Source: Alphaproteobacteria bacterium (GTDB taxonomy: Bacteria > Pseudomonadota > Alphaproteobacteria > Micropepsales > Micropepsaceae). Taken from it: a DNA stretch of 32,276 nucleotides. The notes below the pieces were generated by a model. It saw nothing but the letters and a program-made list of their open reading frames with translations, was not told where the DNA came from and did no database searches. A program made the translations under genes and the position numbers. The stretch's first letter is position 1; the number at the start of each line of letters is the position of its first letter. Below, in pieces: positions 1 through 32,276 of the stretch. The stretch lies in contig JANXXU010000050.1 of NCBI GenBank assembly GCA_025350465.1, positions 1 through 32,276 on the forward strand. Reading direction: 5' to 3'.

Positions 1-229
1 CCATCCGCGCGGCGGTCTCGACCATCGCCCCCACCACCTTCGGATGCTGCGCCATGCCGAGGTAATCGTTCGAGCACCAGATCACCACATCCTTCGGGCC
101 ATCCGGCGAATGCCAGATCGCATGCGGAAATCGGCCTGCCAGACGCTCAAGATCGGCAAAAACCCGGTAGCGGCGCTCGTCCCGAAGCTGATTCAAGGCC
201 GAATCGAAAAAGACGTTGTAGTCCATCAT
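1..229 (-). CDS. hemA: 5-aminolevulinate synthase, N-terminal part (runs off the left edge)
   Basis: The minus strand reads [15 protein letters not shown] followed by [20 protein letters not shown] and [18 protein letters not shown], which is the conserved start of alphaproteobacterial 5-aminolevulinate synthase. The enzyme is PLP-dependent and condenses glycine with succinyl-CoA to give 5-aminolevulinate, the first committed step of tetrapyrrole synthesis by the C4 (Shemin) pathway. Only about 76 codons are inside the window, so the PLP lysine is not visible. The start is one of two adjacent ATGs (229 and 226). GGGGGA, about 9 nt upstream, is a good ribosome-binding site. An FNR/FixK-like box lies about 90 bp upstream (312-325), which suggests oxygen-responsive control. 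It lies downstream of the cytochrome c maturation genes on the same strand, separated by about 240 bp. Confidence 0.95.
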
Positions 230-311
230 GCTTGCTGTCCCCCCGGGATCCTCTGACAGGCCCGTCCGCCGCTTCATCATATAACTAGAACCGAGAACCG
301 GGACCATTGCC

Positions 312-325
312 TTGATCCAGATCAG
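312..325 (-). promoter_or_regulatory. FNR/FixK-type box upstream of hemA
   Basis: TTGATCCAGATCAG matches the TTGAT-N4-ATCAA dyad of FNR/FixK-family sites at 9 of the 10 defined positions. Its centre is about 90 bp upstream of the hemA ATG. On the minus strand an AT-rich stretch (TAGTTAT then TATGAT, 287 to 276) lies where a -10 element would sit if the box were centred near -41 to -50, as in class II activation. Oxygen control of hemA through FixK or FnrL is known in Bradyrhizobium and Rhodobacter. Binding here is inferred from the sequence alone. Confidence 0.55.
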
Positions 326-346
326 GAAATCAGGTTCGCCGGCTAA

Positions 347-471
347 AGCGAGATGACGTTTCGTTGAGTCGTCATCTCGCTCTATCTTTTTGTTTGAGCA
401 TGATCTCCGCGCAAACGCGTTCCGCGTTTGTCGCGAGGGAAAACCGCTGCCCACTTTTCCGGATCATGCTC
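347..471. repeat. Composite intergenic palindromic repeat, Rhizobiales type
   Basis: Two nested palindromic units lie side by side. The first has a perfect 12-bp stem, AGCGAGATGACG (347-358) pairing with CGTCATCTCGCT (370-381), with an 11-nt loop, followed by CTATCTTTTTG on the plus strand. The second has outer arms GAGCATGATC (396-405) and GATCATGCTC (462-471), with an inner perfect 8-bp hairpin CAAACGCG/CGCGTTTG (412-430). The GAGCATGATC...CCACTTTTCCGGATCATGCTC core is one I recall as abundant between genes in Bradyrhizobium and relatives. The right end overlaps the ccmH stop codon (471-473). The first hairpin may also act as a transcription barrier between ccmH and hemA. Confidence 0.75.
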
Positions 472-953
472 TACGCCTCATCCGGTTGCGACCGCTGGAT
501 GGCGTTCAGCTTCAGCCGCTCGCCTTCGCTGAGCTGTGCAACCTCGGGGAGCGGGGTACCGCCGGATCGGCGCAGCACCGAAAAGCCGATCGCAAACAAG
601 CCGATGAACAATATCGTCAACGGCGCTGCCCACAGGATCGCCGTATGCCAATTCACCCGGGGTTTCAGCAGCACGAACTCGCCATAGCGGGCCACCATGA
701 AATCCACCACCTGGGTGTCACTGTCGCCGGCCTTGAGCCGCTCGCGCACGATGCGGCGCAAATCGCGCGCCAGATCGGCCTCACTCGTGTCAATCGACTC
801 GTTCTGACAAACGAGACAGCGCAATTCTGCGGAAATCGAGCGCGCGCGTGCCTCGAGCGCCGGATTGCTCAACTCTTCGCCGGGCTCGACCGCGCGCGCA
901 CCGAGCGGAATGAACAGAGCGAGCATCATCAGAGCGGCTGAGATCCGTTTCAT
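471..953 (-). CDS. ccmH: Cytochrome c maturation protein CcmH (CycL)
   Basis: This 160-residue thiol-disulfide protein takes part in cytochrome c assembly in the periplasm; it keeps the apocytochrome CXXCH motif reduced and hands it to the CcmF haem ligation complex. A signal-like segment (residues 5-20) precedes the family motif LRCLVCQNESI, with the redox pair C46 and C49. A C-terminal membrane segment (roughly ILWAAPLTILFIGLFAIGF) anchors the protein. I chose the ATG at 953 because it makes an ATGA overlap with the ccmF stop and gives the usual CcmH N terminus; a longer reading frame upstream, to 1109, lies inside ccmF and is not credible. The stop codon lies inside a palindromic repeat. 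It is the last gene of the ccmE-ccmF-ccmH group. Confidence 0.95.
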   Translation of the reverse strand: MKRISAALMMLALFIPLGARAVEPGEELSNPALEARARSISAELRCLVCQNESIDTSEADLARDLRRIVRERLKAGDSDTQVVDFMVARYGEFVLLKPRVNWHTAILWAAPLTILFIGLFAIGFSVLRRSGGTPLPEVAQLSEGERLKLNAIQRSQPDEA

Positions 954-2932
954 TCGGCCGGCGCTCCTGCCGTGCGCGTCTTGGCCCGCACCGGCGCACC
1001 CAGGCGAAAGCGCCGGTCGCTCAAGCTCAGCATGCCGCCGAACGCCATCGTCATCGCGCCGAACCAAATGAATGCGACAAGCGGGCGCCATTGCACGCGC
1101 ACGATCCACTCCTCGCCGCGCTGCTCGCCGAGGGTCGCGTAGATGTCGCGGAAAAATGTCGTGGTGATTGCGGCCTCAGTCGTCTCGGTCTGTTGCAACG
1201 GAAAGAACCGGCGCTCGGGATGCAGCACCAATACGGTCCGGCCGTCGCGAACGAACCTGAGCGTTGCACGCGTCGAGGTGTAGTTCTCGTGCGGCAGGTT
1301 CTTCTCGATTTTGTCGAGCGTGAGCGTGTAGCCGAGCGCGGCAATACTCTGTCCCGGCTTGAACAGCAGCGCCGCCTCTTCTTTCCAGGTGGAGTCCGTA
1401 ACGATGCCGAGCGTCACGATGGCGACGCCGAGATGCGCCATCACCATGCCCCAGGTCGCGCGCGGCAGACCGAGCGCGCGGGCAAAGGTCAGCTTCAGCG
1501 AGCCAGTGCCGAGCTTCGTACGTACCGCCCAATCGGTGATCGTTCCAGCCGCAACCCATGCCGCCAGCGCGAGTCCAAAGAAGACCGCCCAGGCGTTTGC
1601 CGAGACAAAGGCAAGTGTGAGTACCACGATCCCGATCGCGGCGGCGGCCGCATAGCGCAAGCGCTGAGTGGCGGCGCCGAAATCACCACGCTTCCACGGC
1701 AACGCGACGCCGATGGGCAGCAGCGCCAAGGCAAGCGCAATCATCGGCGGAAAGAAGAAATCGAATACTTGCGGCCCGACGGAAAGGGTTCGGCCGAGCA
1801 GTGTTTGTGCGATCAAGGGATAAAGCGTCGCGAGCAGCACGGCCGCCGCGCAAGCGCCAAGGATCGCATTGTTGGCGATCAACGCTCCCTCGCGGCTCAC
1901 CATTGCAAAGAGGCCGCCTTGCACGAGCTTGGGCGCTCTCCAGGCGAAAAGCGCAAGCGCACCGCCGATGAAGATGCCGAGGATCAACAGGATCGCAACG
2001 CCGCGCGCCGGATCGTTGGCGAAGGCATGGACCGAGGTCAGCACGCCCGAGCGCACCAGGAACGTGCCGAGCAAGCTCATCGAAAAGGCGAGGATGGCGA
2101 GAAGCACGGTCCAGGTCTTCAACGCTTCGCGCCGCTCGACGACGATCACGGAGTGAATCAGCGCCGTCGCCACCAGCCAGGGCACGAACGACGCGTTCTC
2201 CACTGGATCCCACGCCCACCAGCCGCCCCAGCCGAGTTCGTAGTAGGCCCACCAGCTGCCCATCGCGATGCCGACGGTGAGCGCGATCCAGGCGGCGAGC
2301 GTCCATGGCCGAACCCAGCGCGCCCACACCGCATCGACGCGACCTTCCATCAAAGCGGCGACCGCGAAGGCAAAACTCACCGCCAAGCCAACATAACCGG
2401 TGTAGAGAACCGGCGGATGGAAGGCCAAACCCGGATCTTGCAGCACGGGATTGAGGCCCAGGCCGTCGAGCGGCGGCTCTCCGACACGGGCGAACGGATT
2501 CGATGTGAGAAGAATAAAGAGACCAAAGGCAACACCGAGGGCGCCCATCACCGCGAGCACTCGCGCTTGAAAGGCGGGGCGCAATTGCGATCCGAAGAGG
2601 GCGACACCCGCGCCGAACAGCGTCAGAATCTGCAACCACAAAATCATCGAGCCTTCGTGGTTCCCCCACACGCCGCTGATGCGATAGATGAGCGGCTTGG
2701 CGCTGTGACTGTTCTGGACAACGTTCAGGACGGAGAAATCAGAGTCGACGTGCGCGACGATCAACGCCAGAAACGACGCGGCGACAAAAGCAAATTGCGC
2801 CAGCGCCGCGGGGCGCGAAACCGCAATCCAGCGGGCCTCGCCGCGCGTCGCGCCGATCAGCGGAATTGTCGTTTGGATCAACGCCGCAACGAGCGCCATC
2901 ACGAGAGCGAAATGGCCGAGCTCGACGATCAC
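950..2932 (-). CDS. ccmF: Cytochrome c haem lyase subunit CcmF (CycK)
   Basis: This is a large polytopic inner-membrane protein of about 660 residues. It forms the haem ligase module with CcmH and takes haem from holo-CcmE. The haem-handling WWD signature is clear (GWGGWWAWDPVENASFVPW), and ISGVWGNHEGSMILW is also diagnostic. Hydrophobic segments run along its length. The frame is open upstream to an ATG at 2956, but the GTG at 2932 gives the family-like N terminus VIVELGHFALV, makes a GTGA overlap with the ccmE stop and has GAGGGA upstream, so I prefer it. It is translationally coupled at both ends, to ccmE and ccmH. An open frame on the opposite strand (1091-3118) is a high-GC shadow. Confidence 0.95.
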   Translation of the reverse strand: MIVELGHFALVMALVAALIQTTIPLIGATRGEARWIAVSRPAALAQFAFVAASFLALIVAHVDSDFSVLNVVQNSHSAKPLIYRISGVWGNHEGSMILWLQILTLFGAGVALFGSQLRPAFQARVLAVMGALGVAFGLFILLTSNPFARVGEPPLDGLGLNPVLQDPGLAFHPPVLYTGYVGLAVSFAFAVAALMEGRVDAVWARWVRPWTLAAWIALTVGIAMGSWWAYYELGWGGWWAWDPVENASFVPWLVATALIHSVIVVERREALKTWTVLLAILAFSMSLLGTFLVRSGVLTSVHAFANDPARGVAILLILGIFIGGALALFAWRAPKLVQGGLFAMVSREGALIANNAILGACAAAVLLATLYPLIAQTLLGRTLSVGPQVFDFFFPPMIALALALLPIGVALPWKRGDFGAATQRLRYAAAAAIGIVVLTLAFVSANAWAVFFGLALAAWVAAGTITDWAVRTKLGTGSLKLTFARALGLPRATWGMVMAHLGVAIVTLGIVTDSTWKEEAALLFKPGQSIAALGYTLTLDKIEKNLPHENYTSTRATLRFVRDGRTVLVLHPERRFFPLQQTETTEAAITTTFFRDIYATLGEQRGEEWIVRVQWRPLVAFIWFGAMTMAFGGMLSLSDRRFRLGAPVRAKTRTAGAPAE

Positions 2933-3375
2933 TTGGCGCCCGATCCCTCGCGCCACAGGCCGCGCGCCTTCAACGACCGCGCGACCTCAGGCGGCATATA
3001 TTTCTCGTCGTGCTTGGCGAGCACGGTCACGGCGGCAAAGACGCCGTCGGTGCGGAAGGCGCCGGTAATGACAACGCCCTGCCCTTCGCGAAAGAGGTCC
3101 GGCAGATCGCCGCTGTAGGTCACCGTCGTATCCGTCTGACCGTCTGTGACCTTGAAGTTCACCTCCGCGCCGCCCGGTTTGGTGAGGCTGCCTTTGGCGA
3201 CGAGCCCGCCCAGATTGATCGTCTCGCCCGCCGGCACCGCGCGCTCTCGTGCCTCGCTCGGCGAATAAAAGAAGAGCACGCGATCGCCGAGCGCGATGAA
3301 GACGAGCGTCACGGCCAGCGCCAGGACGCCGAGCCCGCTCAGGAGAAATGCCAATCGCCGCTGCCGCCGTGTCAT
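2929..3375 (-). CDS. ccmE: Cytochrome c-type biogenesis haem chaperone CcmE (CycJ)
   Basis: CcmE binds haem covalently in the periplasm and carries it to CcmF. The 148-residue protein has an N-terminal membrane anchor (about residues 9-28), an OB-fold core beginning near RVLFFYSPSE, and the haem-attachment motif LAKHDEKYMPPEV with H122 and Y126. The ATG at 3375 (MTRRQRRLAF) gives the usual family start. An in-frame ATG at 3390, preceded by GAAAGA, would add five residues and is a reasonable alternative. The stop overlaps the ccmF GTG. The gene upstream is an rRNA methyltransferase rather than the ccmI/cycH gene often found at this position in Rhizobiales. Confidence 0.95.
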   Translation of the reverse strand: MTRRQRRLAFLLSGLGVLALAVTLVFIALGDRVLFFYSPSEARERAVPAGETINLGGLVAKGSLTKPGGAEVNFKVTDGQTDTTVTYSGDLPDLFREGQGVVITGAFRTDGVFAAVTVLAKHDEKYMPPEVARSLKARGLWREGSGAK

Positions 3376-3451
3376 GGGTACCAAGGACATACATCTTTCG
3401 CCCATAAGGGTGGAAGACTGGTCAGCGACGCAGGCTAATACATACAATTAT

Positions 3452-4729
3452 CTACTTTTTCGCATGTTCCAGCACGGCGACGAAAAAGCCGTCGGTTTCG
3501 TCCTGCGCGGGGGTCAACAGGGCGAAGCGACTCAAGCCCTTGGGTGATTCTCCGCGCAACGCGCTATGCCAAATGTCGAGTGCGGGTTTAACGATCCATT
3601 TGGGATGACGTTGCAAAAATTTGGCGATCTGACCGGGACCTTCGCTCGGCAATAGGGAGCACGTCGCATAGACGATGCGTCCGTGCGCGCCGCAAAGTGC
3701 GACGGCGCGATCGAGGAGCTGCGCCTGGGCCGCTTGATAGGATTCGAGTTTCTCAGGCGTCAGGGTCCATTTCGCTTCCGGATTGCGCCGCCACGTTCCC
3801 GACCCCGAGCATGGCGCATCGACAAAGACGATTTCGGCGGGATCGCAGGACAATGAATAGGGGTCGCCCGAACATTCGACGATCGTCGCGCCCGCTCTCT
3901 CGGCGCGTTGCGAAAGGGTGGCGAGCCGCATCGCTTCGATATCGCAAGCGATGATCCGCCCGCGATTTTGCATCGCCGCCGCCAGTGCCAGCGATTTGCC
4001 GCCGGCGCCGGCGGCCAAATCGATCACGGTGTCGCCGGGTTGAGCGCCTGCCAACAAGACGGTGAGCTGCGATGCCTCGTCTTGAATCTCGACGCGCCCG
4101 CTCAGGAAGACGTCGAGGTTGGCAACTTTGGCGTCCGCGCCGGGCGCAATGCGCAGACCCATGGGCGCAAAGCGGCAGAGTGCCGCCTCGATACCGTCGC
4201 GCCGCAACTCCTCCAGAACTTCAGCGGGCTTTGCCTTGAGCGCGTTGACTCGCAGATCGAGCGGCGCGCGCAAATTGAGCGCCGCCATTTCGACCTCGAG
4301 GCGCAGGCCGAGCGCTGCGGCCAACTCCTCGTGCAGCCACTGCGGATAATTCAAGCAGACCCAAGGATCGCCTGGCGGTGGCACAGACGCCCTTTGCAAC
4401 GCGGTGCGTTCGTCTTCCGTCAGGGCGCCAGGCGCATGCGGGCCGTCGCGGAGCAGCGCGTCAATCGCCTCGGCATCAAGTTCGTCGCCCACCGCAAGCG
4501 AGCCGAGCACCAACGCGCGCGGACTGCGCTCGCCGCGCATCCGAAAGGCGCATTCGTTGAGGCGGCGCAGAACCAGATAAACGCGCTCTCCGATCGCCGC
4601 GCGATCCTTGGCGCCGGCAAAGCGATGACTGCGCCCCCACGCCGACAACGCACGATCGGCCGCCGCGCTGCGCGCAAACATCTCGCTCAAAACTTCGATC
4701 GCCGCCGCCAGCCGCGCGCCCGGCGTCAT
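3452..4729 (-). CDS. RsmB/NOP-family rRNA cytosine-C5 methyltransferase
   Basis: This predicted SAM-dependent RNA m5C methyltransferase has 425 residues. The N-terminal 100 or so residues look like the divergent NusB-like domain of RsmB proteins. The methyltransferase core has motif I (VIDLAAGAGGKSLALA, about 235-250), motif IV with the catalytic-loop cysteine (VFVDAPCSGSGTWRRNPEAKW, C307) and motif VI with the second cysteine (YATCSLLPSEG, C357). Both cysteines used by this family are therefore present. The substrate is probably 16S rRNA, but alphaproteobacteria often carry more than one RsmB-like paralogue, so I give no symbol. It lies about 75 bp upstream of ccmE on the same strand and is separated from guaB by a 271-bp inverted-repeat region. 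Confidence 0.9.
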   Translation of the reverse strand: MTPGARLAAAIEVLSEMFARSAAADRALSAWGRSHRFAGAKDRAAIGERVYLVLRRLNECAFRMRGERSPRALVLGSLAVGDELDAEAIDALLRDGPHAPGALTEDERTALQRASVPPPGDPWVCLNYPQWLHEELAAALGLRLEVEMAALNLRAPLDLRVNALKAKPAEVLEELRRDGIEAALCRFAPMGLRIAPGADAKVANLDVFLSGRVEIQDEASQLTVLLAGAQPGDTVIDLAAGAGGKSLALAAAMQNRGRIIACDIEAMRLATLSQRAERAGATIVECSGDPYSLSCDPAEIVFVDAPCSGSGTWRRNPEAKWTLTPEKLESYQAAQAQLLDRAVALCGAHGRIVYATCSLLPSEGPGQIAKFLQRHPKWIVKPALDIWHSALRGESPKGLSRFALLTPAQDETDGFFVAVLEHAKK

Positions 4730-4764
4730 GTCCTTTCAGCAACATGAAGACAAGAGCGCGCTGC

Positions 4765-4955
4765 TACCGCCCCCGCTGAGGGGCGGTCGAACCGCATTTC
4801 GCGGACAACGCGAAATCGGTTCGGGTGGGGGGAAGTGCACGCGGGCAAATCTCGAAGCACGGAAAGAGACGCGCCGAAGTCGTCCCCCCACCCGATCCGT
4901 CCTCGGTCGCGCACGCGCCCTCGAACGTATCGACCGCCCCGCAGCGGGGGCGGTA
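4765..4955. repeat. Nested inverted-repeat element, MITE-like, between guaB and the rRNA methyltransferase gene
   Basis: This fills most of the 271-bp gap. The outer 26-bp arms (4765-4790 and 4930-4955) are inverted copies with one mismatch, and each arm is itself a small hairpin (CCGCCCC...GGGGCGG type). Inside them lie a perfect 8-bp hairpin, ATTTCGCG/CGCGAAAT (4796-4816), and a perfect 13-bp inverted pair, TCGGGTGGGGGGA (4821-4833) with TCCCCCCACCCGA (4883-4895). No transposase is encoded. I see no clear target-site duplication and no T-run that would make a standard terminator. It could be a non-autonomous mobile element, or a structured untranslated region in the guaB-to-methyltransferase transcript. 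Confidence 0.65.
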
Positions 4956-5000
4956 ACAGCTCAGAGTGGAAACGCCCCATACACGGAGCATTGCTTCGCG

Positions 5001-6515
<1,515 letters not shown>

Positions 6516-6542
6516 CTAACCTGAGATTCGCCTTTTGTAAAG

Positions 6543-7214
6543 TCAGGTTTTGAAGCCGAGGGCCAAGACGTACATTTCCGCCGAATCCGAGCGTGACGCC
6601 GGTGGTTTGACGTGGACGACCTTGGTGAATCGCCGTTTCAGCGTCTCGAGCAGCGCACGCTCCGTGCCGCCGCGTAGAACCTTGGCGACGAACGCTCCGC
6701 CGGGCGCAAGCACCTCAAGTGCGAATTCGAGCGCCGCTTCGCAAAGGGCCATGATGCGGATGTGATCGGTCTCGCGATGTCCGGTCGCGGACGCCGCCAT
6801 GTCGGAGAGCACAACACCGACCGGACCGCCGAGAGCGCTCTTGATTGCGTCCGGCGCCGAAGCTTCCATGAAGTCGAGCTTCATCAACAGCGCGCCTGGA
6901 ATTGCATCCATCTCCTGGATGTCGACGCCGACGACGCGACCGCCATCGCCGACACGCTCGACCGCGATCTGAGTCCAGCCGCCGGGCGCGGCGCCGAGAT
7001 CGACGACGGTCATGCCGCGCTTCAGGAAGCGATACTTCTCGTTCATCTCGGCGAGTTTGTAGGCGGCGCGCGAGCGATAACCTTGCGCCTTGGCGGCGCG
7101 GACGTAAGGGTCGTTGATCTGGCGTTCGAGCCACGCTTGGCTCGATGTCGACCGGCCCTTCGCCGTCTTCAGTCTTTGCCGCAAGCCGCGGGAATTGATC
7201 GGCGCGCGGTTCAT
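6543..7214 (-). CDS. rlmE: 23S rRNA (uridine-2'-O-)-methyltransferase RlmE (FtsJ)
   Basis: RlmE uses SAM to 2'-O-methylate a uridine in the 23S rRNA A-loop (U2552 in E. coli), a late step in large-subunit assembly. The 223-residue sequence has the SAM-binding motif [14 protein letters not shown] and the complete K-D-K-E catalytic tetrad of the family: K53 (SRAAYKL), D138 (VLSDMA), K178 (FVAKVLRGG) and E213 (SDSAEMYVL). The ATG at 7214 forms an ATGA overlap with the upstream phosphatase stop, which fixes the start. The frame is open further upstream but encodes only low-complexity sequence inside the neighbouring gene. The stop codon lies in a 7-bp inverted repeat (AACCTGA/TCAGGTT, 6518-6549). 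Confidence 0.95.
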
Positions 7215-8344
7215 ACGCCCTGCCCGTTCGGTTTGGGTCCGCGCCTGCGAAAGCGGCGGTGCCTTCCGCCGCGTCGTTGCCGTTTGCGTTTGTGATTGGG
7301 CTCTTCCTTCGGGCCCATCAACGCCAGCAACATACCCTCGCGAAGCCCTCGATCGGCAACGCGCAGACGCGGCGCCGGCCACAACTCGAAGATCGCCTGA
7401 AAGATCGCAAGCCCCGGAATGACAAGCTCGGAGCGCTCGGGCCCGATGCAGGGCTGAGCCGCGCGCGCGTCCTTGTCCATCGCCGCGATTTGGCCGGCGA
7501 CGACCAAAGCCTCGGCCCGCGTCAGCCAGGTGCCGTCCACCTTCGATCGCTCATAGCGATCGAGCTTGAGATGAATTCCGGCAATTGTCGTGACTGTTCC
7601 CGAAGTGCCGAGCATATGGAAAGGCCCCGCCGGGTGAGCGCCGAGGGGCGCGATGCCGCCGACGGCTTGCAATCTGGTTTTTACCTCCGCGACCATCCTT
7701 GCGTGAATGCCCGGCTCGTCGAGCTGGTTGGCAAAGAGTTCGGCGAGCGTCACCACGCCGAGCGGCATGGAGCCCCAACACAAGATCTTCGGCTCGCGCC
7801 CGCGCTCGCGCAGATCGAGCCAAATGAGTTCCGTCGATCCGCCCCCGATGTCGAAGACGAGCGCGCCGGCGTCGCGCCGATCGAGCAACGGTGTCACGCC
7901 GCGCGCCGCGAGCCGCGCCTCCTCGAGCGGCGGAATGATATCGAAATGCAGGCCGGTCTCCTGCGCGACGCGCTTGATGAAGGCCGCGCCGTTGCGTGCC
8001 GTGCGGCAAGCCTCGGTCGCGATGGCGCGTGCCGACGTGACACCGCGCTTGCGCATTTTGCCGGCGCAGATCTTGATCGCCTCGATGGCGCGCGCGATCG
8101 CCACTTCGGAAAGTTCGCCGGTCTGCATCAAGCCTTCGCCGAGTCTGACCGTGCGCGAAAACGAATCGAGCACACGGAAGCCTTCGGCTTCGGGCTTGGC
8201 GATCAAGAGGCGGCAATTGTTGGTGCCGAGATCGAGGGCCGCGTAGATATGGCCCTTCGGCGCCTGCGCGCGCTGCCGCGGCGGACCCTCAGGACCTGGT
8301 TGGGGCGGGCTGGCCCCCTGCGGCCCCCGCGGTGGCTCGGCCAC
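7211..8344 (-). CDS. Ppx/GppA family exopolyphosphatase / pppGpp phosphatase
   Basis: A member of the actin-like ATPase fold family that hydrolyses polyphosphate or (p)ppGpp. The nucleotide-binding phosphate-1 motif is [15 protein letters not shown], and the phosphate-2 motif is [15 protein letters not shown] proline-rich stretch of about 30 residues precedes the domain. I prefer the GTG at 8344, which has AGGA upstream; the frame stays open to a GTG at 8410, but the extra 22 residues are arginine-rich with no family likeness. It is translationally coupled to rlmE (ATGA), an arrangement I recall from several Rhizobiales. Ppx and GppA cannot be told apart from sequence alone. A C-terminal basic tail ([17 protein letters not shown]) is striking and may bind nucleic acid or polyphosphate. 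Confidence 0.9.
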
Positions 8345-8506
8345 GGGTATAATTCCTATGTGCGGCCGGTGCGCTCTCTGTCGTCGCCGAAGCTCTGACG
8401 GTTCGCACACAACCGATCGTTACGGTTTCGCCGGCAGTGTAGCACGCAAGGTCGAAGGCTCAAGCACATTGGCCTTACGATCGCGCGTTCACCATGACAC
8501 CTGAGC

Positions 8507-8911
8507 CTAGAGCTTCGCGCCCGGCCGCAGCCAGCGGTCGAGGCTCCATTCGCCGCCGCCCGCCGCCGCAAGATAGAGGAAGATGAAGCAGAAGAGGATG
8601 GCACCTTCGCCGCCATTGAGCACCGGATAGAAGTTCTGTGGCGCGTGCGCCATGAAGTAGGCGGCCGCCATTTCGCCTGACAAAATGAAAGCTGCGGGGC
8701 GGGTGAAGAGCCCAACGGCGACCAGCGCACCGCCGACCAGTTCGAGCGCGCCGGCAAATCCGAGCAATGAAAACAGCTGAAGGCTGTCGAACATGTCGAC
8801 GTGCGGGAAATGCAAGAGCTTCGCGGTCCCGTGCTCCACAAACAAAAGGCCGGCGACGAGGCGCAATGCGCTCAGCAATCGCGGCGTCCACGTTTGAAAG
8901 AAATTATCCAT
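8507..8911 (-). CDS. DoxX family membrane protein
   Basis: This small integral membrane protein of 134 residues has four predicted membrane helices. The pattern RLVAGLLFVEHGTAKLLHFPHV near the N terminus, followed by ELVGGALVAVGLFTRPAAFILSGEMAAAYFMAH, is typical of the DoxX/DoxD-like family. Members are linked loosely to redox or membrane stress, and no substrate can be assigned. The ATG at 8911 is supported by GGGAGG eight bases upstream; the longer frame to 9070 overlaps the divergent gene. It is divergent from the aminotransferase-like gene, with about 106 bp between the starts, which must hold both promoters. The only unusual point is three glycines in a row at AAAGGGEWSLDRW near the C terminus. 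Confidence 0.9.
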   Translation of the reverse strand: MDNFFQTWTPRLLSALRLVAGLLFVEHGTAKLLHFPHVDMFDSLQLFSLLGFAGALELVGGALVAVGLFTRPAAFILSGEMAAAYFMAHAPQNFYPVLNGGEGAILFCFIFLYLAAAGGGEWSLDRWLRPGAKL

Positions 8912-9017
8912 TGGTGCTCCCTCCCGTTGGCTTGGCCATTCTACCTCGATTCCCGCGCTGGATTGGCCACCCCCGCGCAAATTGACTAACCTCTGCCGTT
9001 CCTCGCGACTGGACCCA

Positions 9018-9932
9018 ATGGCCGGAAGCCAAGATTTCGCCGCCGACCCACGCAATGACGCCGCGCTCATTTATTTGAACGGTGCGCTGGTCGCGCGGGC
9101 CGAGGCGAAGGTCTCCGTCTTCGATGCGGGCTTTGTGCTCGGCGACGGCGTCTGGGAAGGATTGCGGCTGCACAAGGGACGCCTCGCGTTCCTCGACGCG
9201 CATCTCGATCGGCTGTTTGCCGGTGCGCGCATGATCGATCTCGATATCGGCCTGACCGGCGCCGAGGTCAAAGCCGCACTCGCCAAGACGCTCGAAGCCA
9301 ACGCCATGTCGGACGGCGTACATGTCCGCTTGATGGTGACGCGCGGCATCAAGAAGGCCGTCAACCAGGATCCGCGCAACGCGCTTGGACGTCCGACTAT
9401 CGTGATCGTCGCAGAATACAAACAGCCGAGCCCAGACCTCGCGACCAAGGGTCTGGTATTGCATACGTCGTCCATTCGCTGCACGCCGGCACACATGTTC
9501 GACATGCGCCTCAACTCGCATAGCCGCCTCAATCTCATCATCGCGCTCTTGGAGGCGATCAAGGCCGGTGCGGACGAGGCCTTGATGCTCGACCCGAACG
9601 GCTTCGTCTCGAGTTGCAACGCGACGAATTTTTTCTGCGTGCGCAACGGCGAGCTTTGGACGTCGACCGGCGAATTCTGTTTCAGCGGCATCACGCGGGC
9701 CAACGTCATCGCGCTCGCGCAAGGGAACGGCATTCCGCTGCGCATCGAGAATTTTGAACCGGGGCACGCCTATGGCTCGCAGGAAGCGTTCGTCACCGGC
9801 ACGTTCGGCGGCATTACGCCGGTGCGCGCAATCGACGGCCGAGCCTTGCCGGGCTCGTTGCCGGGTCCAATGACACAACGCCTGCGCGACCTCTATGCCG
9901 CGCTCAAAGACGAAGAAGCAAAACGCGCATGA
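9018..9932 (+). CDS. PLP class IV aminotransferase-like protein (D-AAT/BCAT fold)
   Basis: The 304-residue protein has the class IV aminotransferase fold: YLNGALVARAEAKVSVFDAGF and GVWEGLRLHKGRLAFLDAHL at the start, DEALMLDPNGFVSSCNATNF in the middle and GTFGGITPVRAIDG near the end. By family it would move amino groups between branched-chain or D-amino acids and keto acids. The segment that should hold the Schiff-base lysine reads RLNSHSRLNLI, with arginine at about residue 170 and no lysine nearby, so catalysis is uncertain. The ATG at 9018 fits the family start better than the upstream TTG at 8982. It overlaps the next gene, a sulfotransferase-like protein, by ATGA. The same two domains are fused in a plant protein family, which suggests a joint function. 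Confidence 0.85.
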   Translation: MAGSQDFAADPRNDAALIYLNGALVARAEAKVSVFDAGFVLGDGVWEGLRLHKGRLAFLDAHLDRLFAGARMIDLDIGLTGAEVKAALAKTLEANAMSDGVHVRLMVTRGIKKAVNQDPRNALGRPTIVIVAEYKQPSPDLATKGLVLHTSSIRCTPAHMFDMRLNSHSRLNLIIALLEAIKAGADEALMLDPNGFVSSCNATNFFCVRNGELWTSTGEFCFSGITRANVIALAQGNGIPLRIENFEPGHAYGSQEAFVTGTFGGITPVRAIDGRALPGSLPGPMTQRLRDLYAALKDEEAKRA

Positions 9933-10678
9933 GCAAAGAGCCCATCCGGATCGCCATGTGGTCGGGCCCGCGCAACATCTCCACCGCAATGATGCGTGCT
10001 TTCGAAAATCGTAGCGATACCAGCGTTATCGACGAACCGTTTTACGCCGCCTATCTCGCGGCCAGCGGTGCCGATCATCCAATGCGCGGCGAAGTCTTGG
10101 CGTCGCAACCGACGGATTGGCGGACCGTCGTGCAAACCCTGCTTGGTCCGATCGCCGGCGGTCGAGCGGTGTTCTATCAAAAGCATATGACGCATCACAT
10201 GCTGACGCTGTTCGGCCGCGATTGGACGCGCCACTGCCGCAACGCCTTCTTGATCCGTCAGCCGGTCGACGTGCTCGCCTCCTATGCCGAAGTGCGCGAT
10301 GAAGCGACACTCGAGGCGATCGGCCTGCCCCAGCAAGGCGACCTGTTCGAAGAAACCTGCGATCGCCTCGGCCGGCCGCCACCGGTGGTCGACGCGTACG
10401 ATATCTTGTGCGATCCGCGAGGCATGCTCGGCGCACTGTGCAACGCGTTCGACATTCCGTTCTTGGAAACGATGCTCGCCTGGCCTGCCGGTCGTCGCGA
10501 CAGCGACGGCGTCTGGGCGCCGGCTTGGTATGACGCCGTCGAGCGCTCCACCGGCTTTGCGCCGGCGCGCCGCCCGCTTGCCTTCGATGAATTGCGCGAC
10601 GATCTGAAACCGATCGCAGAAGCGGCGCGGCCAATCTACGAACGCCTCGCCGCGCACAGGCTGAAATCGGGTTCGTAA
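9929..10678 (+). CDS. Sulfotransferase-like P-loop protein
   Basis: A 249-residue protein of the sulfotransferase-like P-loop group. The N-terminal IRIAMWSGPRNISTAMMRAF corresponds to the 5'-phosphosulfate-binding loop of PAPS-dependent sulfotransferases, and NAFLIRQPVDVLASYAE resembles their 3'-phosphate motif (R..P....S). VIDEPFYAAYL is also characteristic of this subgroup. Whether it transfers sulfate is unknown. It is coupled by ATGA to the class IV aminotransferase-like gene. This domain pair occurs as a single polypeptide in plants, as I recall, with the sulfotransferase-like part at the N terminus. No ribosome-binding site of its own is obvious, consistent with translational coupling. 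Confidence 0.8.
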   Translation: MSKEPIRIAMWSGPRNISTAMMRAFENRSDTSVIDEPFYAAYLAASGADHPMRGEVLASQPTDWRTVVQTLLGPIAGGRAVFYQKHMTHHMLTLFGRDWTRHCRNAFLIRQPVDVLASYAEVRDEATLEAIGLPQQGDLFEETCDRLGRPPPVVDAYDILCDPRGMLGALCNAFDIPFLETMLAWPAGRRDSDGVWAPAWYDAVERSTGFAPARRPLAFDELRDDLKPIAEAARPIYERLAAHRLKSGS

Positions 10679-10897
10679 GGTTAGTTTTAGCGGTTACGGT
10701 GCAGACGCACCGAGACAAATCTGAAATATCTTGTGTTCGCCAAGCTGATTAATTCATCGGCAATCGGATGTTTTGACGCGCTCAAACCGTACGCAGCACA
10801 AGATCGCCCTAGCACCCCTTCTGTGCGGCGGATATCGTGGCATCAGCGTGTTCGGCGTCGTGCCGGCTTCGCGCACTCTCTCCTTCGGTTATTTCAT

Positions 10898-11974
10898 ATG
10901 ACGGACGTCTCTATCGCCGCGACTGCCAGCATCCTGCCCGAGACCGTCGTTTCGAACCGCGACATCGGCGAGAAATTGATCGCCGGCAGCAGTCTGCACA
11001 TCGAGGACGAGTCCGCCGCGGAGCTCGTGGAGCAAACCCGCACGCGCGCCGACCTGATCGAAAAAAAGACCGGCCTGCGCGCGCGCCGCTTTTTCCGCCC
11101 TGAACAAACGCCGGCCGAAGTCGGCTTGGACCTGTTGAACCGATTGATGGATAAAGAGCCGTGGAGCGGCTTGCAGGCGATCATTGTGTCCTCTTCCAGC
11201 GCCCACGGCTTCCCTGGCATGTCGCAGCAGATCGTTGCCCGTTCACGCAAGGATCACCCCGATCTGGGCCACCCCTTCGTCTTGGATATCGGCAGCAATG
11301 CCTGCACAGGCTTCATGTACGCGCTCACGATCGGCGCCGGTCTGATCAAAGGCATGGGCTTTGAGCGCGTTGCATGCTTGGCGGTTGAGTTCTCTTCGCG
11401 CTGCATCGCCTACGACCCGCTCGCCTTCGGCACCAGCACGTTGTTCGGCGACGCCGCCGCCGGCGTCATTTTGGCCAAGGGCGACAAGGGCATCGCCAGC
11501 CTCGACGCCGTGCGCGCGACCTCGATGATCGACGAGACGACGATCGGGCTGATCAAGGGCAGCGGCATGGAGGCGGCGCAGCCAGCGCTCGACGTACCAC
11601 CTGCGGCGCGCTGGTTCATGGCGGGCCCACCCGTCGCCATCGGTGCCACAAAAATCCTCGTGGATGAGATCAGGCGCTATCAGACGCAAGGATCCAGGAT
11701 CGATTGGCTCATCCCCCATCAAGCAAATTTGACGCGCATTCTAATTCCGGCGTGCAAGACGGTCGAGATCGACCCGTCGCGGCTGTGCGCGTCATTCGCC
11801 GAGACCGGCAACACATCGAGCGCGAGCATTCCGCTCTTGCTCGACGATTTGGTTCGCGGCGATCGCGCCAAGACCGGGGACACGGCGTTGCTGGTCGGCT
11901 TCGGTGCGAGCTTCGCGGTCGGCTCGGCGTTGCTCACGCTGCGCAGTTTGCCTGCGGGCAATCGCAATCGCTAA
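10898..11974 (+). CDS. FabH-like 3-oxoacyl-ACP synthase III
   Basis: A thiolase-fold ketosynthase of 358 residues. The Cys-His-Asn triad is intact: C136 in GSNACTGFMYAL, H274 in LIPHQANLTRI and N305 in ETGNTSSASIPL. The C-terminal GFGASFAVGSALL is the usual glycine-rich closing motif. KAS III enzymes condense an acyl-CoA starter with malonyl-ACP. This protein is longer than housekeeping FabH and has no plsX or ihf neighbours, so it may belong to the branch acting in secondary metabolism or on other acyl substrates rather than being the essential FabH. The ATG at 10898 begins MTDVSIAATASILPE, the expected N terminus; the open frame upstream to 10733 is not conserved in style. No clear ribosome-binding site is visible. 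Confidence 0.88.
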   Translation: MTDVSIAATASILPETVVSNRDIGEKLIAGSSLHIEDESAAELVEQTRTRADLIEKKTGLRARRFFRPEQTPAEVGLDLLNRLMDKEPWSGLQAIIVSSSSAHGFPGMSQQIVARSRKDHPDLGHPFVLDIGSNACTGFMYALTIGAGLIKGMGFERVACLAVEFSSRCIAYDPLAFGTSTLFGDAAAGVILAKGDKGIASLDAVRATSMIDETTIGLIKGSGMEAAQPALDVPPAARWFMAGPPVAIGATKILVDEIRRYQTQGSRIDWLIPHQANLTRILIPACKTVEIDPSRLCASFAETGNTSSASIPLLLDDLVRGDRAKTGDTALLVGFGASFAVGSALLTLRSLPAGNRNR

Positions 11975-12100
11975 CTCGGCGTGCGGCGAATAACAATCAG
12001 GGTCGCGTTTGCCCCGGGCGGGTTGCCGCGCGCGCGACCCGATCCGTCGCTACAAATCGAACGGCTACGTTCAGATCTCGCGCGATCCGTTCATGAGTTG

Positions 12101-12116
12101 TGTTCGGTTCCGAACA
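12101..12116. promoter_or_regulatory. Perfect palindrome upstream of the persulfide dioxygenase gene, candidate operator
   Basis: TGTTCGGTTCCGAACA is a 7-bp perfect dyad around a 2-bp centre, about 80 bp before the chosen start of the dioxygenase-rhodanese gene. A -35-like TTGGAC follows at 12120-12125. The spacing would suit a repressor or activator site. I do not recognise it as a known sulfide-responsive operator. Confidence 0.35.
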
Positions 12117-12197
12117 TCATTGGACGTAAACTGGTCACCCTCGGCGATTTGCCCTATCATGCGGACGCGTGATGCAACTGGCGCAGCGATCGCCTTC

Positions 12198-13280
12198 ATG
12201 ATCATTCTTCGTCAACTTTTCGACGCACCGTCCTCGACATATTCTTACTTGCTGGCCGACCCGGTCTCGCGCGACGCGGTCTTGATCGACCCCGTCTTCG
12301 AGCAAGTGCACCGTGAGATTGCGTTGATCAAGGAACTCGATCTCCGGCTCGTTGCCACGATCGAAACCCATGTTCACGCCGACCATGTGACGGGCGCATG
12401 GCTTCTTCGCGGACGACTGGGCAGCAAGATCGCCGTCCCCGCATCGAGTGGCGCAGACGGAGGCGACGTCGCACTGCGCCACGGCGACCGCGTCGCCTTC
12501 GGCAAGCGCTTCGTGGAGGCGCGCTCCACCCCGGGTCACACGGACGGGTGCACGACCTATGTGCTCGACGACCGGTCGATGGCGTTTACCGGCGATGCAA
12601 TCTTAATTCGCGGCTGCGGTCGTACAGATTTCCAGCAAGGCGACGCACGCGCGCTATTCCACTCTGTCCACGAAGAAATCTTCACCTTGCCCGACGACTG
12701 CCAGCTTTATCCCGGGCACGACTACAAAGGCGCAACCGTTACGACCGTGCACGAGGAGCGCCTATACAACCCACGCCTCTCACGCGGCATAGGCGAACAG
12801 GATTTCGTCGGCTTTATGAAGAACCTGGGCTTGGCGCACCCCAAACAAATCGACGTCGCCGTGCCGGCCAACCTCAAATGCGGGCGCCCGGCGGTAGAGT
12901 CGCCGAACGGCGCCGATCCGACCTGGGCGCCGCTGACATATACCTACGCCGGCGTCTGGGAAGTTCACCCGCAATGGCTTGAGGAACATCTGGCGGACGT
13001 TCAAATCGTCGACGTGCGCGAGGGCGATGAGTATACCGGCGTCTTCGGCCATATCGTCGGCGCGCAATTCATTCCTTTGGGCGAACTCGAAGACCGCATC
13101 GGCGAATTGAACAAAGACAAACCAACCGTCACCGTCTGCCGCTCCGGTGCGCGTTCCGCCCACGCCGCCCAAATGCTCGAACAGCGCGGCTTTTCCAAGG
13201 TCGCGAATTTGTCGGGCGGCATGATCCGATGGCGCGGTCAGCGCCTGCCCGTCGACGGCAATGCCGGCGCCGACATCTGA
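12198..13280 (+). CDS. Persulfide dioxygenase (ETHE1-like) fused to rhodanese
   Basis: The N-terminal metallo-beta-lactamase-fold domain (about 1-235) carries the ETHE1 signatures THVHADHVTG and RGCGRTDFQQG. The expected iron ligands are present: H58, H114 (STPGHTDG) and D133 (TGDAI). The C-terminal rhodanese domain (about 255-355) has the active-site loop VCRSGARSAH with C314 as the persulfide-carrying cysteine. The protein is predicted to oxidise glutathione persulfide to sulfite and pass sulfane sulfur between domains, as in bacterial PRF enzymes. I chose the ATG at 12198 (MIILRQLFDAPSSTYSY); an in-frame ATG at 12159 would add 13 unlikely residues. It stands alone, with no sqr or transporter beside it, and a palindrome upstream may control it. 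Confidence 0.92.
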   Translation: MIILRQLFDAPSSTYSYLLADPVSRDAVLIDPVFEQVHREIALIKELDLRLVATIETHVHADHVTGAWLLRGRLGSKIAVPASSGADGGDVALRHGDRVAFGKRFVEARSTPGHTDGCTTYVLDDRSMAFTGDAILIRGCGRTDFQQGDARALFHSVHEEIFTLPDDCQLYPGHDYKGATVTTVHEERLYNPRLSRGIGEQDFVGFMKNLGLAHPKQIDVAVPANLKCGRPAVESPNGADPTWAPLTYTYAGVWEVHPQWLEEHLADVQIVDVREGDEYTGVFGHIVGAQFIPLGELEDRIGELNKDKPTVTVCRSGARSAHAAQMLEQRGFSKVANLSGGMIRWRGQRLPVDGNAGADI

Positions 13281-13470
13281 CCTAGAAATAGAGTCTGACG
13301 CACTTTTACCGGCTCAACCGGCTGAGCCCCAAGCGACAAGCGGCCTGGTCCGGGCCCGTCCCTTGCGGAACCCGCCCGCTTTCGCTTCTCCTCCGACACT
13401 GGACTATGATCATCAGCGCGGGGCGCGAAGACACGCGTCCGCCAGGCTAAAAAATCAACGGAGGAACATC

Positions 13471-13698
13471 ATGGCGAAGAAAAAGTCGGACGGCGGTGTC
13501 TATCGCGTGACCCAAATCATCGGCACCAGCGCGACATCGTGGGAAGATGCCGCGAAGAATGCCGTCGAAACGGCGGCGAAATCCCTCCGTGATCTGCGCA
13601 TCGCGGAAGTCGAAAAACTGGACCTCAAGGTCGATGACGACGGCAAGGTCGTTGCCTATCGCGCCCGCGTGTCGCTGTCGTTCAAGTACTCGCCCTAG
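13471..13698 (+). CDS. Dodecin family flavin-binding protein
   Basis: Dodecins are small proteins that form hollow dodecamers storing flavins (or CoA in some members). The 75-residue sequence VYRVTQIIGTSATSWEDAAK...AEVEKLDLKVDDDGKVVAYR...SLSFKY matches the beta-alpha-beta-beta family pattern, and W24 corresponds to the flavin-stacking tryptophan. The start is fixed by a strong GGAGGA six bases upstream of ATG 13471; the longer frame to 13261 overlaps the previous gene. A TATGAT hexamer at 13405-13410 could be the -10 element, but no matching -35 is evident. The gene ends about 36 bp before a strong hairpin terminator. Confidence 0.93.
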   Translation: MAKKKSDGGVYRVTQIIGTSATSWEDAAKNAVETAAKSLRDLRIAEVEKLDLKVDDDGKVVAYRARVSLSFKYSP

Positions 13699-13734
13699 AT
13701 CGGCGTCGATTCTCGACGGCTGCGAATAAAAACG

Positions 13735-13767
13735 GCGAGCGGCTGACCATATCAGCCGCTCGCTTTT
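13735..13767. terminator. Bidirectional Rho-independent terminator
   Basis: A perfect 12-bp stem, GCGAGCGGCTGA/TCAGCCGCTCGC, has a 5-nt loop and is followed by TTTT on the plus strand. It is preceded by AATAAAAACG, which reads as CGTTTTTATT on the minus strand. It therefore serves both convergent genes, the dodecin gene (plus) and the PAS-domain gene (minus). Confidence 0.92.
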
Positions 13768-13780
13768 GCGTGCGTTGAGA

Positions 13781-14230
13781 TCACAAATCGCAACGTTCAA
13801 ATCGCTCGATGGATTTTCCATCGGCCACGTCGCCGGTCAACAGCGCACCGTATATTCGCGCCGGGTCGAGATAAACCGCCACGCCCTCGACAAAACGTGG
13901 CGCACGATTGCGAACTTCGACGACTTGCCTCATCCAGAGAGCTTTGCGGTTCGTCGCGCAGCCGTGGAATCCGCCGATCACATCGCGCCCCATAGGTCCG
14001 TGAATGAATTCTTCGAGATAATGCCCGGCGAGCGAGCGAGCAAAAAACTGATCAAGCGCCGTGCCGGTCAGGCGTATGCGCAAATGAGGATCGCCGTCCT
14101 TCTGCGGCTGTTGAACCTCGAGCACGTAGAGATGCGGCAGGAGCCGCGGGTCGATCGCCATCGGATCGAAGTCGGACCACAATTTCCGCTGCATTAGATG
14201 GTCGGCGACTCGTCGCAGTCTCTCGTCCAA
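13781..14230 (-). CDS. PAS domain protein of the PAS_5 type
   Basis: This 149-residue protein resembles the PAS_5 family, which is common as single-domain proteins in alphaproteobacteria. The visible pattern is DFDPMAIDPRLLPHLYVLEV, then HLRIRLTGTALDQFF and LAGHYLEEFIHG, with no output domain. The ligand is unknown. I take the TTG at 14230 as start because AAGGA lies eight bases upstream; an ATG twelve codons further in is the alternative. It converges on the dodecin gene, with which it shares a bidirectional terminator. Confidence 0.8.
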   Translation of the reverse strand: MDERLRRVADHLMQRKLWSDFDPMAIDPRLLPHLYVLEVQQPQKDGDPHLRIRLTGTALDQFFARSLAGHYLEEFIHGPMGRDVIGGFHGCATNRKALWMRQVVEVRNRAPRFVEGVAVYLDPARIYGALLTGDVADGKSIERFERCDL

Positions 14231-14465
14231 TGAATTGTTCCTTGAGCGCGTATCCGCTGCGGGCGCACCTGTCGGTTAGAATCGGCCGTTAGCCTACGCT
14301 CTTGACCCTGCCAGCGTCCGAAGCGACTTCGACCAGGCTCCAAAGCGCGGGAAACTTCAACCTAAGTCTAAGTAAAGCGTTCGCTCACCCCGCAGCCAAC
14401 AATGTCAGTTGATACGGCAAGACGATTATCGTATTCCTCGCCTACCTTTTTCAGGCGCCTTCACA

Positions 14466-14867
14466 ATGATGGTTTATATACAAGAAAAACCAGAAAACTC
14501 TGCAGTAGTTGAGCACGAATATTTTGGCAACGAGCTGGCTGCGATCGCAAAACTCGAAAGCGTAGCTTGGCCGCGGCATCCGATTTGCCCGCACTGCAAA
14601 CACCAAGGGCCGGTTTACGACTTAAGCAAGACGCGAATCGGACTGAAGAAATGCCGCCGATGCTGCCGACAATTCACCGTTCGCATCGGAACAGCGGTCG
14701 AAGCATCGCACCTGCCGCTGCACAAATGGTTGCAGGCGGTCTACTTGCTGAGCGCCGGCGTGAAGCCGATCAGCGCGCAACAACTTCAGCGCACGCTCGA
14801 CATCACGTACAAATCCGCTTGGCTTACCGCCAAACGCATTCGGAAAAGAACGACCAGCCCGCATTGA
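14466..14867 (+). CDS. IS1595-type transposase N-terminal fragment (zinc ribbon plus HTH), orphan
   Basis: The 133-residue product matches only the N-terminal third of IS1595-family transposases. It has a zinc ribbon with CPHCKHQG and CRRCCRQF, then FTVRIGTAVEASHLPLHKWLQAVYLLSAG and a helix-turn-helix ending SAWLTAKRIRKR. The frame stops directly after the HTH, and no DDE catalytic domain follows in any frame, so it cannot transpose by itself. No terminal inverted repeats were seen. The start is ATG 14466 (a second ATG follows at 14469); the TTG at 14409 is less likely. It may be the remnant of an insertion sequence or a domesticated DNA-binding protein. An unknown small ORF follows on the same strand. 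Confidence 0.7.
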   Translation: MMVYIQEKPENSAVVEHEYFGNELAAIAKLESVAWPRHPICPHCKHQGPVYDLSKTRIGLKKCRRCCRQFTVRIGTAVEASHLPLHKWLQAVYLLSAGVKPISAQQLQRTLDITYKSAWLTAKRIRKRTTSPH

Positions 14868-14998
14868 CCTGCCAAGAGTCACAGGCGACGCGCGCAACGA
14901 CGAGCGATGTTTCCACGCTGGGAACCAAGATCATTGCGGTCGGCGCACGACACATCGATTGTTGTCCAAGTGTGGATTTGTCGACTTTAGCTCTTCGT

Positions 14999-15229
14999 AT
15001 GATCGTCCGACGCGATTATGAACGTCACGTCATGAGCGCCGAGAGAGTAGATCCAAAGCAAATCGCCACCTTTCGCGCGCTGGCGCGGCGGATCTCGGAC
15101 GATCACTCCGAAGAAAGATTCGAGGAGGCCTTGCGCCGCTTGATGGCGCCGGCAGTCGAAGACGCCGCCTCGCCCGACTCCGTAGCCAAATCAGGCAAGG
15201 CATCGGGCGCGGCGAAGCCGGTGCAATAG
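14999..15229 (+). CDS. Small hypothetical protein downstream of the transposase fragment
   Basis: A 76-residue polar, probably helical protein with a central segment IATFRALARRISDDHSEERF followed by EEALRRLM and a low-complexity Ala/Ser/Lys tail. I do not recognise a named family. The pattern (long helix, acidic turn, EE.F...L..L) resembles short conserved proteins and C-terminal tails that I recall beside truncated IS1595-like genes in Rhizobiales. ATG 14999 and ATG 15032 are both possible; neither has a clear ribosome-binding site. The frame extends upstream to 14567, but that part overlaps the transposase fragment in another frame. Moderate support only. Confidence 0.5.
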   Translation: MIVRRDYERHVMSAERVDPKQIATFRALARRISDDHSEERFEEALRRLMAPAVEDAASPDSVAKSGKASGAAKPVQ

Positions 15230-15246
15230 CCGCAACATCGTTAGCG

Positions 15247-16473
15247 TCAGAGCTTGACGATCTGCCAGCCTAGCTTTTTCAACTGCGCCTCAGCCGTCGG
15301 CGAGACATGCGCCGTAGTCGCAAAGATCGGATTGGACCCAGCGCTACGCTTGCCGATATCGGCACTCATCTCGCTGAAAGCATGAGACGCGATTTCGGTC
15401 CACACCACCTCGTCGAACGGAAAGACCGCGACGAAGTCGCCCTTCTTGTCGCGATTGATGGCAAAGCCCGATACGATTTCGAAAGACGCCAGAGTCCCCA
15501 AGCGCGCATTCTCCTTGGCCATCAATTCGACGCGATAACGCTGAAATTTAGCCACGTCCGCGCTTTCCGCGGCTGCCGCGCGGGCGATGAAGGCGCCGCT
15601 GTCTTTGGCGTTGAGCGTCGTGAGCGCGTCGGCGATCGCCAATTGATCCGCGGGCGAATAGGCGCTGTTGGCGATGAATGCCTTCGACTGGTCGTCGCCG
15701 ACGCCGAGCGCCTTCAGCCTAGCGCGAACGACGCCGACAATCTCCGCCGAACTCTTGTCGCGCAACGGTTGCGACAGCGTGCTCGCCGTCGAGGCAGTCG
15801 ACACGGCAATCCCCGCGCCGCCCGGAATTGCCGAATAAGCCGCGCTTATCGAGATGTCGCCAAGGGCCATCATCTGGGCGACGCCGTTGAGGCCCTCCGC
15901 TAGCGGCGGGAATTCGGAATAGGGGTCAACGCCGAGACTGAACGCGAGCTCGCGCTTTGCCTTCTGGATACCGGTGACGCTTTCGACCAAGGAATCGCGG
16001 CTCGCCGAATGGTTGTCGATCTCGCTTCCAACTTTGTCGAACATATTAGCCACGCCCGAAACAAAGCGACCTGTCGTCTCGATCGGTGCCGTCACCAGAT
16101 CGCGTCCGAAGCGCAGAGGCGCAAGGCCGGCATTTTTCGCTGCATCGACGAATGCCTTCGTCTTCGACATTTTTTCCAGCGTTTCGACGGCCTGCAGCTC
16201 GTTCAACCGCTCCGACAAAAGCTTGTCGCCGCTCACCTGATAATTTCCGTACGGCGTCTCCAGCGCGAAGAGGTGCATGAAACCGTCGCTGTGCACGGGC
16301 GACTGGACCGTCCAATTGGACCCCGTCGAATGAGCGCCGACGACTTGATCGGCTTTGGCTTCGCTCACTGTTTCGACCGCGGCGGTCCCGGCCGCAACGG
16401 CCGAGCCGGCGAGCGCGAGCGATGTTGCTCCCGCCAAGAATCCGAGTGCGAGACGACGTTTGACGGATGACAT
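15247..16473 (-). CDS. Exported protein of unknown function
   Basis: The 408-residue protein starts with a classical signal peptide (MSSVKRRLALGFLAGATSLA then LAGSAVAA). I cannot assign the mature part to a family. It includes a helical stretch with TAPIETTGRFVSGVANMFDK near residue 125, a glycine/alanine/serine-rich hydrophobic patch (AIPGGAGIAVSTASTAST), and a C-terminal region with ANSAYSPADQLAIADAL. The start at 16473 is supported by GGGGGAGGA seven bases upstream. It is the third minus-strand gene after the ferritin-like/CDGSH protein and the LprI-like microprotein, 136 bp behind the latter, so it may be co-transcribed or have its own promoter. Confidence 0.85.
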   Translation of the reverse strand: MSSVKRRLALGFLAGATSLALAGSAVAAGTAAVETVSEAKADQVVGAHSTGSNWTVQSPVHSDGFMHLFALETPYGNYQVSGDKLLSERLNELQAVETLEKMSKTKAFVDAAKNAGLAPLRFGRDLVTAPIETTGRFVSGVANMFDKVGSEIDNHSASRDSLVESVTGIQKAKRELAFSLGVDPYSEFPPLAEGLNGVAQMMALGDISISAAYSAIPGGAGIAVSTASTASTLSQPLRDKSSAEIVGVVRARLKALGVGDDQSKAFIANSAYSPADQLAIADALTTLNAKDSGAFIARAAAAESADVAKFQRYRVELMAKENARLGTLASFEIVSGFAINRDKKGDFVAVFPFDEVVWTEIASHAFSEMSADIGKRSAGSNPIFATTAHVSPTAEAQLKKLGWQIVKL

Positions 16474-16609
16474 GGCTGATCCTCCCCCTGAGCGATTCCG
16501 CTTCCTTTGGCAAAGCTCCAGGATTCGAAGAGGCGATGCAAGGACGGGCGCGGGCCGGACGGTGAAAAAGAGGTAGATTCCAGCCAGGTTGTGATGGCTA
16601 CGGGCGGCG

Positions 16610-16759
16610 CTAATAGGGTCCGCGCGATTTGATGTCGTCAAGGACGCTCTGCAACACCGCGATCCGCTCGCGGTAGGAGCGGCGCAAGCACCGCACATTG
16701 CCACCACATCGATGGCGCCCGACCAGCCATTCGCGCTGCTCGTCGCGAATTTTGCGCAT
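16610..16759 (-). CDS. LprI-like microprotein (49 residues)
   Basis: The short frame encodes MRKIRDEQREWLVGRHRCGG then NVRCLRRSYRERIAVLQSVL and ends DDIKSRGPY. The QR.WL..R..CG....CL...Y..RI..L pattern is that of the C-terminal segment of the LprI lysozyme-inhibitor family (PF07007), which pairs two cysteines in the periplasm. Here it stands alone with no signal peptide and no upstream half. AGGGAG lies seven bases before the ATG at 16759, and the start is 29 bp after the stop of the ferritin-like/CDGSH gene, so it is probably translated from the same mRNA. The frame is open further upstream (to 16867), but that part lies inside the CDGSH coding region. It could be a decayed LprI gene or a functional cytoplasmic microprotein. 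Confidence 0.65.
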   Translation of the reverse strand: MRKIRDEQREWLVGRHRCGGNVRCLRRSYRERIAVLQSVLDDIKSRGPY

Positions 16760-16788
16760 AGTGCATCTCCCTGGCTCGCCAGATACCG

Positions 16789-18753
16789 TTAGCGATCCGA
16801 GCGAAATCCGATTGTCAGGTGGCTTCCATCGCAGAACGGCTTGGTCGCCGACGCGCCGCAACGACACAGACGCGCGCTCTCGGTGCGAAACAACGTCCGG
16901 CCGGTGCTGCTGCAGATCTCGACGCTGCCGTTGAGTTGCAGCGGTCCGTTGGTGGTCGGCGTGATTTTCAAGCGCCCGCCACGATCGTCCAACGGGTCGG
17001 ACTCAAGGCCCGCTGGCTCGCCGCTCGCCGAGAATTTCGCCTCGCGATGGCTGTTGTCGCAGAACGGTTTTCTCTTCGATTGGCCGCAGCGGCAGAGTGT
17101 TGCCCGAAACAGAGCGCCCTCGCCCACCAGCTCGACATCCGCGTGAACGGCGTAAGGCCCGTTCTCGCGCACCCTCAAGACATTGACCGCCGGCGCTGGT
17201 TCCTGCGGCTCCCCGTCATGACGCTCGTAAGTGATAGCACCCGACGGACATGTTTGCGCCACCCGGATGATGTGTTCAACGCTTGCCGCTTCCGGATGAA
17301 GCCATTTTCCCGGCGTGTTCGCCTGAAAGACTTGCGGTGCGTCGAGCACGCAATGGCGCGAGTGAATGCAGCGCTGCGTATCGAAGCGGATCGTGATGTC
17401 CTTGCCGTGCGCGACATTGGGATCGTCGCTGGTATCCTGCGACGGCGGCGAGACGCGCGTGCGCACCGCTTCGACCTTTGCCACCTGGTCGACGGCAATG
17501 CTCAAATGTTCTTCAAAACATTCGTGCATCTCGCCGAAGCGTTTCGCCAGTTCGTGCAGCCGTTCGCCTACGCCCGGCAGCGGCACTTTCGCCGCGAGCT
17601 TGTCGGCCGCGCAGCCAAGTTCCGCGGCGCGCTCGCTCAAAATCTGCGCCGCACAGCGCTGGACCAACTGCCCCGCGGAATGCGGCAGCGAAAAGGTAAG
17701 CCCCGCCTTGACGCCTGGCCGCGCGGGATCAAGCGGCAGTAACGTGGCCGCTTCAGCAACGATGCGCATGACATACATAAGTTCGGTTGCCGCCACGGAG
17801 AATTCGACCCTGAGTTCGCGCGGCAACGGCGCGGGCGCGAAGATTTGCGCAAAAACACGCATCGTCAGCGCATAGACCGCATTGCCAAGATCGACAACCT
17901 TCGAGGCCAGCGGCTCGGCAATGCGCGTGACATCGTCTCCGCGCGCTTCGGCGAGCGTGGGATTAGTGGCGGCCAAACGCGCCGGCTCGAACCCAGGCCG
18001 CGCCCGCTTCAGCGCACACAACTCCTCTTTGATCGCTGCAAAGCGGGCGTAGTGCGAGTTATCGCGATGAGCCGGCGCCCCCTCCCCTTGCAAAACGATC
18101 TCTTCGATCGCGCGCTTTGCCGACGCTAGATCGGTTACCTTGAAAAGGCCCGGCAAGCCAAACTCGGCGGCGGTGACCTGAGCCTCGCCGTGACCAACGA
18201 AGACATTCTCTTCGCCGCACTCATCAACCAAGCGCGCTAGGCCGTTGATGGCGCCATGATAGAGATGTCCTTGGCTCACATAGTCTTGCGCCGTCGGCGA
18301 CAAAAGGTCGTCACGCACGGCCCGATGATAATGCGCCTTGTGGTCGAACCCGGCGCCGTCGGCAAGCTCGATGCCTTCGGGGCGTTCGATGTAGAGGAAG
18401 TGATCGATCGTCGCCTCGTTGAACGGCGACAGCTTCATGACGACGTCGGCGGGAAAGCGCCCGGGGCGAACCGGAAACTCCGGCCGCCACAAATGCGGCG
18501 ATGCGCCAACCGATGCGAGAATATTGTTGACGAGCGACAGATGCAGCATCTCTTCGAGTGCGATTTGACGCAACGATCGCCGCCACCCGTCGATAGCCTT
18601 GAGCTCGGCCTCGCTGACGCCCTCGCTCGTGTCGCGCTTCAGCGTCCACATCGCATAGAGATACGAGCACATCACCGTGTGCTCGAACTCTGCCGCCTCA
18701 CATAGGAGATAGAGCAGCTCCTCGCGATCCTGAACGACGATGTCTTCCTGCAT
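16789..18753 (-). CDS. Ferritin-like / 4Fe-4S / double CDGSH iron-sulfur fusion protein
   Basis: This 654-residue protein appears to combine four iron-binding modules. The N terminus (about 1-230) resembles the ferritin-like domain found in VioB/RebD-type proteins, with EAAEFEHTVMCSYLYAMW and ALEEMLHLSLVNNIL carrying candidate metal ligands E22, E68 and H71. A helical middle follows. Residues about 451-512 form a divergent 4Fe-4S mono-cluster domain (Fer4_19 type) with C462, C468 and C502 in RCIHSRHCVLDAPQVF and QTCPSGAITY. Two CDGSH motifs close the protein: CRCGQSKRKPFCDNSH (C554, C556, C565, H569) and CRCGASATKPFCDGSH (C630, C632, C641, H645), each with the 3Cys-1His ligand set for a 2Fe-2S cluster. 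No signal peptide is visible, so it is cytoplasmic. Its exact redox role is unknown. Confidence 0.88.
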   Translation of the reverse strand: MQEDIVVQDREELLYLLCEAAEFEHTVMCSYLYAMWTLKRDTSEGVSEAELKAIDGWRRSLRQIALEEMLHLSLVNNILASVGASPHLWRPEFPVRPGRFPADVVMKLSPFNEATIDHFLYIERPEGIELADGAGFDHKAHYHRAVRDDLLSPTAQDYVSQGHLYHGAINGLARLVDECGEENVFVGHGEAQVTAAEFGLPGLFKVTDLASAKRAIEEIVLQGEGAPAHRDNSHYARFAAIKEELCALKRARPGFEPARLAATNPTLAEARGDDVTRIAEPLASKVVDLGNAVYALTMRVFAQIFAPAPLPRELRVEFSVAATELMYVMRIVAEAATLLPLDPARPGVKAGLTFSLPHSAGQLVQRCAAQILSERAAELGCAADKLAAKVPLPGVGERLHELAKRFGEMHECFEEHLSIAVDQVAKVEAVRTRVSPPSQDTSDDPNVAHGKDITIRFDTQRCIHSRHCVLDAPQVFQANTPGKWLHPEAASVEHIIRVAQTCPSGAITYERHDGEPQEPAPAVNVLRVRENGPYAVHADVELVGEGALFRATLCRCGQSKRKPFCDNSHREAKFSASGEPAGLESDPLDDRGGRLKITPTTNGPLQLNGSVEICSSTGRTLFRTESARLCRCGASATKPFCDGSHLTIGFRSDR

Positions 18754-18923
18754 AAGCCTGCGTGTTCCTTCAGGGGCGGCGTAATTCTGTGCCGCGACGC
18801 GGCACTAGTCATCGCACAGGCGCGGCGCCTCGGGGAAGCGCGATCGCTGAACGCGTCCGCGCCAGCCGGAATTCCAATGCGGCAGGCTTGACGAAGCGCA
18901 CAGACCCGGCCGACATCGGCGCC

Positions 18924-19748
18924 ATGAGCGACGCCGCTAGCCCTCCCCTTCGGGTCACAAGCCTCAGCAAGCGCTACCGTCTGGAAAAGGGCGGCGAATT
19001 CGAGGCCGTCACCGGCGTCACCTTCGACGTCGCAGCAAAGGAATGCTTCGGCCTGCTCGGCCCCAACGGCGCCGGAAAGTCGACCATCATTCAATGCATC
19101 TGCGGCTTCTATCCGCCCAGCGCCGGCCATGTGCTGATCGGCGGGACCGATGTGCGGACCCAGCCGAAACGCGCGCGCCAAATCCTGGGCGTCTGCAATC
19201 AGGAAGACACGCTCGACAGCGACTTCAAAGTCCGTGACCAGCTCATTCGCCACGCGACTTATTTCCGCATCGATCTGCGCACTGCGAAGGAACGCGCCGA
19301 CAGGCTCCTCGAACGTTTTGGCCTGGCCGATAAAGCCGACCAGCCGATCGAAAGCTTGTCGGGCGGCCTTCGGCGCCGACTTCAGGTCGCGCGGGCCCTG
19401 ATTTCAGAACCGCGCGTCGCCGTACTCGACGAACCCACGACCGGACTCGATCCGGACGCGCGCCGCGTACTCTGGGAGGTGTTGAGCGAGGCGCGCCGGA
19501 ACGGCATGGCGATCTTGCTTTCGACGCACTACATGGACGAGGCCGAGCGCCTGTGCGACCGCGTCGCCATCTTGCACAAGGGTCGCATCCTCGACATCGA
19601 TTCGCCGCAAGCGTTGATCAAGAACCACATCGCTCGCGCCGAGATCGAAGAGGAGGTGCGCCCCGGCGTGATCTGGAAGCGCCAACCCAACCTCGAGGAC
19701 GTCTATCTGAAGCTGACCGGCAGCCGCCTCGGCGTGGAGGGCCTATGA
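18924..19748 (+). CDS. ABC transporter ATP-binding protein, NodI/DrrA-like
   Basis: A 274-residue nucleotide-binding subunit. Walker A is GPNGAGKST (46-54), the signature is LSGGLRRRLQVARAL, Walker B is VAVLDEPTTGLDPDARR, and the H-loop is STHYMDEAERLCDRVA. The whole is closest in style to the NodI/DrrA family of ABC-2 exporters for lipids, antibiotics or lipo-oligosaccharides. The Q-loop reads GVCNQEDTLDSDFKVRDQL. The ATG at 18924 begins MSDAASPPLRVTSLSKRY; the upstream frame to 18762 lies in the divergent promoter region. It overlaps the permease gene by ATGA. The gene starts 170 bp from, and divergently to, the ferritin-like/CDGSH gene. No nodulation genes are nearby, so the substrate is unknown. 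Confidence 0.93.
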   Translation: MSDAASPPLRVTSLSKRYRLEKGGEFEAVTGVTFDVAAKECFGLLGPNGAGKSTIIQCICGFYPPSAGHVLIGGTDVRTQPKRARQILGVCNQEDTLDSDFKVRDQLIRHATYFRIDLRTAKERADRLLERFGLADKADQPIESLSGGLRRRLQVARALISEPRVAVLDEPTTGLDPDARRVLWEVLSEARRNGMAILLSTHYMDEAERLCDRVAILHKGRILDIDSPQALIKNHIARAEIEEEVRPGVIWKRQPNLEDVYLKLTGSRLGVEGL

Positions 19749-20521
19749 GACTTCCCGATTGGGCATGGGGCGTTTCGCGCGTTTGGCTGCGCTATTACGA
19801 CGTCTTTACGAAAAGCATCGTGTTCTACGCCGTCACGACGTTCGTTCAACCGGTGCTGTACTTGCTCGCCTTCGGCGTCGGCGTCGGCAGCCTGGTCGGC
19901 ACGCTGACGGTCAGCGGAATGCCGGTCACCTATCGCGCCTTCATCTTCTCCGGCGTCATTTCGCAGACGGTTTTGTTCTCGGGTTTCTTCGAGGGCGCCT
20001 TCGGCGGCTTCGTCCGCATGTACTACCAACGCATCTTCCAAGCGATCGCGATCACGCCGATCACGTTGTCTGAGGTCCTATGGGGCGAATTGTTGTGGGA
20101 CACGACCAAGGCGACGGTCGCCGCGGAGGCGGTCGCGCTCATTGGCGTCATGACCGGCGACTTCGCGCCGCTCTCTCTTCTCACGGTACTGCCGGTCTGT
20201 TTCCTGAGCTCGCTTTTGTTCTCCGGCATGGGGCTCGCCTCGGCTGCCTTTGCGCGTGATATCGACCAGATATCTTACCCACAATATTTGCTTGTCTTTC
20301 CCATGTTCCTGTTCTGCGGCGTGTTCTACCCCATCGAGAAAATGCCGTACGCTTTGCAGCTTATTGCCTGGACCCTGCCGCTGACGTCGGTCAACTCGCT
20401 GGTGCGAACCTTGACGCTAGGCCTGCCGTTCCAGTTTTGGGCGGTGCCGATCCTCTTTGCCTGGCTCACCCTCCTGGTCGCGCTTTCGCGACGCGCCATG
20501 TTTCGCCGATTGGTGAAATAA
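19745..20521 (+). CDS. ABC-2 type transporter permease, NodJ-like
   Basis: The 258-residue membrane protein has six predicted helices and the ABC-2 permease motifs GVISQTVLFSGFFEGAFGGF, AITPITLSEVLWGELLWD and LFCGVFYPIEKMPYALQ, which resemble NodJ. It forms the membrane half of the exporter with the upstream ATPase. The start codon overlaps the ATPase stop (ATGA), which fixes the start at 19745; the open frame before that is a shadow of the ATPase gene. Only 14 bp separate its stop from the stop of the convergent AraC gene, and no clear terminator is visible there. Confidence 0.93.
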   Translation: MRLPDWAWGVSRVWLRYYDVFTKSIVFYAVTTFVQPVLYLLAFGVGVGSLVGTLTVSGMPVTYRAFIFSGVISQTVLFSGFFEGAFGGFVRMYYQRIFQAIAITPITLSEVLWGELLWDTTKATVAAEAVALIGVMTGDFAPLSLLTVLPVCFLSSLLFSGMGLASAAFARDIDQISYPQYLLVFPMFLFCGVFYPIEKMPYALQLIAWTLPLTSVNSLVRTLTLGLPFQFWAVPILFAWLTLLVALSRRAMFRRLVK

Positions 20522-20535
20522 GTCGGCTTCAGGAT

Positions 20536-21558
20536 TTACACGGCGGCCGCATTTTTCTCTCGCCACGCAACCGGATTCATTCCGGTCAAGCGGCGGAATT
20601 CGCGGTTGAAGTTCGACTTCGTTTGGAAACCTACCTCGAACATAATCACGGTGACGGACCGGGAGGTCGTCTTCAGCAGCTCGCAAGCTGCAGCGATGCG
20701 GTGATCATTCACATATTGCGACACGTTCTTGGCCATGAGGCGGTTGATGGCCGCCGAAATCCGGCGGGAGGAGACTCCGGCCCGCCGCGCAAGGCGATCG
20801 AGGTTCAAATTCTCGTCGCGGAACAATTCTTGCGTCCGCATGAGATCCTCGATCTTCGCCAACACTTCGCGATCCTCCGCTGTTTCAACGGGCGACGGCG
20901 CTTCGCGCGTTTCAATCGTTTCGGTGGATGGCTGACTTCTTCCGGCAACCGAAGCGGCAAAGCCAATGGCAAACAGCCCGAGGAGATTGGCGACCGCAAT
21001 GACCGAACTCGCGTGAGCCCCATGGGCCCATTCGAAATCCAGCGCCACGATCACGTCGATCATGGCCGACCCGATCAAGGCGACCGCCGACAATTGAAGC
21101 GCCCGGTGCGCCGGCACCGCGCCGTCGAAGCGCGACCGGCCAAGGGCATTTGGGCTGGCCCCGGCAAACCACAGCAGTGCTGCCGCGTAACCGAGATAAA
21201 TCGCAATGAGGACCGCGTCGATCAGCGGGCGCCACAGGGCGACGAGCAAGCCGACTGCCACGATCGGAAGAGCATGCGGCCAGAGTGTTGCCAGCCGCCA
21301 CTCGGCGCGCCGGAATATCAGGGTCCCGAAGCTTGCATAGACAAGCGGCGGAACGGCCGCCGCCAACACAGGGACGGCATAGTGCGCCTGCTCGATGCCG
21401 TAGCCCCAACGCAAGCCCAATAGGATCGACGCTAGGGTGCATGTCGCGATGAGCGCAAGAAAGGGCCCGTTCGCTTCGGCAGCATCGCGCCGAGCGAGCG
21501 TCACGAACAGAATCGCGAGGAGCAGAGCAACGACAAACGGCAGCGGCAATGACGGCAT
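20536..21558 (-). CDS. Membrane-anchored AraC family transcriptional regulator
   Basis: About 340 residues. The N-terminal 205 residues are a polytopic membrane domain with roughly seven hydrophobic segments (for example LPFVVALLLAILFVTLA and HALPIVAVGLLVALW). A linker rich in Glu, Pro and Thr leads to a C-terminal AraC double HTH (about 260-335): LARRAGVSSRRISAAIN and VTVIMFEVGFQTKSNFNREF, ending RRLTGMNPVAWREK. This layout suggests a one-component membrane sensor. I use the ATG at 21558; a TTG two codons earlier is possible. It is divergent from the exported hydrolase gene, with 145 bp between the starts, so that gene is the likeliest target. Confidence 0.92.
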   Translation of the reverse strand: MPSLPLPFVVALLLAILFVTLARRDAAEANGPFLALIATCTLASILLGLRWGYGIEQAHYAVPVLAAAVPPLVYASFGTLIFRRAEWRLATLWPHALPIVAVGLLVALWRPLIDAVLIAIYLGYAAALLWFAGASPNALGRSRFDGAVPAHRALQLSAVALIGSAMIDVIVALDFEWAHGAHASSVIAVANLLGLFAIGFAASVAGRSQPSTETIETREAPSPVETAEDREVLAKIEDLMRTQELFRDENLNLDRLARRAGVSSRRISAAINRLMAKNVSQYVNDHRIAAACELLKTTSRSVTVIMFEVGFQTKSNFNREFRRLTGMNPVAWREKNAAAV

Positions 21559-21703
21559 GTGCAAACGAACCTGATGTCGAAACCGGCAATCCTGACCTCA
21601 ATGGCGATCGCGGACGACCCGGATCACGTTCGAGGTCGCGATTTGCCCGATCCGGCGGCATTCGATAGCCGCCCGTCCACCCTGGAACGTCAGAGACCGC
21701 CCG

Positions 21704-22717
21704 ATGCCGTCACGCCTGATCCTAATGGTGCTTACCATCCTAAGCGCTAACCTTGCCGCCTGTGTCGACTTGGCCCAAGCGGCCGGCTTCCAACGTGCGT
21801 CGGTCCCCGATCCCGCCGACAAGCCTATCGAGATCGGCGTCTGGTATCCGAGCGATAGTCCCGCGCCCGCCATGCCGAATACCCCATTCGGCCAGGCGTT
21901 GGCTTTAGACGGCGCGATTGCCGGCGACCGACTGCCGCTTGTCATCATATCGCACGGCAAGGGAGGCTGGCTGAGCAGCCACGCCGACACTGCTCTGGCC
22001 TTGGCGCAAGCCGGCTTCGTCGTGGTCGCGCCTACCCACACCGGCGACAACATTGACGATGAAAGCTATCCGGTCGCGAAATGGATGGTTGAACGGCCCC
22101 GTCACATCGGCCGCGTGCTCGACTACATGCTCGACAGCTGGAGCGGCCACGAGCACGTCGACGCGTCGCGCGTCGGCATGTTCGGCTTCTCAGCGGGAGC
22201 CTTCACGACGCTGGTATCGATCGGAGGCGCGCCAGACCTAACCATTGCGGCGAAGCATTGCGCGGATGACCCGGCCGAGTTTGCCTGCACACTTCCCGGC
22301 ATGGCGAGCATCCTCGAAACGTCAGGCAGTGCGGCGCCATTGTGGATTCACGATCAGCGCGTCCGAGCGGCCGTCGTCGCTGCTCCCGGACTCGGCTTTG
22401 CATTTGACAGAAAAGCCTTGGTCTCGGTCGCAATCCCTGTGCAGCTCTGGTCCGGCACGAACGACAAGAACGTTCCGGACGCTTCAAATGCGGCGATCGT
22501 GCGCCGAGCGCTGCCAACCCCACCCGAATTCCACGAGGTAGAGGGGGCAGGTCATTTTGCCTTTTTGCCGCCTTGCAACCCAAAACTGGAAACGGCCCTT
22601 CCGAAGATTTGGGCAAGCGTGTGCGTCGACGCGCCGGGGTTTGATCGGGCGGTGTTCCACCGGCAGTTCAATAAGGACATCGTCACATTCTTCAGTAAGT
22701 CGCTTGCGCCGCATTAA
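21704..22717 (+). CDS. Exported alpha/beta hydrolase, dienelactone-hydrolase-like, possible lipoprotein
   Basis: The 337-residue hydrolase has a complete Ser-Asp-His triad: S163 in GMFGFSAGAF, D254 in SGTNDKNVP and H284 in GAGHFAFLPP. The oxyanion-hole region is VIISHGKGGW. It resembles the predicted dienelactone hydrolase group (COG4188). The N terminus is a signal sequence, MPSRLILMVLTILSANLAAC; L-A-A-C at 17-20 fits a lipobox, while AQA further on would suit signal peptidase I. Either way it acts outside the cytoplasm. The substrate is unknown. The gene is divergent from the membrane AraC regulator, which probably controls it. The stop is followed by an imperfect GATTCAG...CTGAATC inverted repeat without a T-run. 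Confidence 0.88.
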   Translation: MPSRLILMVLTILSANLAACVDLAQAAGFQRASVPDPADKPIEIGVWYPSDSPAPAMPNTPFGQALALDGAIAGDRLPLVIISHGKGGWLSSHADTALALAQAGFVVVAPTHTGDNIDDESYPVAKWMVERPRHIGRVLDYMLDSWSGHEHVDASRVGMFGFSAGAFTTLVSIGGAPDLTIAAKHCADDPAEFACTLPGMASILETSGSAAPLWIHDQRVRAAVVAAPGLGFAFDRKALVSVAIPVQLWSGTNDKNVPDASNAAIVRRALPTPPEFHEVEGAGHFAFLPPCNPKLETALPKIWASVCVDAPGFDRAVFHRQFNKDIVTFFSKSLAPH

Positions 22718-22898
22718 TCGACAAGGGATTCAGCCCAAATTGGTCGAGCCAGGCGGGCTCTGAATCGCCGCCAAGGTCGACCAGGCGCGGCCTCGGAGCT
22801 CGCGACCGCCAAACGACCTCGCGCCCCGGATGGCGTCTCGGGGGGAAACTTGCCCGCGGTCATGCCATAGTGCGGCGAACCGATGTGCGAGGACATGG

Positions 22899-23582
22899 AT
22901 GACACGTCGCCTGCTCGTGGTGGAGGATGATCCCAGCACGCTGGACTATGTCGCCAAGGGCTTCGAGCAATTGGGCTGGGTGGTCGAGCGCCACGGTGAC
23001 GGCCGAGACGGACTTTATCTCGCGACGTCGTCGGTTTTCGACCTCATCATTCTCGATCGAAATCTGCCCGGCATGGACGGACTGGCCGTCCTGAAAGCGA
23101 TCCGCGCGACCGGGCTTGAGATACCGGTGATCATCCTCTCGGCGATCTCGCATGTCGATGAACGCGTGAAGGGCTTGCGCGCCGGCGGCGACGATTACGT
23201 GACAAAGCCGTTCCATTTCTCCGAGTTGCATGCGCGCGCCGACGTCTTGCTCAAGCGAAAAGCGCCGGCGGCCGCGCAAACAACCTTGAACTGCGGCGAT
23301 CTGCATATGGAGCTGCTCGCGCGACGCGTCATGCGCGCGGGCCGTGAAATCGCGCTGCTGCCGCGCGAATTCAAACTGCTCGAATTCTTCTTGCGTCACA
23401 AGGAGCAGGTCGTCACGCGAACGATGCTGCTCGAGGGCGTTTGGGACTATCGCTACGATCCCCACACCAACATCATCGACACCCATATCAGCCGTTTGCG
23501 CAAGAAGATCGAGGATGGTTTTGACGGGCCGATTTTGCACACAGTACGGGGCGTCGGCTATCGCCTGTCGCGCCAAGCATGA
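22899..23582 (+). CDS. OmpR/PhoB-family response regulator
   Basis: A two-domain response regulator of 227 residues. The receiver has the acidic pair (VVEDDPS), the phosphoacceptor D53 (LIILDRNLPGMDG) and K103 (DDYVTKPF). The C-terminal winged helix is intact (LLPREFKLLEFFLRHKEQVV then DTHISRLRKKIEDGF and VRGVGYRL). The start at ATG 22899 is supported by GAGGA five bases upstream. An ATGA overlap couples it to the kinase gene. The target genes are unknown; the small secreted protein downstream of the kinase is one candidate. Confidence 0.95.
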   Translation: MTRRLLVVEDDPSTLDYVAKGFEQLGWVVERHGDGRDGLYLATSSVFDLIILDRNLPGMDGLAVLKAIRATGLEIPVIILSAISHVDERVKGLRAGGDDYVTKPFHFSELHARADVLLKRKAPAAAQTTLNCGDLHMELLARRVMRAGREIALLPREFKLLEFFLRHKEQVVTRTMLLEGVWDYRYDPHTNIIDTHISRLRKKIEDGFDGPILHTVRGVGYRLSRQA

Positions 23583-24943
23583 GCGGCTCGTCACGGCGTT
23601 TATTCCTGTCGCGCGATGCCCTCGCCTTTGCCGCACTGGCGGTCGCCTTTGTCGCTGCAAGTTCGATCGGCGCTTTTCTCTTCGTCGACGATCGCGTCGA
23701 GCGGATCCTTTCGCAGCGGCAAGCCGCGATCGTGGATTCGGAATTGAAACTCCTGCAGCTGGTCGATCGCGAGGAAGGCCGCCCGGGTCTCATTCGCTCG
23801 ATCGCGAGGCGCGTGGCGGTCCCCAACGATGATTTCGCCATCCAGGCCTTGATCGACCGCAACGGCCGCTATCTCGCCGGCGACGTCGACTGGCCGTCCG
23901 ACCTGATTGTCGACGGCGCTTGGCGGCCGATCGATACCTACGCGAGAAAGGGCGTGCCGGTCCTCGGTTTTGGCCGAGCCGTGACATTGCCGGATGGCGC
24001 CAAAGTATTGGTCGGACGCGACCAGTCCGCGCAGCATTCCGTTCAATCGGCCCTCGCCGGTGCCATATTGACAGCGCTCGCCGTGCTACTCGCGGTCGCG
24101 CTCGGACTCGGCATCTTTCTCAATCGGCTGGTGCTGGGACGGATCGACACGATTTCCACCACCGCGCGGCGCATCATCGGCGGCAATCTGCACGAACGAA
24201 TTCCCGGGCGCGGCCAAGACAGCGAGTTCGATCGTCTGACCGGCGTCTTGAACTCGATGCTCGACCGCAACGAACAGCATATCGAACAGATGCGCCTCGT
24301 CACGGACGCCATCGCCCACGATCTGCGCGGGCCGCTTCAGCACATAAGAGCGGATCTCGAGCGCGCCTCGCTCGCCGAAGACAAAGTGCCGCGCGAGGAG
24401 GCGATGGCACGCGCCGTCGGGGAAATCGACGAAGCGCTGGCAACCTTCAACGCGTTGCTCGACATTGCGCGAGCCGAGGCCGGCATCGGTCAGGAGGCGT
24501 TCGATCGCGTGGACCTTGCGAGCGTGGTGGAAGATGTCGTTGAACTCTTCGAGCCGATCGCCGAGGAAAAACATCAAACGCTTTCCGCTCAAGTTATGTC
24601 TATGGAGGTTCGCGGCCAAGGCACGCTGCTGCGTCAGGCCTTTGGCAACCTGATCCACAACGCGATCAAATTCTCGCCGGAGGGCGCGGCAATCGTCGCC
24701 CGGCTCGACGCGCGCGGCGGCCGCGCGCGCATGATCCTGGAAGACAACGGCGCCGGAATCCCGGAGGCCGAGCGCGAAACTGCGCTCCAACCGTTCGGCC
24801 GCCTGACTCGCGATCGCCCGACCGACGGCAAAGGCCTAGGGCTTGCGCTCGTCGCGGCTTGCGCGAAACTTCACGGCGGCCGGTTTTTGCTTGAAGATGC
24901 CGGTCCGGGTCTGCGGGCGATTTTAGAATTGCCGCGCAATTGA
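23579..24943 (+). CDS. Sensor histidine kinase (HAMP, HisKA, HATPase)
   Basis: The 454-residue kinase has two membrane helices (about 13-36 and 156-182) flanking a periplasmic sensor of about 120 residues. A HAMP region follows (190-240). The H-box is DAIAHDLRGPLQHIRADL with H247 as the phosphorylation site. The ATP-binding domain has the N-box FGNLIHNAIKFS, G1 DNGAGIP and G2 GKGLGLALV. The periplasmic part has no recognisable ligand fold; it includes FAIQALIDRNGRYLAGDVDW. The H-box PLQHIR in place of the usual PLT.I. is a small variation also seen in related Rhizobiales kinases. It is translationally coupled to the response regulator. Confidence 0.95.
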   Translation: MSGSSRRLFLSRDALAFAALAVAFVAASSIGAFLFVDDRVERILSQRQAAIVDSELKLLQLVDREEGRPGLIRSIARRVAVPNDDFAIQALIDRNGRYLAGDVDWPSDLIVDGAWRPIDTYARKGVPVLGFGRAVTLPDGAKVLVGRDQSAQHSVQSALAGAILTALAVLLAVALGLGIFLNRLVLGRIDTISTTARRIIGGNLHERIPGRGQDSEFDRLTGVLNSMLDRNEQHIEQMRLVTDAIAHDLRGPLQHIRADLERASLAEDKVPREEAMARAVGEIDEALATFNALLDIARAEAGIGQEAFDRVDLASVVEDVVELFEPIAEEKHQTLSAQVMSMEVRGQGTLLRQAFGNLIHNAIKFSPEGAAIVARLDARGGRARMILEDNGAGIPEAERETALQPFGRLTRDRPTDGKGLGLALVAACAKLHGGRFLLEDAGPGLRAILELPRN

Positions 24944-25010
24944 TGCTTTTCCAAGCAATCCGCCGGCGCCGCCGCGCGGGGCAGCAGACAAGTTTTCGAG
25001 GAGAACGATT

Positions 25011-25472
25011 GTGACCAAGCGGATCGTCGCGTTTTGCTTTTTCCTGTCTTTCTGGAGCGCTCCGGCGCAAGCCGCGCAAGTCTGCGCTTGGATGAAGGAA
25101 TCCATTCAAGCCGACGACGAGCACGACTTCGAATTGTGGCTTGAGGCCGACAGTAGAATCGATTTTCTCTACCAGATCGGCGGCAAGGGCGTCGTGACCG
25201 CGTCGATGAGCGGAAACTCGCCGTCGAGCGCAACCTTTTCCCTCGACCCCGGCACGCCGGAGAAGGTGTGGGGCTATGGCTCGACACTGAACCCGCCGGG
25301 AAGAATCGATTTCAGCGTCGAGCTACATCAGAAGCCGGCCGACATTTTCTCCGAGGCGCCGACGCCTCTGCTGGCCCGGTTCGTGTTCCAACGCAACGTG
25401 CCGCAGGGCGAGACAAAGGCACCCGCGACGCTTGCCAAGAAGCAATGCGCTGTTCTCAAAGGCGGCAATTGA
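25011..25472 (+). CDS. Small secreted protein of unknown function
   Basis: The 153-residue protein starts with a clear signal peptide (VTKRIVAFCFFLSFWSAPAQ, then AA). The mature part looks beta-rich (DDEHDFELWLEADSRIDFLY; GRIDFSVELHQKPADIF), and two cysteines lie near its ends (VCAW and KQCAV), possibly as a disulfide. No family is recognised. The GTG at 25011 is the start, with GAGGAG eight bases upstream. It lies 67 bp after the histidine kinase on the same strand, so it may be co-transcribed with, or a target of, the two-component system. Confidence 0.85.
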   Translation: MTKRIVAFCFFLSFWSAPAQAAQVCAWMKESIQADDEHDFELWLEADSRIDFLYQIGGKGVVTASMSGNSPSSATFSLDPGTPEKVWGYGSTLNPPGRIDFSVELHQKPADIFSEAPTPLLARFVFQRNVPQGETKAPATLAKKQCAVLKGGN

Positions 25473-25492
25473 CGTAGGCCAGCGCAGCGTTC

Positions 25493-25861
25493 TTAGCCCA
25501 TAACGAAGGCGTTGAGTTTGTTGCCGTCCGGATCGCGGAAATAGGCCGCGTAGAAATTCTCGCTGCGCGCTCCGGGCGGACCTTCGTCCGTCGCGCCCAT
25601 CGACATGGCGAGCTTGTAGATGCGATCGACTTGCGCCTTGTCCTTTGCCGCCAGAGCCGCCATCACGCCGTTGCCGACGCTCGCGGGCTTGCCGTCGAAC
25701 GGCTTGGTGAGGCCAATGCCGGCCGCGCCGCCCGGCGCGCCCCATGCGATGAACGTATCGGATTCCATGAACCGTCCGACGCCCATTTCCTTGGCGATGG
25801 CATCGTAGAACGCAGCTGCGCGCTTGAGGTCGTTCGTACCAAGGGTGACATAGCCGATCAC
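25493..25861 (-). CDS. VOC family (glyoxalase-like) protein
   Basis: A 122-residue vicinal oxygen chelate fold protein. The two beta-alpha-beta-beta-beta modules are marked by MIGYVTLGTNDLKRAAAFYD and ENFYAAYFRDPDGNKLNAFV. This subgroup (glyoxalase/bleomycin-resistance-like) is widespread in alphaproteobacteria, and its substrates are mostly unknown. The GTG at 25861 is the start, with GGAGGA eight bases upstream. It converges on the small secreted protein gene, with 20 bp between the stops. Confidence 0.92.
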   Translation of the reverse strand: MIGYVTLGTNDLKRAAAFYDAIAKEMGVGRFMESDTFIAWGAPGGAAGIGLTKPFDGKPASVGNGVMAALAAKDKAQVDRIYKLAMSMGATDEGPPGARSENFYAAYFRDPDGNKLNAFVMG

Positions 25862-25936
25862 TAGCAGTCCTCCGATCCTAAAGGGTCTAGTGCCTTTTTA
25901 ACGAATTGCGGCCGTCCGGGCGAGAGGGGACGTTGC

Positions 25937-26785
25937 TCACGGCGTCCGCTGAATGGTGAGGGTGTAAGTCAACTTGCGGTGCAGCAGCGCGCGTTCGTTC
26001 TGCTTTGCACCTTCGTTGGTCGGCGGGCCTTCGATCACGGCGCGCGGGATCGGCACCTCGATCACAATCGGCGCACCGCGGTTATTGTCCTCCGCGGTCA
26101 GGATCGCTCTCTGAATTTGCTCATAGACTTGCTTGCGCTCGGCCGCCGGCAGCGGTTTGCCGAGCAAACGCAGCATGTCGAATTTCACCTGCATAAAGGT
26201 GTGGTTGATGCGTTGCTGCAGAAACAGGTCCTGGATCGGATGGAAATGCGTTCTGACTTCGTTGGTGTGGGGGATTTCGCCGACAAGGGAGGCTGCAAAA
26301 TGCGCCGGCCGCCGACCCGACAGCAGTAGCATCCGGATCAGATCGTCGTCCTCGCCGCCCCATCCTCTATAGGTTTCGTCATAACCGCCCACGCCCGCGA
26401 AATCCTCCCGCGCGCAGATGATCGAGCCCCAGGTTTGCCGCGTAACCGGCGAGGCGCGATAGAAATGTCCCGCTGTCAGGATAGGAACGACCGTCTCGCC
26501 GAACGCCGGCTCGAGCAAAACGTCCACATCGAAAAACGCGAGCCAGGGGGTCGTCGCGGCGGCCGCGCCCAAATTGCGCGCTCGCGCCGCGTGGAAGCCC
26601 GCCTCGCCCTCGACGCGCACGACCGCCGCTTGAGGAAAATGCGCTTCGACCCACTGCGCCGTCTCATCGGGGCATGAATAATCGACGACCACGCAGGGCA
26701 AGCCTTGGCCGGCGGCGCGCGGCAGCGTCTGCTTGAGATGCGCCAGCCGCCCCTTGCAGGTCGTGATGTATGTCAACTCGGCCAT
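25937..26785 (-). CDS. Glycosyltransferase family 2-like with C-terminal galactosyltransferase motif
   Basis: The 282-residue GT-A fold enzyme begins AELTYITTCKGRLAHLKQTL and has a DxD-type motif in LAFFDVDVLLEP. The GGYDETYRGWGGEDDDLIRM motif is that of the C-terminal region of galactosyltransferase-like GT2/GT7 proteins, with the acidic pair as catalytic base. The donor and acceptor are unknown. The start at ATG 26785 is supported by GGGAG about seven bases upstream; the TTG at 26821 is less likely. It is divergent from a GT25 gene, with about 82 bp between the starts, so both probably act on a cell-surface glycan. Confidence 0.88.
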   Translation of the reverse strand: MAELTYITTCKGRLAHLKQTLPRAAGQGLPCVVVDYSCPDETAQWVEAHFPQAAVVRVEGEAGFHAARARNLGAAAATTPWLAFFDVDVLLEPAFGETVVPILTAGHFYRASPVTRQTWGSIICAREDFAGVGGYDETYRGWGGEDDDLIRMLLLSGRRPAHFAASLVGEIPHTNEVRTHFHPIQDLFLQQRINHTFMQVKFDMLRLLGKPLPAAERKQVYEQIQRAILTAEDNNRGAPIVIEVPIPRAVIEGPPTNEGAKQNERALLHRKLTYTLTIQRTP

Positions 26786-26867
26786 ACGCGCACTCCCGTC
26801 CGGAGGACGTGCTAATGCCAAACGCCTTTGCCTTCAACCGGCAAAAACATTTAGCATCGTGCCCCGG

Positions 26868-27602
26868 ATGGACATCGTCGTCATCAATCTCGACCGCAGC
26901 CCGCGCAAGCTCGAAGAGTTCGAGCGCGCGAATCGCGGCGTCGTCGCCTTCGAGCGGTTTGCCGCAATCGACGGCCTTGCCCTCGCGCGGGAAAAGCTGG
27001 TTGCCGCCGCGATTCTTCACCCCGATTTGAAATACACGCCCGGCGCGACCGGCTGTGCCGTTTCGCACATCACTTTGTGGCAACGCGCTGTCAAAACGAA
27101 CAAGCCGTTGACGATTTGCGAAGACGACGCCCACTTCAATAAGGATTTCACACGCTTTGCCAGCGAGGCGGTCGCAAAATTGGCCGGCAAATTCGATCTG
27201 ATCTTGTGGGGCTGGAATTTCGATTCCGTCTTGGTATTCGACTTATGGGGCATCTCGTCATGCGCCGCGATCTTCAACCCGAGCCAGATGCTCGACGCCA
27301 TCGAACGCTTCAAGACGGTGAATTACATCCCGACGCTCTATGCCCTGCAGCGCGCCTACGGCCTCGTCTGCTACACGATCTCGCCGAAGGGCGCCGCCAC
27401 GCTCTTGCAAAATGCACTGCCGTTGCGGCCGATGGACGTCTTCTTTCCGGGCATCAACAAGGCATTGCCCAACACCGGCCTCGACGTCGTACTGAGCAGC
27501 CTCTATCCGACGATCACTGCGCTGGTCAGCTTCCCGCCGCTGGTTCTGACCAAGCACGAGCGCGGCCGCTCCACGACTTTGCTGACGACGCCCGTGGCGT
27601 AG
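26868..27602 (+). CDS. Glycosyltransferase family 25 (LPS biosynthesis-like) protein
   Basis: The 244-residue protein has the GT25 motifs VVINLDRSPRKLEEF at the N terminus, GATGCAVSHITLWQRAV, and TICEDDAHF holding the metal-binding acidic residues. Such enzymes add hexoses to lipooligosaccharide or glycoprotein acceptors. The ATG at 26868 starts MDIVVINLDRS; upstream frame sequence to 26733 overlaps the divergent glycosyltransferase and is not used. It converges on the PrsW-like gene with only 3 bp between the stops. Confidence 0.88.
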   Translation: MDIVVINLDRSPRKLEEFERANRGVVAFERFAAIDGLALAREKLVAAAILHPDLKYTPGATGCAVSHITLWQRAVKTNKPLTICEDDAHFNKDFTRFASEAVAKLAGKFDLILWGWNFDSVLVFDLWGISSCAAIFNPSQMLDAIERFKTVNYIPTLYALQRAYGLVCYTISPKGAATLLQNALPLRPMDVFFPGINKALPNTGLDVVLSSLYPTITALVSFPPLVLTKHERGRSTTLLTTPVA

Positions 27603-27605
27603 CGC

Positions 27606-28625
27606 TCAGCGATGATGCTCGAGTTCATAGAGCTCGGAGAGTTCCTGACGACTGAAATGCAAATGCGGCCATAGCGTCAAGAGGGCTGTGCGACCGATTT
27701 TTCGCTCTAGCGCATGGAGTTGCGCGAAATGAGCTTTGTCCTCCGGCGACGCCACTTGCTTCTCGCCTTTTTCCCGCGCGAGCAGCATTTGTTCGGCGCG
27801 CAGCACAAGTTCGGTGTGCAGCTGGAGATAGCTGAATATTTCGGCGACGTGTTCTGCATCGAATTTGTTGGCGAGGTCGCTGACGAACCTTCCGGCTTCG
27901 CTGTGCACAAATTCTCCGCTGCGAAGGTCGTCGAGCAGGTGCTCGTGGTTCTCATAGTCGGTGAGGAGCCATTTGTGGATCGCCTGCTCGCTTTTGGCAA
28001 AGACCAGGAACATGGTCACCGGCAGAACGACGAGCGTTGCCAGCGTTGCCGTCAGCGGCGCGTTGGGAAAATGATTAAAGGCCGAATGCAAGATGATCGC
28101 AACGCCGAGCCCCGGCAAATAATAAAGCCATCTGAATCGCGAGTGCCGTTCCGTCAACGATTGGGCCAGCACGCCGAAGATCGCAGTCGTGCCGCCGTGC
28201 ATCAACGCGGTGCCGAAGCCGCGGATCACCCACACGCCGATATTGGCTTGCGGAAACGAATAAAGAACATAAACATTCTCCACGAGCGCGAAGCCCGTGC
28301 CGACGGCGAAGCCTATGATTGCTGCATCGACCATGAAGCCGACGTGACTGCGCGAAAAAAGATAGATCAGAATGCCGGCTTTAAGGCTCTCCTCGACCAC
28401 CGGCGCGACATAGCGCGAGTAGGTGAGGAAATCGGTGTGCAGCAAATCCATCGCGTAGCCGTTCAGGCTGTAGGACGCGATGGCGAGCGCTCCACCGCCG
28501 GCGATGGTCAACCCGATCGTGTACAGGCTGACGAGCCGGAAGCTGTCGAGATGCTGCAACACCATGAGGAAGACGACGACCGGCCCCAACCCAATCGGTA
28601 CTTCCAGGAGGAACTGAAAGAACAT
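27606..28625 (-). CDS. PrsW-family intramembrane metalloprotease
   Basis: The 339-residue protein has an N-terminal polytopic domain of about 7-8 membrane helices and a cytoplasmic C-terminal helical tail of about 130 residues. The PrsW signatures are present: EESLKAG (E78, E79, K82), GFALVEN with E116, HGGTTAIFG with H143, and LHSAFNHF with H180 and H185. PrsW-type enzymes (CAAX-protease relatives) cleave membrane-bound regulators such as anti-sigma factors. The C-terminal tail (rich in His, Glu and Leu, ending ELYELEHHR) is longer than in most members. It lies 22 bp downstream of the large peptidase/propeller/barrel gene on the same strand, so the two are probably co-transcribed. No anti-sigma factor gene is next to it. 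Confidence 0.85.
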   Translation of the reverse strand: MFFQFLLEVPIGLGPVVVFLMVLQHLDSFRLVSLYTIGLTIAGGGALAIASYSLNGYAMDLLHTDFLTYSRYVAPVVEESLKAGILIYLFSRSHVGFMVDAAIIGFAVGTGFALVENVYVLYSFPQANIGVWVIRGFGTALMHGGTTAIFGVLAQSLTERHSRFRWLYYLPGLGVAIILHSAFNHFPNAPLTATLATLVVLPVTMFLVFAKSEQAIHKWLLTDYENHEHLLDDLRSGEFVHSEAGRFVSDLANKFDAEHVAEIFSYLQLHTELVLRAEQMLLAREKGEKQVASPEDKAHFAQLHALERKIGRTALLTLWPHLHFSRQELSELYELEHHR

Positions 28626-28647
28626 TACGCGTGGCCCCGAAACTCGC

Positions 28648-31587
28648 TCACAGGATCTTCAGCGAGATCATCCACTCGTCGCTGTGCAGCGCGCGGCCCT
28701 CAAACCCAGCCGCATAGCCGATGGAGAACGTCATCGGCAGGCGATGCGCCAACGTGAAGTTCAAATCGATCTGCGCGCCGACCGTGCCGAGCATGCGCTC
28801 CGTCGAATTGCTGCCCGGATCGACCCACAGCATGCCGGCGAAGACCGCCGGACGCAGCGATCCGAGATAGAGCGTCGGCGTGCCGACATCTTCAAAGCGG
28901 ATCGGCGGCAAATTCCATTCGCCGATTGCCCTGACGAAGTCGCGCGCGGCGATCTCATCGATGTCGAAGCCCGGGAACGTGTCGAATTCGCGATAGCGCT
29001 TGGTCTCTTTGTCGTCGAGGACGTTGTTCTTGAAGCCGCCGAAATAGAAATAGGTGAGCGCGTCGTTGCGCTCGCCGCCGGCGGCCCCCGCCGCGCTGTA
29101 GAGCCAGAGCGAGGAGTGCGCCCAATCGAGCGGAAAGCCGAAATTCAAGCCGCCGTGCACTTGGGGGTGATTCTCGGATTTCGCGTAGTCGTTGCTGACC
29201 GCCAGGTCCCATTGATAGCCGGTCTCGTGATCGACCGAGCCTTGCGACTTGTTCGTGTCGGTGAAGTTCAGCGCGAGGCTCGTCGAAAATATGTCCTTGG
29301 CCGACGCCGGCACGTTCTGACTGCCGGGCAGAGTGTCGAGGCCCGTGTAGTAGGCTACGTCGGCGACCACATCGAGCTGACGCGGGACATCGTAGATCAG
29401 CGCCTTCTTGTATTCGCCCATCACCGCGTCACCTTTGCGGCTGCGCTCGGTCGGGCCGAAGAGATCGTAAAAGTCGGCGTCGTTGTGCCAATAGCGTAGA
29501 TACCAGCTGATCGTGTGATACTCGACGTTGAAGTGCCAGCGCTCCGCCGCGCGCGCTTCGTCTGGCGAGTAGGAAAGTGTCCCATAGAGGCGGCTGAACT
29601 GCATCGGGTCTTCGATGATCGCGTGCCAGCCGTACGCGGGGTGGCTCTTGTAACCTTCGATCACAGGATAGGTCGCCGAAAGGCGCATCTCCTGCGACGG
29701 CACGTAGACGCCGCCGCGATTGGTGATGAGACTATCGAGCGGAATGCGTGCGGGCGAACCGACGGCGTAGGTCTTGACGATCGGATGGGCCTTCACGACC
29801 TCGTTGCCGAGAAACTTGATCGTACCTAAATCGGTCAGCGGCTTGGGCTCGATCACGACGGGCATGAATCCCTGCCCCGTGTATTCAAAGGCGATGAGCG
29901 AGCCGTCGGCGCGCGGGATCGGGTGAAAGAAGCCCGTGACCGCATTGCTCACCGCTTCGGTTTTGCCCGTCAGAATCTCATAGCGATAGATATTGGAAAC
30001 GCCGGTGTAATAGGCGCTGCCGTAGAGATAGCGCCCGTCGGGCGAGAAGACGAAACCTTCGGGCACCGACGAGCCGAAACTAAACTGCGAAATTTCCTTG
30101 GCGCTGCCGGCGAGAAGATCGCTCAAGCGGAAGACGCGCACCGACTGATCGCCGTTGACCTTGCCGACGGAGGCCGACAGCAACTCGCCGTCGGGCGAAA
30201 TGTCGAGGTCGAACGGCACTTCGCCATAGGCCCAGGTGTGCACTTGGTTCCAGCTGTCATAGGGCGCCGGCATGCGCACCAAGGTCACAAAGCCGTTGAG
30301 GTGACGCAAACCCCAGAGCGAGCGATCCTTCGGGTTGAACACGAGGTCGCCGATGCGCGCATCCTCGAGCACCATCTTCTTCTCGCCCGTCGCAATGTCG
30401 ATCTCCATCACATCGCGATAGGCGTAATTGTCCGTCGTGTACCAGGCCTTGTTGCTCTCGGGATCGTAGGCGAGCGACGTCACCTTGTAGAGCATCGGTC
30501 CTTTGATGTCGGTCAAGCGGCGGATCGTGCCGTCGCGCACGGACATATCGCCGATATGGGCGATGACGCCCGGATAACGAATGCCGCCGATCAAGCTCTG
30601 CGTCTTGGGATTGAAATAAGCGCGCGAGACCGAACCCAAGCCCGTCGCGGCAAGTTTCTGCGTCGGCGTCGCCGGATATTGCTGAACCGATTGCAGATTC
30701 TCGCGCTGAAACTTGTGCTCCCATTCGATCCATTCGGCCCACACACTGTCGAGCGATTGGCCGTAGACACGCTCAAAGTCGTCGGAATAATAGCGCCGGC
30801 TCCCCTCCGGGCGCTTCAGCCATTCGATGAGTTTTTCCGGCGAGCGCGTGAGCGCGAGGTAGCTGATGAAGCGCGTGCCGTAGAGATAGGCGTTCACGCC
30901 GCCCTGGAAGTCGACGAACACGCCTTCCGACTCGAGACCGAGCGGATCGAAGAATTCGGCGTTGTCGCGCACCATGGCGCGAAACACCATCTCGTCGTAG
31001 CCGCCTTGCGCGCGACCGAGGCCGCCACCCATCCAGGTCTCAAAGAAGACGGCGCTGCCCTCGAGCAGCCAGCGCGGTACGTTCACGCGCGGCGTCGTCA
31101 GGTAATTGTAGAGAATGGTCTCGGGATGCTGCTCGATCGGGTGCGGCTTGCCGTGAAAGAAATTGCGCCACCACGCGTCTTCCTGGTTCCAGGCGTCCAT
31201 GGTGGCGACGTGAACCGGCTCGTGGTTCATCAGCGTGAAGATGCGCTCGCCCGCCGAAAAGGTTTCGAACGACTGATTCAAGGGCGCGATGTCGACGATC
31301 ACGGAATTGTTGGGCGAGGCGCGCGCCGCCGCGTTGCCGTAATCCGAGAGATCCTTGAGCAGGAGCGTCGTCTTCTCCCACGGCTTCCATTCGAAGATCT
31401 TTTTTTGAAACTCGAGAGAATTGAGGAAACTACGTGCGACGTAAGGGGCCAAATAGGTCTCGGGCGGATCGAAATAGAGCAAGTCGAGATCGTCGGTCTC
31501 GAGCCTGTTCATTTCGAGCTCGTCAGCCAGGGCCGTGCCACCCACGAGGGCCAGCATCAGCGCCAGACACGCGACAGGCGCACGCAT
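28648..31587 (-). CDS. Exported HExxH peptidase / beta-propeller / outer-membrane barrel-like protein
   Basis: The 979-residue protein has a signal peptide (MRAPVACLALMLALVGGTAL then A). Residues about 25-300 are a gluzincin-like (peptidase MA type) domain: H122-E123-P-V-H126 is an HExxH zinc motif, and E176 in PRWLLEGSAVFFE, 50 residues later, fits the third ligand. Residues about 310-640 contain TolB/WD40-like blades (LAYDPESNKAWYTTDN; FDLDISPDGELLSASVG; EGFVFSPDGRYLYGSAYYTG). The last 300 or so residues alternate polar and aromatic residues (SIGYAAGFEGRALHSDEWMI at the end) like an outer-membrane beta-barrel. It would be cell-surface or periplasmic. GAGGGGGG precedes the ATG at 31587. The 590-codon open frame on the other strand is a shadow. 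Confidence 0.8.
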   Translation of the reverse strand: MRAPVACLALMLALVGGTALADELEMNRLETDDLDLLYFDPPETYLAPYVARSFLNSLEFQKKIFEWKPWEKTTLLLKDLSDYGNAAARASPNNSVIVDIAPLNQSFETFSAGERIFTLMNHEPVHVATMDAWNQEDAWWRNFFHGKPHPIEQHPETILYNYLTTPRVNVPRWLLEGSAVFFETWMGGGLGRAQGGYDEMVFRAMVRDNAEFFDPLGLESEGVFVDFQGGVNAYLYGTRFISYLALTRSPEKLIEWLKRPEGSRRYYSDDFERVYGQSLDSVWAEWIEWEHKFQRENLQSVQQYPATPTQKLAATGLGSVSRAYFNPKTQSLIGGIRYPGVIAHIGDMSVRDGTIRRLTDIKGPMLYKVTSLAYDPESNKAWYTTDNYAYRDVMEIDIATGEKKMVLEDARIGDLVFNPKDRSLWGLRHLNGFVTLVRMPAPYDSWNQVHTWAYGEVPFDLDISPDGELLSASVGKVNGDQSVRVFRLSDLLAGSAKEISQFSFGSSVPEGFVFSPDGRYLYGSAYYTGVSNIYRYEILTGKTEAVSNAVTGFFHPIPRADGSLIAFEYTGQGFMPVVIEPKPLTDLGTIKFLGNEVVKAHPIVKTYAVGSPARIPLDSLITNRGGVYVPSQEMRLSATYPVIEGYKSHPAYGWHAIIEDPMQFSRLYGTLSYSPDEARAAERWHFNVEYHTISWYLRYWHNDADFYDLFGPTERSRKGDAVMGEYKKALIYDVPRQLDVVADVAYYTGLDTLPGSQNVPASAKDIFSTSLALNFTDTNKSQGSVDHETGYQWDLAVSNDYAKSENHPQVHGGLNFGFPLDWAHSSLWLYSAAGAAGGERNDALTYFYFGGFKNNVLDDKETKRYREFDTFPGFDIDEIAARDFVRAIGEWNLPPIRFEDVGTPTLYLGSLRPAVFAGMLWVDPGSNSTERMLGTVGAQIDLNFTLAHRLPMTFSIGYAAGFEGRALHSDEWMISLKIL

Positions 31588-31655
31588 GACGATAGGCCCC
31601 CCTCGGACCCCAAGCCTCGCGAATCACTAACAGGAACAATGCGGGGTCAGGCGCC

Positions 31656-31688
31656 AAAAAAAAAGCCACCCGCCGTTGAGCAGGTGGC
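31656..31688 (-). terminator. Rho-independent terminator for the GHEAL-repeat gene
   Basis: On the minus strand GCCACC pairs with GGTGGC (a 6-bp stem, extended by one further G-C pair past a mismatch) and is followed by nine T residues (31664 down to 31656). It lies 26 bp after the stop codon of the repeat protein, so it should end that transcript before the peptidase gene. Confidence 0.88.
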
Positions 31689-31714
31689 CCAGTGATGAAA
31701 ATGTGTCTAGGCGA

Positions 31715-32276
31715 TTACTGCCCCTGTTGCATCGCGTTGGCCATGCTGCCGTCGCGCAGAGCGGCGGCAAAGCTCGGGTTCTGCGCCAGCGCCAGGAATG
31801 CGGCCTGATGGGAGAGCGCCGTGAAGGCCGCTCCATCACGCGCCAGGGCATTCATCGCCTTCGCGTTGTGTGCAAGCGCTTCGAACGCCGCGGGGTTTTG
31901 CGCCATGGCGGTCAGCGCTGCCGGCTCGTGCGAGAGGGCATTGAAGGCCTGCGGATAGTTGGCGATCGCATTGGCAACAATACCCTGCGCCTGACCCAGC
32001 GCCTCATGACCCAGCGCCTCATGACCCAGCGCCTCATGACCCAGCGCCTCATGACCCAGCGCCTCGTGACCCAGCGCCTCGTGACCCAGCGCCTCGTGAC
32101 CCAGCGCCTCGTGACCAAGCGCCTCGTGACCCAGCGCCTCGTGACCAAGCGCCTCGTGACCGAGTGCCTCGTGCCCGAGTGCCTCGTGACCCAGCGCCTC
32201 GTGACCTAGTGCCTCGTGACCCAGCGCCTCGTGACCCAGTGCCTCGTGACCGAGTGCCTCGTGACCGAGTGCCTCG
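31715..32276 (-). CDS. GHEAL pentapeptide-repeat protein, C-terminal part (runs off the right edge)
   Basis: The minus-strand frame ending with TAA at 31715 is open to the window edge, so the start lies outside. It encodes at least 18 consecutive Gly-His-Glu-Ala-Leu units (31997-32266, plus part of another), then GQAQGIVANAIANYPQAFNA and a degenerate series of about ten residues each: PAALTAMAQN, PAAFEALAHN, AKAMNALARD, GAAFTALSHQ, AFLALAQN, PSFAAALRDG. It ends SMANAMQQGQ. The pentads have a regular histidine every fifth residue. No family is recognised; a helical solenoid, a metal-binding (His/Glu-rich) rod or a filament are all possible. A strong terminator follows. Callers that require a start inside the window would report only 63 residues, or a wrong frame of Arg-Trp-Val repeats. 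Confidence 0.85.
   Translation of the reverse strand, partial: EALGHEALGHEALGHEALGHEALGHEALGHEALGHEALGHEALGHEALGHEALGHEALGHEALGHEALGHEALGHEALGHEALGHEALGHEALGQAQGIVANAIANYPQAFNALSHEPAALTAMAQNPAAFEALAHNAKAMNALARDGAAFTALSHQAAFLALAQNPSFAAALRDGSMANAMQQGQ
31997..32276. repeat. 15-bp tandem repeat (18 full units plus a partial)
   Basis: The plus-strand unit is CAGCGCCTCATGACC, with units starting at 31997, 32012, 32027 and every 15 bp up to 32267. Units 1-4 are identical; units 5-8 differ only in ATG to GTG. Units 9-18 vary further (AAG, GAG or TAG in place of CAG; TGC for CGC; CCC for ACC). In the minus-strand reading frame these are CTG/CTT/CTC/CTA, GCG/GCA, CAT/CAC and GGT/GGG, all synonymous. 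The array continues past the right edge. Confidence 0.97.

Follow-up and report, generated by a model that had tools for sequence, protein, structure and literature searches.

A membrane-anchored protein with replaceable tandem repeats, encoded in a module with an HExxH protein and a PrsW-family protease

The window analyzed here (the whole stretch of DNA, 32,276 nucleotides) is an entire contig (C42) of a 4.06 Mb genome in 52 contigs, and its right end is a contig break within a repeat. At this end the minus strand encodes an array of GHEAL units (31997-32276), delimited by translation, codon comparison and Tandem Repeats Finder (19.0 copies of 15 bp, 94% matches). It consists of a partial unit, EAL, truncated by the contig end, and 18 complete units without interruption, in agreement with the at least 18 units counted earlier in a sequence-only reading of this DNA. 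The remainder of the interval described in that reading (31715-31996) is not GHEAL: it holds a C-terminal tail of degenerate units of 10-11 residues such as NPAAFEALAHN (31718-31996, minus strand; 63% identical to the sister species G001), followed by a stop codon (31715-31717). Together these form the 3' part of a repeat-protein gene, 186 codons and then TAA (31715-32275, minus strand).

The 5' part lies elsewhere in the assembly. A pattern search of the whole genome located GHEAL at one further place, the end of contig C37 (L009:9763-10299), where an open reading frame starts with MNYEAMLKD and continues with one hydrophobic stretch (a membrane helix), TSGTIVSAERYHSSQVTDADVGLGNQDVAQLMQTDTFELM, degenerate NPxxFxxLA-like units and eight more complete GHEAL units, one of which carries a synonymous difference. 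A single uninterrupted 521-residue frame of G002 (same genus) is matched both by the N-terminal part (60% identity) and by the C-terminal part (55%). Since both match one frame, the C37 and C42 pieces are very probably a single gene cut by the assembly. The array would then contain at least 26 complete GHEAL units (18 plus 8, counted on either side of the gap between C37 and C42). The start of the gene, sought beyond the contig, is thus found, and the C37 half stays open, so that the frame is not broken just outside the window. The earlier proposal of a real protein in the GHEAL frame stands as well; neither half reaches the cut-off of any Pfam or NCBIfam model.

The gene order is repeat protein, terminator-like hairpin, HExxH protein of about 980 residues (the partner) and PrsW intramembrane protease. 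The hairpin, which resembles an intrinsic terminator and has a T run, lies between the repeat and partner genes (31663-31690, minus strand), where two overlapping sites are predicted against 0.5 expected from shuffles. Of 23 loci, 18 have a similar hairpin 3' of the repeat gene, with energies of -17.8 to -25.6 kcal/mol; by our rule it is absent from the other five, of which L039 and L046 have little sequence before the contig end.

In the window the partner has 979 residues (28648-31587, minus strand) and is composed of a signal-like helix, an HExxH peptidase-like part, a TolB-like propeller and C-terminal strands. The motif reads HEPVH (residues 122-126; 31210-31224, minus strand), and HExxH is present in all 14 aligned copies and in all 14 further ones. 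The window protein is 53-80% identical to the 13 other aligned copies, and H122, E123, H126, E176, E183 and the ending SLKI are invariant in all 14. No Pfam or NCBIfam model, peptidase models included, matches the partner at its cut-off. In the AlphaFold model (mean pLDDT 54 overall) residues from about 319 to 580 fold into a propeller, where local confidence is mostly fair to good, and 16 strands lie at 635-978, whereas the HExxH part falls below pLDDT 50; going by this model, the strands at 635-978 form a probable outer-membrane barrel. Foldseek gives TolB as the best match of the model (E 1.2e-9, query TM-score 0.19), and sequence profiles match TolB weakly (E 0.005-0.02). At L043:9080-12094 the partner is split into two frames by one TAG, either a sequencing error or a pseudogene.

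The third gene (27606-28625, minus strand; 339 residues) encodes a PrsW-family intramembrane protease (Pfam PF13367, E 1.4e-18; 67.6 bits against a cut-off of 23.5), although it stays below the NCBIfam PrsW equivalog (21.5 against 225 bits). Its motifs EExxK, FxxxEN and HxxxN are present in 14 of 14 aligned copies. Where at least 1 kb of sequence remains beyond the partner, a PrsW gene follows it in 26 of 27 loci; the exception is L050, where it was not found in the 1.3 kb after the partner.

The repeat protein itself begins with a conserved N-terminal module: one membrane helix, the motif GTIV.AERY and degenerate decamers, after which the array follows. Given the positive residues before the helix and the single hydrophobic stretch, we infer an inner-membrane anchor with a cytoplasmic N-terminus and a periplasmic array. 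From the GT motif to the stop codon the protein measures 231-463 residues (mean 369, s.d. 60; 19 closed genes) despite differing unit lengths. L119 falls outside this range, with about 100 residues of a (DKS)n array after the motif, which argues against a fixed length; at this locus (L119:1-1477, genome G703) the short protein lies between the anti-sigma gene and the partner, and the partner match is partial and contains a stop. In 20 of 24 rows of the comparison the net charge does not exceed about 5 per 100 residues in either direction, the exceptions including GHEAL (-10.8 per 100 residues, with His taken as neutral), L045 (-10.4) and L049 (-8.4). Prediction of the pentad structure, proposed earlier, was carried out (single-sequence AlphaFold) and yields nothing firm, with a mean pLDDT of 55.8 and residues 1-59 below 50. 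The pentapeptide-repeat family, whose pattern is A(D/N)LXX, has the five-residue period in common with the window array, but GHEAL does not fit this pattern and the relatives have other periods. Because the pentapeptide-repeat profile gives zero matches for either half in a Pfam scan at E up to 1, a pentapeptide beta-helix was rejected.

Within the array the differences between units are confined to silent positions. The GHEAL units of the window depart from the consensus 16 times, always at codon position 3, and the six distinct variant codons are all synonymous; over the 26 complete units of both contig ends there are 23 differences, again all at third positions (6 of 6 distinct variant codons synonymous). 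The earlier statement that every difference between units is synonymous is therefore confirmed, and the variant codons it named are correct. Only distinct variant codons were counted, since copies made by slippage are not independent. The expected synonymous share of random substitutions in a GHEAL unit is 27% (flat) to 33% (transition-weighted), and the chance of 6 out of 6 is about 0.0004 to 0.0014 (our own arithmetic); taken alone, the GHEAL codon pattern is moderate evidence for selection on the peptide. In the sister genome G001 the unit is AAEGLAAQGR; its copies show 105 differences, and every one of the 24 distinct variant codons is synonymous (a probability of about 1e-12 under a simple binomial, again our arithmetic). 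One stretch among the 22 units of G001 was perhaps counted twice (by eye, some 115 bases appear to be the same at the two contig ends), which leaves the number of distinct variant codons unraised. Among 22 array pieces examined, the 20 with enough comparable codons have a pN/pS between neighbouring units of 0 to 0.29, where the ratios are rough as synonymous sites are near saturation in several rows, and where L041 (zero comparable codon pairs) and L039 (3 pairs) stand outside the range. Protein-level constraint inside the arrays is thus general across the repeat-protein family. It might be argued that the array is a neutral minisatellite within a gene, uniform through recent expansion alone, given that GHEAL has few distinct variants (six) and that slippage copies are not independent. 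The codon data of G001 (24 of 24 synonymous) together with pN/pS of at most 0.29 in all 20 usable pieces led us to set this explanation aside as exceedingly improbable.

Between genomes the observations are of another kind. Compared with the window genome, the sister G001 is 79% identical in the N-terminal part and 63% in the tail, and the array in between is AAEGLAAQGR (seen at both G001 contig ends), not GHEAL. The GHEAL DNA pattern, present in the window's own genome, occurs in none of the 40 relatives searched; the nearest species found has AAEGLAAQGR in the orthologous gene instead. Selection on the peptide, as claimed in the sequence-only reading, thus stands within the array (synonymous-only codons, low pN/pS) and does not extend to GHEAL itself as a preserved sequence (0 of 40 relatives). 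That reading had also held that non-synonymous differences between units of related strains would count against it, and between species (GHEAL against AAEGLAAQGR) this is nearly what is seen.

Units in the orthologues range from 3 to 10 residues. Behind the N-terminal module we found decamers such as NAKAFEAMAR (G002, G005, G007, G009), SQAA- and SNAA-type arrays (G014, G094, G052), a SAAKAAAD array (G065) and arrays of period 8 with a composition like that of G065 (G066, G083), as well as nonamers such as SEAFRSAMN (L042, L043, L046). Other loci have RDPAFSGLL (L044), ANADFANLM (L045), NDANFRSAL (L047), NVRSNLND (L049) or NGGGLST (L052). Upstream of further partner genes the units are NPQAFAAMAS, NDAFRNAMA, SNPLFAEAM, SDAFRDALR, NDAFQDALR, QHPQAFEVMA, SDAFRNALE and the short (DKS)n. 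Many orthologous arrays have uneven units (G002, G007, G009, L050). Decamers of the PQAFxxMA type occur in both alpha- and gammaproteobacterial lineages, and similar units border GHEAL on both sides; the window tail contains LSHEPAALTAM. Given this occurrence and flanking position, the decamers look ancestral and GHEAL a later takeover, and GHEAL probably derives from the older decamer type that still borders the array, to judge by the likeness of the units. Amino-acid changes are purged within arrays, and between lineages the whole unit is replaced.

Of 96 genomes of the order, 12 contain the gene according to a profile of the N-terminal module. This N-terminal module occurs in 17 named records, all of them metagenome assemblies, from Alphaproteobacteria, Gammaproteobacteria (Lysobacterales/Xanthomonadales, Halieaceae and unplaced) and Burkholderiales. 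Its presence is tied to that of the partner: among the 96 genomes 11 have both, one has each alone and 83 have neither (Fisher p 1.6e-12), and in the two single-gene genomes (G009 and G081) the gene lies beside a contig end. The partner is also present in 10 of the 11 genomes reached from repeat genes (G511 is without it) and in 14 of 299 genomes of the order to which the L047 genome belongs, 7 of these 14 overlapping with the genomes reached from repeat genes. In a scan of 398 genomes across the phylum three match: the genome of the window itself and two others in which the match is distant and confined to the peptidase part. Upstream of these distant relatives (L102:1468-3918, E 1.6e-22; L101:3-1847, E 7.9e-25) the genes seen are unrelated to the repeat protein. 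In a tree built from 24 partner proteins, the 11 alpha copies are split from the 13 gamma copies with 100/100 support; left out were L117 (by the motif filter, as it reads HELVHL), G066, L110 (TAG-split) and the fragments L112 and L119. No viral relatives were confirmed when the N-terminal part was compared with viral contigs, and no plasmid relatives of the 979-residue partner were found. Four of five proteins compared with a defence-system library have no match; a weak match of the L047 repeat protein (E 2.6e-5, no single stretch) was taken as a low-complexity effect. No description of the module was found in the open-licence literature, judged by title and the start of the abstract.

In 10 gammaproteobacterial and Burkholderiales loci the repeat gene is preceded by homologues of a SpoIIE-GAF phosphatase, an ATPase, a STAS protein and an ECF sigma factor (identities from Pfam on the L047 proteins), and an anti-sigma factor is common to nine of these loci. 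Given that the module genes stand behind this set, the gamma module is probably induced on a signal. The set was not found beside the alpha genes, and the anti-sigma factor has no match in the window genome; weak matches occur elsewhere in 2 of 11 genomes of the window's genus. All nine anti-sigma factors (L038, L042-L044, L046-L050) have an invariant GT shortly after the hydrophobic stretch, which resembles the GTIV of the repeat protein and is possibly a common site for a protease or partner. A common origin of the two membrane segments was rejected, as hhalign aligns nine columns around the GT motif with a probability of 30%; the likeness is accordingly claimed for the motif only. At L052:5838-6884 one frame runs without a stop through a short anti-sigma-like part and on into the repeat protein; an ATG in between makes two adjacent genes as likely as a fusion.

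Several known systems bear comparison. The multiple banded antigen (MBA) of Ureaplasma, as described in PMC3511179, has a conserved N-terminal domain with a membrane segment and a tandem unit that varies by serovar, and its arrays break assemblies; the locus keeps a store of units, which recombination exchanges within a strain, the product being a surface lipoprotein antigen of a host-associated organism. The repeat protein of the module likewise combines a conserved membrane-anchored N-terminus with exchangeable tandem units. However, the window genome shows no second copy of the anchor (by profile) or of GHEAL (by pattern), the window protein is without lipobox-type evidence, and a dedicated protease module lies 3' of the repeat gene. 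MBA may be seen as the nearest case in evolutionary behaviour, by analogy and not by membership. TolA is anchored in the membrane and has a long periplasmic part of low complexity, and the module would recall TolA/TolB in layout in that an anchored low-complexity repeat protein stands beside a protein with a TolB-like propeller. Here, too, the likeness does not amount to membership: the propeller belongs to a 979-residue protein that also has HExxH and a probable barrel, the repeat-like tail of the window protein has no Pfam match to the TolA C-terminal domain, and neither TolQ nor TolR was recognised among the shared neighbours listed. In the PrsW-linked toxin systems (PMC3482391) toxin domains are joined to PrsW in one protein, mostly in Gram-positive bacteria, whereas the PrsW of the module is a separate gene and a toxin domain was not found in the module proteins scanned. 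We conclude that the repeat protein is an anchored protein with replaceable repeats, in a module for which no open-licence description was found.

As to its role, the one His and one Glu in every five residues of the window array had suggested a ladder of metal or proton ligands. As a family property this does not hold: His is absent from the G001 array and rare in all others, several orthologous arrays have almost zero charged residues, and the partner genes are the same throughout. With no His in the sister array we set the ladder aside as a family function and give it next to no weight; His may yet have a role in the window species alone. Alternatively, the arrays might coat the outside of the cell as an exported fibre or matrix, with PrsW freeing the repeat protein and the barrel or peptidase exporting or maturing it. 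A PrsW with catalytic-type motifs and a barrel-like partner do occur in one module, the terminator suggests a high relative expression, and units are replaced fast, a trait shared with surface proteins like the Ureaplasma antigen. Nonetheless, a signal-peptidase-type site is not seen after the helix and the barrel is read from a weak model (the mean pLDDT of 54 given above), and we consider a fibre unlikely.

The decamers and nonamers could also be short helices, capped by NP or DP, that bind hydrophobic segments such as those of outer-membrane protein precursors, in the manner of an STI1-like chaperone. The NP/DP-spaced short helical units of several orthologues indeed recall the DP-type repeats of STI1/HOP (PF17830), with scores that are specific to the direction of the sequence: Pfam STI1-HOP_DP matches 5 of 10 repeat proteins scanned (E up to 0.05), of which two pass the curated cut-off (L044 with 61.6 bits, L113 with 42.5), the related XPC-binding model matches 2 of 10, and three reversed proteins give zero such matches. 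The profile of the N-terminal module also has a marginal match to the STI1 structure 2llw (E 0.31). Against this, the scores are sums over repeats and single stretches never pass alone, the window halves (E 0.034 and 0.027; 14.5 and 14.8 bits) stay below the cut-off of 29.1, and many orthologues lack the motif: the GHEAL, AAEGLAAQGR, SNAA, SQAA, SAAKAAAD and NGGGLST arrays lack NP/DP caps, and hydrophobic residues are scarce in some of them. Other Pfam matches of the arrays (DUF826, RHH_1, Plasmodium_HRP etc.) were rejected as composition effects, which are also seen in reversed proteins, and the same caution extends to the STI1 matches. All in all a chaperone seems rather improbable. We give still less credence to a precursor of many short species-specific peptides excised by the neighbouring proteases. 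Identical units under purifying selection in G000 and G001, the species-specific units and the two adjoining protease genes would suit it, but where the units are uneven, as in the orthologous arrays listed above, a single peptide would not be released.

Tentatively, and with somewhat less than even confidence, we favour a repeat protein that serves as an abundant periplasmic spacer or filler of the envelope, processed by the proteases of the module, in which length and composition count more than the exact sequence. This spacer role is suggested by the same gene carrying different units, by purifying selection within arrays and by the tied presence of anchor and partner, as well as by the frequency of PrsW (26 of 27 loci) and of the terminator (18 of 23), the length range (231-463 residues) and the charge balance (20 of 24). 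Speaking against it are the charge of GHEAL, L045 and L049, the length of L119, the five loci without a terminator, the missing PrsW of L050, and the absence of the regulatory set beside the alpha genes and of an anti-sigma match in the window genome. By slippage or unequal exchange a short stretch of the old array would take over the whole array, after which amino-acid changes in the new unit would be disfavoured. The terminator 3' of the repeat gene might lead to more repeat protein than protease; the barrel-anchored peptidase may hold or trim the outer end of the array, and PrsW could cut close to the membrane, with the juxtamembrane GTIV motif as a possible site. In a more specific form, which is possible but which we would not call probable, the gene encodes a membrane-anchored, polymer-like envelope protein selected for bulk properties, with a unit that can be rewritten (3 to 10 residues; Ala/Ser, Gly/Asn and His/Glu types) while the partners remain unchanged, each new unit then being frozen by purifying selection within the genome.

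Orthologues in the same place with unrelated units would amount to a natural experiment on the extent to which a protein can diverge in a constant setting, and bulk properties of the array (length, composition, flexibility) as the selected trait become testable. The module also presents an envelope protease pair with a dedicated repetitive partner, which in the gamma lineage is linked to a SpoIIE/STAS partner switch and an ECF sigma factor. Repeat genes of this kind break assemblies, and they are hard to find by profile since only a short anchor is conserved.

Some other genes on the two contigs deserve mention in their own right. On C37 (L009:4829-7804, minus strand) a 992-residue frame has an M32 carboxypeptidase in its second half (Pfam E 1.4e-148) and a sub-threshold ATP-grasp match in its first (E 9e-4); the sister orthologue has 990 residues (L031:11523-14492). 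Within the window, a 486-residue frame (15247-16707, minus strand) has zero Pfam matches at E up to 0.001, and a 654-residue protein (16789-18753, minus strand) combines a ferritin-like part with a divergent 4Fe-4S part and two CDGSH iron-sulfur fingers.
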